Below, in pieces: positions 1-44,598 of a DNA stretch of 44,598 bases. A program made the translations under genes and the position numbers. Origin of the DNA: Candidatus Roizmanbacteria bacterium CG_4_9_14_0_2_um_filter_38_17 (GTDB lineage: Bacteria > Patescibacteriota > Microgenomatia > GCA-00278855); the NCBI GenBank assembly GCA_002788855.1, contig PFSB01000024.1:1-44598 (forward strand). The letters run 5' to 3'. Within the stretch, counting starts at the first letter, position 1. Each line of letters begins with the position of its first letter. The notes under the pieces were generated by a model, which saw only the letters and a list, made by a program, of their open reading frames with translations, was not told where the DNA came from and made no database searches.

Positions 1-153
1 CTTGCTGCAAATTTTAACCCGAGTAACCTTTCCATCTACAAAAACTCGCTTGGTTATAATATTGGGATCAAACGTCCGATTTGTCACTCTGTGAGAGTGG
101 GAAACGTTGTGACCGTATTGCTTAGATTTAGTACAGACCTGACAAATTGCCAT
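1..153 (-). CDS. rpmB: 50S ribosomal protein L28, N-terminal part (runs off the left edge)
   Basis: The reverse strand from 153 to 1 reads 51 codons starting MAICQVCTKSKQYGHNVSHS and continuing through RVFVDGKVTRVKICSK. This matches the L28 pattern: an N-terminal CxxC with a second CxxC expected further on, an SHSxR segment, then a basic V-D-G-x-V-x-R-V strand. L28 is a structural protein of the large ribosomal subunit. The gene is cut by the window edge, so its C-terminal part is not seen. Its ATG (151-153) lies only 18 bases from the divergent M50 start at 172, so its promoter must overlap that gene. Identification is by motif recognition and is firm. Confidence 0.88.
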   Translation of the reverse strand, partial: MAICQVCTKSKQYGHNVSHSHRVTNRTFDPNIITKRVFVDGKVTRVKICSK

Positions 154-171
154 TATGGTAAGATATTATAC

Positions 172-822
172 ATGATCGGAACCTTATTTACCAACCCCTT
201 GTTATTTTTTGGTTGGTTTATAGCGCTAATCGTAGCCATTACTGTTCATGAATTTGCCCATGCCTTTGCGGCTGATCGCCTCGGAGACCCTACTCCCCGG
301 ATTCAAGGACGACTAACCCTCAACCCTTTGAGCCATCTGGATCCTTTAGGAACGCTGATGATTTTATTTGTGAGATTTGGTTGGGGTAAACCAGTGCAGT
401 TTGATCCTTTTAATCTGGAAAATCCCAAACGAGACGCAGCGATAATCTCACTTGCTGGTCCAGCTTCTAATATTGTCTTAGCAGTTATTGCAAGTCTGCT
501 TTTGAGAGTTATTGGCTCAACGTCACCAGTTGTTTTTGTGCTATTGGCCGCAATTCTACAACCAATAATCTTATTAAATATCATCCTTGCAATCTTTAAT
601 CTCATTCCTATTCATCCGCTGGATGGGTTTAAAATAGTAGCAGGACTACTAAACAAGAATCAGTATCGTCAATGGATGGAGCTTCAAAGATACGGTATCT
701 TTATCCTTATTCTGCTACTATTACCTCTAGGTCCCGGTGGTCCTTTTATCCAAGGATTAATTAGTGGACCAATTAAGTTTCTGGTTAACATACTTATCCC
801 ATCTTCAATTCAGCTGATTTAA
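172..822 (+). CDS. M50 family site-2 protease (membrane zinc metalloprotease)
   Basis: A polytopic membrane protein of 216 residues. The zinc-binding HEFAH motif lies at residues 26-30 within the first membrane segment, and the second conserved motif NLIPIHPLDG ends at D151 and supplies the third metal ligand. An NPLSHLDPLG stretch lies between them. This is the short YwhC/FtsH-like type of site-2 protease without a PDZ domain, which cleaves membrane proteins within the bilayer; the substrate is unknown. The frame is open back to 91 (GTG), but that would overlap the divergent rpmB start, so ATG 172 is preferred. No gene partner is evident. Confidence 0.88.
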   Translation: MIGTLFTNPLLFFGWFIALIVAITVHEFAHAFAADRLGDPTPRIQGRLTLNPLSHLDPLGTLMILFVRFGWGKPVQFDPFNLENPKRDAAIISLAGPASNIVLAVIASLLLRVIGSTSPVVFVLLAAILQPIILLNIILAIFNLIPIHPLDGFKIVAGLLNKNQYRQWMELQRYGIFILILLLLPLGPGGPFIQGLISGPIKFLVNILIPSSIQLI

Positions 823-834
823 GTAGTCTTAATG

Positions 835-843
835 TGCTAAGAT
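835..843 (+). promoter_or_regulatory. Extended -10 promoter of the cohesin/dockerin locus
   Basis: TG-C-TAAGAT with the -10 hexamer at 838-843. The ATG at 852 follows after 8 bases, so the transcript would be leaderless or nearly so. No clear -35 is seen. Confidence 0.5.
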
Positions 844-851
844 TAATAAGC

Positions 852-1955
852 ATGACAAAGGATAATATTGTGCTGGGTATTACGCTAGTTTTTTTGGTTA
901 TTACGCTGCCACTAGTACTTTTAGTTACACAGGGAAGGATTGATCTCCGGCCCCGCGCAGGATTTGGCAACGCTACTCTCTCGTTTAACCCTGGATCTCC
1001 CAATGTTAGTGTTGGAGGGGAAACTGTAATAACTTTAAAAGTTGATACTGGAGATAAATTATTATCTGGAGTTGATATATCATTAATATATGATGCAGAC
1101 AAAATCGAGATTGTAGAGATTACATCCGCGAGCTACTTTGATACTCCCCTACACGTCGAAAAAAACCTTCCAACAAATACAGCTCCCTTTAGTGCAATGC
1201 AGATAATTCTGGTACGAAAGACTGCCACCTTCGAACTTGGGTCGGGAGATAGAGAGATTGCGACTATAAAAGTTAAGGGTAAAACTCTTGGGGCTTCTCC
1301 ATTTGTAATGCGGCCAAAAGAAATAGTTGCCTATAATGCAACTGGAAATGATTCGCTATTAACACCACAGGGAAGCCTTGCAACGCAGGTAAACGTAGTC
1401 GAAACTCCACCTTCAGGCAGTGAGCCAATTATTAGTTTTTTAACAAAATTAGCTCGCACTTCAAACGATAAAGCCTTGCCAGATATAACAGTTAAACTAA
1501 CTGTCGTTGACCAGCTACCCACTACTCCAGTTTCTAAAGTATTTGAGGTGCCACTGACAGTTGGTCAAAATCATGTTTATCGTCTGACAAGACCACCTCT
1601 AACGCTTACAGGTGTTATACCTGGCTTAAAGAAGACCATATTACTTAAAGGACCAAAACATATACGTATTAAAGTGGCCGATCAAATTGAGCTTAAACCG
1701 GGAGTTAATCCAGAATTTGACTGGACGGCAATTGCAAAACAATTGCCACCCGGAGATTTGCCTGATCCCGATCAGGATTATCGGCAAAATGGTGCTATTG
1801 ACGCAAGAGATGTCTTTTTAATGAAGCACCGTATCGGCTCAAAAAGTACCGTGGATGTGATGGTGGCTGATTTGAATTATGATGGAGTTGTATCTGCCTA
1901 TGATCTGGACACTCTATTTAGATCGTCGGCTACTTATTATGATGACGAGAACTAG
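852..1955 (+). CDS. Membrane-anchored cohesin-domain protein with C-terminal dockerin
   Basis: A 367-residue protein with an N-terminal signal anchor (residues about 5-27). A cohesin-type beta domain follows (about 40-180; start NATLSFNPGSPNVSVGGETVITLKV split over strands, then GVDISLIYDADKIEI), then an unassigned beta-rich stretch. At the C-terminus is a dockerin-like pair of Ca-binding loops: one degenerate (QNGAIDARDVFLMK) and one good (DLNYDGVVSAYDLDTLF). Carrying both modules, it could accept one dockerin and itself dock to another cohesin. It is the first gene of the locus. ATG 852 is chosen because an extended -10 box ends 8 bases before it; the frame is open to a GTG at 834. Its last 17 bases overlap the next gene. 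Module calls rest on motifs, not on a profile search. Confidence 0.75.
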   Translation: MTKDNIVLGITLVFLVITLPLVLLVTQGRIDLRPRAGFGNATLSFNPGSPNVSVGGETVITLKVDTGDKLLSGVDISLIYDADKIEIVEITSASYFDTPLHVEKNLPTNTAPFSAMQIILVRKTATFELGSGDREIATIKVKGKTLGASPFVMRPKEIVAYNATGNDSLLTPQGSLATQVNVVETPPSGSEPIISFLTKLARTSNDKALPDITVKLTVVDQLPTTPVSKVFEVPLTVGQNHVYRLTRPPLTLTGVIPGLKKTILLKGPKHIRIKVADQIELKPGVNPEFDWTAIAKQLPPGDLPDPDQDYRQNGAIDARDVFLMKHRIGSKSTVDVMVADLNYDGVVSAYDLDTLFRSSATYYDDEN

Positions 1956-2544
1956 AAAATTTATTGTTGTAGGGGGCTTGGCTTTAGTAGTTAATCTAGC
2001 TCTGGTTGGTTATCTGTATAAGGGAAGTAATAAAGAAGATGAGGTTTTGAAGAATGTTAAGATCATCAGACCAAATACAAGATCTAATATACCACCTACT
2101 GGTCCTAATCGGCCGACCAAACGCTTGGCAACGTTTACGCTGGAATCTGACCTAACCTCAACTACGGTTGGAGGAACTGTTACAGTAAAAATTAAGTTAA
2201 ATTCACCAGAACTTTTACTGGGCGCTGATGCAATTATTACTTATGATCCAGCGATATTAGGAGTAAAAAAGATCAAAAGTGGCGACATGTTTCCTAATTA
2301 TCCCCGTATTTTAAGTGAACCGACAAAGTCAAGAATAGTGGTAACAGGGGTTAATATTGATCAAAGTGAGCAAAATAGCGATTTGTTTGCAGTGGTTGAG
2401 TTTGTTGGGCTTAAAGCTGAGTCTTCAAGTATTAGTTTTGTGCATGAAATAAGCGATGAAAAAAGTGGCTCGACAGCAATTAGCGTGGCAAGTGGCAAAA
2501 ATATTTTAACAAATGTAGAGGATCTTTTAATATTGGTACAATAG
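1939..2544 (+). CDS. Membrane-anchored cohesin-domain protein
   Basis: A 201-residue protein with an N-terminal Arg/Lys-rich start (MMTRTRKF), one membrane segment (about residues 9-27), a polar Pro-rich spacer and one cohesin-type domain (about 65-200). Hallmarks of the domain are TFTLESDLTSTTVGGTVTVK-like first strands, LGADAIITYDPAILGV, and a late strand AVVEFVGLKAE. No dockerin or C-terminal anchor is visible, so the cohesin would be displayed from an N-terminal anchor. The start at 1939 (ATG ATG) overlaps the end of the upstream gene by 17 bases, which suggests translational coupling; upstream in-frame codons belong to the previous gene's dockerin region. Function is inferred from module type. 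Confidence 0.72.
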   Translation: MMTRTRKFIVVGGLALVVNLALVGYLYKGSNKEDEVLKNVKIIRPNTRSNIPPTGPNRPTKRLATFTLESDLTSTTVGGTVTVKIKLNSPELLLGADAIITYDPAILGVKKIKSGDMFPNYPRILSEPTKSRIVVTGVNIDQSEQNSDLFAVVEFVGLKAESSSISFVHEISDEKSGSTAISVASGKNILTNVEDLLILVQ

Positions 2545-2557
2545 ATATAGGTAAACT

Positions 2558-3223
2558 ATGAAACATATGAAAAAGTTTAGACATACTCACTTAAGGCAAG
2601 ACCTTGTGAGTTTTGTTTCGCTTATGCTTGTGGTGTTGGCTCTGGTCTTAGCTAGGCCTGGTGCTGTTTCGGCGGCGACCCTTTCTTTAAGTCCGCAAGC
2701 TAGGCTTATTAAGCCTGGGGAAACTTTTTCCGTTGATGTGTTGATCAATACTAAGGGTGAGAGTGTTACATTTGCCGATGTCTATTTTACACATGATAAA
2801 ACCTTGCTTGAAGCTATTACTGTAACTAATGGAACATTTTTTCCTAATACTTATCATGTGCTCACTCCGGGTGAGCCCTACTTAAGCGGTGCATTATCTC
2901 AAACTGGTGAATCATATACAGGGACGGGTAAAGTTGCCACAATTACATTTAAAGCATTAAAGGAGGGTGTGGATACTATGGCCTTTAAATGTGCACCAGG
3001 AAAAACTGCGGATACTAATATTGCCCGTCTTAGTGATGGCGCTGATATTGTTGAATGTTCAGCGCTGGTCAACGGAGTGTATACCATCTCTAATTCTGGT
3101 ACTCCAGGCGCGCCCACCCCTACTCCCAATTCACTCCCGCAGGCAGGGAGCATCAATAATACGCTAATGTTTGCTGGCTTAGGCATTTTATTGACAATTG
3201 TGGGGATAATAGTTATCCTTTAG
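2558..3223 (+). CDS. Secreted cohesin-domain protein with LPxxG-type C-terminal anchor
   Basis: A 221-residue protein with a long signal peptide ending near VSAATL (about residue 40). A cohesin-type domain follows (about 41-175; LSLSPQARLIKPGETFSVDVLIN split over strands, then FADVYFTHDKTLLEA and GTGKVATITFKAL), then a Pro-Thr linker. It ends with LPQAG and a hydrophobic segment that reaches the C-terminus. This resembles a sortase sorting signal, except that the basic tail normally found after the membrane segment is missing. The n/h region of the signal peptide is partly encoded by a deleted copy of the 49-nt hairpin element (2589-2622). A -10 box TG-G-TACAAT lies upstream, so it may also have its own transcript. 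Confidence 0.75.
   Translation: MKHMKKFRHTHLRQDLVSFVSLMLVVLALVLARPGAVSAATLSLSPQARLIKPGETFSVDVLINTKGESVTFADVYFTHDKTLLEAITVTNGTFFPNTYHVLTPGEPYLSGALSQTGESYTGTGKVATITFKALKEGVDTMAFKCAPGKTADTNIARLSDGADIVECSALVNGVYTISNSGTPGAPTPTPNSLPQAGSINNTLMFAGLGILLTIVGIIVIL
2589..2622 (+). repeat. Internally deleted copy of the 49-nt hairpin element, inside a signal peptide
   Basis: ACTTAAGGCAAGAC (2589-2602) and TTGTTTCGCT (2613-2622) match both ends of the 49-nt element at 12455-12503, but the loop and second stem arm are gone. It encodes the LRQDLVSF part of the cohesin protein's signal peptide. Confidence 0.55.
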
Positions 3224-3229
3224 ATAGGT

Positions 3230-3772
3230 ATGGGTGGCAATGCAAAAAACTTGTTTATGGTAGTGGGGTTCTTAGTTGCCTTGGTTCTTTTGGTATTTGG
3301 ATTAAATGAGTTACGTGGAGTTTTGGTGGGAGCAGAAAGTAAATTACAACCCTCGGGGGTTGATACAACAGGAATAACGAGTAATTCCGCTATTATAAAT
3401 TTTGCAACCGCAAAACCGGTCTTTTCGCGAATAATCTATGGTTCAGATCCTCAACAATTATCGTTATTTTCGGTGGAGACAGACCAGACCGATACTCACG
3501 GCGTAACTTTGTCATTCTTGTCACCAAATACAACTTATTACTATAAGATTCGAATTGGAGAAAAAGAGCATGACAATAACGGGCAACCATACAGCTTTAC
3601 AACTAGACCTGCAGAGACAGGGCCTGGTGGTATAACTGGAAATCAGCTTGAGAATCTAGATCCAGATATATTTAAGCAAAAATTTGGCTCTAATGATGCG
3701 GAATATGATGTAAATCAAGATGGGGTTGTAAACACCACAGACTACCTTCTTTACCTGCAGAAAACTCAATAA
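3230..3772 (+). CDS. Membrane-anchored fibronectin-III-like protein with C-terminal dockerin
   Basis: A 180-residue protein with an N-terminal membrane segment (about residues 8-30) and a fibronectin type III-like domain (about 42-128). The domain shows the pattern seen before phosphatase domains: ITSNSAIINFAT, a conserved YGSDPQQL, and LSPNTTYYYKIRI. At the end is a dockerin-like module (about 145-180; PDIFKQKFG, then the Ca-loop DVNQDGVVNTTDYLLYL). Only the second loop is canonical. It begins 6 bases after the previous gene, so it is probably co-transcribed. It would present a dockerin, able to bind one of the neighbouring cohesins. The domain assignment is by eye. Confidence 0.72.
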   Translation: MGGNAKNLFMVVGFLVALVLLVFGLNELRGVLVGAESKLQPSGVDTTGITSNSAIINFATAKPVFSRIIYGSDPQQLSLFSVETDQTDTHGVTLSFLSPNTTYYYKIRIGEKEHDNNGQPYSFTTRPAETGPGGITGNQLENLDPDIFKQKFGSNDAEYDVNQDGVVNTTDYLLYLQKTQ

Positions 3773-3792
3773 TTCGTCAAGCTATGCTTGAC

Positions 3793-3821
3793 TTGACATT
3801 CGCTTATCCATATTTTAAGAT
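3793..3821 (+). promoter_or_regulatory. Consensus promoter for the 6S-like RNA
   Basis: TTGACA (3793-3798), a 17-base spacer and TAAGAT (3816-3821). The predicted start at 3828-3829 coincides with the first base of the long closing stem of the downstream RNA. Confidence 0.65.
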
Positions 3822-3827
3822 AACTTA

Positions 3828-4024
3828 TAACTCTGCTTATAGAGTAAAGGATATAGGGGAAATTTTCTCTATATATTTATTGGCATAAGGGAGAGTGTAA
3901 TGTTCTTCAAGGATACTCGGATATCCTTCTAGAAAAGTGTAGCAGGGTTTTGGCCTTGCCGCCAGCTCACCCACTTAATCTATCCGAGGAAATTGTCTAT
4001 ATCCGTCTTAAGCAGAGTTTTTTT
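3828..4024 (+). ncRNA. ssrS: Structured small RNA, 6S RNA-like
   Basis: The region lacks a convincing reading frame but folds as a rod. AACTCTGCTTA (3829-3839) pairs with TAAGCAGAGTT (4009-4019), GGATATA (3849-3855) with TATATCC (3998-4004), and AATTTTCT (3861-3868) with AGGAAATT (3987-3994). A large bubble follows (3869-3888 against 3973-3986), then GGGxGAG/CTCxCCC (3889-3895 with 3966-3972), and apical hairpins (AAGGATA/TATCCTT at 3909-3928 and GCAGGG/CCTTGC at 3942-3960). A T run at 4018-4024 and a consensus promoter bracket it. A closing stem plus a central bubble and a length near 190 nt are the signature of 6S RNA, the RNA polymerase-binding regulator. The gene symbol is provisional; another structured RNA or leader is possible. 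Confidence 0.55.
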
Positions 4025-4033
4025 GTGGAAACA

Positions 4034-4042
4034 TGGTATGCT
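4034..4042 (+). promoter_or_regulatory. Extended -10 promoter of the small dockerin gene
   Basis: TG-G-TATGCT with the hexamer at 4037-4042, followed by 7 bases and ATG at 4050. It overlaps the region just after the 6S-like RNA's T run, so transcription of the next gene is probably independent of the RNA. Confidence 0.5.
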
Positions 4043-4049
4043 TAAGATA

Positions 4050-4352
4050 ATGAGTGGTCGTCAGATATTTATTATTATATTGGTAGTACTTGTTGGTGTG
4101 GGTGGAATTGCGGTTGGATATTTTGCCCCGCGCATTGGGCAAAATCCCTCCACAAGCGCGGCAGAATCCCAGACCTTTCCAACTATTCCCGTGTTTGAGG
4201 ACCAACCAGCCAGCGCTGAACCAGCAAGTGATGAGGATTATTTATTCATGACTAAGTTTGAAAATAAGGATCCTTCCGCTGATCTTGATGGGTCTGGTCA
4301 AGTAAACACCCTAGATTTAGCTAAGTATAGGCAACTTAAAAATGAAAAGTAG
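4050..4352 (+). CDS. Small membrane-anchored dockerin-like protein
   Basis: A 100-residue protein with a membrane segment near the N-terminus (about residues 6-25), a polar linker rich in Pro, Ser and Ala, and a C-terminal dockerin-like module. The module is one degenerate half (EDYLFMTKF) followed by a canonical Ca-binding loop (DLDGSGQVNTLDLAKY). Nothing else is present, so its role may be simply to present a dockerin at the surface. The frame is open upstream, but a start there would lie inside the 6S-like RNA; ATG 4050 sits 7 bases after an extended -10 box. The end overlaps the next cohesin gene by 11 bases, which suggests the two are made together. Confidence 0.65.
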   Translation: MSGRQIFIIILVVLVGVGGIAVGYFAPRIGQNPSTSAAESQTFPTIPVFEDQPASAEPASDEDYLFMTKFENKDPSADLDGSGQVNTLDLAKYRQLKNEK

Positions 4353-4971
4353 TTTATGTTGCTTTCTGATTTTATTTTTCATGCTTTTTGTTGGGGTTGG
4401 AAAGATACAAGCGGCAAAGCTCATAATTGATCCCCCTACTGGCACCTACGCGGTTGGTCAACAGTTTCAATCAAAGATTACTTTGGATACTGAAGAAGCT
4501 GCCACCGCTGGTGTGGATGTGCTATTAAAATATAATCCAGCAATACTAAAAATAACCAATGTTCAAAATGGTGAGATATTTAGTCAATACATAAGTCAAA
4601 AGATAGATAATGACAAAGGTTCACTTAGTTTGTCTGGTATTGTAGCTCTGGATGATGCAAAAGGATATACCGGAAACGGAACATTTGCTACAGTAGTATT
4701 TGAAGGAATTGCTGTTGGCGCAGCTAGTGTGGACTTTGATTTCTCACCAGGGGTCAGGAGCGATTCAAATGTTGCAGCCATGAGCTCAGTTGACGATAGT
4801 TTATCATCAGCATCCGGAGCTAATTACTCGATAATAGCAGCACAATCCAAAGGTGGCCTAACCGAAGCAACTCCCACAGCACTCCCTAAATCTGGAGTAA
4901 TCGAAGATACCCTAAAACTAGTTGGCTCTGGCTTAAGCCTAATCCTCCTCTCCCTCCTCTTCCTCCTCTAA
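4342..4971 (+). CDS. Secreted cohesin-domain protein with LPKSG C-terminal anchor
   Basis: A 209-residue protein with a signal peptide (cleavage near QAAKL, about residue 25), then one cohesin-type domain (about 25-165). The domain shows LIIDPPTGTYAVGQQFQSKI, GVDVLLKYNPAILKI, and GNGTFATVVFEGIA. A short Thr-Pro spacer and LPKSG follow, then a hydrophobic C-terminal segment with no basic tail. It is the same architecture as the protein at 2558-3223. Overlap with the small dockerin gene (11 bases) pairs a cohesin and a dockerin in one transcript. The sorting-like signal needs a sortase or similar enzyme, none of which is in the window. Confidence 0.75.
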   Translation: MKSSLCCFLILFFMLFVGVGKIQAAKLIIDPPTGTYAVGQQFQSKITLDTEEAATAGVDVLLKYNPAILKITNVQNGEIFSQYISQKIDNDKGSLSLSGIVALDDAKGYTGNGTFATVVFEGIAVGAASVDFDFSPGVRSDSNVAAMSSVDDSLSSASGANYSIIAAQSKGGLTEATPTALPKSGVIEDTLKLVGSGLSLILLSLLFLL

Positions 4972-4973
4972 CC

Positions 4974-4997
4974 TACAGGGTCAAACCCTGCAAGTTC
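4974..4997. repeat. REP family 1 palindrome upstream of RAYT1
   Basis: CAGGGT-CAA-ACCCTG (4976-4990) followed by CAAGTTC. An identical copy with the same tail lies inside RAYT1 (5468-5490); other copies are at 30253-30318 and 36938-36960, and a one-mismatch copy is at 37384-37398. Confidence 0.8.
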
Positions 4998-5006
4998 ATT
5001 TTGATA

Positions 5007-5015
5007 TGATATACT
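5007..5015 (+). promoter_or_regulatory. Extended -10 promoter of RAYT1
   Basis: TG-A-TATACT with the hexamer at 5010-5015; ATG follows after 6 bases. Confidence 0.5.
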
Positions 5016-5021
5016 CGTATT

Positions 5022-5672
5022 ATGCCAGCCAAAAATCGCATTAGACAGTACATAGAAGACAGCTCATATCACTGCTATAATAGAGGTGTTGAGAAGAGGC
5101 AAATATTCCTAGATAAGCAAGATTATTCGGTATTTTTATCATATTTAAAGGATTATTTATCCCCCATTGATAGTGCGGATATTAAGTCAAGAATATCAAG
5201 TAGAGTGAAAAATTATTCTGATGACTTATCCCTACTTGCTTATTGTTTAATGCCTAATCATTTTCATTTAATGCTCCATCAACAGACTAAAGACGGAATT
5301 AGATATTTTATGCAATCTCTATCAACGCGTTATACTATGTACTTTAATACTAAATATAAGAGGGTTGGGTCATTATTTCAAGGCACTTATAAAGCGGCTC
5401 TCATACTAACTGATGAGCAACTCATCTATTTATCGTATTATATCCACCACCAGGCCACCCTTGACTTACAGGGTCAAACCCTGCAAGTTCAAAGACCAAG
5501 TTCTCTACCTAATTATCTAGGTCATATTAAACAAAATTGGGTTAAACCAGATAAAGTGTTAGCATGGTTTAATACATCCCAATCCTCAATAAATAGCTAC
5601 AGTGATTTCATTTATGATATTGGCAGTAAGAAAAACATCGTTAGCCCTATTGAAGACATTCTGCTAGACTGA
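5022..5672 (+). CDS. RAYT1: REP-associated tyrosine transposase (Y1_Tnp, IS200-like)
   Basis: A 216-residue single-domain Y1 transposase. It has the early YNRGVEK motif (about residue 20), the HUH metal motif in YCLMPNHFHLML (HFH, about residues 85-87) and a candidate catalytic Tyr in the RYTMYFNTKY helix. Such enzymes nick and join single-stranded DNA at REP hairpins. Its cognate palindrome appears to be family 1: one copy lies 25 bases upstream and an identical copy lies inside the gene, where it encodes LQGQTLQV. This RAYT lacks the palindrome at the stop codon seen for RAYT2-4. It is the most divergent of the four from the MRRK-type pair (RAYT2/3). Confidence 0.9.
   Translation: MPAKNRIRQYIEDSSYHCYNRGVEKRQIFLDKQDYSVFLSYLKDYLSPIDSADIKSRISSRVKNYSDDLSLLAYCLMPNHFHLMLHQQTKDGIRYFMQSLSTRYTMYFNTKYKRVGSLFQGTYKAALILTDEQLIYLSYYIHHQATLDLQGQTLQVQRPSSLPNYLGHIKQNWVKPDKVLAWFNTSQSSINSYSDFIYDIGSKKNIVSPIEDILLD
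5468..5490. repeat. REP family 1 palindrome within the RAYT1 coding sequence
   Basis: The 23 bases ACAGGGTCAA…CAAGTTC repeat the upstream copy at 4975-4997 exactly, in frame inside the transposase. Confidence 0.8.
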
Positions 5673-5709
5673 TTTATTTCCTACTTGCAGGCGGAACGGA
5701 CCCTGTGTG

Positions 5710-5781
5710 AGCCAGCAGGAGGATTCGAACCCCCGACCTGTCGCTTACAAAGCGAATGCTCTACCACTGAGCTATGCTGGC
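5710..5781 (-). tRNA. tRNA-Thr (anticodon UGU)
   Basis: The reverse strand forms a full cloverleaf. The acceptor GCCAGCA/TGCTGGC pairs 7 of 7, the D-arm is GCTC…GAGC-like, and the anticodon loop TTTGTAA gives UGU, which reads ACA (Thr). The T-arm is GGGGG-TTCGAAT-CCTCC. The first anticodon-stem pair is a T-C mismatch. The discriminator base is T, and CCA is not encoded, so it must be added. Confidence 0.92.
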
Positions 5782-5837
5782 CGCTTAAGCTAAATTTTAC
5801 TATAGATTATAGCTAGATACTACTGGGACTGGCTCAC

Positions 5838-8231
5838 TTACCTCCACCAATTTTGGGTGTTTCTAGGCTCCATGAAACTACCCGTATCGCGGATTGTGAA
5901 TTTAACTTCGGTTTCCTTTGACCTACCAAATGCCTGACCAGCTTTAAGCGCTGGTAGTCTTACTCTGGCGCCACCACCCTGGTTTGAAGCCGTATATAAT
6001 GCAAGTAGCCGAGGTTCTACGCATACATCTAAAACATGGAGCACATATCCAGTGGCTGCTGTATCTTCGCCCTTATAACTAAGCATGATACTGTTATCAT
6101 CCGCATAAAGCACCATCACCTCGTATCCTGATGTTATCTCATATCCTGAATCTGGAACTTTTAAGACCTCTCCTTTTGTTACCAGAGTACCTAGGAGTTG
6201 AACCTCTGGTGGTGCTGAATACAACCCACCTTTACTCCCTATATTATCTCCTGCACCCCAGTTCCAGTCATACATCTGATAAGTTCCGGAAACTTGTGGT
6301 ATGCGATTATCTGCAAAAAGTCCCTTTAATTGCGGAGGCGTATTGGGATCTGGGTCGGCAGATGGGCCCATGTCATATATTTCTTTTCTAGCATTGGGTA
6401 CAGCTTCCCAGCCACGCAGAGCAATGTTGTAGTCTGGATGTCCTGAAATAGCTCTTGTTTCTGGACTGCCGTTTATTGATAAGGTTTCATAACTCTCCCC
6501 CTCAATAGTCCCCGCAGTTCCACAGGCGGTGCCTGGGTTAACCACAAAGCTATGTTTGCGCCAGATCTCAAAGTCGGCAAGAGTTACATATCCTGGGCTC
6601 GCCGCATTATCCAGTGAACAGTCAAGGTCACCTGTTCGAGCTGTACCTTCAAGCTGTACCCCTCCCCTGTATTGATCATACTGATCTCTCCAGATATTGT
6701 AATCCTCATCATTTATTGCTCCATTACAGTTAACGTCTCCTGCGTCGCAAGTTGCTGGACATACATTGTCTATTCTTGTCGGGGTAGGTGCTTCAGGTGG
6801 AAGTTGAACTGATGTGGGCGTAGGGGTAGGAGTGGGCGTATTAGCTGTACCTGTGGGTGTGGGAGTAGGATCTCCGGTATTAATTGCTAAGAGAGCTGCT
6901 TGGGCATTAATTAATTTTCCTATTGGTTGATCGGTAGATATGGTAGTTCCAGTATCTTTGAGGATAGTCTCAATTTGAGCTGGAGTTAGACCACTATTCA
7001 CCCCAAGCATAAGCGCAACCAAGCCTGCAACGTGCGGCGCGGCCATACTGGTTCCCGCAGATAATGCATATTCGTTAGATAACCAGGTTGAGATAATACA
7101 GTCGGTTCCATTAGCATTGCAGTCATAGCTACTGCCCGAAGGTACACTAGGATTTCCCCCGGGGGCAGCAACATCCACCAGACTGCCGTAATTTGAATAG
7201 CGCGCCCTCTCACTATCTGGCCCTAAGGCCCCCACAGCTATAACATTTTGACAGTTTGCTGGAAAGTAGCCAGCCGAGTCATTATGTTCATTCCCCGCAG
7301 CTACAACAACTGTAATATTTCTTTCCACAGCTGAATTGATGGCATTTTGTAAAGCTTGAGGACAAGTTCCTTCCCCGTCTAAGCTTAGATTAATAATGTT
7401 TGCTTGATTTGAATCTGCAATGGAATTTATACTTTCAATGACATTAGTCAGGTCACCAGTTCCTCCACTATTTAAAACCTTAACAGCTAATATCTGAGCA
7501 TCCCAGCTCACTCCAGCTACTCCTTTCTGATTGTTCGTGGCAGCTCCAATAATGCCTGCTACATGGGTTCCATGTCCCATATCGTCCATTGGGTCATTAT
7601 CATTATTAATATAATCCCTGCCCTTAATAATCTTTGAACTATCTATATCTTCGTGATTATAGTTAACCCCACTGTCTAATACTGCCACTTTAATCTTGCC
7701 ACTAGTCTTATTAGTTTCCCAGGCTGTCTCCATGTTCATCTTAGATAAACTCCACTGATTAGGATAGAATGTATCATTTGGTGCGGCGGCGGCATAAACA
7801 TACCTATTTGGTTCGGCGGTTTCTATAATGTCTGCTTGACGAAAAGCTACTGCTGCAAGTGCTGGTGAGATAGCTTCTGTTGATTTCATCAAGTAGTAAT
7901 CCCCTATTATTTTCTCCTGAACAACATTAAGGCTATCTTCAATGCTCTCAAGCTCTTTAAGTACTTCAGGTGGAAGTGCTTGGCCTTGGTTGCGGAGCTG
8001 AATAGTTTTTAACCGATTAATGGCTTGGCCTATCAATTGGTCTTCATTCTCACTCCAGCTAGCTGCTTTAGCACGAATTTGGTCTGGATTATGATCTGGT
8101 TTGTACTGAACGATATATTCTCCGGGCACTATGGTTGGCTTATCGTCAATCCTTGCAACTTGAGCAAATGTTCTCTGAGGGATAAGCAAAACAATGGCAA
8201 CAAAACCAACAACTGTAAGTAATAATCGCAT
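5838..8231 (-). CDS. Secreted subtilisin-like serine protease with dockerin and C-terminal beta domain
   Basis: A 797-residue exported S8 peptidase. Signal peptide at 1-24; propeptide-like stretch to about 150; catalytic domain about 155-450 with the triad D186 (AVLDSG), H220 (GHGTHVAG) and S395 (GTSMAAPH), and oxyanion N314 (AAGNEH). A Thr-Pro linker (about 454-485) leads to a dockerin-like module (about 490-560; DVNCNGAINDEDYNIW and DLDCSL…VTLADFEIW). A 220-residue C-terminal domain follows (DYNIALRGW, GYEVMVLYA, VCVEPRLLALY, RDTGSFMEPR), with repeated Gly-rich strands that recall M23/LytM-like folds. ATG 8231 follows a TG-G-TATTGT box by 6 bases. The dockerin makes it the obvious cargo for the cohesins at 852-4971. 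Confidence 0.87.
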   Translation of the reverse strand: MRLLLTVVGFVAIVLLIPQRTFAQVARIDDKPTIVPGEYIVQYKPDHNPDQIRAKAASWSENEDQLIGQAINRLKTIQLRNQGQALPPEVLKELESIEDSLNVVQEKIIGDYYLMKSTEAISPALAAVAFRQADIIETAEPNRYVYAAAAPNDTFYPNQWSLSKMNMETAWETNKTSGKIKVAVLDSGVNYNHEDIDSSKIIKGRDYINNDNDPMDDMGHGTHVAGIIGAATNNQKGVAGVSWDAQILAVKVLNSGGTGDLTNVIESINSIADSNQANIINLSLDGEGTCPQALQNAINSAVERNITVVVAAGNEHNDSAGYFPANCQNVIAVGALGPDSERARYSNYGSLVDVAAPGGNPSVPSGSSYDCNANGTDCIISTWLSNEYALSAGTSMAAPHVAGLVALMLGVNSGLTPAQIETILKDTGTTISTDQPIGKLINAQAALLAINTGDPTPTPTGTANTPTPTPTPTSVQLPPEAPTPTRIDNVCPATCDAGDVNCNGAINDEDYNIWRDQYDQYRGGVQLEGTARTGDLDCSLDNAASPGYVTLADFEIWRKHSFVVNPGTACGTAGTIEGESYETLSINGSPETRAISGHPDYNIALRGWEAVPNARKEIYDMGPSADPDPNTPPQLKGLFADNRIPQVSGTYQMYDWNWGAGDNIGSKGGLYSAPPEVQLLGTLVTKGEVLKVPDSGYEITSGYEVMVLYADDNSIMLSYKGEDTAATGYVLHVLDVCVEPRLLALYTASNQGGGARVRLPALKAGQAFGRSKETEVKFTIRDTGSFMEPRNTQNWWR

Positions 8232-8277
8232 ACTATTACAATACCAGATTCTTGAGGGTAATTCCAACTAGGCGTTC

Positions 8278-8326
8278 ACTTAAGGCTAGACCATCCACTA
8301 CGTGAAAGGTCTAGCCTTGTTTCGCT
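8278..8326 (+). repeat. 49-nt hairpin element, copy A
   Basis: AAGGCTAGACC (8282-8292) pairs with GGTCTAGCCTT (8308-8318), followed by GTTTCGCT. It is the same length and loop as the copies at 12455-12503 and 38135-38183, but the stem has compensatory base changes. Confidence 0.75.
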
Positions 8327-8334
8327 TGATTTTA

Positions 8335-8355
8335 TTTTAAAACCCGGTTTTAAAA
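8335..8355. repeat. REP family 2 palindrome at the 3' end of a CDS
   Basis: Ten-base arms TTTTAAAACC / GGTTTTAAAA around one base. On the reverse strand it encodes the last residues and the TAA stop of the gene at 8337-8651. Confidence 0.85.
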
Positions 8356-8651
8356 CTTTTTAGGGAGCCAAGACCTAGTAAGAATATCACTCCCCCGCCA
8401 AAAATTAAAAGTGCTGGAGTAGTGGTGTTTCCTGATCTGGGTAGCTCAGGGATGGGTGTGTTGGCTGGTGGAAGGGTTGGGTTGGTTGGATTGGTTGGCG
8501 GAATGGGCGTATTTGTAGGAGGAACGATAGTTGCCGCGCACGTTGGTCCAAATTCCCCTTCAGCACTACTACAGATTACTTGAGCGCTCACTGGCTGGCT
8601 GGCTGTAAATAATAATAAGTTTGCAATAACTATGATTAGGACAGTTTTCAT
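8337..8651 (-). CDS. Small secreted Pro-Thr-rich protein with LPRSG C-terminal anchor
   Basis: A 104-residue protein with a signal peptide (about residues 1-24, ending SAQ), a short Cys-containing region, a Thr/Pro/Asn linker made of PPTNP- and NTPIP-like units, then LPRSG, a hydrophobic segment and a tail SLKSFKTGF. The final FKTGF and the stop are encoded by an inserted family 2 palindrome, so the original C-terminus was probably different. Apart from the anchor it has little globular content, so it may be a wall or surface spacer. ATG 8651 is chosen because TG-C-TATATT ends 6 bases before it; the frame is open upstream to 8723. Confidence 0.62.
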   Translation of the reverse strand: MKTVLIIVIANLLLFTASQPVSAQVICSSAEGEFGPTCAATIVPPTNTPIPPTNPTNPTLPPANTPIPELPRSGNTTTPALLIFGGGVIFLLGLGSLKSFKTGF

Positions 8652-8671
8652 ATAACTAATATAGCACATAT

Positions 8672-10330
8672 CTATTCTCCAGGGAAACCCTGACTTAGCA
8701 CCTGGAAGTTGGCAAAGGTACAACCATCTGGTGGAAGATCATCCACAGGGAAGAAAGTTCCAAGCTGAAGACTGTCAGCGCCTGTTGGTACAACTGGTAT
8801 AGTTGATTGACCAGTTACTTGTTGACTTGAGCTGCTTCTGCCAATTAGCCAGTTAAAAAAGCGGGCAAAGATATTGCTCCTATCGCTTGCCTGAGCAACC
8901 CTAATCTCAGTTGAAAATGCTAGGTGTTTTAGCCTACAAAATAATCCATTTGTTTCATTCCCATTTGTTGCGTCAATCTTATATACCCCAATCGCACTGT
9001 CTAAATTGGGTATTGTGTAGGTGCCGTCTACTTTATATACTTCAACCTGCTTTCCTTCTCTAGTCTGAATTCCTACTAGAGCAGCCATGGTTTCAATAGG
9101 TCCGGCAACTCGAACATTATCCTTGTATATTGAATAGACAATACGTGTTACCTTAGTCGGATAGCTGGCTGGATTACCATAAGGATCAGTGTAGGCAAAT
9201 ATTGTAAAGTTTACAACTTCACCTTTTTTGACCACTTTTGGATCAGGAGCTGTAACGTCTATTCCATCGCAATGGCAATCAGATAATGGTGGGGTGGGGG
9301 TGGGAGGAGGCTGACAGATATTACCATTACCACCAGGTAAGCATGCGCCACACTCTTCGGGGCACTGAGGTGAAGCTGGATTACAAGGACTTCCACACTG
9401 AGGTGGCAATGTAGGTGTTAGGGTGGCTGTAGGTGTGGCAATTGGAGTGGGCGTTGGAGTGGCAGGTGGCTGACAAACATTAGTCCCATTCCCATCTGGC
9501 TGGCAGGATGAGCACTCCAGTGGACAGATAGGGTTGGTTGGGTCACAGGTATCTCCACACTGTGGAGACTCACAAGTAAGGCTGTTTGGATAAGTTTGCA
9601 AACGGCATCTGTTTTCATCAGGAAGAATAGGACTATGTCCAGGATTTACAAGTGTACAGACTTCTCCCGTATTACAGGCTAATCCATCATTTGGGTCACA
9701 GATTTGATTACAGGTTATTCTTGGAGTGGGTGTTGGGGTAGCTATAGGTGGTAATACATATACCCAGTCAATCCAGATATCTGTTGCGTTGTTATTTAAA
9801 ATAGCAGTTGCAACAGCGCGTTTATTTGAAACATCAGAGATTGAGTCTGGACTCGGTAAAAGTCCCGTTATTTGCTGATATGTCTCTGGATGCGCTGGGT
9901 CACCGCCTCGTTCAAACGGATCATATGAGCTCTGCTCGCTTGGATTCTTACTAAGATCAATAAAGCCAATATGAGTAATATTGCCTGCTCCTGCAGGTCT
10001 TCGTACAGATGTTGACCAGGTACCACCGGCTGGTAAATTAGCTGGAGTCTGAAGTTCTAGATGTGACTGTCCTTGGCAAGATATAAGAGCTGCACTAGCT
10101 ATACCACTTGAATTGGTTATGGCGTTATCTTGCCCTAACCAGCCTTGACTGGTTGTAGCCCAGTATTTTACTTCTGCCCCATTAATAGGGACTTTTGAGC
10201 CATCAGAATATTGAATGTTAACTGTTATATTTGCAACGACAGTTCCACCAGCATAAACTGGCTCTGGAGCACTAGCAAATAGTATGCCCGATGTAATTAG
10301 TGAAATACAAACTAAAAATACTTTATTCAT
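8672..10330 (-). CDS. Large secreted Cys-rich, Thr-Pro-linker protein of unknown function
   Basis: A 552-residue protein with a signal peptide (about 1-28) and an N-terminal domain (about 28-200) that begins like an Ig-type or carboxypeptidase-regulatory beta fold (VNIQYSDGSKVPINGAEVKYWA). Three Thr-Pro linkers separate similar Cys-rich units (CGDTCDPTNPICPLECSSC and CGSPCNPASPQCPEECGAC), then a beta-rich C-terminal domain (about 365-552). Near the end is SLQLGTFFP, similar to SLQLGTFQP in the protein at 12896-14644, so a short C-terminal motif is shared. The start overlaps the upstream gene by 8 bases, indicating an operon with 10323-11183. No enzymatic motif is recognised. Confidence 0.6.
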   Translation of the reverse strand: MNKVFLVCISLITSGILFASAPEPVYAGGTVVANITVNIQYSDGSKVPINGAEVKYWATTSQGWLGQDNAITNSSGIASAALISCQGQSHLELQTPANLPAGGTWSTSVRRPAGAGNITHIGFIDLSKNPSEQSSYDPFERGGDPAHPETYQQITGLLPSPDSISDVSNKRAVATAILNNNATDIWIDWVYVLPPIATPTPTPRITCNQICDPNDGLACNTGEVCTLVNPGHSPILPDENRCRLQTYPNSLTCESPQCGDTCDPTNPICPLECSSCQPDGNGTNVCQPPATPTPTPIATPTATLTPTLPPQCGSPCNPASPQCPEECGACLPGGNGNICQPPPTPTPPLSDCHCDGIDVTAPDPKVVKKGEVVNFTIFAYTDPYGNPASYPTKVTRIVYSIYKDNVRVAGPIETMAALVGIQTREGKQVEVYKVDGTYTIPNLDSAIGVYKIDATNGNETNGLFCRLKHLAFSTEIRVAQASDRSNIFARFFNWLIGRSSSSQQVTGQSTIPVVPTGADSLQLGTFFPVDDLPPDGCTFANFQVLSQGFPGE

Positions 10331-11183
10331 TACTTTTACTCCATTCGGAAAAACTTTGTGTATAGCCATCAACTTTATCATCCAATACAAAAATCATGTA
10401 ATAGCCGTTCTGCTCCTCAGAATTAAAATAGCTTTCCGGGTATTGGTCTTTAGGGCCTGGGTAGCGAACAATTTCTGAAACCTGGCGATTTTTACCCAGA
10501 GTCATTTTTTGCAAAGTTGCCAGATATAAACTGTCCGACGTAAGGCGCCAAGCTACTTGTTTGTCGAATGTAAAACCCGTATTAAATTTACCATTCCAGT
10601 CAAGCTTGGCAACGTCTGGGTGTTGGGCTAGCGCAGCTATTGCTGTGCTTGGCTGCATTTGGCCACTTATAATTCGCTCCCTAATTGCCGTCATAAGCTC
10701 TAGTGCCTTGCTATCGGCTTGGTCAAATGTCAGCTGGTCAGCTGGCTTTTGGTTGTAGAAAAAGACGTTTATAATCGCCCCTTGAACCTGCATGCTTTGC
10801 TTCTCATACTCCTCTTCTGCTTGGCTAATAAACTTTTGGCGCTCGGCATTATTAATGGGTGTTTTATCAGAGAAGTAATCCGCAGGTACCTCGACTAGTC
10901 CCTCTTGTACTGCATCCTGAAGAATCTTAGACTCTTTGGAAACTTGATCTAAAATCTCAGCCTCTGTGCGGTCATATTGGATTTTCTTAATCGCAGAAAT
11001 ATCAGTGCTTAAAATATTGTCTTCACCAACGGTCTTTAGAACTTCACTTTTTTCTCGATTAAGCAGTAATAAAGCACCAATGGTAATTATCAAAATAATA
11101 AGCCCCACGAGCATGATTTTCTGAAACTTAGTTAGATTTTTTAGTTTGTCTAGAATAAGAATCAATCTGGACGAATTATCCAT
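10323..11183 (-). CDS. Membrane-anchored extracytoplasmic protein, weakly PpiC/SurA-like
   Basis: A 286-residue protein with one N-terminal membrane segment (about residues 20-42) and a helical, charged extracytoplasmic domain. The order of elements suggests a degenerate parvulin-type fold: a helical stretch with SKESKILQDAVQEGLVEVP, then TFDQADSKALELMTAIRERI, a GKFNTGFTF turn and YYMIFVLDDKVDGY near the end. If so, it would act as a chaperone or foldase for the secreted protein encoded next (8-base overlap). The catalytic pattern of active parvulins is not clear, so this is a weak similarity only. ATG 11183 follows TG-C-TATAGT by 8 bases. Confidence 0.5.
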   Translation of the reverse strand: MDNSSRLILILDKLKNLTKFQKIMLVGLIILIITIGALLLLNREKSEVLKTVGEDNILSTDISAIKKIQYDRTEAEILDQVSKESKILQDAVQEGLVEVPADYFSDKTPINNAERQKFISQAEEEYEKQSMQVQGAIINVFFYNQKPADQLTFDQADSKALELMTAIRERIISGQMQPSTAIAALAQHPDVAKLDWNGKFNTGFTFDKQVAWRLTSDSLYLATLQKMTLGKNRQVSEIVRYPGPKDQYPESYFNSEEQNGYYMIFVLDDKVDGYTQSFSEWSKSNE

Positions 11184-11256
11184 ATCTTACTACTATAGCA
11201 AATACTAATCGACCTAGCAACTCGTGAATACTTATTATATTTGTTATGATGTAAAT

Positions 11257-12411
11257 ATGAAGTTATTAAAGTCATTATTAATGATAGCGGGAATCTTCAT
11301 ACTTATCATCTTGGCTGGAGGTAATCTAGACAAACCCACATCAACACCGGGTGTTGATAATATTCAGCCAGATCAGCTGGCGCAATGTTTAACAGCTCGG
11401 GGTTGGAAGATGTATGGGACCTCGTGGTGCTCAAACTGCAAGAATCAACGAGAATTATTTGGGTCTTCTTTTGCATACATTAATGAGATAGATTGTGACC
11501 TACGGGCCACCGTCTGCCAGCAGGCTAATATTAAGGGTTACCCTGTCTGGGAAGGACCGGACGGGAGACAATACCCAGGTGGGAAATATTTTGAGGAACT
11601 AGCCTCCCTCTCGGGTTGTGGAGCTACACAGACTCAGGAAGTTACAAGCTTAACTTCCTTGCCTATTGTTAATTCACTACCAGGAATTCCCATTCTTGCA
11701 ATTGTGTATATTGCCGGCATAATCTCTTTCTTTGCCCCCTGTTGCCTACCTCTTTTACCATCATATTTTTCAGCAATAACCGGTTTTACTCTAAAAGATA
11801 TGTATGGGCTTAATTTTAGCAAGCTACGTAGACGTTTTTTCATTTCCAGTTTATTTTTTGCACTAGGATTTGCGATTGTTTATAGTTTATTTGGTGCTGT
11901 CGCAAGTACAATTGGCCAACTTATCCAGACTAATCTTCCAGTTCTTTTAAAGATAAGTGGAGCACTGTTTGTTGTTTTTGGATTGGTACAGCTGGGAGTA
12001 ATAAAATTTAGATCGCTTCGATTTGACTATGCCTGGAATGTTCAGCGCCGTCTTACTGGTCTTGGATATATCACTTCAACTTCAACTGGTGTTGTTTCTG
12101 CTTTGGTATGGATTCCTTGTATTGGCGGAATACTTGGCGCAATTTTGCTGCTTGCTGGTCGGGCAGATTCGGTTGCACAAGGTGTCTTTACCCTATTTAT
12201 TTATGCTTTGGGTATTGGAACTCCTTTTATTATAATTAGCTTGTTTTTTCCTCAAACCATGAGTTTCCTACAAAAACATCGCAACCAGTTGCACATTTTT
12301 TCAACAGTTGCCGGTCTAATAATGATAATATTTGGAATAATTCTTGTGATGGACCGCTATCAGGAATATATTGCTCTCTTTGAAACTATCCCCTTCTTGA
12401 ATTCAAAGTAG
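11257..12411 (+). CDS. Thioredoxin-like domain fused to CcdA/DsbD-type membrane domain
   Basis: A 384-residue protein with an N-terminal membrane segment, then a thioredoxin-like domain with the redox motif WCSNC (GTSWCSNCKNQ, about residues 58-66) and the cis-Pro-type segment KGYPVWEG. A CcdA/DsbD-like membrane domain follows (about 150-370) with two membrane cysteines, one in FFAPCCLPLLPSY and one in VWIPCIGG. This arrangement shuttles electrons across the membrane to extracytoplasmic disulfides, which would suit the Cys-rich secreted proteins encoded nearby. The thioredoxin part resembles those linked to VKOR proteins. ATG 11257 follows TG-T-TATGAT by 6 bases. Confidence 0.85.
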   Translation: MKLLKSLLMIAGIFILIILAGGNLDKPTSTPGVDNIQPDQLAQCLTARGWKMYGTSWCSNCKNQRELFGSSFAYINEIDCDLRATVCQQANIKGYPVWEGPDGRQYPGGKYFEELASLSGCGATQTQEVTSLTSLPIVNSLPGIPILAIVYIAGIISFFAPCCLPLLPSYFSAITGFTLKDMYGLNFSKLRRRFFISSLFFALGFAIVYSLFGAVASTIGQLIQTNLPVLLKISGALFVVFGLVQLGVIKFRSLRFDYAWNVQRRLTGLGYITSTSTGVVSALVWIPCIGGILGAILLLAGRADSVAQGVFTLFIYALGIGTPFIIISLFFPQTMSFLQKHRNQLHIFSTVAGLIMIIFGIILVMDRYQEYIALFETIPFLNSK

Positions 12412-12424
12412 TTTTGATAATGGA

Positions 12425-12447
12425 TAATGGGGTCAGCCACCATTAAT
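12425..12447. repeat. TAATGG-hairpin repeat, copy 1
   Basis: TAATGGGGTCAG…CCACCATTAAT; arms TAATGGGG and CC-A-CCATTA around TCAG. An identical 23-base copy is at 12846-12868. Confidence 0.7.
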
Positions 12448-12454
12448 CACACTT

Positions 12455-12503
12455 ACTTAAGGCAAGACTTTCCATTTCATGAAGAATCTCGCCTTGTTTC
12501 GCT
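12455..12503 (+). repeat. 49-nt hairpin element, copy B
   Basis: Same ends (ACTTAAGGC…TTGTTTCGCT) and length as copies A and C. The stem carries two unpaired changes, so this copy looks decayed. It lies between a TAATGG repeat and a family 3 palindrome. Confidence 0.7.
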
Positions 12504-12519
12504 CATTGACTTATGTATA

Positions 12520-12544
12520 ACATATAAGGACGGTCCTTATATGT
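12520..12544. repeat. REP family 3 palindrome between convergent genes
   Basis: Arms ACATATAAGGAC / GTCCTTATATGT around one G. It sits between the ends of the convergent genes at 11257-12411 and 12547-12753 and could act as a shared terminator. Confidence 0.8.
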
Positions 12545-12546
12545 TG

Positions 12547-12753
12547 TTAACTGGCTGATAATGAACTACTGTGCTCAGAGTGTTGAAAATACCCCATCTG
12601 TAATCCATTGCTTTGTGCGTCACCCAGATTTGAGTCTTGTATCGGGTATGTCCGAGACCACCCACATGTTGAGCAGCTCACAGTTATCTGATATATTTTA
12701 ATCTCTTCATTTGCTGGGCTAAATTCTTGTTGAATTAATTGTTCACTATTCAT
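12547..12753 (-). CDS. Small protein with CxxC…HxxH putative zinc site
   Basis: A 68-residue protein not recognised beyond a possible metal site: CSTC in TVSCSTCGWSR (about residues 28-31) and QHSEH near the C-terminus. A single CxxC followed by HxxH is typical of small zinc-ribbon or zinc-finger proteins. ATG 12753 is preferred because TTGACT, a 17-base spacer and TATACT lie just upstream, with the hexamer ending 10 bases before it; the frame is open to 12792. It is boxed in by palindromic repeats on both sides. Role unknown. Confidence 0.55.
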   Translation of the reverse strand: MNSEQLIQQEFSPANEEIKIYQITVSCSTCGWSRTYPIQDSNLGDAQSNGLQMGYFQHSEHSSSLSAS

Positions 12754-12845
12754 ACTATGGGATAGTATACATACAAAATATATATAAGTCAACTATCAAC
12801 CCCTACTCTAATTAACCCCTGTTGTTTAAAGTGAATGTCAAAGAG

Positions 12846-12868
12846 TAATGGGGTCAGCCACCATTAAT
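12846..12868. repeat. TAATGG-hairpin repeat, copy 2
   Basis: Identical in 23 bases to 12425-12447. Both copies are followed by a family 3 palindrome and TGTTGTTA, so a composite unit seems to have been duplicated. Confidence 0.7.
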
Positions 12869-12870
12869 AC

Positions 12871-12890
12871 ATATAAGGACCGTCCTTATC
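12871..12890. repeat. REP family 3 palindrome downstream of the 12896-14644 gene
   Basis: ATAAGGAC-C-GTCCTTAT core, 5 bases beyond the stop codon of the reverse-strand gene. Confidence 0.75.
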
Positions 12891-12895
12891 TGTTG

Positions 12896-14644
12896 TTATT
12901 TGCTTTCTATATCCTTGGCTATCCCCTCTTCACAGGTTCCATTTAAGAGGATTCCTCCCCAGTCAACGGCGGTAAATCCGGATCTTTTAAGGTTGCCGGT
13001 AAGTATTGGCGCTTGTGCTGGCTGGCTAACGTTAAGTGCTTCAAATACAAAGCGCAACCTTATAAAATTATCTGGTTCTTGGCTAAACTGAATTTCCTCT
13101 ACTTTATCTAGCTGTTCTCGATCGAGTAGTCCTATATAGTAGTATGGGGAGTCTGTAGGTAAACTATGAAACAAAAGCTTTGGCACCCAGTAGGACATAA
13201 AGTCTGTTTGCTCCTGTTTATTTAAGCCAAGCTTGGGAAGCAGGTCTTTAAAAAACCTATCAAGCTCGCCTACTTCTACCACCCAGCCTTCTTTAGGTAC
13301 TTTTATTTTTTCAATATTAGCTTCATAAAAAAGATAAGGATAGTCTTTTCCCAGGGATTGAATTTTTCCTGATGGGTTGGCAGTTACGTCCCAGCCGGAT
13401 GTTGGATAAGAAGGTATAGATTTAGTTAGATTGCCTTGCGGGATCACTTTAACATTAAGATCTGTTGTTACTTCGGGATAGAGATAGATGGCTGGTTTAC
13501 AGGCTGGCGTCCACCATTCGTAGGCAAAACCAGTGGCTGGTTGAAATGTTCCTAATTGAAGTGAACTTCCCTGTGGTATGTCTCTGTTTACAAGCTCATT
13601 ATAATTATAGTAAGGAATAGAACCATCTTGATTGACTAATGTTAAAATCGCTCCCGTTGTGAGGTAATAGACATCATACTTTGACTGATATGTACCCACG
13701 AGCACAGACGCTGTTCCGTCTGGTGGTATATCCATAATATTGGCGAAGATCAGAGCATCAGGTATTTGAGCAACGATTTGCGGGTCGGCTGTGGCTGAAA
13801 TAGTAATATTTTCTTTATTAATGAAATTTGGCTGACCTCCAAGGGCAGCAGCTCCAATAGCTTGAGCACCTATTACGTCTTGATCGACTAGGCATTCTCC
13901 TGTATCTAGATATTTCTCCCATACTCTTTTGCGCTCATTTCCCCAGATATCACCTATTCCACAAGCTAATTTAGCCCAGCATGGAATAAATTCATCAGAT
14001 ACTTCTGCCGGAGCTCCGACCTCATCAACAAACTTATCTGCTCGAACATATACATTAAACAGCCACCAATACCCGGGTTCATCCTTACATTCTTCGTCTA
14101 TTATATCTGGTGTTCTATCACCATCTATATCCGTTCCCCAACTCTCATTAGCGCAAGATGGCCACTCTAGATCCCCCGGACTTGGTCCGGCGGTTGTGGG
14201 AATAAATACTGCGTCCTGGGTTACGGGATCTTTACAGTCTGGATCAGTATCTTTATTTGCTTGGTCGCAGTGCCCTATTCCTAGCCAGACTTCTTTTCCA
14301 TCTGCATCTAGGTTCGGTAGTTGTCCTACAATTGGCACCGATAATCCAATTACCCCCATCTCTGCGTCTACTCCAGCATTATTTCCTTTAACTTTCCAAC
14401 CAGGTATTCCTGCATCTTTTTTTACTAGCACCCACTCAACCGGCAATCCCTTATCATTATGAATCTCTTGACCAACTGACACATTAATACCCAGACGAAC
14501 ATCACTTTCCACCCTAGGCGCACAGGAGCCACCTGATACATACTGATCAATTTTGTCTTTATCTGGAAATAGATTAATTAGACCCGTGGAGCCTGCAAAA
14601 AAGAGACCTGTTATAACTATAGCTAACCAGGAAAGTAATCCCAT
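12896..14644 (-). CDS. Exported protein with C-terminal CKPAIYLYPE-type domain
   Basis: A 582-residue protein with an N-terminal membrane segment (about 3-22), a long Cys-containing extracytoplasmic region (about 35-260, including an acidic DIDGDRTPDIIDEE loop that could bind calcium), a middle beta region with SLQLGTFQP, and a C-terminal domain starting CKPAIYLYPE and running through SGWDVTANPSG and YPYLFYEA. The CKP-x-IYLYPE domain is a recurring family in Patescibacteria and some other bacteria as far as I recall, with no firmly known function. ATG 14644 follows TG-T-TATTCT by 8 bases. It is divergent from secE and transcribed alone. Confidence 0.65.
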   Translation of the reverse strand: MGLLSWLAIVITGLFFAGSTGLINLFPDKDKIDQYVSGGSCAPRVESDVRLGINVSVGQEIHNDKGLPVEWVLVKKDAGIPGWKVKGNNAGVDAEMGVIGLSVPIVGQLPNLDADGKEVWLGIGHCDQANKDTDPDCKDPVTQDAVFIPTTAGPSPGDLEWPSCANESWGTDIDGDRTPDIIDEECKDEPGYWWLFNVYVRADKFVDEVGAPAEVSDEFIPCWAKLACGIGDIWGNERKRVWEKYLDTGECLVDQDVIGAQAIGAAALGGQPNFINKENITISATADPQIVAQIPDALIFANIMDIPPDGTASVLVGTYQSKYDVYYLTTGAILTLVNQDGSIPYYNYNELVNRDIPQGSSLQLGTFQPATGFAYEWWTPACKPAIYLYPEVTTDLNVKVIPQGNLTKSIPSYPTSGWDVTANPSGKIQSLGKDYPYLFYEANIEKIKVPKEGWVVEVGELDRFFKDLLPKLGLNKQEQTDFMSYWVPKLLFHSLPTDSPYYYIGLLDREQLDKVEEIQFSQEPDNFIRLRFVFEALNVSQPAQAPILTGNLKRSGFTAVDWGGILLNGTCEEGIAKDIESK

Positions 14645-14702
14645 ATATTAATAGAATAACAGATACTGGTAGACTTTTCTAGTTCATGATAAAATCGTGT
14701 AC

Positions 14703-14909
14703 ATGTCCCAAGCTTCACAGTTAAGATCGGCCAATCCGATAAAGTTTGTGAAAGAAGCTAGAGTAGAACTCGGGAAGGTCGTCTGGCCTAGTCGAGCTGA
14801 AACAATTAAGCTGACTGGCTTGGTTATAGCGATTACTGTTGTAGTGAGTATATATATTGGAGGAATTGACTATATCTTAAGTCAGGTATTAAAATTACTA
14901 GTTGAATAA
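14703..14909 (+). CDS. secE: Preprotein translocase subunit SecE
   Basis: A 68-residue single-spanning protein with the SecE pattern: an amphipathic helix with FVKEARVELGKVVWPSRAE (about residues 14-32) and one C-terminal membrane segment. It is the essential small subunit of the SecYEG channel. Position right before nusG and rplK is the classical bacterial order. ATG 14703 is chosen because TG-A-TAAAAT ends 7 bases before it, which makes the mRNA leaderless; GTG 14697 is in frame but falls within the gap. The stop overlaps the nusG ATG by one base (TAATG). Confidence 0.93.
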   Translation: MSQASQLRSANPIKFVKEARVELGKVVWPSRAETIKLTGLVIAITVVVSIYIGGIDYILSQVLKLLVE

Positions 14910-15508
14910 TGACAGACAAAGATATTATTAGAGAGCAAAAGGTAGCCGAGAATGAGGCAGAAATGCCGTCAAATGATCCTAAGCAGAGTGGTCGTTGGTA
15001 TGTTGTGCATACCTATGCTGGTCATGAAAACAAAGCTAAAGAGGCTTTGATGCAGAGAGTAGAATCCTTAGGACTTGAAGAATATATCTTTGAGGTAATA
15101 ATTCCAACTAGAAATGTAATTCAGGTTCGAAGAGGTAAAAAATCTGAAAGAAAAGAAAGGCTGTTTCCAGGATATATCTTGGTACGAATGCATATTAATG
15201 ATAATTCTTGGCTAGCAGTTAAGACCACACCTGGAGTTACCGCGTTTGTAGGAGCAGGATCTGAGCCTAAGCCAATATCTAACAAAGAGGTTGATGCGAT
15301 CCGTAAATTCATGGATCTAGACGCACCAATGTTTAAGGTGAAGTTTAGCGTGGGAGAAGCAGTCAAGATTAATGATGGTCCATTTGCAGAATTCTTGGGA
15401 ACTATTAAGGAAATTGATGAAGAGAAAGGTAAAGTTTCAGTATTGGTTTCTATCTTCGGTCGAGAAACACCAGTTGATTTAGACTTTTTACAAATATCCA
15501 AATTATAA
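14909..15508 (+). CDS. nusG: Transcription termination/antitermination protein NusG
   Basis: A 199-residue NusG with the N-terminal NGN domain (about 25-130; WYVVHTYAGHENKAKEAL, then LFPGYILVRMHI) and a C-terminal KOW domain (about 145-199; VGEAVKINDGPFAEFLGTIKEID split across the loop). It binds RNA polymerase and couples it to ribosomes or Rho. The short acidic N-terminal extension is common. Its start overlaps the secE stop by one base and its stop overlaps the rplK start by one base, so the three are translationally coupled. Confidence 0.95.
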   Translation: MTDKDIIREQKVAENEAEMPSNDPKQSGRWYVVHTYAGHENKAKEALMQRVESLGLEEYIFEVIIPTRNVIQVRRGKKSERKERLFPGYILVRMHINDNSWLAVKTTPGVTAFVGAGSEPKPISNKEVDAIRKFMDLDAPMFKVKFSVGEAVKINDGPFAEFLGTIKEIDEEKGKVSVLVSIFGRETPVDLDFLQISKL

Positions 15509-15930
15509 TGGCAAAGAAAGTAAAAACAATCCTAAAACTAACGCTTCCAGCAGGATCCGCAACGCCAGCTCCCCCAGTTGGTCCAGCATTGGGTCAGCAC
15601 GGATTACCTATTATGGAATTTGTAAAGGAGTTTAATGATCGAACTAAAGATCAAAAGGGCACCATTCTTCCGGCTGTGATTACGGTTTACGATGATCGTA
15701 CATATACGTTTATAGTCAAAAAACCACCAGCAGCAGAGCTAATCAGAAAAAAGTTAGGCATAGATAAAGGATCCGAAACTCCAGGAAAAGCTTCAGCTGG
15801 AACTCTAAGCGACACACAGTTAACGGAAATCGCGCAAATAAAGATGGAAGATTTAAATACAGATGACATAAATATGGCTAAAAAAATAATTGCGGGAACA
15901 GCCCGCGCAATGGGAGTTCAAATAAAATAA
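15508..15930 (+). CDS. rplK: 50S ribosomal protein L11
   Basis: A 140-residue L11 with the N-terminal PAGSATPAPPVGPALGQHG motif, the central KGTILPAVITVYDDRTYTF and the C-terminal RNA-binding domain ending in AKKIIAGTARAMGVQ. L11 forms the GTPase-associated centre on 23S rRNA. It overlaps nusG by one base and is followed by rplA after 2 bases. Normal length. Confidence 0.96.
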   Translation: MAKKVKTILKLTLPAGSATPAPPVGPALGQHGLPIMEFVKEFNDRTKDQKGTILPAVITVYDDRTYTFIVKKPPAAELIRKKLGIDKGSETPGKASAGTLSDTQLTEIAQIKMEDLNTDDINMAKKIIAGTARAMGVQIK

Positions 15931-15932
15931 TC

Positions 15933-16715
15933 ATGGGAAAAATACGCGTAAAACAAATTGACGAAAATATTGTGGAAGATAAAAAACCCCAAAAAACTAC
16001 TAAAGGTAAGGTTTTTAAGAAAGAGAAAAAGCCAACTCACCCCACCTCCACTCATGGCAGGTCAGCCAGATACAAAAGCGTCAAAAAGGGAATTATTGAT
16101 GAAGCTGTAGCAGTTGAAGATGCGGTCGAGAAAGTAAAAAAAAGCGCCACGGCAAAATTTGTAGAATCAATTGAGCTTCATATTAATGTAGAAAAAATTG
16201 GGTTGCGTGTAAAGGTAAAACTCCCCCATCCTCTAATTTCTAAAAAGAAGATACTATATATTACTTCGGATGTAACTAAAGCAAAAAAATCAGCGGTTAA
16301 GACTGATAGCGTTGAGCTTGTAATTAAAGGCGAAGAAGCAATTTCAGAAATTAAAAGCGTGGCAAGTGCCCCGGACGTTGACCAAATCTGGGCTGATCCT
16401 GGAGTAATGCCAAAGCTTTCACAAATCGCCAAAATTATTGGTCCCGTAGGACTGATGCCCAACCCAAAGCACGGCACACTTATTAATCCAGATGATGTTG
16501 CTAAAAAGCTAAAATCACTAACAGAAGGCAACATTACTCTTTCAACTGAAAGTAAGGCTGCAGTTATTCACTCTGTAATAGGAAAAGCAAATATGACCAG
16601 CGTTCAACTAACTGCGAATGTTGATGCAGTGCTACATGCATTTTTACCAAAGGCGATCAATACAGCTTATATCACCTCAACCATGGGCCCCTCCATCCAG
16701 CTCAAGCTCAACTAA
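15933..16715 (+). CDS. rplA: 50S ribosomal protein L1 (with N-terminal extension)
   Basis: A 260-residue L1. The core starts near residue 45 (EDAVEKVKKSATAKFVESIELHINV) and includes ADPGVMPKLSQIAKIIGPVGLMPNPKHGT split by short loops, and ends with ITSTMGPSIQL. The first 40 or so residues are a Lys-rich extension beyond the usual length of about 230. L1 binds 23S rRNA at the L1 stalk and can repress its own mRNA. It is followed at once by two family 2 palindromes rather than by rplJ, so the usual L1-L10 junction has been broken open. Confidence 0.94.
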   Translation: MGKIRVKQIDENIVEDKKPQKTTKGKVFKKEKKPTHPTSTHGRSARYKSVKKGIIDEAVAVEDAVEKVKKSATAKFVESIELHINVEKIGLRVKVKLPHPLISKKKILYITSDVTKAKKSAVKTDSVELVIKGEEAISEIKSVASAPDVDQIWADPGVMPKLSQIAKIIGPVGLMPNPKHGTLINPDDVAKKLKSLTEGNITLSTESKAAVIHSVIGKANMTSVQLTANVDAVLHAFLPKAINTAYITSTMGPSIQLKLN

Positions 16716-16720
16716 AATTG

Positions 16721-16741
16721 TTTTAAAACCCGGTTTTAAAA
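16721..16741. repeat. REP family 2 palindrome after rplA
   Basis: Ten-base arms TTTTAAAACC / GGTTTTAAAA, 6 bases after the rplA stop. It may act as a terminator or processing site for the secE-rplA message. Confidence 0.85.
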
Positions 16742-16785
16742 TAGAATTTTGGCCCTCCAATCCAAGCTACTTACTTTTTATTTTG

Positions 16786-16806
16786 TTTTAAAACCCGGTT
16801 TTAAAA
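16786..16806. repeat. REP family 2 palindrome, second copy after rplA
   Basis: Same 21-base palindrome in the same orientation, 65 bases after the previous copy and just before the end of the broken C39-like gene. Confidence 0.85.
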
Positions 16807-16820
16807 TGAAAAGGTTGTGG

Positions 16821-17481
16821 CTAGTTTTTTACAGCTGTAATAATTAATGGGTCAAAATCAGTTTCTGCAAGGTAGATTGATCCAATTAGCAGACCTGCGG
16901 AAACAGTTTTTATACCACCATTGTCCTTATCTGGATCCACGATGGTAAATTTACCATTTTTGTATCCCGATACTACAATTGCGTGAGTTGTTGGTATTCC
17001 GTTTATGTCTGATATAATCATGGCTTTTCTATCTTTATCCTACTTATACTTAGAATTATTGTTAAAAAAATTATAGTTAACAATCGCTATGATAGGTCCC
17101 ATCATTAGCTGTTTAACAAGATAAATCTCATCTATTATAGGAAGCACTATTAGCCCTCCTGATTTAATGAATGATACATATCCATCAAATATTATTTCAA
17201 ATGCGGTTTTATCATATCTTGTGTGACTAATATGTTGTAATCTCTCTCCCAACTTATGAACGAGTTGCCCTGAAGACAACTTGGACCAGCTACGATCAAA
17301 TATCTCTACATCTACAATATGAAACTTAACCTCAAAGCCCTGCTTAAGAAGATAGCAACCCATATGTCCCAAGGATGTACCCAGGGGCTTCCCGTCAACT
17401 ACCTTATAGATGTGTAATACTTGCTTGCACACACTCACTTAAACCCTGCTTAACAAGAGGAACACATATGAAATTGTCATT
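16821..17481 (-). pseudogene. Broken C39-like peptidase gene (frameshift plus in-frame amber)
   Basis: On the reverse strand the frame entering at 17481 reads NDNFICVPLVKQGLSECVQAS, which fits the start of a peptidase_C39-like domain with its catalytic Cys. It then needs a one-base shift near 17405-17415 to join YKVVDGKPLGTSLGHMGCYLLKQ (open frame 17040-17438 from GTG). That frame meets an in-frame TAG at 17040-17042 and continues after it as …ISDINGIPTTHAIVVSGYKNG and VDPDKD, which hold the expected His and Asp. The triad is thus spread over three broken pieces. No in-frame start is present at the 5' end apart from an ATG followed directly by TAG. Expression of an active enzyme is unlikely. 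Confidence 0.7.
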
Positions 17482-17518
17482 CTACATAAATTATATCAGT
17501 TTTTAGCCATAGTTATTA

Positions 17519-17539
17519 TTTTAAAACCGGGTTTTAAAA
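17519..17539. repeat. REP family 2 palindrome, left flank of RAYT2
   Basis: Same arms as the other family 2 copies but with central base G (CCGGG), so opposite in orientation to the right-flank copy at 18260-18280. Confidence 0.88.
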
Positions 17540-17569
17540 TAAGTTTTGAAATAATGTTATACTTTGGTT

Positions 17570-18265
17570 ATGCGGAGGAAGACCGACTTTGCTACAGGAT
17601 CGATCTATCATATCTACAATCGAGGGATACGCAAAAGCGAAATATTCACTACGCGAGCTGACTACCTTCGATGGCAGGAATTGCTCTACTGGACTGCTAA
17701 CTATAATTATCCGTATAGTTTATTTGAAGATCGTAAGACAAAGTTAGAAATATCAAGTGGAGAGACAGAGCCTTTAATAGGGCAAATTGACAAAATGTAT
17801 AAGCTGGAAACTCCCCTGGTTAAAATCCTGAGCTTTGTTAGCATGCCTAATCACTATCATCTTCTCCTTGAACAGTCTACTAAACATGGCGTCCAAAAGT
17901 ATATGCAAAGATTACAAGCTGCGTACTCTAAATATTTTAACTTGAAATATGAACTGATTGGTTCAGTATTCCAAGGCAGGTTTCAGGATGTTCCTGTTAT
18001 AAGCGAACCACAATTCCTGCAGGTTCAAAAATATATTTTACGAAACCCTCTAGTTGCAAAATTAGTCAGTAAGAAAATGTTTTTAAACTATCCATGGTCA
18101 GCGATTCGTGAATATCTTAATCCAAACTTACGAAAAATTATCACATATGAGCGTATACCATCGTTCTTTTCTGATCCAAATAAATTAAGCAAGTTTCTTT
18201 TAGATGATTTTTCAGACGAGGAACAACTTTCTCTTGATTCAATTTCCATCGATAGCAAGTTTTAA
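17570..18265 (+). CDS. RAYT2: REP-associated tyrosine transposase
   Basis: A 231-residue Y1 transposase beginning MRRKTDFATGSIYHIYNRG. The HUH motif is in SMPNHYHLLLEQ (HYH, about residues 102-104), and the candidate catalytic Tyr is in AAYSKYFNLKYELIGS. It is a close paralogue of RAYT3 (MRRK start, the same GSIYHxYNRGxRKS block). Family 2 palindromes flank it in inverted orientation, and the right one supplies its stop codon (SKF then TAA). ATG 17570 follows TG-T-TATACT by 6 bases. It sits between rplA and rplJ, so it has entered the ribosomal protein cluster. Confidence 0.9.
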   Translation: MRRKTDFATGSIYHIYNRGIRKSEIFTTRADYLRWQELLYWTANYNYPYSLFEDRKTKLEISSGETEPLIGQIDKMYKLETPLVKILSFVSMPNHYHLLLEQSTKHGVQKYMQRLQAAYSKYFNLKYELIGSVFQGRFQDVPVISEPQFLQVQKYILRNPLVAKLVSKKMFLNYPWSAIREYLNPNLRKIITYERIPSFFSDPNKLSKFLLDDFSDEEQLSLDSISIDSKF

Positions 18266-18280
18266 AACCCGGTTTTAAAA
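18260..18280. repeat. REP family 2 palindrome, right flank of RAYT2
   Basis: Contains the TAA stop of RAYT2. Together with 17519-17539 it bounds a 762-bp unit. Confidence 0.88.
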
Positions 18281-18294
18281 CTTTTTAAGTGTTG

Positions 18295-18303
18295 TGATAT
18301 AAT
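18295..18303 (+). promoter_or_regulatory. Extended -10 promoter of rplJ-rplL
   Basis: TG-A-TATAAT with the hexamer at 18298-18303, 15 bases after the family 2 palindrome. Start expected near 18310. Confidence 0.6.
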
Positions 18304-18309
18304 CCTTAT

Positions 18310-18367
18310 TGTCCAGAGATAGTAAGCGGTCTTGAGACCTTAATTAATACTTACCGAGGAAAAATTC
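18310..18367 (+). promoter_or_regulatory. Structured rplJ leader, putative L10(L12)-binding autoregulatory site
   Basis: The 58-nt leader contains GTAAG (18322-18326) pairing with CTTAC (18350-18354) and an inner hairpin GGTC-TTGA-GACC (18328-18339), with an asymmetric A/T-rich loop between the two stems as in kink-turn type L10 leaders. GAGG at 18356-18359 is the Shine-Dalgarno of rplJ. Repression of rplJ-rplL by L10 at its leader is well known in other bacteria. The match here is by shape and position only. Confidence 0.5.
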
Positions 18368-18874
18368 ATGCCAACACAATTAAAAAAAGACGAAGTTTTA
18401 AGACTTACTCAGAAAATATCTGAAGCAGAGGCTATCTATCTTACTAACTACCAAGGACTTTCCTATGGTGAATTGAGCGAGATTCGTTCTAAGGTTAAAG
18501 AAGCAGGAGCTGAATATTCTATTATTAAAAATACCCTCTTTCGCGTTGCTTTAAAAGAAGCTGGTAGACCTGAGGCAGAGTTTGGTGGTGCAACAGCTGC
18601 AATTTTTGCTCATAGTGATCCCCTTTTGCCATTGCAGTCGTTTGCTAAAATTGCAAAAGATCGCCTAAAAGCAGCTATTGCATTTGGTGAATTTATGATT
18701 GGTGATAAGTTAGATAGACTAGTAGAAATGGATTCCCCAGAGATTCTTAAAACTAAACTTGTCATGCAGTTAGCGTCGCCGATGTACGGCTTGGCTCGTT
18801 CACTAAACTGGAATATACAAAGACTAGTAGTAGCAATGGATAATGTTAGGGTAAAAAAAGGAGGTGGAAAATAA
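18368..18874 (+). CDS. rplJ: 50S ribosomal protein L10
   Basis: A 168-residue L10 starting [17 protein letters not shown], with [22 protein letters not shown]-type strands and [19 protein letters not shown], followed by a C-terminal helix for L7/L12 dimers. It forms the base of the stalk. It has a Shine-Dalgarno GAGG and a structured leader, unlike most genes here. The stop codon overlaps the rplL start by one base (TAATG). Confidence 0.95.
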
Positions 18875-19257
18875 TGGCAGAAAATAAAAAAGTAGCTGGA
18901 ATAATTGAAAGTGTTGAAAAGTTAACTGTAATGGAACTAGCTGATTTGGTAGGCGCACTAGAAGAGAAATTTGGTGTATCCGCAACACCAGTAGCAGGTC
19001 CAGCAGTAGCAGGTCCCGTAGATGTTGTACCAGCAGAAGAGAAAACAGAGTTTGATGTTGTTATCGCCGGAATTGGAGATCAAAAGATTCAAGTTATTAA
19101 AGCGGTACGTACAATTAGACCTGATCTTGGTTTAGCTGATGCAAAAAAGTTAGTAGAATCAGCCCCAGTAGCAGTTTTGGAGAAGGCTAAGAAAGCTGAC
19201 GCAGACGAAGCAAAGAAAAAACTCGAGGAAGCTGGCGCAACGGTTGAGCTCAAATAA
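18874..19257 (+). CDS. rplL: 50S ribosomal protein L7/L12
   Basis: A 127-residue L7/L12 with the N-terminal dimerisation helix ([22 protein letters not shown]), an Ala/Val/Pro-rich hinge and the C-terminal domain ([35 protein letters not shown]). It recruits translation factors. It overlaps rplJ by one base. The next promoter (TTGACA at 19261) begins 4 bases after its stop. Confidence 0.96.
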
Positions 19258-19260
19258 TTG

Positions 19261-19289
19261 TTGACAGGTCTGCCCTATTTTGTTATAGT
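19261..19289 (+). promoter_or_regulatory. Consensus promoter of the HTH gene
   Basis: TTGACA (19261-19266), 17-base spacer, TATAGT (19284-19289). The ATG at 19300 lies at about +4, so the message is practically leaderless. Confidence 0.7.
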
Positions 19290-19299
19290 TAGCAATAGT

Positions 19300-19536
19300 A
19301 TGAATGAAAAAACCATAGATAAAAAGAGACTTTCTCTGGAGAGTTTGCCTGACTTATTAACAGTTCGTGAAGTGGCAGAGCTTTTGCGAGTTTCTCCCCT
19401 TACAATAAAACGCTGGGGTAGAAAAGGAAAGCTTCCGGCAATTAGAATTAACTCACGTGGCGATCGTCGATACAAAAAAGAGGCTGTTTTGTGGCTTTTA
19501 GGACTAGATATAAACGGCTCCCCTTCGTCTGATTAA
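19300..19536 (+). CDS. Small MerR/excisionase-type helix-turn-helix protein
   Basis: A 78-residue protein that is almost entirely one HTH_17-type winged helix: LPDLLTVREVAELLRVSPLTIKRWGRKGKLPAIRI and then the wing SRGDRRYKKEAVLWLL. Such proteins bind DNA as small regulators or excision factors. Its target is unknown; it is followed by another consensus promoter, so it is transcribed alone. The frame is open from 19258, but a consensus promoter fixes the start at 19300. Confidence 0.8.
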   Translation: MNEKTIDKKRLSLESLPDLLTVREVAELLRVSPLTIKRWGRKGKLPAIRINSRGDRRYKKEAVLWLLGLDINGSPSSD

Positions 19537-19565
19537 TTGACAATCACCTCACTTCTGGTTATATT
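19537..19565 (+). promoter_or_regulatory. Consensus promoter of the 19572 gene
   Basis: TTGACA (19537-19542), 17-base spacer, TATATT (19560-19565). ATG 19572 falls exactly at the expected transcription start. Confidence 0.7.
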
Positions 19566-19571
19566 TAGTGT

Positions 19572-20330
19572 ATGGTTAACAAGCTTAGAGATCTTTCTGT
19601 TTATTTTGGTGGAGACGAGCATGAAGCTTCGAACTTGCAAGCTGTGCCTCAGTCACCTACTCAGTTATCTAGTAAGCCAGAGATTAAGGTAATCACTCAT
19701 AAACAGATGGCACAAGAAGGCGCGCCATCCCAAAAGGTTAGGAGAAAAGTTGTTGAAAAGCTAAAACCTAATACGGTTCCTATTGGGAAACCTAAACATA
19801 AGAAAAAACGCTTTACTTCGGGCAAGCTTCTAATTGCGGCAATTGTACTAATTCTTATTGCTGTAGATGTTCCAATTGGAATGAGAATCTACCAGGGATA
19901 TAATGATCGCAATAATATTGCCCAGTCAGACGTGTCCCAGGATACCGGTGCTTCAGCTAAGGAAGATTTCATTCCACCAACTTCTACACCTACTCCTACG
20001 ATTAAACCAACAACTAAGCCAACCGCTGTGCCAACTGTGGGTGCTGATGTAGGAGGAGCTGGTGACTTGGCTCTGGCTGGCACTCAGACTCATTCAGAGT
20101 GTTTTGAGGGAGCTTGTATTGAAGTTGAAGGATTAGGTGCGGATGCGTGTTTTGTGGATTCAGACTGCGAACAGGATCCATCAGTTTCAGTCACACCAAC
20201 TCCTACTCCCAAGGCTGATAGTGATGTGGTATCTCCAGATGTTCCTGTTGCGGGAGGATTAAAAGATACGATCATGGGTATTTCAGCAGGTTTTGCCACA
20301 ATTCTCCTAGCTCTCTTAATATTAATATAG
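19572..20330 (+). CDS. Bitopic membrane protein with Thr-Pro linker and C-terminal hydrophobic anchor
   Basis: A 252-residue protein with a basic cytosolic N-terminal region (about 1-83), a membrane segment (about 86-110), a Thr-Pro linker, and a small Cys domain (SECFEGACIEVEG, then ADACFVDSDCEQD, four cysteines in a pattern that could form two disulfides). A second Pro-Thr stretch follows, and the C-terminal hydrophobic segment after VAGGLKDTIMG resembles the LPxxG anchors at 3223 and 4971, with the LPxxG itself replaced by VPVAG. Not recognised as a named family. uppP follows after 4 bases, so the two are probably one transcript. Confidence 0.6.
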   Translation: MVNKLRDLSVYFGGDEHEASNLQAVPQSPTQLSSKPEIKVITHKQMAQEGAPSQKVRRKVVEKLKPNTVPIGKPKHKKKRFTSGKLLIAAIVLILIAVDVPIGMRIYQGYNDRNNIAQSDVSQDTGASAKEDFIPPTSTPTPTIKPTTKPTAVPTVGADVGGAGDLALAGTQTHSECFEGACIEVEGLGADACFVDSDCEQDPSVSVTPTPTPKADSDVVSPDVPVAGGLKDTIMGISAGFATILLALLILI

Positions 20331-20334
20331 TCCC

Positions 20335-21105
20335 ATGTTAGAATATTTGCAGTCAGCACTACTGGGTTTAATACAGGGTGTGACTGAGTTTTTACCAGTT
20401 TCTTCCTCAGGACATCTATTAATATTTCATAAGTTATTCGGTGAGACCCAGGACACCTTAGTGCTAGATGCAACTTTGCACTTAGCAACAGGGTTGGCAC
20501 TGCTGATATATTTTAGGAAAGACTGGTATACACTCTTAACCCAATGGAGAACTTCTTTGTCAAAGCTCGTCATAATTGGCTCTATTCCAGCAGTAGTTGT
20601 GGGATTACTGTTTGAAAAAGAAATAGAAAGTTATCTGCGTAGCCCTTGGGTAGTAGTAGCTATGCTGATCGGCGTAGGATTATTAATGTTGGTCGTTGAT
20701 AAAAATAATGGAAATGGAGTAAAAAAACTTACACAGTTATCTCTGGGCGCAGCGCTTTTTATTGGCACAATGCAAGCAGTGGCTTTACTACCAGGTACCT
20801 CAAGAGCTGGAATCACCCTAATTGCAGGGCTTATGGTGGGACTAGGTCGAAGAGAGGCCTTGCGGTTTACCTTTTTACTAGGCATGCCGATTACCCTAGG
20901 GGCGGGTTTGATGAAAATTCCCGATCTTATTACAAGCTCAAACTACAACCTTCTGCCAGTTGTACTAGCTTTTAGCGTTGCTTTGATTACAGGTCTAGTC
21001 GCTATAAGATGGCTACTAGGTTTTGTGTCTCAGCATAGCTTAGTTAGTTTTGTAATTTACCGCTGGGTCTTGGCAGGTGTGGTGGCGATATATTTGCTCA
21101 ACTAG
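20335..21105 (+). CDS. uppP: Undecaprenyl-diphosphate phosphatase
   Basis: A 256-residue polytopic protein with both BacA/UppP motifs: LIQGVTEFLPVSSSGHL near residues 12-28 and LLPGTSRAGITL near 145-156. It hydrolyses undecaprenyl diphosphate to the monophosphate to recycle the lipid carrier for cell wall synthesis. Normal length. It follows the anchored protein after 4 bases without an obvious Shine-Dalgarno and converges on the ATP-grasp gene with an 8-base overlap of stops. Confidence 0.93.
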   Translation: MLEYLQSALLGLIQGVTEFLPVSSSGHLLIFHKLFGETQDTLVLDATLHLATGLALLIYFRKDWYTLLTQWRTSLSKLVIIGSIPAVVVGLLFEKEIESYLRSPWVVVAMLIGVGLLMLVVDKNNGNGVKKLTQLSLGAALFIGTMQAVALLPGTSRAGITLIAGLMVGLGRREALRFTFLLGMPITLGAGLMKIPDLITSSNYNLLPVVLAFSVALITGLVAIRWLLGFVSQHSLVSFVIYRWVLAGVVAIYLLN

Positions 21106-22378
21106 TGGGTTTGGAAGGGTCTACTAAAAATCCTTTTAGGTCTGGGTAGCCAATAATCATGGGGTAAGTTAGATGTGAACGATCAATAACCGTGGCTAGA
21201 GATTTAATTTCTTTGTTTCGCAGTCGATACTTTATCTTCACAGAGGGCCTCTGTGTTTGTCCATGAGACGATCTAATACTAATAACCTTATCTGAATAAG
21301 GTAACCCAAGTTCTTTAACTAACTTGTGATCGATAGATGAGTGGTCGGCGCCGGTATCTATCTTTACAGCTAAACCTCTCTCTTCCCCACTCCCAAAGCT
21401 TAATATTATATTTTCAACCCTCTCAATAACGATGGGCCTAATCTGAACTTTCTCAGAGAATTCTTCAGCAAAGAGACTGCGAGCAAGTTCGACTGCGCGA
21501 GTAGATGAGTTTACATTCATGTGCTCTATTCGCTCAAGTCTGGTGCGCAGTGACGCCATGTTGGCAATTTGAATAGCTAAGCCAGGGCGCGCATTTATCT
21601 CCAAGACCATGGGCCCCTTTTCATCCTCTAGAACAACATCTACTCCAACATAACCCATATCACTCATTGCTTGAACATCTGATGAAAGTGAGAGAATATC
21701 ATTCCAATTTGGAATACGGATTCCGCGAATTTTGTGACCCGTATCGGGCATTTTAGAGACAGCAATTCCTCTTTGGACACCTCCTGTGGTTATGCCGGTG
21801 CGCATATCTATACCTACTCCGACTGCTCCTAGGTGCACATTAGCCTTACCTCGAGAATCATTAGTTGGCAACCGCAACATTCCCATTATTGGTACGCGGT
21901 TAAATACAATTATGCGTATATCTGGAATACCAATCTGAACAAGCTTGCGGAAAAAAGGGTGTAGTTTTATGCGCTCCTCAATTATTGCAGAGTCTGAAAC
22001 ATTTTGTAAAGAATGCGCACCGTCTAAAATATCTAAGATATGTGTTTCTAAGTCGCTCTTTTTCAGACGCTTATTAGAAACAGTTACAAACGATTCTCCG
22101 TGAAAGCGTTTAATAGATATGATACCGGCTCCAGCATATCCCCGAGCTGGTTTTATGACAAAACCAGCCTCTGATAAACTGCTCCAGTCAAAGTTTCGTA
22201 CTGAGTTTCTGGTGTTAAATAGATGTAGTAGTTTTGCCGTTGGTAGATTATGCTCAGCAAGTAATCTTTTGGTTAGTAACTTATTATCTGCTGTTTTTAT
22301 ACCAACTGAGGTATTATACCTGCCAATATACAGATAATTCCGAGCATTCATTCCAAGAACATTTTGACTTACTGCCAT
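21098..22378 (-). CDS. RimK-like ATP-grasp ligase fused to a retropepsin-like (RimB-type) protease
   Basis: A 426-residue two-domain protein. The N-terminal ATP-grasp domain (about 1-285) shows FVIKPARGYAGAGI, then RPGLAIQIAN and VLEINARPG near the metal site. The C-terminal domain (about 310-420) resembles the so-called ATP-dependent zinc protease/RimB aspartyl protease family, with AVKIDTGADHSSID (DTGA active-site motif) and YPMIIGYPDLKGFLVDP. In other bacteria these two are separate proteins encoded beside a 7TM/transglutaminase-like membrane protein. Here they are fused and the next gene encodes a 7TM protein. A role in ligating and trimming amino acids on a peptide is inferred; the substrate is unknown. 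Confidence 0.82.
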   Translation of the reverse strand: MAVSQNVLGMNARNYLYIGRYNTSVGIKTADNKLLTKRLLAEHNLPTAKLLHLFNTRNSVRNFDWSSLSEAGFVIKPARGYAGAGIISIKRFHGESFVTVSNKRLKKSDLETHILDILDGAHSLQNVSDSAIIEERIKLHPFFRKLVQIGIPDIRIIVFNRVPIMGMLRLPTNDSRGKANVHLGAVGVGIDMRTGITTGGVQRGIAVSKMPDTGHKIRGIRIPNWNDILSLSSDVQAMSDMGYVGVDVVLEDEKGPMVLEINARPGLAIQIANMASLRTRLERIEHMNVNSSTRAVELARSLFAEEFSEKVQIRPIVIERVENIILSFGSGEERGLAVKIDTGADHSSIDHKLVKELGLPYSDKVISIRSSHGQTQRPSVKIKYRLRNKEIKSLATVIDRSHLTYPMIIGYPDLKGFLVDPSKPTS

Positions 22379-22402
22379 AATTAGTTTTGATTGGTAGAGC
22401 TT

Positions 22403-23395
22403 TTATGAACTTCGGCGTTTTTCTTGTATTTGACCAAAGCGGAAATATTCAGATAAACGTAAACCAAAGTAACGACCAATAGATATATTAATTGGAATAA
22501 GTAGCAGAGCTACCTCTGGGTATAGCAATACAAAATTACGCAATGCCTGTGAAGATAATATCCAGAATCCAATTGTGCTCAAGATTAAAGTGACACCGGT
22601 AGTATACAAAGTATCTCGTAAGCTGCTTTGTAGCTGTAGTCGTACTATTTGCTCAGAAAGAAGAATGAGCAACAGGATTGGGAAGATCGAAAGCTGGCGT
22701 ACAACCAAAATACCGTTGGCCGCGCTTAATGTAAGTATTCCAATGACAAAGACTGCCACTACTAGCTGTGATAAAGCTACTTTAGGTAGATGCATGATGC
22801 GCACAGGTCCAAGTACCCAACGTGACACAAAAGTAGCAAGTAGAATTGTAGACAAGATCAATAGACCAGCGGGTAGTCCTGTAGCAACAAATGTTATAGC
22901 TAAAGCGATTGGCACAAGTAGCTCAAATCCTGGAAGGCCTACAACGTGCCTTAAGAAAGCGATGATTGTTGCTAAGAATGGGAGCAAGAGAATAAGCATT
23001 ATTGTATTAGCAGGAACTCCCTTGCGGACTGAATACTGTACAGCGTAAGCCATAAAGTTTGAAGGAGTAAGGTCCTTGGCTGGGCGCTGTGCAAATAATG
23101 CAAATACCCCTACTTTTTCTTCGGGTTGTTCAGGTTGGGTAACGTCCTCTCCTTTGATAGCTTCTAGTTTTTTTGCCTCTTCAGCTGATGGGCTAGCTTC
23201 TTTGGCTGCTTGCGTTGCTTCATTCAAGGTGTCTGTTTCTCTTTTTAGTTTAAGGGCTTCAGCAGACAAGGTTGCTTCTTGAACGGTTAAGGTTGGTGTG
23301 GGATTCTCTCTAAGCTGGGCATAAGCTGGGGTTGTGAATGAAAGTGTGATGAGTAGCGCGAAAACAAAACTAAAAACCTTAAGTGCTTTTTGCAT
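22403..23395 (-). CDS. 7TM membrane protein partnering the ATP-grasp/protease fusion
   Basis: A 330-residue protein with a signal peptide (about 1-25, ending AYAQ), a short extracytoplasmic stretch with Glu/Ala/Lys (about 26-100), and seven or so membrane segments (about 125-310). This matches the 7TM part of the inactive-transglutaminase/7TM proteins usually encoded next to RimK-like ligases, but the transglutaminase-like domain is lacking or reduced to the short extracytoplasmic stretch. ATG 23395 follows TG-G-TATAAT by 6 bases. The ATP-grasp gene starts 24 bases after its stop, so the two are co-transcribed. Confidence 0.68.
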   Translation of the reverse strand: MQKALKVFSFVFALLITLSFTTPAYAQLRENPTPTLTVQEATLSAEALKLKRETDTLNEATQAAKEASPSAEEAKKLEAIKGEDVTQPEQPEEKVGVFALFAQRPAKDLTPSNFMAYAVQYSVRKGVPANTIMLILLLPFLATIIAFLRHVVGLPGFELLVPIALAITFVATGLPAGLLILSTILLATFVSRWVLGPVRIMHLPKVALSQLVVAVFVIGILTLSAANGILVVRQLSIFPILLLILLSEQIVRLQLQSSLRDTLYTTGVTLILSTIGFWILSSQALRNFVLLYPEVALLLIPINISIGRYFGLRLSEYFRFGQIQEKRRSS

Positions 23396-23429
23396 GACTC
23401 TATTATACCAACCACTCTCCCGGGTAACA

Positions 23430-23604
23430 AATCTGTTACAATGGTTGTGTGCTACCTTGCGCAAAGGGATTATCGTAGGACCCGTGGTGGGGGCAATGGG
23501 CTATGAAAGCTGAGTTTGGTACATTTATGGGTTATCTAGCGGGTTACGCTTTGCGCGTAATAATAACTGTTAGGCTAAGCAAGTATTTATTTAAGGACCG
23601 TCCT
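23430..23604 (+). pseudogene. Possible frameshifted small gene remnant
   Basis: Frame from TTG reading LRKGIIVGPVVGAMGYES ends at TGA, while a second frame immediately after reads KAEFGTFMGYLAGYALRVI and ends in the family 3 palindrome (…FKDRP, TAA). Read together they look like one Gly-rich membrane segment broken by a frameshift. TG-T-TACAAT upstream could be its promoter. Support is only the protein-like composition. Confidence 0.3.
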
Positions 23605-23610
23605 TAAATA
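23588..23610. repeat. REP family 3 palindrome, left flank of RAYT3
   Basis: Eleven-base arms TATTTAAGGAC / GTCCTTAAATA around one C. Confidence 0.88.
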
Positions 23611-23628
23611 TTGTGATATAATTTTTGC

Positions 23629-24315
23629 ATGAGACGGAAGCATGATTTTATCACTGGATCTATTTATCATGTTTATAACCGTGGTGTTAGAAAAAGTAAG
23701 ATATATAATTCTCCATCTGATTATAAGCGTTGGGAGGAGTTAGTCTTCTGGTCTTCTAAGCATAACTATCCTTATAGTCTATATTTAAGTCAAATTATGC
23801 AGTATAGAGAGAAAAATCATCGGATAGAAGCTTTTAATAATAGAATAGAGACGGAGTATAAATACCAAACACCACTAATTAATATATTGGCATACGTAGA
23901 AATGCCAAATCACTTTCACCTAGTAATTGAACAAAATGTTGATATGGGGATTATGACTTACATGAAAAAGTTACAGACTGCGTATGCTATGTATTTAAAT
24001 CTAAAGTATGACTTCTCTGGTTCTGCGTTTGAAGGTATATATAAGTCAGTACCTGTAATTTCTGATGCACAATTGATTCAACTAATAAAATATGTGTTAC
24101 ATAATCCAATTGAGGCTGGTCTTGTATCGCCTAGGGGTATTTTAACGTATCAGTGGTCATCAATAAAGAATTACCTGGATAAAACAAACCTTAGAGGTAT
24201 TTCAAAAGATAGGCTACCCGAAGAATTATTTAACTCCATCAAACTTGTACAGTTCTTACAAAATAGTGACCAAGATTTTGGTCAACTCGGAGAATTAGCA
24301 ATCGATAATATTTAA
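23629..24315 (+). CDS. RAYT3: REP-associated tyrosine transposase
   Basis: A 228-residue Y1 transposase, MRRKHDFITGSIYHVYNRG at the start, HUH motif in EMPNHFHLVIEQ (HFH, about residues 103-105), and candidate Tyr in TAYAMYLNLKYDFSGS. Paralogue of RAYT2 with a different cognate palindrome. Family 3 palindromes flank it in direct orientation, and the right copy supplies its stop (DNI, TAA). ATG 23629 follows TG-A-TATAAT by 6 bases. It lies between the 7TM gene and the DUF1189-like gene. Confidence 0.9.
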   Translation: MRRKHDFITGSIYHVYNRGVRKSKIYNSPSDYKRWEELVFWSSKHNYPYSLYLSQIMQYREKNHRIEAFNNRIETEYKYQTPLINILAYVEMPNHFHLVIEQNVDMGIMTYMKKLQTAYAMYLNLKYDFSGSAFEGIYKSVPVISDAQLIQLIKYVLHNPIEAGLVSPRGILTYQWSSIKNYLDKTNLRGISKDRLPEELFNSIKLVQFLQNSDQDFGQLGELAIDNI

Positions 24316-24331
24316 GGACCGTCCTTAAATA
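24309..24331. repeat. REP family 3 palindrome, right flank of RAYT3
   Basis: Identical 23 bases to 23588-23610; includes the RAYT3 stop codon. Confidence 0.88.
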
Positions 24332-24373
24332 AATATTACAGTTCTAATTCGCCTTGCATAATCCAATTATGCT

Positions 24374-25249
24374 CTAAGCTTTTGGAGACTTAGATGATAA
24401 CTTATTCAAGATTCCTATAAGCATGATTATTAGAACTATTGTGCGCTGAAAAGGATAGTTTAGAGAAAATTCGACAGAGCTAAGTGCTAAATATACCACC
24501 CCCATTAAGGTAGAATAAACCACAACTAGATGTAAGCCAAGCTGATAACCCTTCTTATATGGTAAAGAATATTTCATAACTTTTCCAATTAGCAAGGCAA
24601 TTAAGCCAAAAAATAGTAAGTAGACAAGATTAAAAGATGTAAATAATACAAAAATTCCCAGGAACATACTAAGGGCTAAGACTGGAGTGATATATTTTAG
24701 ATATGGAATGGCAGCTTTCTTAGCTTTAAGCACGAGTTCCTGATTTATAGTTACCCCATCAACGTCCTTAAGCGATATTACTTCTATATTGCCGTTATCG
24801 TTTATATATACAAGATTGTTTTTGGTTAGCAGGGCGTAGGTGTCGTAGTTTTTAAAGTTATCTATCAAAGCGTTTGTATCAATTACTAGTAAATTTAAAG
24901 ATGTGGCTGTTGTTTCTCCTAGAACGTCTGAAAAAGCTTTCTCCACTCTGCTTATGGGGATTATATATGGTTCTTCAACATTTGTGGTTACTTCACCCTT
25001 ATTAATAGTTACAGCAAGCTCTTCTGGATAAGCTCTAATTATGGCGCTGGGAACGTTATTAATGAATTTCTCAACTCCTGGTGCAGACTTTACTGTAAAA
25101 AAGATAGTTGCAATAAATGCATAGAGAAAAAAGAAAAAGTAGAAAAATTTTAGTGAAAAGCTAAATGGCGCAGCAACTACCTTTTTGTAATAAGCTGGAC
25201 TTGTAAAAGTACCCTTTAGTGCATGAATGAAACTATTAATCCATCTCAT
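24374..25249 (-). CDS. DUF1189-like membrane protein
   Basis: A 291-residue protein. The start fits the DUF1189 pattern: FIHALKGTFTSPAYYKKVV followed by a membrane segment (about 30-52). A beta-rich extracytoplasmic domain (about 55-170) and three or four more membrane segments at the C-terminus follow. DUF1189 proteins are found widely in Firmicutes and Patescibacteria without a known function. ATG 25249 is 6 bases after a TATAGT box, and the gene is transcribed alone, away from the CofE-like gene. Confidence 0.72.
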   Translation of the reverse strand: MRWINSFIHALKGTFTSPAYYKKVVAAPFSFSLKFFYFFFFLYAFIATIFFTVKSAPGVEKFINNVPSAIIRAYPEELAVTINKGEVTTNVEEPYIIPISRVEKAFSDVLGETTATSLNLLVIDTNALIDNFKNYDTYALLTKNNLVYINDNGNIEVISLKDVDGVTINQELVLKAKKAAIPYLKYITPVLALSMFLGIFVLFTSFNLVYLLFFGLIALLIGKVMKYSLPYKKGYQLGLHLVVVYSTLMGVVYLALSSVEFSLNYPFQRTIVLIIMLIGILNKLSSKSPKA

Positions 25250-25306
25250 ATGCTAACTATACATATATATAGGTGGCTGTGTCAAACTTAAAGTATAATG
25301 CTAACT

Positions 25307-26059
25307 ATGCTGGTTAGAACAATTAAAACTCATAAGATTACAGCTAAGGACGATTCGCTAGAAAAGGTACTGGATAAATATATTGATGATATCCCAGAAC
25401 AAAGCGTACTTGCTGTTACTTCCAAAATTGTAGCTATCTGTGAAGGGCAGTTAGTTAAGATTGACGAGTCTAACTCTTTACAAAAAGACGCTCTTGTAGC
25501 AATGGACTCCCAAGTGTTTGTTCCAAGAAAATATAATCCTTATGGATTTTGTGTATCTATCACGCATAATAAGCTAATTGCTTCAGCTGGGATCGATGAG
25601 TCTAACGGGAATGGCTATTTTGTTCTCTGGCCAGAAAAACCACAAGCGTCAGCGAATAAAATTCGTGAGTACTTAACCACTAGATTCGGCAGAAAAGAGA
25701 TTGGGGTGATTATCACAGATAGTCATGTAGTGCCTTTTGTCTGGGGAGTTATTGGGTTATGTCTTGCACATAGCGGGTTTGAAGCCACTAGAAACTATAT
25801 TGGTAAGCCAGATATTTTTGGCCATAACCTGCAAGTTACCCATCAAAGCAATATCGAAGGATTAGCAGCTGCCTCTGATGTAGTGATGGGTGGAGCAAGT
25901 GAACAGACTCCCCTAGCTTTAATAACAGATATTCCGTTTGTGAAGTTTCAGGATAGAAACCCTACCCAAGAAGAGCTATCCTTACTTAAAATTTCTAGAG
26001 AAGAAGACATTTTCTGGCCACTGCTAAAAAATGCCCCATGGGAAAAAGGTAAAAGATAA
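25307..26059 (+). CDS. CofE-like gamma-glutamyl ligase
   Basis: A 250-residue protein of the F420-0:gamma-glutamyl ligase family (CofE/FbiB N-terminal type): DIPEQSVLAVTSKIVAICEGQ, then GIDESNGNGYFVLWP, VIITDSHVVPFVWGVIG and IEGLAAASDVVMGGASEQTP. The family adds gamma-linked glutamate; in Patescibacteria, which lack F420, a folate or other acceptor has been proposed. The thymidylate and folate genes at 31-38 kb are consistent with folate use but do not prove it. ATG 25307 is 7 bases after TATAAT; the frame is open from 25298. Confidence 0.85.
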   Translation: MLVRTIKTHKITAKDDSLEKVLDKYIDDIPEQSVLAVTSKIVAICEGQLVKIDESNSLQKDALVAMDSQVFVPRKYNPYGFCVSITHNKLIASAGIDESNGNGYFVLWPEKPQASANKIREYLTTRFGRKEIGVIITDSHVVPFVWGVIGLCLAHSGFEATRNYIGKPDIFGHNLQVTHQSNIEGLAAASDVVMGGASEQTPLALITDIPFVKFQDRNPTQEELSLLKISREEDIFWPLLKNAPWEKGKR

Positions 26060-26063
26060 ATTC

Positions 26064-26084
26064 ATCAAAGGACAGTCCTTTGAT
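26064..26084. repeat. REP family 3 variant palindrome
   Basis: ATCAAAGGAC-A-GTCCTTTGAT; same AAGGAC…GTCCTT core as family 3 but different outer arms, still perfectly paired. Located 4 bases after the CofE-like stop. Confidence 0.7.
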
Positions 26085-26126
26085 AAGAACTTGCGATTTT
26101 TTTGGAAATATGTGTATAATGAGTTT

Positions 26127-26273
26127 ATGCCTAAAAAGAAAAAGGTGGCACGCAAAAAAACTGCGGTCCACAAAAGAAACACTAAGAAGGCTCAAGCGCA
26201 ATCAAAGGATGTGTTGCTCATAGTTCTGGGTGGCATAGCTATCCTTGCAATGTTTGCCTTGATGACACGCTAG
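26127..26273 (+). CDS. Small basic single-pass membrane protein
   Basis: A 48-residue protein: a strongly basic N-terminal half (PKKKKVARKKTAVHKRNTKK) and one membrane segment (about 28-46). Such short basic tail-anchored proteins are frequent in Patescibacteria and unassigned. ATG 26127 follows TATAAT by 6 bases. An in-frame start at 26031 would overlap the preceding gene and the palindrome and is rejected. Confidence 0.6.
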   Translation: MPKKKKVARKKTAVHKRNTKKAQAQSKDVLLIVLGGIAILAMFALMTR

Positions 26274-26286
26274 GAGGTTAATTAGC

Positions 26287-26682
26287 TTAATTGACCTTTT
26301 TGAGAAGTTGTTTGTCAAAAGTAAGAATTGGCTCATTGTTATACTTACTCCAGCTAAGGAGATAACTATCAACAAAATGAAGACCCTGCCGATAGTATTC
26401 AAAGAGAGAAAGTAAAACTTTGCGCTCGGTTATTTTAATCCACTTCTGACTTATTAATATCTCAAGCGCCTCTGCAATAGACTCTCGTTTTAGCTTGTAG
26501 AATGATTCTAGAACAAAGCAAGTTTCAGCTATAACAATTGCTGGTATTCTTAATTTTCGTTTGCCTCTTTTTGCTTCCTTAAACCATTTGACGGCCTGAA
26601 GATGTTGTTTAGGCTCATCTCCAACTAAATAACGAAGTAATATATTTGTGTCTACTATTTCTGGTGTTATTTTTGAGGCCAT
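26287..26682 (-). CDS. vapC: PIN-domain toxin (VapC-type)
   Basis: A 131-residue PIN-domain RNase. The acidic residues expected in the active site are seen in EIVDTNILLRYL (first Asp), AETCFV (Glu) and LHFVDSYLLSW, LTFDKQLL (later Asp residues). VapC toxins cleave tRNA or rRNA when freed from their antitoxin. It overlaps the antitoxin gene by 16 bases. Slightly odd is the order: the antitoxin precedes, as is normal for vapBC. Confidence 0.85.
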   Translation of the reverse strand: MASKITPEIVDTNILLRYLVGDEPKQHLQAVKWFKEAKRGKRKLRIPAIVIAETCFVLESFYKLKRESIAEALEILISQKWIKITERKVLLSLFEYYRQGLHFVDSYLLSWSKYNNEPILTFDKQLLKKVN

Positions 26683-26909
26683 TTAACTGCAAATGAATTT
26701 CGTGCTTCTTTCAGTTGCTGATTAGACAAACTAATACTTGTCTTAAGCGATCCAGCTAGTTGCCAGAAATCTCTCTTAGGTCGGACTGTAAGTATATCAC
26801 CTTTCCGCTCAAGGATAGCCTTAGTTGCTCCATTAATATTAAACTGCTTAAGAACCAGCTTAGGTACTGTCATCTGACCCTGACCTGTGATTGAAACTAC
26901 ATGTTGCAT
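26667..26909 (-). CDS. vapB: AbrB-type antitoxin (VapB)
   Basis: An 80-residue protein whose first 50 residues form a SpoVT/AbrB-type DNA-binding domain (SITGQGQMTVPKLVLKQFNI, then KAILERKGDILTVRP) and whose rest binds the toxin. It neutralises VapC and represses the operon. The promoter is a consensus TTGACA-17-TATAAT with ATG 6 bases after it, and a perfect 13-bp inverted repeat covers the -35 box. Confidence 0.85.
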   Translation of the reverse strand: MQHVVSITGQGQMTVPKLVLKQFNINGATKAILERKGDILTVRPKRDFWQLAGSLKTSISLSNQQLKEARNSFAVKWPQK

Positions 26910-26915
26910 ATTTCT

Positions 26916-26960
26916 ATTATAATGTAGATAAATAATATTGTCAAATTAATATTATTTATC
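26916..26960 (-). promoter_or_regulatory. vapBC promoter with 13-bp inverted-repeat operator
   Basis: On the reverse strand TTGACA (26939-26944) and TATAAT (26916-26921) are 17 bases apart. GATAAATAATATT (26927-26939) and AATATTATTTATC (26948-26960) form a perfect inverted repeat with an 8-base spacer that spans the -35 and the end of the HAD gene. VapB autoregulation is the likely use. Confidence 0.65.
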
Positions 26961-27740
26961 TTGAAAATATTTATTGATAACTTCCAATATTCCGCTTTCT
27001 TCTTGTGTTGGAGCTATGAAATCTGCAATTTCTTTAAGTTCGTCAACCGCGTTTCCCATAGCCACTCCAACTCCGGAAGCTGTAAGCAAAGGGTAATCAT
27101 TATAACTATCCCCAACTCCCACAATATCTTCCCGCTTTAGGTTATTAAGTTTTGCCCACTCTAATAGAGCTATCTGTTTGGTCGCTCCGGTTGCGGTAAT
27201 ATCTAATCCCCAGCCTCTGGGATTATGAGCAGCAAAAATATTAATGTAATGAAATTTATCACCCATGTCCTTGACTAAATTTTCAGCCTCGAACTTAGTT
27301 AAGCTACCACCCAGCACTCCTATTTTGGGTATTTTTAGATATTCAAGCGAGCTTAAAGGTTTTACTTGTCTACCATATTCTGTTCCTATGTTTTCATCAG
27401 TATAGATTGATACGTCTTTATCCACATATAATTTTTGGTTTTTCTGTTTTAGATAGTCAACAATTTCTTTTGCCTCGTTATCTTTAATATATTTTCCCCA
27501 GATGACTTTTCCTATAATATCCACTATTTCAGAGCCCACTCTCGTTATTTGGAGTGATTTTAGACCTAACTTTTTTACTTGTGATTCAATGCGTCCAGCA
27601 TACATGCGCCCCGTAGCGATGGAAAATATATTACCTTTGTTTGTGAAGCTTTTTATTGCTTGGATGACTGGTTCTGGAATATCTTGATCTTTTCCAACAA
27701 GAGTCCCATCAAAGTCAGAGACGATGGCTTTGTACTTCAT
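26952..27740 (-). CDS. HAD superfamily (Cof-type, IIB) phosphatase
   Basis: A 262-residue HAD-IIB hydrolase with motif I DFDGTL (about residues 9-14), motif II SIATGR, a Lys before the cap return, and motif IV VGDSYNDYPLL. The Cof/YidA-type cap lies between. Cof-like enzymes dephosphorylate sugar phosphates or cofactor precursors; the substrate cannot be told. ATG 27740 is 6 bases after TG-C-TATAAT. The stop codon lies within the vapBC operator repeat. Confidence 0.88.
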   Translation of the reverse strand: MKYKAIVSDFDGTLVGKDQDIPEPVIQAIKSFTNKGNIFSIATGRMYAGRIESQVKKLGLKSLQITRVGSEIVDIIGKVIWGKYIKDNEAKEIVDYLKQKNQKLYVDKDVSIYTDENIGTEYGRQVKPLSSLEYLKIPKIGVLGGSLTKFEAENLVKDMGDKFHYINIFAAHNPRGWGLDITATGATKQIALLEWAKLNNLKREDIVGVGDSYNDYPLLTASGVGVAMGNAVDELKEIADFIAPTQEESGILEVINKYFQDK

Positions 27741-27759
27741 AAAAAGATTATAGCACCTC

Positions 27760-28263
27760 TTATAGACAGTTTTGCCAGGCGCGCTCTCCCCCGCTAGCTA
27801 TCTTAAAGGCGGCGGCGCGGATAGATTCTTCTGGGTTGTTACGAAGCTCTGGATTAGAATCTAGTCCCATAGAAGCTCTTGTTACTTGCCAAGTTATTGA
27901 AGCAAACTGAAAGATCCCTAGGTAGTCTCCATTTGCTGCTACTGGATTGAGTTTAGATTCACAGATAGCTATTCTTTTAAGAATATCTTTATCTACACTG
28001 TAGTGGTTTGCGTATGTTTCAAAGAGTTCTTCGTAATTAACTACTGGTAGAGAGGTAGGTGTGGGTGGCACGAGTGTTGGGGTGGGAGTGGGTGTCATTG
28101 TGGGGGTAGGAGTTGGGGTTAGGGTGGGCGTGGGCGACGGAGTCGTGGTTGGGTATATAGTATTGATGGAAGCAATATCATCAAAATAACCTGTATATCC
28201 TCTTACGGCTCCGATTATTAAAACAAGAATCCCAGCTAGAATTAATACTTTTATTTTGGACAT
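27760..28263 (-). CDS. Membrane-anchored lytic transglycosylase-like (SLT) protein
   Basis: A 167-residue protein with an N-terminal membrane segment (about 4-24), a Thr-Pro linker (about 40-75) and a lysozyme-like SLT domain (about 82-165). The catalytic Glu is probably in IAICESKLNP, and the family GxxG-type motif is ANGDYLGIFQF. The C-terminus ERAWQNCL is seen in related small transglycosylases. It would cleave peptidoglycan outside the membrane. ATG 28263 follows TATAAT by 7 bases; the frame is open to 28338. Confidence 0.78.
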   Translation of the reverse strand: MSKIKVLILAGILVLIIGAVRGYTGYFDDIASINTIYPTTTPSPTPTLTPTPTPTMTPTPTPTLVPPTPTSLPVVNYEELFETYANHYSVDKDILKRIAICESKLNPVAANGDYLGIFQFASITWQVTRASMGLDSNPELRNNPEESIRAAAFKIASGGERAWQNCL

Positions 28264-28314
28264 GAGGGCTATTATAACCCGATATAAAGAGTTGGATAGT
28301 ATAATGTGTCTGCC

Positions 28315-28407
28315 ATGAGCAATTTGGTTTTTTACCAAGTGGTCTGGCAGTTAGTTACAGTGATAACTTTAATAACAACAATCTATCTCCTCACCTTTTG
28401 GATTTAA
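28315..28407 (+). CDS. Possible 30-residue membrane protein
   Basis: ATG to TAA gives MSNLVFYQVV followed by a hydrophobic stretch ending LLTFWI. TATAAT (28300-28305) ends 9 bases before the ATG, as for other near-leaderless genes here, and a perfect palindrome follows 1 base after the stop. It lies between the divergently oriented SLT gene and the ABC transporter's end. No homologue is recognised. Confidence 0.4.
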   Translation: MSNLVFYQVVWQLVTVITLITTIYLLTFWI

Positions 28408-28408
28408 C

Positions 28409-28431
28409 TAAGTAAGGCTTAGCCTTACTTA
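28409..28431. repeat. Perfect 23-base palindrome, possible terminator or orphan REP
   Basis: Eleven-base arms TAAGTAAGGCT / AGCCTTACTTA around one T. Same odd-length design as REP families 2 and 3, but found only here. It sits between the small ORF and the 3' end of the ABC transporter gene. Confidence 0.65.
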
Positions 28432-28448
28432 AGCTTGTGTTTGCGGGC

Positions 28449-30230
28449 TTAACCGCTCAGATCATACTTTTCCAGCAGTTTTTGGTTACCCTCAATCTGA
28501 TAACGGAGAAGCTCTGCGTAGACTCCTTTTCCACGAGCTAATTCTCCTGGCTGGCCAATATTTACAACCCTTCCTTTGTCAATAACAATTACTCGATTTG
28601 CGTTCTGGAGGGTAGAAAAACGATGAGCTATGATTAGAACGAGCTTATCCTTCATGAGGATATCTAAAGCATTTTGCACAAGCTTTTCGGACTTGGCGTC
28701 AAGCGAGCTTGTTGCCTCGTCAAGAATTAGTATTGGTCGGTTAGCAAGGATTGCACGAGCTATCTGTATTCGCTGTTTTTGACCACCTGATAATTTTACC
28801 CCTCGCTCCCCTATCTGTTCATCAAGTTTTTTGGTAAACTTTTTCACAAATTCCCAGGCATTTGCTTGTTTGAGCGCTTCTTCAATATCACTATCTTGAG
28901 CTGACGGCATTCCATAAGCAACATTTTCACGAATTGTGGTAGAAAATAGCTCGCTATCCTGAAAAACCAGTGAGACCTGCTCACGAACCTGTGCGTGAGT
29001 TAGCTTGGAGTAATCTATCCCGTTTAAGCGAAGACTACCCTTTGTTGGTTCATAAAATTTAAGAATTAGATTGGTAATGGTTGTTTTTCCAGCCCCGGAG
29101 TGGCCTACCAATGCTACAGTTTCTGGTCCTATGGCAGAAAAAGAGATACTTTGTAAAACATCCTTTCCTTTTGTATAGTCAAAAGATACATTCTTAAACT
29201 CAATAGTTGGCTTTAGGACTATTTTTGAGGAGTTTGGGCTTATTTCGAGATTAAAATCTTCGACAGATTCAAGGTCCAGTATTTCAAAATATTCTTTGGA
29301 TCCGGTTTCAGCAGTTTTAACTCTTTCTAAAATAAAGCTCATTGCAAACAAAGGGCGCCTCATTCTATTTAGAAGCTGAATAATTAGCACCAATTCTCCG
29401 AAAGTCATAATTCCCAGATAGGTCTGGCGGATAATAATAAATGTTACGCCTATTAGGGCCGTTTCCAGGCCTAAATTGCGCAGAAAATTAAATACATGAT
29501 ATGTTAATGACTGCTTATCATAAATTTTGTTGCTATTCCCCATGCTGTCCGATATGAAGCTGTATTCACTATTTTGCGCTCCGTAGCTTCGGACTAAACG
29601 AATGTTGCTTATAACTTCCTGAATTCTTCCGCGCGTAACGTCTTCAATCTTATTTCTCTTTACTTGATACTCTCCCCATTTTTTTGTAGAAATATGACTT
29701 ATGAATATATAAACTGGAAAAGTTGCAAATGTCAACAGAGCAATTGTCATATTAAAATAAGCCAGTACTCCAATGGAAAATATTGTCTGAACAAGTGCAG
29801 GGACTATGAAGTTAGTTAGAGCACCTAAGAAATCCTTTAAAGACAGGATACCACGTGATAATTGACTAACTATTTTACCCGATATTTCTGAGTCAAAATA
29901 CGACTGGGAAAGAGTAAATATTTTGCGATAAAATTTTTCTGTTAGAAATTTTCCGATTCTTCCACTTGTATAGTCACCTATTCTAAGGGAAATTGCTTCA
30001 ATAATTACGGCAATTACGTTTAAGGAGAACATTAATGCTAGCAGTTTGAAAGCAATAGATAAGCTTCCAGTTCCTGATGTTAACTGTTTTTCAAGTTCAT
30101 CGATGACAAACTTAATAAGCACTGAAGCTGTAACATCAATTAAGGAGGAAACAAGAATCAATAAGCCTAATATATAAATAAGCTTATGAAACGGCCTAGC
30201 TATTTTGATAATCCGGAGAATACTATTCAC
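28449..30230 (-). CDS. ABC exporter (permease-ATPase half-transporter)
   Basis: A 593-residue type IV ABC half-transporter. The N-terminal part has six membrane segments (about 15-300), and the nucleotide-binding domain (about 340-575) shows Walker A GHSGAGKTT, Q-loop LVFQDSELF, signature LSGGQKQR, Walker B ILILDEATS and the switch His in IAHRFS. It would export lipids, peptides or drugs as a homodimer. The start is GTG at 30230, 6 bases after TG-A-TACAAT. Transcribed alone. Confidence 0.92.
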   Translation of the reverse strand: MNSILRIIKIARPFHKLIYILGLLILVSSLIDVTASVLIKFVIDELEKQLTSGTGSLSIAFKLLALMFSLNVIAVIIEAISLRIGDYTSGRIGKFLTEKFYRKIFTLSQSYFDSEISGKIVSQLSRGILSLKDFLGALTNFIVPALVQTIFSIGVLAYFNMTIALLTFATFPVYIFISHISTKKWGEYQVKRNKIEDVTRGRIQEVISNIRLVRSYGAQNSEYSFISDSMGNSNKIYDKQSLTYHVFNFLRNLGLETALIGVTFIIIRQTYLGIMTFGELVLIIQLLNRMRRPLFAMSFILERVKTAETGSKEYFEILDLESVEDFNLEISPNSSKIVLKPTIEFKNVSFDYTKGKDVLQSISFSAIGPETVALVGHSGAGKTTITNLILKFYEPTKGSLRLNGIDYSKLTHAQVREQVSLVFQDSELFSTTIRENVAYGMPSAQDSDIEEALKQANAWEFVKKFTKKLDEQIGERGVKLSGGQKQRIQIARAILANRPILILDEATSSLDAKSEKLVQNALDILMKDKLVLIIAHRFSTLQNANRVIVIDKGRVVNIGQPGELARGKGVYAELLRYQIEGNQKLLEKYDLSG

Positions 30231-30252
30231 AGGACTATTGTATCATGACATA

Positions 30253-30318
30253 ATACCGGACAGGGTCAAACCCTGTTGTCCCTGTTGTACAGGGTTTGAC
30301 CCTGTCTTGTCTGGTATT
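30253..30318. repeat. Inverted pair of REP family 1 palindromes
   Basis: Two family 1 palindromes (CAGGGTCAAACCCTG at 30260-30275 and CAGGGTTTGACCCTG at 30290-30305) face each other, with outer ATACC…GGTAT pairing as well. The whole can fold as one long hairpin. It lies between the promoter of the ABC gene and the end of the RRM gene. Confidence 0.8.
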
Positions 30319-30320
30319 AA

Positions 30321-30581
30321 TTAACGATCTTCTCTAGGTTTTGCAAGATTAACAATTAGTTTACGTCCCTCGAACTCATGTTCTTGAAACTTCTCTATTG
30401 CAGCTTTTGCTTCCTCAGGTGTACTCATTTCGACGAAGCCGAAACCACGTGAGCGACCAGATTCACGATCTGTTAAAACGATTGCATCTATTACCTTACC
30501 GACCTCTTCAAATAGTTTTCGAAGCATGTCAGTCGTAACGGTATACGCAATGTTCCCAATGTAAAGTTTTGAATTATTCAA
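30321..30581 (-). CDS. RNA recognition motif (RRM) RNA-binding protein
   Basis: An 86-residue single RRM: RNP2 LYIGNI (residues 6-11) and RNP1 RGFGFVEM (about 45-52). Such proteins bind single-stranded RNA and are often cold-induced in bacteria. The start is TTG at 30581, supported by a strong Shine-Dalgarno GGAGG 9 bases upstream and by the lack of an in-frame ATG. The 80-base leader with a ribosome binding site contrasts with the leaderless genes around it, which may allow RNA-level control. Confidence 0.9.
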   Translation of the reverse strand: MNNSKLYIGNIAYTVTTDMLRKLFEEVGKVIDAIVLTDRESGRSRGFGFVEMSTPEEAKAAIEKFQEHEFEGRKLIVNLAKPREDR

Positions 30582-30661
30582 GTATATTCACCTCCAGTAG
30601 TTATATCTAGCAGAAGTATCTTTTAGTAGACCTTAAAGATCCCCACCGACTAATATTTATA

Positions 30662-31345
30662 TTATACAACCAAGTTGATTAATTTGTCTAATTTCCCTGC
30701 AATATCCTCTATTGGTAACAAATTACCATTTTTAACGCAATCTATCATGTTCCAGTTTTTATGCTCTTTGGCAAACTTTAAATACATTTTTTCTGCCTCT
30801 ACTCGGTGGTGGTTATTTTTTTCGTGAATATCTTCTAACTTAGAGTACGCCCGAGAATTAGCGCCTTTAATAGTAATTTTTCGACCCACCTGCCAGGGTA
30901 CGTAGAGATAAATTACTTTGTCAGGGCGTGGCATTTTATGCTGACCATACTCTAGCTCATCAACCCAGCTAATGAATTTTTTACGCTCAGCTTCAGGTAG
31001 ATTTGCTGACAAATGGGCTTGGCTGGAGGTGGTATACCTGTCACAAAGCACAACTGCCCCCTTTTCTAAGAACCCCTCCATTTCTACTCTAGTTTGTGCT
31101 CTATCATCCGCGTAAGCAAGGGCAATTAAGTATGGAGAAACTTGGTCTATCTGTCCAAATTCGCCTCGCAAGTAACGCCCAACGAGTTTACCAAAGAAGG
31201 ATTCTTCGTATCTTGGAAAACTATAAAATTTAACAGGTATCTTTCTCTTTTTAAGACGTGCTACTAGTAATTTTGCCTGGGTACTCTTTCCCGACCCATC
31301 TCCCCCGTCCAAAACAACCAGCTTTCCCTTCTTATTTTTTGTCAT
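30662..31345 (-). CDS. tmk: Thymidylate kinase
   Basis: A 227-residue TMPK: P-loop DGGDGSGKSTQ (about 13-23), the DRY-type motif LCDRYTTSSQAH with the catalytic Arg, and a LID region rich in Arg/Lys near IKGANSRAY. It phosphorylates dTMP to dTDP. It begins 3 bases after the thyA stop, with GGAGG of the thyA end as ribosome binding site, so the two form an operon. Confidence 0.93.
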   Translation of the reverse strand: MTKNKKGKLVVLDGGDGSGKSTQAKLLVARLKKRKIPVKFYSFPRYEESFFGKLVGRYLRGEFGQIDQVSPYLIALAYADDRAQTRVEMEGFLEKGAVVLCDRYTTSSQAHLSANLPEAERKKFISWVDELEYGQHKMPRPDKVIYLYVPWQVGRKITIKGANSRAYSKLEDIHEKNNHHRVEAEKMYLKFAKEHKNWNMIDCVKNGNLLPIEDIAGKLDKLINLVV

Positions 31346-31348
31346 TGA

Positions 31349-32296
31349 TTAAAATCCTCCAACCACAGTGATTTTGCCTTTGATTGGGGGGTGAGGGTTG
31401 TAGTTTTCGATCTTGAAATGCTCAAATTTGAAGTCATCAATGTTTTTAATAGATGGGTCAAGAGTCATGATGGGAAAAGGTTTTGGTTTACGCTTTAGCT
31501 GTTGCCTTACCTGGTCAAAATGATTTTCATAAATATGCGCGTCGCCAAAAGTATGCACAAAATCCCCTGGCTTATACCCAGTAACTTGGGCCAGCATGAT
31601 AGTTAATAATGCGTAGCTTGCGATATTAAAGGGAACACCTAAAAACATGTCTGCAGAGCGCTGGTAGAGCTGAAGCGAAAGCTTATCACCTGTAATGTTT
31701 ATATGAAACATGGTGTGGCAAGGGGCAATAGCCATAGATGCCTTGCGAGTAAGAGCCATTTCATAGATGGATCCAGCGTTCCAGGCAGAGATAACATAGT
31801 GCTTTTTCATCGGCTTGGTTTTTATTTTTTCTAGCGCCCAACCTAACTGATCAATCTTTCTACCTCCTTCGGCGGGCCACTTGCGCCACTGAACTCCATA
31901 AACAGGTCCAATATCTGCCCATTTATCTGAGAATTTAGCGTCTTCTTTGAGTTTTTCGGCAAATTCCTCTAGATCCATCTTTTTGACCTTTTTTTCTTTC
32001 ATGGCTGTTTGATAGTTTTTGTATGCCCAGTCATCCCAGATATGCACGTCATTGTCTACTAGATATTTGATAGATGAAGAACCTGACAAGAACCAGATTA
32101 GCTCATGAATAATCCCTCGTAAGAATACTTTCTTGGTTGTCAAAAGTGGAAAGCCGGCGGATAAATCAAAGCGAATCTGCCTGCCAAAGACGCTTTTTAA
32201 GCCCACCCCAGTCGAGTGGCTTTTTTTCCAGGCGCCATTATCCAGGATGTCTTGGAGAAGTTCTAGGTATTGATATTCAGAATGTTGATCAGACAT
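31349..32296 (-). CDS. thyA: Thymidylate synthase
   Basis: A 315-residue ThyA-type enzyme. The nucleophile Cys is in APCHTMFHI, where most relatives read PPCH; the folate and dUMP contacts are in QRSADMFLGVPFNIASYALL and in GDAHIYENH, and the C-terminus ends near KGKITVVGGF. It methylates dUMP to dTMP using methylene-tetrahydrofolate; DHFR is encoded at 37649. It starts 9 bases after the small coiled-coil gene's stop and is followed by tmk. Confidence 0.94.
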   Translation of the reverse strand: MSDQHSEYQYLELLQDILDNGAWKKSHSTGVGLKSVFGRQIRFDLSAGFPLLTTKKVFLRGIIHELIWFLSGSSSIKYLVDNDVHIWDDWAYKNYQTAMKEKKVKKMDLEEFAEKLKEDAKFSDKWADIGPVYGVQWRKWPAEGGRKIDQLGWALEKIKTKPMKKHYVISAWNAGSIYEMALTRKASMAIAPCHTMFHINITGDKLSLQLYQRSADMFLGVPFNIASYALLTIMLAQVTGYKPGDFVHTFGDAHIYENHFDQVRQQLKRKPKPFPIMTLDPSIKNIDDFKFEHFKIENYNPHPPIKGKITVVGGF

Positions 32297-32305
32297 AATT
32301 ATAGG

Positions 32306-32491
32306 CTAATCAGTACGAATGTTGGCAAGCTCTCCCATCACTTGATCTAGTCCTCTAGTAACTTTATCAGTATATTTAATAAATTTTTCCTCCAACTTAA
32401 TGTCAAAATCTTCTCTTATATTCCCTTCCATCATTCGCATTCTGTTTTCAAGTTTACCATCAAGAGCTTCAAGTTCCCGCTTGGTTGCCAT
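32306..32491 (-). CDS. Small coiled-coil protein, downstream part of an amber-interrupted frame
   Basis: A 61-residue helical protein (MATKRELEALDGKLENRMR…), predicted coiled coil throughout, not recognised. The frame is continuous with the 22-codon ORF upstream except for one TAG; ATG 32489-32491 lies 6 bases past that stop. It has no promoter of its own, since the leaderless promoter is in front of the upstream ORF. It could be made by reinitiation, by readthrough as a single 86-residue protein, or not at all. thyA follows after 9 bases. Confidence 0.45.
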   Translation of the reverse strand: MATKRELEALDGKLENRMRMMEGNIREDFDIKLEEKFIKYTDKVTRGLDQVMGELANIRTD

Positions 32492-32497
32492 TCTAGC

Positions 32498-32566
32498 CTA
32501 AAGCTGATCTATATCTTTTTTTGTGGCAACTCTACCGTTAGATTGTTTCTTTGTAGTTTTACTCAT
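32498..32566 (-). CDS. 22-residue ORF ending in amber, upstream part of the same frame
   Basis: ATG 32566 lies 7 bases after TG-T-TAAAAT, as in other leaderless genes. It reads MSKTTKKQSNGRVATKKDIDQL and stops at TAG, then ARMATKREL in the same frame. VATKKDIDQL and MATKRELEAL look like two copies of one motif. Either a short leader peptide coupled to the next ORF or the 5' half of a gene with a nonsense codon. Confidence 0.45.
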   Translation of the reverse strand: MSKTTKKQSNGRVATKKDIDQL

Positions 32567-32669
32567 GATATCTATTTTAACATTTATAAACCAAAGTTTT
32601 CAACTATTCTAACTTGGTCCTCAGATCTTTTATTATTATATTTAGTCGTGATATGTTAAAATCGTTCTT

Positions 32670-32978
32670 GTGAATATTAAATATATAGATCAGCAAGAAT
32701 TAAAGTGTCAATTGCTCAAACTTATGAGTTATTATCTTGATCTTAATAAACACAAGATTTTTTTGTTCGGCTCTCGAGTGCAAGGAAACAATATGGAACG
32801 CTCTGATATCGATCTGGGCATTGAAGGATATAAACCAATATCACCTGAAACCAGGTTGAAGATTCTAGAAGCCATTGACAAGCTTCCGATTCTTTACTCA
32901 ATAGACTTGGTTGATTTTACCACTGCTGATAATAAGTTTAAAACTGTTGCTAAGCGATACATAGAATACCTTAATTGA
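32670..32978 (+). CDS. MNT-type minimal nucleotidyltransferase (antitoxin of MNT-HEPN)
   Basis: A 102-residue MNT with the nucleotidyltransferase motif GSRVQGNNMERSDIDLGI (about 33-50) and a third Asp in IDLVDF. MntA-type antitoxins AMPylate their HEPN partner to silence it. The start is GTG 32670, 7 bases after TG-T-TAAAAT. The HEPN gene starts 8 bases after its stop. Confidence 0.85.
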   Translation: MNIKYIDQQELKCQLLKLMSYYLDLNKHKIFLFGSRVQGNNMERSDIDLGIEGYKPISPETRLKILEAIDKLPILYSIDLVDFTTADNKFKTVAKRYIEYLN

Positions 32979-32985
32979 TTGAATC

Positions 32986-33378
32986 ATGGACAAAAAAATA
33001 CTTAGTGATATAAAAAAAGCTCTTGAAAAACTCGACGATGCGCTCAAACAGGAAGATAGCGAATACATTCGCGACTCAGCTATCAAACGGTTTGAACTAT
33101 GCTTTGATCTAGGATGGAAACTGATGAAGTTATATGCCAAAACTGAAGGTTTGGAGTGCAACTCGCCTCGTTCATGTATACGCACCATGTTTGAGTTAGG
33201 TATATTAAGATATGATGAAAATTGGATGCAGATGATAACAGATCGTAATGAGCTAGTTCACATATATAGACAGGAACTTGCTGATATAGTTTATCACAGA
33301 CTTCCTGAATATCTACAAATGCTAAAAGCCGTGCTTGATAAAATTACCAAAACACCAACATATAAGGACGGTCCTTAA
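32986..33378 (+). CDS. HEPN-domain toxin (HI0074-like) with REP-encoded C-terminus
   Basis: A 130-residue helical protein of the nucleotidyltransferase-substrate-binding family: SAIKRFELCFDLGWKLMKLYA and the Rx4H RNase motif RNELVH (about residue 85-90), followed by helix ending in KLITK-type sequence. It would be an RNase toxin paired with the MNT gene. The last residues TYKDGP and the TAA stop are encoded by a family 3 palindrome (33360-33380), so the original C-terminus has been replaced. Confidence 0.84.
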   Translation: MDKKILSDIKKALEKLDDALKQEDSEYIRDSAIKRFELCFDLGWKLMKLYAKTEGLECNSPRSCIRTMFELGILRYDENWMQMITDRNELVHIYRQELADIVYHRLPEYLQMLKAVLDKITKTPTYKDGP

Positions 33379-33380
33379 AT
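33360..33380. repeat. REP family 3 palindrome providing the HEPN stop codon
   Basis: ATAAGGAC-G-GTCCTTAAAT, in frame with the toxin gene and lying between convergent genes. Confidence 0.8.
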
Positions 33381-33392
33381 GTTCTTACCTAT

Positions 33393-33656
33393 CTATTCAA
33401 TTAGACTTGTGTTCCAATTTAGATTAACTGACCATGGATCTGTGTCATAATCAAACTTTGGCTTACAACCTTCTTCTCGACCTGAACAGGTATAGCAGTT
33501 ATTCATTGCTAGACCCGCAATGAGTGCTTGGGCTTCTACTTTCTTTATTCCTTTTGTCCACATGTCCGCAATAACCGTCCCACCTACTTTTCTTTGATTA
33601 ACAAAGACGCAATCTTCTAAACGTGCAACTGGTAAAATTTGTAATATATCTTTGAT
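33393..33656 (-). CDS. Cys-containing small protein without a normal start codon
   Basis: The reverse strand carries an open frame of 87 codons from ATC 33656 to TAG. It reads IKDILQILPVARLEDCVFVN near the start and NNCYTCSGREEGCKPKFDYD later, with a plausible metal or disulfide pattern (C-x2-C-x6-C). No ATG, GTG or TTG precedes it in frame after an upstream TGA, but AGGAGG lies 9 bases before the ATC. Initiation at AUC (or AUU two codons earlier) would be unusual, though AUU is used by infC in some bacteria. The first ATG lies at codon 32. Not recognised; it is divergent from the regulator at 33777. Confidence 0.5.
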   Translation of the reverse strand: MKDILQILPVARLEDCVFVNQRKVGGTVIADMWTKGIKKVEAQALIAGLAMNNCYTCSGREEGCKPKFDYDTDPWSVNLNWNTSLIE

Positions 33657-33663
33657 ATTAATA

Positions 33664-33779
33664 CACCTCCTGACTCATTTTGTTAACACTGAGTTTATAG
33701 CCGAATTGTATTAATCACCTGACTTTTAATCTGACTCTTTTTTGTCAGATGAAAAGGCTTATAGTATAATCAGGAGGTG
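33664..33779. promoter_or_regulatory. Divergent promoter region with TCAGGAGGTG inverted repeat
   Basis: CACCTCCTGA (33664-33673) and TCAGGAGGTG (33770-33779) are perfect inverted copies at the two gene starts. TTGTCA (33742-33747), 17 bases, TATAAT (33765-33770) drives the rightward gene, whose GTG (33777) falls at the expected transcription start. The leftward copy serves as the Shine-Dalgarno of 33393-33656. An operator role is inferred. Confidence 0.5.
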
Positions 33780-34910
33780 AAATATAAATATTGGGTCCCT
33801 TCTATCTATCCGGAGTTTGTTAAAAACTGTAAAACTATAATTGAGTCGGGTGAGCCTGGATTAATCATTGCTGCTCCCCAGAATGGAATCTTACAAAGAA
33901 CCTTACAATTGGTACAGGACTACCAAGATCAGTTTCCTCCCCTAATACACATTAGATTTTCTTCGCAGTTTGAGGACTTGGAGGATATTAAGAATGAACT
34001 AAAAAAAGCAAAAATGCTAAATTCAAAAAAGCCTTTTGGATTACTTTTAACTAATATTGAATATTTATTTGACACCAGAAATACGATTCTATTGGATAAT
34101 TTATTGTTTTGGCAGAAGGAATATCCCCAAATGCGTCCGATTATTCTTGCTCAATCTGACTTAACACATCGTGAGCGCGCAAGAGAATTTATTCAGTCTT
34201 ATATCTTTAGCCGAATTTATTATTATCCCTATTATTCAAGAGAGGATGCAATTAGCTTTCTTAATGCTATAGCTAGCGAGTGGAACATGAAACTGCCAGA
34301 AAATATTTGTAAGCATATTGTAAATATCTGTGGTGGTCAGTTGTGGCTATTGAAGGAAACCCTACGGCTATACAGACATAAAAAATATACAACAGAAGCT
34401 GAGCTTTTATTATATCCGTCAATTGAGTATCGCTTGAAGGAGATTTTTAGCGCATTTAATAGGGAGGAACAAAAAAATCTGGCTCTTATAGCTAATTGTA
34501 AAGAGGACTTTAATAAGGATTTTAAAAAATTTGCTCATAGAGTAAATCTAGTTGACAAGAATAAGCTCACTATCCCCATACTAGCTGAATATGTTTTAAG
34601 TCAAAAACAAGAACCTAAAATATCCATTGAGGGTAAAATAATTAAGGCAAATGACATTGTAATTACAAGCCTATTCTCCACAAATGAACAATTAATGTTA
34701 ATAGAGCTTTATAAGAATCGTGGGAAAATATTATCTAAGGATGAAATAGCTGATTTAATCTGGAAGGATAATGCAGAGGATAAATTCTCAATTTGGGGTA
34801 TTGAGCAGTTAATTAGTCGTTTGAGAGGTAAGTTAATTAAAGCAAGCTTCCCCAAATCCTGCATCATAACTGTTCGTAATAAAGGTTATAAGTTTGCGGT
34901 CACTTCTTAG
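33777..34910 (+). CDS. Putative regulator: degenerate AAA/STAND-like ATPase with C-terminal OmpR-type winged helix
   Basis: A 377-residue protein. The first 250 residues resemble the AAA-like core of STAND proteins: LIIAAPQNGILQRTLQLV where a P-loop would be but without its GK[ST], FGLLLTNIEYLF as a Walker B-like strand without the acidic pair, a sensor-like IILAQSDLTHRER and a helical lid. The C-terminal 95 residues are a winged helix of the OmpR/PhoB type (ILSKDEIADLIWKDN, then IEQLISRLRGKL and VRNKGYKF). It probably binds DNA and senses an unknown signal without ATP hydrolysis. It lies 2 bases before the large nucleotidyltransferase-like gene. GTG 33777 is set by the promoter. Confidence 0.62.
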   Translation: MKYKYWVPSIYPEFVKNCKTIIESGEPGLIIAAPQNGILQRTLQLVQDYQDQFPPLIHIRFSSQFEDLEDIKNELKKAKMLNSKKPFGLLLTNIEYLFDTRNTILLDNLLFWQKEYPQMRPIILAQSDLTHRERAREFIQSYIFSRIYYYPYYSREDAISFLNAIASEWNMKLPENICKHIVNICGGQLWLLKETLRLYRHKKYTTEAELLLYPSIEYRLKEIFSAFNREEQKNLALIANCKEDFNKDFKKFAHRVNLVDKNKLTIPILAEYVLSQKQEPKISIEGKIIKANDIVITSLFSTNEQLMLIELYKNRGKILSKDEIADLIWKDNAEDKFSIWGIEQLISRLRGKLIKASFPKSCIITVRNKGYKFAVTS

Positions 34911-34912
34911 CT

Positions 34913-36871
34913 ATGATTCTATCTGAAGAGTTGTTCACTCCCTATCCATACGTTGCCCGTATGATTAATATTGAGCAAATTGAAGGTGATATTGATTTTA
35001 CGGAAAAACCTCTATCACTTAACGAAGTTATTCATCACGCTTTTACTCTCCAATCAGAAAACTGGAAACACACGATGGGCAGTGCTGCTGCGATTATCTT
35101 GAATCCTTTAGCTGATTACTTTTTACAAACCTCGACGCCTAGTATAGAAAATAACTCAATTCAAGATAATCAATATGTAGAGTTTGCTCAACTGCAAGGA
35201 AGTGTTGCTCGAAAATTATTTTATGATCCAGGAATAGTTGATCAAACTTGGCAAGTATTAGCAGATGTTGCTGAGAATATGCCCAAGGGAAGCCCTGACT
35301 TTGTAACTTCCGTACTTAGTGGATTTAAAATTGGAATCCATGATATTGATATTAAACTTGATCCAACTAGATGGTCCACGACCATACCTGAAGTGTTAGA
35401 CTTAATCAGACCCGGATTTGCTCAACTTATAAAATCTGGTTTTAGCGTTGAGACGCATATCTATCGTGTCTACGAAGGTATGGATATATTAAGAGTTACT
35501 TTAGATCCCAGTGATGGAAGCACACCGTGTAATGTTGATATTGCGTATTTACCAACTAAAGATCAACAAGATAGAGATTTTCGTAATGGAGATCATTTGA
35601 GTTTAAAAAAAGACGGTGTTTATGTAAATATAGCTGTCGACACAAGTAAAGAATCAGAAGATCTGGGACGCTTTGTGATAATTGATACATTCGAATCTCT
35701 GATAAAAAAAATTGACATTACGCTTTTGCCTTCTCAAATAAGAAATCCATTCTATCGAAGTTTTGAGCAAACGGTCTATGCACTGCTTTCACTTATTAGA
35801 CAAGAGATATTTAATCCAGCACCTGTAGACCTAGCAGAGCGAGTTAAAAGTGCTACTTTTGATGAAGTATATCGTCAATTACTAATACATAACTTAATTG
35901 ATGTTTATAAACAGAAAAAGTTAACTGAAGGAGTACAAATAGACATAGCACGGGAGGTTTTGATTGCTTTGACAGCTAATCCAGTATTTGCTTTTGGATC
36001 ACTTATCAGATCTGGATTGCCTGACGTACTTGGAATCCAAAGTGATTTTGTGTCGCTTCTAGGTAAAATGACTTCTGACGAGATGCAAAGTAGAATTAAG
36101 ACCGATTCGGTGTTTGTGCAACAAATTATCGAGTTATTTAACATTAAATCTCAATCAACTTTAGTTGATATACCCAAACCCGATAGATATGTTGACCTTA
36201 TTCCTGTTGGAGACTCAGTGAATAGAGCTACCCAATTAATTTTTAAAGATATGCATCGTGTTGATACTGCCCCTCTATCTGACCGTGTAGCAAGATACAA
36301 ACACCATTTTCATTCATGGATTATTGACACACCTGAAACACCCAAGCTCATGGATCATCTGTATGCAGACCCAGATGATCGACGCACTGCCAATATCATT
36401 ATTAACAGTGCTGCTCTAGACAGTACAGTTGTTATGATGCCTAATTCAACAAGACTGTTTGTATTCAATCAAGAACAAAGCAGGCCACCAGATTCACAGA
36501 ATATAAAAAAATTGATTCAAGGACTTAGAGTGAGACCTGATATTGTACAATATTACAAAAAATTTATGCCTGACTGTGTTGCCGCTTGGGAATATCAAAA
36601 TTTGACACTTGGAGCAGGCAAAAGGCACCACTTAAGCTTACAGCTTCACCAAGCAGATCTGCCATTGGCAATGATCAGAGTCATGCAGAGTCCAGATGTC
36701 GGTGAAATTGTTGTATTCTCGCATCCCGCCTGTTTTTATCCTGCAACAGTTCTGCGCGAACTTCAGCTTTGTACTGACCCGAACGGTGACTATCCTGGTA
36801 CTGATCTTAAGGACTTTTTTACAACAGAGCAAATAGAGAAATATGTTGAGTTTCTTGATCAACGATTATAG
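34913..36871 (+). CDS. Large protein with putative nucleotidyltransferase-fold core
   Basis: A 652-residue protein I do not recognise as a family. Residues about 125-215 show an order compatible with a pol-beta-type nucleotidyltransferase: SGFKIGIHDIDIKLD (G137, D144, D146) and, after a helix and two strands, NVDIAYL (third Asp, D209). The following 200 residues are helical, as in poly(A) polymerase-like proteins, and the C-terminal 200 residues are mixed with Cys and His residues (KHHFHSW, AGKRHHLSLQL). It is encoded 2 bases after the ATPase-like/winged-helix gene, so the two act together. Beside MNT-HEPN, a defence or stress role is conceivable. Assignment is tentative. Confidence 0.45.
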   Translation: MILSEELFTPYPYVARMINIEQIEGDIDFTEKPLSLNEVIHHAFTLQSENWKHTMGSAAAIILNPLADYFLQTSTPSIENNSIQDNQYVEFAQLQGSVARKLFYDPGIVDQTWQVLADVAENMPKGSPDFVTSVLSGFKIGIHDIDIKLDPTRWSTTIPEVLDLIRPGFAQLIKSGFSVETHIYRVYEGMDILRVTLDPSDGSTPCNVDIAYLPTKDQQDRDFRNGDHLSLKKDGVYVNIAVDTSKESEDLGRFVIIDTFESLIKKIDITLLPSQIRNPFYRSFEQTVYALLSLIRQEIFNPAPVDLAERVKSATFDEVYRQLLIHNLIDVYKQKKLTEGVQIDIAREVLIALTANPVFAFGSLIRSGLPDVLGIQSDFVSLLGKMTSDEMQSRIKTDSVFVQQIIELFNIKSQSTLVDIPKPDRYVDLIPVGDSVNRATQLIFKDMHRVDTAPLSDRVARYKHHFHSWIIDTPETPKLMDHLYADPDDRRTANIIINSAALDSTVVMMPNSTRLFVFNQEQSRPPDSQNIKKLIQGLRVRPDIVQYYKKFMPDCVAAWEYQNLTLGAGKRHHLSLQLHQADLPLAMIRVMQSPDVGEIVVFSHPACFYPATVLRELQLCTDPNGDYPGTDLKDFFTTEQIEKYVEFLDQRL

Positions 36872-36937
36872 ATAAACAGGTTGAGACCGATATCAAAGGG
36901 CTGGTTGAATTTGCCTATGTATATGCTTACTGACTCC

Positions 36938-36960
36938 GTAGGGTTTGACCCTGCGGGTTC
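36938..36960. repeat. REP family 1 palindrome
   Basis: TAGGGTTTGACCCTGCGGGTTC, one base off the perfect arms; it lies 4 bases before a family 2 copy. Confidence 0.7.
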
Positions 36961-36964
36961 ATAA

Positions 36965-36985
36965 TTTTAAAACCGGGTTTTAAAA
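36965..36985. repeat. REP family 2 palindrome
   Basis: Ten-base arms TTTTAAAACC / GGTTTTAAAA around G, adjacent to a family 1 copy, between the convergent genes ending at 36871 and 36997. Confidence 0.85.
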
Positions 36986-36996
36986 CTTCCACGTAA

Positions 36997-37251
36997 TTAA
37001 TTCAGAGGTTGAGGCCGATTCCAAAAGTTTAGATTGGTTGGTAGTGAGTATGCTTTTCCCCATAAATAAAATTCAAATAGGCGTCTATTTTCAGACGAAA
37101 TGCTATTTTTAATACTATTCCAGTATACTATAACTTCCTTTTTTAAGAGTGGTTTTCCCTCAAGCCCATACTCGATTTTCTGAACAAGTTCCCATACTTT
37201 TTTATCTTTTTTGGACTTAAATTTACTTATATCTGTATTCCAGTTCCTCAT
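36997..37251 (-). CDS. Small hypothetical protein
   Basis: An 84-residue basic, helical protein (MRNWNTDISKFKSKKDKKVW… ending NLNFWNRPQPLN) with aromatic residues in the second half. I do not recognise it. ATG 37251 follows TG-A-TATAAT by 6 bases, a strong promoter that supports it as a real gene. It converges on the nucleotidyltransferase-like gene and is divergent from the riboflavin kinase gene. Confidence 0.6.
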   Translation of the reverse strand: MRNWNTDISKFKSKKDKKVWELVQKIEYGLEGKPLLKKEVIVYWNSIKNSISSENRRLFEFYLWGKAYSLPTNLNFWNRPQPLN

Positions 37252-37289
37252 GGGTTTATTATATCACCCATGTGTGGTAAATTTACATA

Positions 37290-37661
37290 GTGAATGCGCA
37301 TGTAAAATTTAGGGCAAAGGTAATAAAAGGTGCAAGCCGTGGTAAAGAACTGGGTTTTCCGACCTTAAATATGCAAATTCCAACAGGGTTTGACCTTGCA
37401 GAAGGTGTACACGCTTGCTGGGTGAGGTGTGACGATAGACACTTTATGGGGGCTTTGCACTACGGACCTGCTCCTGTGTTTGACCAGACAAAACCTTCTT
37501 TGGAAGTCCATTTAATAGATATTAAAAGCGATTTGAAACCAATTAGTCTGAAAGTTGAGATTGTTAAGTTCATCCGTAAAGTTGAATTATTTGATTCTCC
37601 AGAGCTTTTAATTGAGCAAATTCAAAAAGATGTTGATAAAATACGTTTATGCTTAACATAA
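37290..37661 (+). CDS. Riboflavin kinase (kinase domain only)
   Basis: A 123-residue protein matching the C-terminal kinase domain of RibF: VIKGASRGKELGFPTLNMQIP (the GFPTxN motif), GALHYGPAPVFD and SLEVHLIDI. It makes FMN from riboflavin. The usual N-terminal FAD synthetase domain is absent, so FAD must be made otherwise or obtained. Start is GTG 37290, 6 bases after TG-G-TAAATT. It overlaps folA by 13 bases. A one-mismatch copy of the REP family 1 palindrome (37384-37398) is in frame and encodes PTGFDL. Confidence 0.87.
   Translation: MNAHVKFRAKVIKGASRGKELGFPTLNMQIPTGFDLAEGVHACWVRCDDRHFMGALHYGPAPVFDQTKPSLEVHLIDIKSDLKPISLKVEIVKFIRKVELFDSPELLIEQIQKDVDKIRLCLT
37384..37398. repeat. Possible degenerate REP family 1 copy inside the riboflavin kinase gene
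   Basis: CAGGGTTTGACCTTG matches the family 1 core in 14 of 15 bases, in frame. Confidence 0.4.
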
Positions 37662-38140
37662 TTGCAGCTATTGGTAATAATCGCGAACTTGGTAAAGATA
37701 ATAAATTATTATGGCACATACCTGGAGAACTCCCACGTTTTAAACAGCTTACAAGTCATCATCCAGTTATCATGGGAAGAAAGACCTATGAGTCGATTGG
37801 AAGAGTTTTACCAGAAAGAACTAATATAGTTTTAACTAGCAAACTGCAAACAGCAAACAGCAAACAGCAAGATTTGATATTTGCTACAAATATTAGCAGC
37901 GCACTTGAAATTGCCAAGCAATCACCTGGCTTTGATGAGATATTTGTGATTGGTGGAGCTAAAGTCTATGAGCAATTTATAGATCTGGCTGATCGGTTAT
38001 TTTTAACATTGGTGGACATGAGTGATCCTACAGCTGATGCTTATTTCCCGCCTTACAGCGCCTTTAGGAGCGTCGTCTCAAAAGAGACCCATTTGGAAGG
38101 GGCAATTCCCTATACTTACATAATTTTACGCTCAACTTAA
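37649..38140 (+). CDS. folA: Dihydrofolate reductase
   Basis: A 163-residue DHFR: IIAAIGNNRELGKDNKLLWHIPGELPRFK in pieces, the NADPH motif GRKTYESIGRVLPER, VLTSK and the late FVIGGAKVYEQF. It regenerates tetrahydrofolate for the ThyA reaction encoded at 31349. A 7-bp tandem repeat lies inside the gene (37839-37870), and its stop codon is part of a 49-nt hairpin element. It overlaps the riboflavin kinase gene by 13 bases. Confidence 0.93.
   Translation: MLNIIAAIGNNRELGKDNKLLWHIPGELPRFKQLTSHHPVIMGRKTYESIGRVLPERTNIVLTSKLQTANSKQQDLIFATNISSALEIAKQSPGFDEIFVIGGAKVYEQFIDLADRLFLTLVDMSDPTADAYFPPYSAFRSVVSKETHLEGAIPYTYIILRST
37839..37870 (+). repeat. 7-bp tandem repeat (GCAAACN) in folA
   Basis: GCAAACT, then three GCAAACA and a partial unit. 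Unit length 7 means that a change in copy number would shift the frame, between the VLTSK and FATNI parts of DHFR. Confidence 0.75.
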
Positions 38141-38183
38141 GGCGAGGCCATCCATTGCATGAAAGGCCTCGCCTTGTTTCGCT
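38135..38183 (+). repeat. 49-nt hairpin element, copy C, providing the folA stop
   Basis: AAGGCGAGGCC (38139-38149) pairs with GGCCTCGCCTT (38165-38175). ACT TAA at its left end is the last codon and stop of folA. Perfect 11-bp stem. Confidence 0.8.
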
Positions 38184-38187
38184 TAGA

Positions 38188-38216
38188 TTGACTATGGATT
38201 TCAGCTTTCATATAAT
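38188..38216 (+). promoter_or_regulatory. Consensus promoter of the EamA gene
   Basis: TTGACT (38188-38193), 17-base spacer, TATAAT (38211-38216), 5 bases after the hairpin element. The predicted leader to ATG 38242 is about 19 nt. Confidence 0.65.
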
Positions 38217-38241
38217 GTAATCATAATTGGAATAAGTACAT

Positions 38242-39156
38242 ATGATAGAAAGATTTAAAATGCCGCACATCTTTGGAGCACTACTAGTTATACTGGCGGC
38301 TTTGCTATGGAGCTTTGATGGAGTTTTGCGCCAATCCCTATATGTTCTGCCCCCTACTATTATTATTTTCTATGAAGCACTATTTGGCGCGATAATAATT
38401 TCGCCCTTTTTAATTCCCCATAGATATGGTGGGCGCATATTTACAAAACGAGACTGGCTTATAATGATAGCTATTGCACTGTTTTCGGGTACACTTGGTA
38501 CCCTAGCTTATACAGCGGCACTTGTCAAAATTAATTTTATTCCTTTCTCTGTCGTAGTTCTACTTCAGCAAACCCAGCCATTTTTTGCGATACTACTGGC
38601 AACAATTTTGCTTAAGGAGCGATTAACATCCTATTTTATAAAATATGCACTACTTGCAGTTATAGCTGTATACTTTGTAAGCTTTCCTAACTTACACGTT
38701 AACCTTGGATCTGGAACTGAAACATTAATTGCAGCTGGTTTAAGTTTAGTAGCTGCATTTTTTTGGGGTAGCTCGACGGCACTGTCTAAACATGTTCTCA
38801 AAAAAGCAAGCTTCGTATTTGCGACAGGCATGCGTTTTTTCTTTACTGTTCCGATTGCTTTAGCTTTGGTTTTTGCTACAGGATCCAGCGAAATGTTGTC
38901 ACAGATCTCAGTTATGCAAGTATTGATGCTGTTGGCAATTACATTATCTACTGGTTTAGTTGCGCTAACGCTGTACTATAAGGGGCTACAAAAAATTCCG
39001 GCAAGACGATCTACTATTTATGAGCTAACCTGGCCTCTATCTGCTATAGTTTTAGATTTTGTTATCCGTGGAACAGTTCTCTCACCAACCCAGATCATTG
39101 GCGCTGTTGTGCTGATCTTCTCAATGCTCAAGATCACCCGCTACAGTAAAAAATAG
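38242..39156 (+). CDS. EamA/DMT family transporter
   Basis: A 304-residue protein with ten membrane segments arranged as two EamA repeats. The first includes ALLWSFDGVLRQ and ends VVLLQQTQPFFAILLATILLKERL in pieces (the usual E-R after the segment); the second includes FFWGSSTALSKHVLKK and STIYELTWPLSAIVLDFVIRG. DMT transporters move amino acids, nucleobases or other small metabolites; substrate unknown. Its stop codon (39154-39156) is part of the 8-bp target duplicated by the IS66 insertion. Confidence 0.9.
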   Translation: MIERFKMPHIFGALLVILAALLWSFDGVLRQSLYVLPPTIIIFYEALFGAIIISPFLIPHRYGGRIFTKRDWLIMIAIALFSGTLGTLAYTAALVKINFIPFSVVVLLQQTQPFFAILLATILLKERLTSYFIKYALLAVIAVYFVSFPNLHVNLGSGTETLIAAGLSLVAAFFWGSSTALSKHVLKKASFVFATGMRFFFTVPIALALVFATGSSEMLSQISVMQVLMLLAITLSTGLVALTLYYKGLQKIPARRSTIYELTWPLSAIVLDFVIRGTVLSPTQIIGAVVLIFSMLKITRYSKK

Positions 39157-39157
39157 C
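39150..39157 (+). repeat. 8-bp target site duplication, left copy
   Basis: AAAATAGC directly before the IS left inverted repeat; identical to 40739-40746. Confidence 0.88.
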
Positions 39158-40738
39158 GTAACCATTCACGATTTAACAAAACCAGCCTTAAATCAGCCTT
39201 AACACCAATGCAGACTTGACAGACCTGTGGTAAATTGTGTTAGGCTTCAATAAGCCATGCAAATTACTCCATTTACTCTACCAAGTCATATTCCCCAAAA
39301 AGAGCAAGTTAACTATTGTATGGGAGTACTGAATAAGTACAGAATGGAGCTAAAGCCCTTACGAAGACAGATTACTGATGCCATAAGATGGCAAGACCAC
39401 TGGAGAGAGAAGGCTTGTACCTTGGATGAAAAAAATAAGAAGCTCCAGGAAGAACTACGTAAGATACGCAAAGAAAATGATTTTTTAAAACAAGAGATAG
39501 AAAAGCTAACTAAAACAAATAACAGATACCAAGTTTCTCTCTTTGACCACGGCAACTTTAAAACCCCCAATATTTCAAAGAAATTAAAAGGAGGACAAGA
39601 GGGGCACAATAATACCAACAGAGAAATGCATGAGGATTACTCCAGTTACCAGCATAAGCGATTGTTTGCAACCCACTGTACTAAATGCAAAAATCCCTTA
39701 AACCGCACAAACAGTACTAGAGCTAAAATCCTTTTAGATATAGTAATAAATCCCAACCTTGTAAAACTAATACTAGATTCTGAAAGACAGTGGTGTGGGA
39801 ACTGCCAGAATGAGGTTTCTGCCAGAGATGAGCGCAGTCTTCCATTTACGGAATACGGCATTAATACATTCATGATGGTTCTCTTGCTAAGGTACAGATG
39901 CTGTCTATCACTGTCAAAAATAGCAATGGTGCTAAAAGTAGGCTATGGACTTACCATCTCAACATCAGGAGTAGAAAGTCTTCTTAAACAAGCAAAGAGG
40001 TATCTTAAAAGCAGATATAACAAGTTAAAAGAGATAGTTAAAAAGGGACACATCATGTACAACGATGAAACAGGCTGGAAAGTTAGAGCCAAACCAGCCT
40101 GGATCTGGATAATGGCAAATGAAAATGTCACCATTTACCACTCTGCTGAATCCAGAGGTAAGGGAATATTTGAGGATATGTATGGTAATAGTTCTTCTTA
40201 CTCAATGCATGATGGATATTGCTCGTATAGCAAAATCTCTAAAGATAAGACTATGTACTGCTGGTCCCACCTATTACGCTTTGCTCATGAGGAAGCATAC
40301 AAAGAAAAAAAAGGCTCACAAGTAGTAAAACTCAAAGATGAGCTGGTAGATATTTACCATCTTAAGAACACACTACAAAAGACAGAATTACTTCTACGAA
40401 TAGAAGCAGTACTTAAAAAGAAGCTCACAAAAGAATCCGCAATAAAGGTACAAAACAGAGTAAGATTCCAAAAAGAAGGACTAATAAATGCCCTTCTCTA
40501 TAGCCCAAATGGAACTAATAATCTAGCAGAAAGAGAACTCCGCCAACTGGTACTATCTAGGAAAGTATCATTTGGATCAGATACCTACTCTGGTATGGAG
40601 ACAACAGCCATACTAGCCAGTGTAGTGCAGACAATCTACAGAGATAAAGAAGCTGACTTCTTTGTACAACTGAAAGAGGCAATTTGCCAAGGAGTTAGTG
40701 AGAAATATCCTTCTCTTTGTTAAATCGTGAATGGTTAC
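39158..40738 (+). mobile_element. Complete IS66-family insertion sequence, single ORF
   Basis: 1,581 bp bounded by perfect 23-bp inverted repeats: GTAACCATTCACG…AACAAA at 39158-39180 and its complement at 40716-40738. Flanked by 8-bp direct repeats AAAATAGC, the usual IS66 target duplication. It carries only a TnpC-like transposase and lacks tnpA and tnpB, as in the ISBst12-like group. Perfect repeats and target sites suggest a recent insertion, at the stop codon of the EamA gene. Confidence 0.93.
39257..40723 (+). CDS. IS66-family transposase (TnpC-like)
   Basis: A 488-residue DDE transposase. A coiled-coil leucine-zipper region (about 50-95) comes first, then a zinc-binding segment (CTKCKNPL and CGNCQNEV, about 140-190), and the DDE core: D in YNDETGWKVRAKPAWIWI, D in YSMHDGYCSYSK, and E in NNLAERELRQLVLSRKVSFGS. 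All parts expected of IS66 TnpC are present, and the frame is intact. The stop codon lies in the right inverted repeat. Confidence 0.93.
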   Translation: MQITPFTLPSHIPQKEQVNYCMGVLNKYRMELKPLRRQITDAIRWQDHWREKACTLDEKNKKLQEELRKIRKENDFLKQEIEKLTKTNNRYQVSLFDHGNFKTPNISKKLKGGQEGHNNTNREMHEDYSSYQHKRLFATHCTKCKNPLNRTNSTRAKILLDIVINPNLVKLILDSERQWCGNCQNEVSARDERSLPFTEYGINTFMMVLLLRYRCCLSLSKIAMVLKVGYGLTISTSGVESLLKQAKRYLKSRYNKLKEIVKKGHIMYNDETGWKVRAKPAWIWIMANENVTIYHSAESRGKGIFEDMYGNSSSYSMHDGYCSYSKISKDKTMYCWSHLLRFAHEEAYKEKKGSQVVKLKDELVDIYHLKNTLQKTELLLRIEAVLKKKLTKESAIKVQNRVRFQKEGLINALLYSPNGTNNLAERELRQLVLSRKVSFGSDTYSGMETTAILASVVQTIYRDKEADFFVQLKEAICQGVSEKYPSLC

Positions 40739-40746
40739 AAAATAGC
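40739..40746 (+). repeat. 8-bp target site duplication, right copy
   Basis: AAAATAGC directly after the IS right inverted repeat. Confidence 0.88.
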
Positions 40747-40749
40747 CTA

Positions 40750-40778
40750 TTGACTCACCCGTCAGACTTTGTTATCAT
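40750..40778 (+). promoter_or_regulatory. Consensus promoter of the 40785 gene
   Basis: TTGACT (40750-40755), 17-base spacer, TATCAT (40773-40778). ATG 40785 lies at the expected transcription start. Confidence 0.7.
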
Positions 40779-40784
40779 GAATAC

Positions 40785-41429
40785 ATGAGAAGAGTTCTGC
40801 CTATATCTTTAACTATATTGATTCTTGCTACTTTTCCCATTTTAACTGTTGTCTACGCTCAAGATGGTATAGCTAGTCGCTCCGCAAAACTGGATGAGGT
40901 TCGAGCAAACCGCGCTGTAAGAGCAAATGAGCGAAAAGTCGTAATAGATGCAAAACGTTTAGAACTAAAAACTACGCAAGAAGCTAGAAGAGCTAGTTTT
41001 CAAGCTAAACTGGCAGAGATGAAAGACCAGCAAAAAGCCACAATATTAGAAAACTTAAACAATAGATACCCAAATATTAACGAGCGCTGGACGACACACT
41101 TTAGCCAAGTTTTAGATAGATTGGAAGAAGTTCTAGCTAAGATTGCTACTCATAGTGCAGATACAGCTGCAGCTTCCAAGGCGATTACCTCAGCGCGTAT
41201 CGCTGTGGACAATCAATCATTGCAGAGCTATGTGATTACTATTACTGATGAGTCAAATTTAAGGAGCGCTGCGCAGGTATCTAATCAACAGTTGAGATCA
41301 GATCTGGGAGTAGCTCGTGAAGCGGTAAAGTCTGCAAGAGAGGCGGTTCAAGCTGCTAGAGCGTTGATAAAACAAGCACCAATACAACCATCTGCCAGCG
41401 AGTCAGCTGTGGATGATATTATTAAATAA
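40785..41429 (+). CDS. Secreted helical coiled-coil protein
   Basis: A 214-residue protein with a signal peptide (about 1-24, ending VYAQ), then long charged helices rich in Ala, Arg, Lys and Glu (about 30-110) and a second helical region with Ala/Ser heptads (about 155-200). Similar exported coiled-coil proteins recur in Patescibacteria. Function unknown; a structural or envelope role is a guess. A leaderless promoter fixes the start. The next gene begins 5 bases after the stop. Confidence 0.68.
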   Translation: MRRVLPISLTILILATFPILTVVYAQDGIASRSAKLDEVRANRAVRANERKVVIDAKRLELKTTQEARRASFQAKLAEMKDQQKATILENLNNRYPNINERWTTHFSQVLDRLEEVLAKIATHSADTAAASKAITSARIAVDNQSLQSYVITITDESNLRSAAQVSNQQLRSDLGVAREAVKSAREAVQAARALIKQAPIQPSASESAVDDIIK

Positions 41430-41434
41430 ACAAT

Positions 41435-41956
41435 ATGGATCCAAATAATCAACCAAACCCACCAACAAATTTACAGCCACAAATAGCAGAAGATACTGCC
41501 CCTTCTTCCCAAGCAGATCTAAACCCTGTTGTCGAACCAACTCAGCCAATACCCTTGCCAGTTGAAGAGACTGGACCCGTGGAGCCTCCTCCACCTATTA
41601 TTGAAGAGCCAATGGAAAGTAGTTCTGTTGAGGAAATTCCAGAAAAAAAAGGCATTAGTCCTTTAATCTGGGTGGTTGTAGCAGTTCTGTTAATATTTGT
41701 ACTTGTTGGTGGCTACTTTATACTTCAACAAACAGTATTTAGTGGAGTAGGTTCATCTGATAATGAGTCAATGGAAGGAATAGATATACCACCTACGGGT
41801 ACACCAGTGCCACAGGCAACGCCTACGATTGAACAAGTTCCTACGGTATCCGATGACACAAGCTTAGAAGTAATTGATGCAGAATTAAATAGTCTCAACG
41901 CTGGTGATTATGAGACCGAGCTAAAATCTCTAGATAGTGAAACCACTAAACTTTAG
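41435..41956 (+). CDS. Pro-rich bitopic membrane protein
   Basis: A 173-residue protein with a long Pro/Glu-rich N-terminal region (about 1-70), one membrane segment (about 75-97) and a short Thr-Pro-Ser/Asp-rich extracytoplasmic part ending in LEVIDAELNSLNAGDYETELKSL. The last part has weak similarity to the helical ends of nearby secreted proteins. It is encoded 5 bases after the coiled-coil protein, so the two probably work together at the envelope. Not recognised. Confidence 0.62.
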   Translation: MDPNNQPNPPTNLQPQIAEDTAPSSQADLNPVVEPTQPIPLPVEETGPVEPPPPIIEEPMESSSVEEIPEKKGISPLIWVVVAVLLIFVLVGGYFILQQTVFSGVGSSDNESMEGIDIPPTGTPVPQATPTIEQVPTVSDDTSLEVIDAELNSLNAGDYETELKSLDSETTKL

Positions 41957-42003
41957 TTTATCATCAAAGTAACTAAGTATCAGATCCTTAGTTGAGGTAT
42001 ATG

Positions 42004-42012
42004 TGCTAGAAT
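42004..42012 (+). promoter_or_regulatory. Extended -10 promoter of RAYT4
   Basis: TG-C-TAGAAT with the hexamer at 42007-42012; ATG follows after 7 bases. Confidence 0.45.
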
Positions 42013-42019
42013 ATATATA

Positions 42020-42676
42020 ATGCCCACTCGACTTGGTCAAGGTATCGGTAACGACACGCTTGCTGTAGACGGAATTTATCATGTCTATAATTGTACTATT
42101 GATGGTATTTCTCCATTTTCTAATTCGAGAAATTCTAGTTTGTTTCTAAAATTAGTTGGTCACTACAATAAATTTAATATTCCTTTCTCAGAGCACTTAA
42201 GCTACAAAAATATGGAGAAGCGGGTTCTCGAAGTGACTCCTGTTGAGATTCTTTCTTATTGCATTATGCCTAATCACTATCACCTCCTAATTAAGCAACT
42301 CTCGGATAATGGCATTAGTAAATACCTTGAGAGATTATCCAAGTCATTTACTCACATTTATAACAAGGACGCCAACCGTATCGGCACTCTGTGGTTAGGG
42401 AGGTTTAAGGCTAAATTAGTTGATACAGATGAAGCATTTTTACAGGTTAGCCGCTATATTCACCTTAATCCCATCGTGAGCACCAAACTAAACATCCGCC
42501 GCATTGAGGAGTATCCGTGGTCTTCTTATCTTGATGCAATTGGCAAGCGCGATAATAAAATATGCAATCATGAACTGCTTTGGGGCTTGATTAAACCAGA
42601 AGTTTACGAAAAATTTGTCAGTTCTAAAATTAATACTATAGACCGCTTCGAGAAGCGGGTTCTCGAAGTGAGATAA
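42020..42676 (+). CDS. RAYT4: REP-associated tyrosine transposase
   Basis: A 218-residue Y1 transposase with YHVYNCTIDG near residue 20, the HUH motif in YCIMPNHYHLLIKQ (HYH, about residues 90-92), and candidate Tyr in FTHIYNKDANRIGTLW. The cognate palindrome is family 4: one copy inside the gene encodes MEKRVLEV and another at the 3' end encodes FEKRVLEVR just before the stop. The protein therefore carries two copies of a REP-encoded peptide. comM starts 4 bases after its stop. Confidence 0.9.
   Translation: MPTRLGQGIGNDTLAVDGIYHVYNCTIDGISPFSNSRNSSLFLKLVGHYNKFNIPFSEHLSYKNMEKRVLEVTPVEILSYCIMPNHYHLLIKQLSDNGISKYLERLSKSFTHIYNKDANRIGTLWLGRFKAKLVDTDEAFLQVSRYIHLNPIVSTKLNIRRIEEYPWSSYLDAIGKRDNKICNHELLWGLIKPEVYEKFVSSKINTIDRFEKRVLEVR
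42213..42235. repeat. REP family 4 palindrome inside RAYT4
   Basis: GAGAAGCGGGTTCTC core followed by GAAGTG; the left arm has lost its outer bases. Confidence 0.75.
42646..42668. repeat. REP family 4 palindrome at the RAYT4 3' end
   Basis: CTTCGAGAA / TTCTCGAAG arms around GCGGG, in frame with the last codons of the transposase. Confidence 0.85.
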
Positions 42677-42680
42677 TATT

Positions 42681-44207
42681 ATGAAGTTTGCCAAAGTAAA
42701 TTCGGTTGCGGTGGTAGGTCTAACTCCTAATCTTATTGATGTTGAGGTGAATATTGAGAGTAAAGCTCTTCCTCGTTTTGAGATAGTTGGATTACCGGGT
42801 AAGGCTGTTGAAGAAGCACGTGAGCGTGTACGTTCAGCAATTAAGTCCAGTGGATTTGAGTTTCCTAACCAGAAAATCGTAGTCAATCTTGCTCCAGCAG
42901 ATATCCCCAAAGAAGGCCCTATTTATGATCTGCCCATTGCCCTTGGAATTCTTGTGGCCAGCGAACAGCTGTTTCAATCCTCAATCAATAACCATGTCTT
43001 TTTGGGTGAGCTCTCCTTAAGCGGTGATATTCGCGGTATTCATGGGGTACTGCCAGCGAGCGTGTATTGCCACCAAAAACAGTTAACAATGGTTGCCCCA
43101 ACAGCTAACTTAAGCGAATTAGAAATAGTACGTGGATTAACCTATGTTGCAACAAACAGCTTGTCTGAGCTTGTTAATTTCCTTAAAGAGGATACTTTGG
43201 AATATGCCCAGGCAACAGGGAAAAATCATAATTATGTAAAATCTGCCAAAGATGATATAGACTTTAAATATATTCACGGTCAGGAACTTGCCAAGCGTGC
43301 GATTGAAATTGCTGCTGCCGGAGGACACAACATACTACTTGATGGTCCTCCAGGTTGTGGTAAAAGTTTACTCGCAAAAGCCCTTCCTACCATTCTCCCC
43401 GACCTAAACCATGAGGAGCAATTGGAGGTTTCTAGTATTCATTCGATTGTTGGATTGAACAAGGATGGTATTCTTTCTACTCGTCCTGTGCGTGCACCTC
43501 ATCACTCCATTAGTAAAGCTGGGCTTATTGGAGGAGGTACACGCATTAAGCCAGGTGAAATTTCACTCGCCCATCGAGGAGTACTCTACCTAGACGAGTT
43601 TCCTGAATTTCCAAGAGCAGTTCTCGAAAGTCTCCGCCAGCCTATGGAAGATGGTGAAGTAACAATCAGTCGTGTCATGGGCAACATAACTTTTCCCACT
43701 AAATTTATGCTTGTAGCCAGTCAAAATCCCTGTCCCTGCGGTTACTATGGCACCAACATCAAAGAATGTCATTGTTCACTTTCTGCCGTTAATCGCTACC
43801 GCGCCCGTGTATCCGGTCCCTTAATTGACAGGATTGATATGTTTATTAGCCTTGACCCAGTTAAAATTGAAAAGCTCCTAAACTTTGATGATGCTAATCA
43901 CGCTGAGCCTTCAGACTTGATCCGTAAAAGAGTAAGCCTGGCGCGTCGCCATCAAGAGAAGCGTTTTGCTCGAGACCGTGCAATTACCAATTCAGAAATA
44001 CCAATTTCTAAAATTAAAGACTACTGTGCCATCGATGATACAGCAAAATCCATTCTCACCGATGCCGGCAATACTTACAAGCTCTCTGCTCGCACCATTA
44101 ATCGCATTCTTAAAGTATCTCGCACGATTGCTGATCTGGAGGGGTCCACAAGTATAGAAACTGAGCACATCGCCGAAGCCCTCCAATACCGCAAAAATGA
44201 GCATTGA
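42681..44207 (+). CDS. comM: ComM/YifB-type Mg-chelatase-like AAA+ protein
   Basis: A 508-residue protein. The N-terminal ChlI-like domain has ESKALPRFEIVGLPGKAVEEARERVRSA pieces and VNLAPADIPKEGP, then an AAA+ core with Walker A GPPGCGKSLLAKAL (about 221-234), Walker B LYLDEFPEF, and NPCPCGYYG, and a C-terminal helical domain with SARTINRILKVSRTIADL. ComM is a helicase-like factor that helps branch migration of incoming DNA during transformation. Its pairing with yraN (11-base overlap) is common. No other competence gene is in the window. Confidence 0.93.
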   Translation: MKFAKVNSVAVVGLTPNLIDVEVNIESKALPRFEIVGLPGKAVEEARERVRSAIKSSGFEFPNQKIVVNLAPADIPKEGPIYDLPIALGILVASEQLFQSSINNHVFLGELSLSGDIRGIHGVLPASVYCHQKQLTMVAPTANLSELEIVRGLTYVATNSLSELVNFLKEDTLEYAQATGKNHNYVKSAKDDIDFKYIHGQELAKRAIEIAAAGGHNILLDGPPGCGKSLLAKALPTILPDLNHEEQLEVSSIHSIVGLNKDGILSTRPVRAPHHSISKAGLIGGGTRIKPGEISLAHRGVLYLDEFPEFPRAVLESLRQPMEDGEVTISRVMGNITFPTKFMLVASQNPCPCGYYGTNIKECHCSLSAVNRYRARVSGPLIDRIDMFISLDPVKIEKLLNFDDANHAEPSDLIRKRVSLARRHQEKRFARDRAITNSEIPISKIKDYCAIDDTAKSILTDAGNTYKLSARTINRILKVSRTIADLEGSTSIETEHIAEALQYRKNEH

Positions 44208-44547
44208 AAATACAGGCGAGCAAGGCGAAAAACTCGCTGCTCAATATTTAATTAAACAAAATCATAAGATTATTGCAACCAACTACCACTATAAGCGTTT
44301 TGGTGAAATAGATATTATCACTCTAAAAAATAACACTTTACATTTTGTTGAGGTTAAAACCCGTAAAAGCAATAGTCACGGATATGGTTATGAGGCAGTT
44401 GACCGGCGTAAATTAGCTAAGCTCCTGCGCACAGCCCAAGCTTTTCTCGTGCAGCATAACTACACTAATTCTTCATACCAGTTTGATATCATATCTATCC
44501 TCCTATCCAGTGAAACAATTGACTACTATGAAAACATCACTCAATAA
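44197..44547 (+). CDS. yraN: YraN/UPF0102 family nuclease-like protein
   Basis: A 116-residue protein of UPF0102: GEKLAAQYLIKQNHKIIATNYHYKRFGEIDIIT (GEIDII with the acidic site), then LHFVEVKTRKSNS (the ExK part) and GYEAVDRRKLAKLLRTAQAFL. The fold is that of PD-(D/E)xK nucleases. Its role is not established, though it may be linked to DNA processing with ComM, with which it is coupled. Ends 48 bases before the window edge. Confidence 0.92.
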   Translation: MSIENTGEQGEKLAAQYLIKQNHKIIATNYHYKRFGEIDIITLKNNTLHFVEVKTRKSNSHGYGYEAVDRRKLAKLLRTAQAFLVQHNYTNSSYQFDIISILLSSETIDYYENITQ

Positions 44548-44552
44548 CAACC

Positions 44553-44577
44553 ACTTCGAGAAGCGGGTTCTCGAAGT
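44553..44577. repeat. REP family 4 palindrome after yraN
   Basis: ACTTCGAGAA / TTCTCGAAGT, ten-base arms around GCGGG, 6 bases after the yraN stop. Confidence 0.85.
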
Positions 44578-44598
44578 TGATAGCAAAGAGTTTGGGAA

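Follow-up and report, generated by a model that had tools for sequence, protein, structure and literature searches.

The window analysed here, a stretch of 44,598 nucleotides, constitutes contig 24 of a genome that measures 1.09 Mb and is 98.9% complete, in agreement with the small genome proposed in the initial annotation. It also encodes NusG and the ribosomal proteins L11, L1 and L10, and is thus an ordinary chromosomal contig. The cohesin and dockerin genes are encoded on the positive strand. In brief, the first gene (852-1955) encodes an adaptor-type protein with an N-terminal transmembrane (TM) segment, a cohesin (approximately 963-1409), an Ig-like X-type module and a two-loop dockerin (approximately 1770-1928). 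Cohesin A (1939-2544) has an N-terminal TM anchor and a single cohesin (approximately 2116-2526). Cohesin B (2558-3223) consists of a signal peptide, a cohesin (approximately 2663-3097), an LPQAG motif (3134-3148) and a C-terminal TM segment. The next gene (3230-3772) encodes an FN3-dockerin protein with an N-terminal TM segment, an FN3-like domain of the purple acid phosphatase N-terminal type and a single-loop dockerin (3626-3769). It is followed by a stub (4050-4352) with an N-terminal TM segment and a single-loop dockerin-like end (4224-4349), without the FN3 domain, and by a second cohesin B (4342-4971) with a signal peptide, a cohesin (approximately 4402-4839), LPKSG (4882-4896) and a C-terminal TM segment. 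A secreted subtilase is encoded on the negative strand (5838-8231) and has a signal peptide, an S8 domain (6948-7697), a dockerin-like module (6537-6752) and a C-terminal domain (5841-6533). Between the cohesin genes and the subtilase lies an IS200-like (Y1) transposase gene (5022-5672); a second one is found at 17564-18265. Promoter and terminator scans gave results no better than chance.

The initial annotation recorded four cohesin-type domains and proposed searches with cohesin and dockerin profiles; these searches recognised cohesins in genes 852, 1939, 2558 and 4342. Three of them exceed the Pfam cut-off of 24.1 bits for PF00963, namely those of genes 1939 (35.2 bits), 2558 (33.0 bits) and 4342 (29.5 bits; 3.2e-33 with the class profile). 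The cohesin of gene 852 scores below it (17.1 bits) and was recovered by a class-specific profile (2.6e-9; 69 bits) and by fold comparison. A cohesin A profile built from 17 relatives of gene 1939 and a cohesin B profile built from 20 relatives of genes 2558 and 4342 were searched against the whole PDB. Both match almost exclusively cohesins, with best values of 5.4e-10 for cohesin A, where cellulosomal cohesins are included, and 2.4e-6 for cohesin B. The AlphaFold2 model of gene 2558, built on a six-sequence alignment, has a mean pLDDT of 69, with 80-92 in the best-ordered blocks. All of the first 23 Foldseek matches of this model (best E 2.5e-8) are cohesins of solved structure, among them the non-cellulosomal one from Archaeoglobus fulgidus, and target TM-scores of about 0.7 against 6kgf, 2vn5 and 1g1k correspond to the same beta-sandwich fold. 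The model of gene 852 is dependable in the cohesin part only, and this part matches solved cohesins. Given the Pfam scores, the PDB profile matches and the fold model, the cohesin identity in the window is firm. A profile search of the whole genome found six cohesin proteins, with one recognised cohesin each, and about ten dockerin-like proteins.

Sequence identity in the fold matches of gene 2558 to solved cohesins is low (8-23%) and several modules fall under the Pfam cut-off, as would be expected if the cohesin-type domains were plain Ig-like modules of adhesins and the ends resembling dockerins were calcium-binding stalks, with no mutual binding. We consider this improbable, since the profile and fold matches are almost exclusively to cohesins and since cohesins and dockerins strongly co-occur and adjoin each other, as described below.

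The dockerin of gene 852 exceeds the PF00404 cut-off (27.6 bits; 41 bits with the class profile); its first Ca loop is degenerate and its second canonical (DLNYDGVVSAYD). Gene 3230 scores 30.4 bits with PF16656 and 20.5 bits with PF00404, the latter just under the cut-off, and has one canonical loop. The Pfam score of gene 4050 is negligible (12.4 bits, E 0.19), the class profile gives it 19 bits, and its end can be aligned to the single-loop dockerin family of gene 3230. The subtilase has no Pfam dockerin match. Its module is found by the class profile (16 bits, i-E 1.1e-4), with a canonical first loop, DVNCNGAINDED, and a second loop broken by an insertion of about 7 residues; profile-profile comparison gave a probability of 98.4%, a value that is not independent as the query alignment held two clear dockerins. 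The dockerin modules first noted in these four genes thus hold, with the calls for gene 4050 and the subtilase weaker than the rest, and it was correctly seen that several of them have only one canonical Ca loop. Searched against the PDB, the class-wide dockerin profile finds cellulosomal dockerins (best 7.5e-15).

Four or more further genomes encode relatives of gene 3230 that share an N-terminal TM segment, an FN3-like domain, a helix with F..KFG and one loop of the form D.N.DGVVNT.D, and that adjoin cohesin B as a conserved family directly downstream. As this architecture is kept in at least four genomes, and as a metalloprotease of the source genome (see below) ends alike, the single-loop dockerin is not the product of simple decay. 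Two other genomes encode a 3230-type protein with two loops. An alignment search of the genome contigs for FN3-dockerin proteins found three loci only. Most dockerin proteins begin with a TM-like segment, and some may therefore be anchored without any cohesin.

The anchors are as originally described, with an N-terminal TM segment in gene 1939 and LPxxG-type C-terminal tails in genes 2558 (LPQAG-TM) and 4342 (LPKSG-TM). The LPxxG column is conserved, being present in the cohesin B tails of most relatives. Basic residues, which commonly follow the TM segment, are absent from both LPxxG tails in the window and from many tails of relatives. A sortase is encoded in 58 of 59 class genomes, and the source genome has two. 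From the tail sequences, processing of cohesin B by a sortase is plausible; the alternative is a plain C-terminal membrane anchor. We also observed a juxtamembrane motif, I/L-R-x-R/K-A(A), immediately following the N-terminal TM segment, e.g. QGRIDLRPRAG in gene 852. It occurs in 34 of 97 dockerin proteins and 18 of 91 cohesin proteins, compared with 13 of 614 other neighbouring proteins. It is possibly a cleavage or sorting signal, and a few of the matches are due to chance.

The cohesin-dockerin system is not peculiar to the source genome. The class Microgenomates, a CPR lineage, was sampled with 59 genomes, 48 of which encode cohesins and 42 dockerins. Both were mapped in 42 relatives, on 56 regions with a cohesin. 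A dockerin gene on the same strand lies directly beside the cohesin gene at 39 loci, in 33 of the genomes; 17 loci have no adjacent dockerin gene. A membrane-anchored single-cohesin A with, directly after it, a cohesin B that has a C-terminal TM segment and usually an LPxxG-like motif occurs in 19 genomes. The gaps between A and B range from -65 to +21 bases and the genes mostly overlap or abut, where it should be noted that the ORF starts were set mechanically. The upstream neighbour is usually a larger dockerin protein, in many cases built of cohesin, Ig and dockerin modules, and in several genomes an FN3-dockerin protein is encoded downstream. The window follows this gene order, with the stub dockerin and the second cohesin B as additions. 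Outside the class, 177 genomes of the phylum were sampled; a cohesin was found in 48, a dockerin in 64 and both in 36. Dockerins are thus present in 36 of 48 genomes with a cohesin vs 28 of 129 without (Fisher p 1e-10, a value that overstates independence as the genomes are related, though many families are represented). Cohesin and dockerin are at most 3 kb apart in 26 of the 36 genomes holding both. Dozens of relatives share these gene pairings, more than chance would explain; being related, the genomes do not count as independent, although many families show the pattern.

We scanned 88 dockerin proteins of the class for domains. Most have no recognised catalytic domain. Peptidase S8 was found in six and thermolysin M4 in one (in genome G029); further domains are cohesins and FN3 or purple acid phosphatase N-terminal domains, and phosphoesterase, GH39 (two proteins), LRR, VWA and LamG occur in single or few cases. 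The source genome itself encodes three dockerin-bearing proteases. The subtilase in the window has an S8 match (PF00082, 188.4 bits) with the catalytic D, H and S motifs LDSG, GHGTH and GTSMA. Besides the signal peptide no other anchor is seen in its sequence, so the dockerin would be the sole visible means of retaining it. A second subtilase-dockerin is located on contig 5 (approximately 13115-14061; L011 9104-9808 and upstream), beside a cohesin-dockerin gene; it is split over different reading frames and is either a pseudogene or an assembly error. The third is an M11/M6-like metalloprotease (HEIGHNMGAHH) on contig 10 at 36400 (L178 1483-3117), which ends in a single-loop dockerin. In the class, 8 of 25 genomes with a subtilase encode an S8-dockerin protein, and the subtilase-dockerin gene adjoins a cohesin gene in six genomes (the source genome G000, G022, G023, G040, G057 and G058). 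The initial annotation suggested a complex carrying a protease rather than glycosidases. Protease cargo is supported by the three proteins of the source genome and the six class genomes; the exclusive wording is too narrow, because cargo in the class is of several types, of which proteases are only one.

The subtilase lies on the opposite strand past a transposase gene and is without a Pfam dockerin match. This, together with the scarcity of catalytic domains among the dockerin proteins, would also fit a system in which paired cohesins and dockerins link structural adhesins and proteins of the Ig type as a coat on the surface, with the subtilase as a free secreted or self-processing bystander and its EF-hand-like repeat as a calcium stabiliser. 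We find this unlikely, as the subtilases of G022, G040 and G057 have dockerins at or near the Pfam cut-off and are encoded directly beside cohesin genes, and as two further proteases of the source genome bear a dockerin. No Pfam model matches the C-terminal domain of the subtilase, an undescribed surface domain. Proteins that otherwise differ carry it in 19 of 280 class genomes; no dockerin was detected in the proteins with the nine further copies inspected, and the domain gave no functional lead.

We suggest, with a probability of roughly two in three, that the locus encodes a small, non-cellulosomal, cellulosome-like cohesin-dockerin display system for varied cargo, with proteases among it and with binding as the predicted step. 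In this respect family, fold, conservation of the operon and co-occurrence lend good support to the surface assembly put forward at the outset. As predicted from sequence, the single-cohesin anchors would sit on the surface, A (gene 1939) by its N-terminal membrane helix and B (genes 2558 and 4342) by the LPxxG-TM tail at its C-terminus, a probable substrate of one of the two sortases. Calcium-folded dockerins of secreted proteins would then plug into the surface cohesins. For the single-loop dockerins of genes 3230 and 4050 the most likely partner would be the cohesin B beside them, and for the two-loop dockerin of gene 852 either A or B. With cohesin and dockerin in one protein, gene 852 could serve as an adaptor and lengthen the chain. 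The atypical dockerin of the subtilase in the window may keep this enzyme at the surface, which is the weakest step of the proposal, and the other dockerin proteins of the genome, including the M11-like metalloprotease, would be further cargo. Surface-tethered proteolysis and adhesion are the likely use of such a system, and the proteins cleaved may be those of a host, of the environment or of the cell's own surface. A role in contact with a host, as first suggested, is speculative.

The proposed display system resembles the clostridial cellulosome, with CipA and single-cohesin anchoring scaffoldins, in the cohesin fold, the two-loop dockerins, the single-cohesin anchors and the cohesin-X-dockerin adaptor layout. 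The best Foldseek matches of gene 852 are cohesin-X-dockerin fragments of Clostridium thermocellum CipA, with the cohesin part alone reliable; the domain order is that of the CipA fragment, and the model supports neither the X-module nor the dockerin, with a pLDDT below 50 over the latter. Dockerin-bearing S8 peptidases, as well as serpins, are known from cellulosomes (PMC12484212). This likeness to the CipA C-terminus and the two GH39 matches could be taken to mean that the locus is a remnant or an acquired piece of a plant-polysaccharide cellulosome. Such an origin is very improbable, as neither a multi-cohesin primary scaffoldin with a carbohydrate-binding module nor glycosidase cargo is recognised at the locus, and as the operon is widespread in the class and not a recent import. 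The display system further differs from clostridial cellulosomes in being anchored by N-terminal TM or LPxxG-TM segments instead of SLH domains, in its conserved family of half-dockerins and in its mixed cargo.

Cohesin-dockerin modules outside cellulosomes and dockerin-bearing proteases are each already known, separately. Non-cellulosomal modules occur in archaea and other bacteria (Archaeoglobus, ANME), and archaeal pairs have been reported to bind (PMC9012536). Non-cellulolytic partners and proteins with both a dockerin and cohesins are shared with the locus described here, whereas the ANME cargo reported consists of transport binding proteins and S-layer proteins (PMC9012536); the system in the window has instead a repeated compact operon, paired A and B anchors and protease or FN3 cargo. 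Subtilases in which the S8 domain is followed by dockerin repeats, as in the window, are presented as a domain architecture of Halobacterium and others, and the passages that treat them describe no linked cohesin operon (PMC2605481). In Patescibacteria, a cultivated epibiont of the Saccharibacteria has an essential dockerin-domain surface protein, SEML1_0315 (PMC10633639); this organism belongs to another class, the paper mentions no cohesin, and the likeness is one of description. A literature search combining CPR, cohesin and dockerin gave no earlier account of the class-wide operon; most subscription papers were outside its scope, so priority is uncertain.

Patescibacteria (CPR) have genomes of about 1 Mb and few known surface machines, and the ways in which they adhere to other cells and act on them are a central question. 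A wider proposal, to which we give slightly less than even odds, is that Microgenomates possess a dedicated class-wide system of A and B anchors, a cohesin-X-dockerin adaptor and a new family of half-dockerins pairing with B, which holds proteases and adhesins on presumed episymbionts. If display by plug and socket does operate in most sampled class genomes, it would offer a directly testable handle on CPR cell contact; in the rest of the phylum sample, between about a quarter and a third of the genomes have the modules as well. These are small and expected to be calcium dependent, so that pairings could be measured from synthetic genes without cultivation. Cohesin-dockerin biology would then extend to reduced-genome bacteria, with possible new orthogonal pairs for joining proteins.

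Some further observations concern the surroundings of these genes. A site-2-type M50 peptidase is encoded directly upstream of the cohesin genes in the window (91-822), and this family adjoins cohesin genes in four genomes. The region beside the subtilase (8337-10390) encodes two surface proteins, a small one with LPRSG-TM and a cysteine-rich one that is Big_1/invasin-like. In three genomes a sortase gene adjoins a subtilase gene (G006 contig 11, G014 contig 5 and G030 contig 25). One separate cohesin gene site is kept in about six genomes (L082, L085, L104, L114 and similar), beside murJ, hrcA-grpE-dnaK-dnaJ and pilus-assembly-like genes, with gene names read from the sequences. Other classes of the phylum encode tandem arrays of dockerin genes of approximately 600-700 amino acids, or proteins with many dockerins (G123 contig 27, G148 contigs 33 and 36, and G226).
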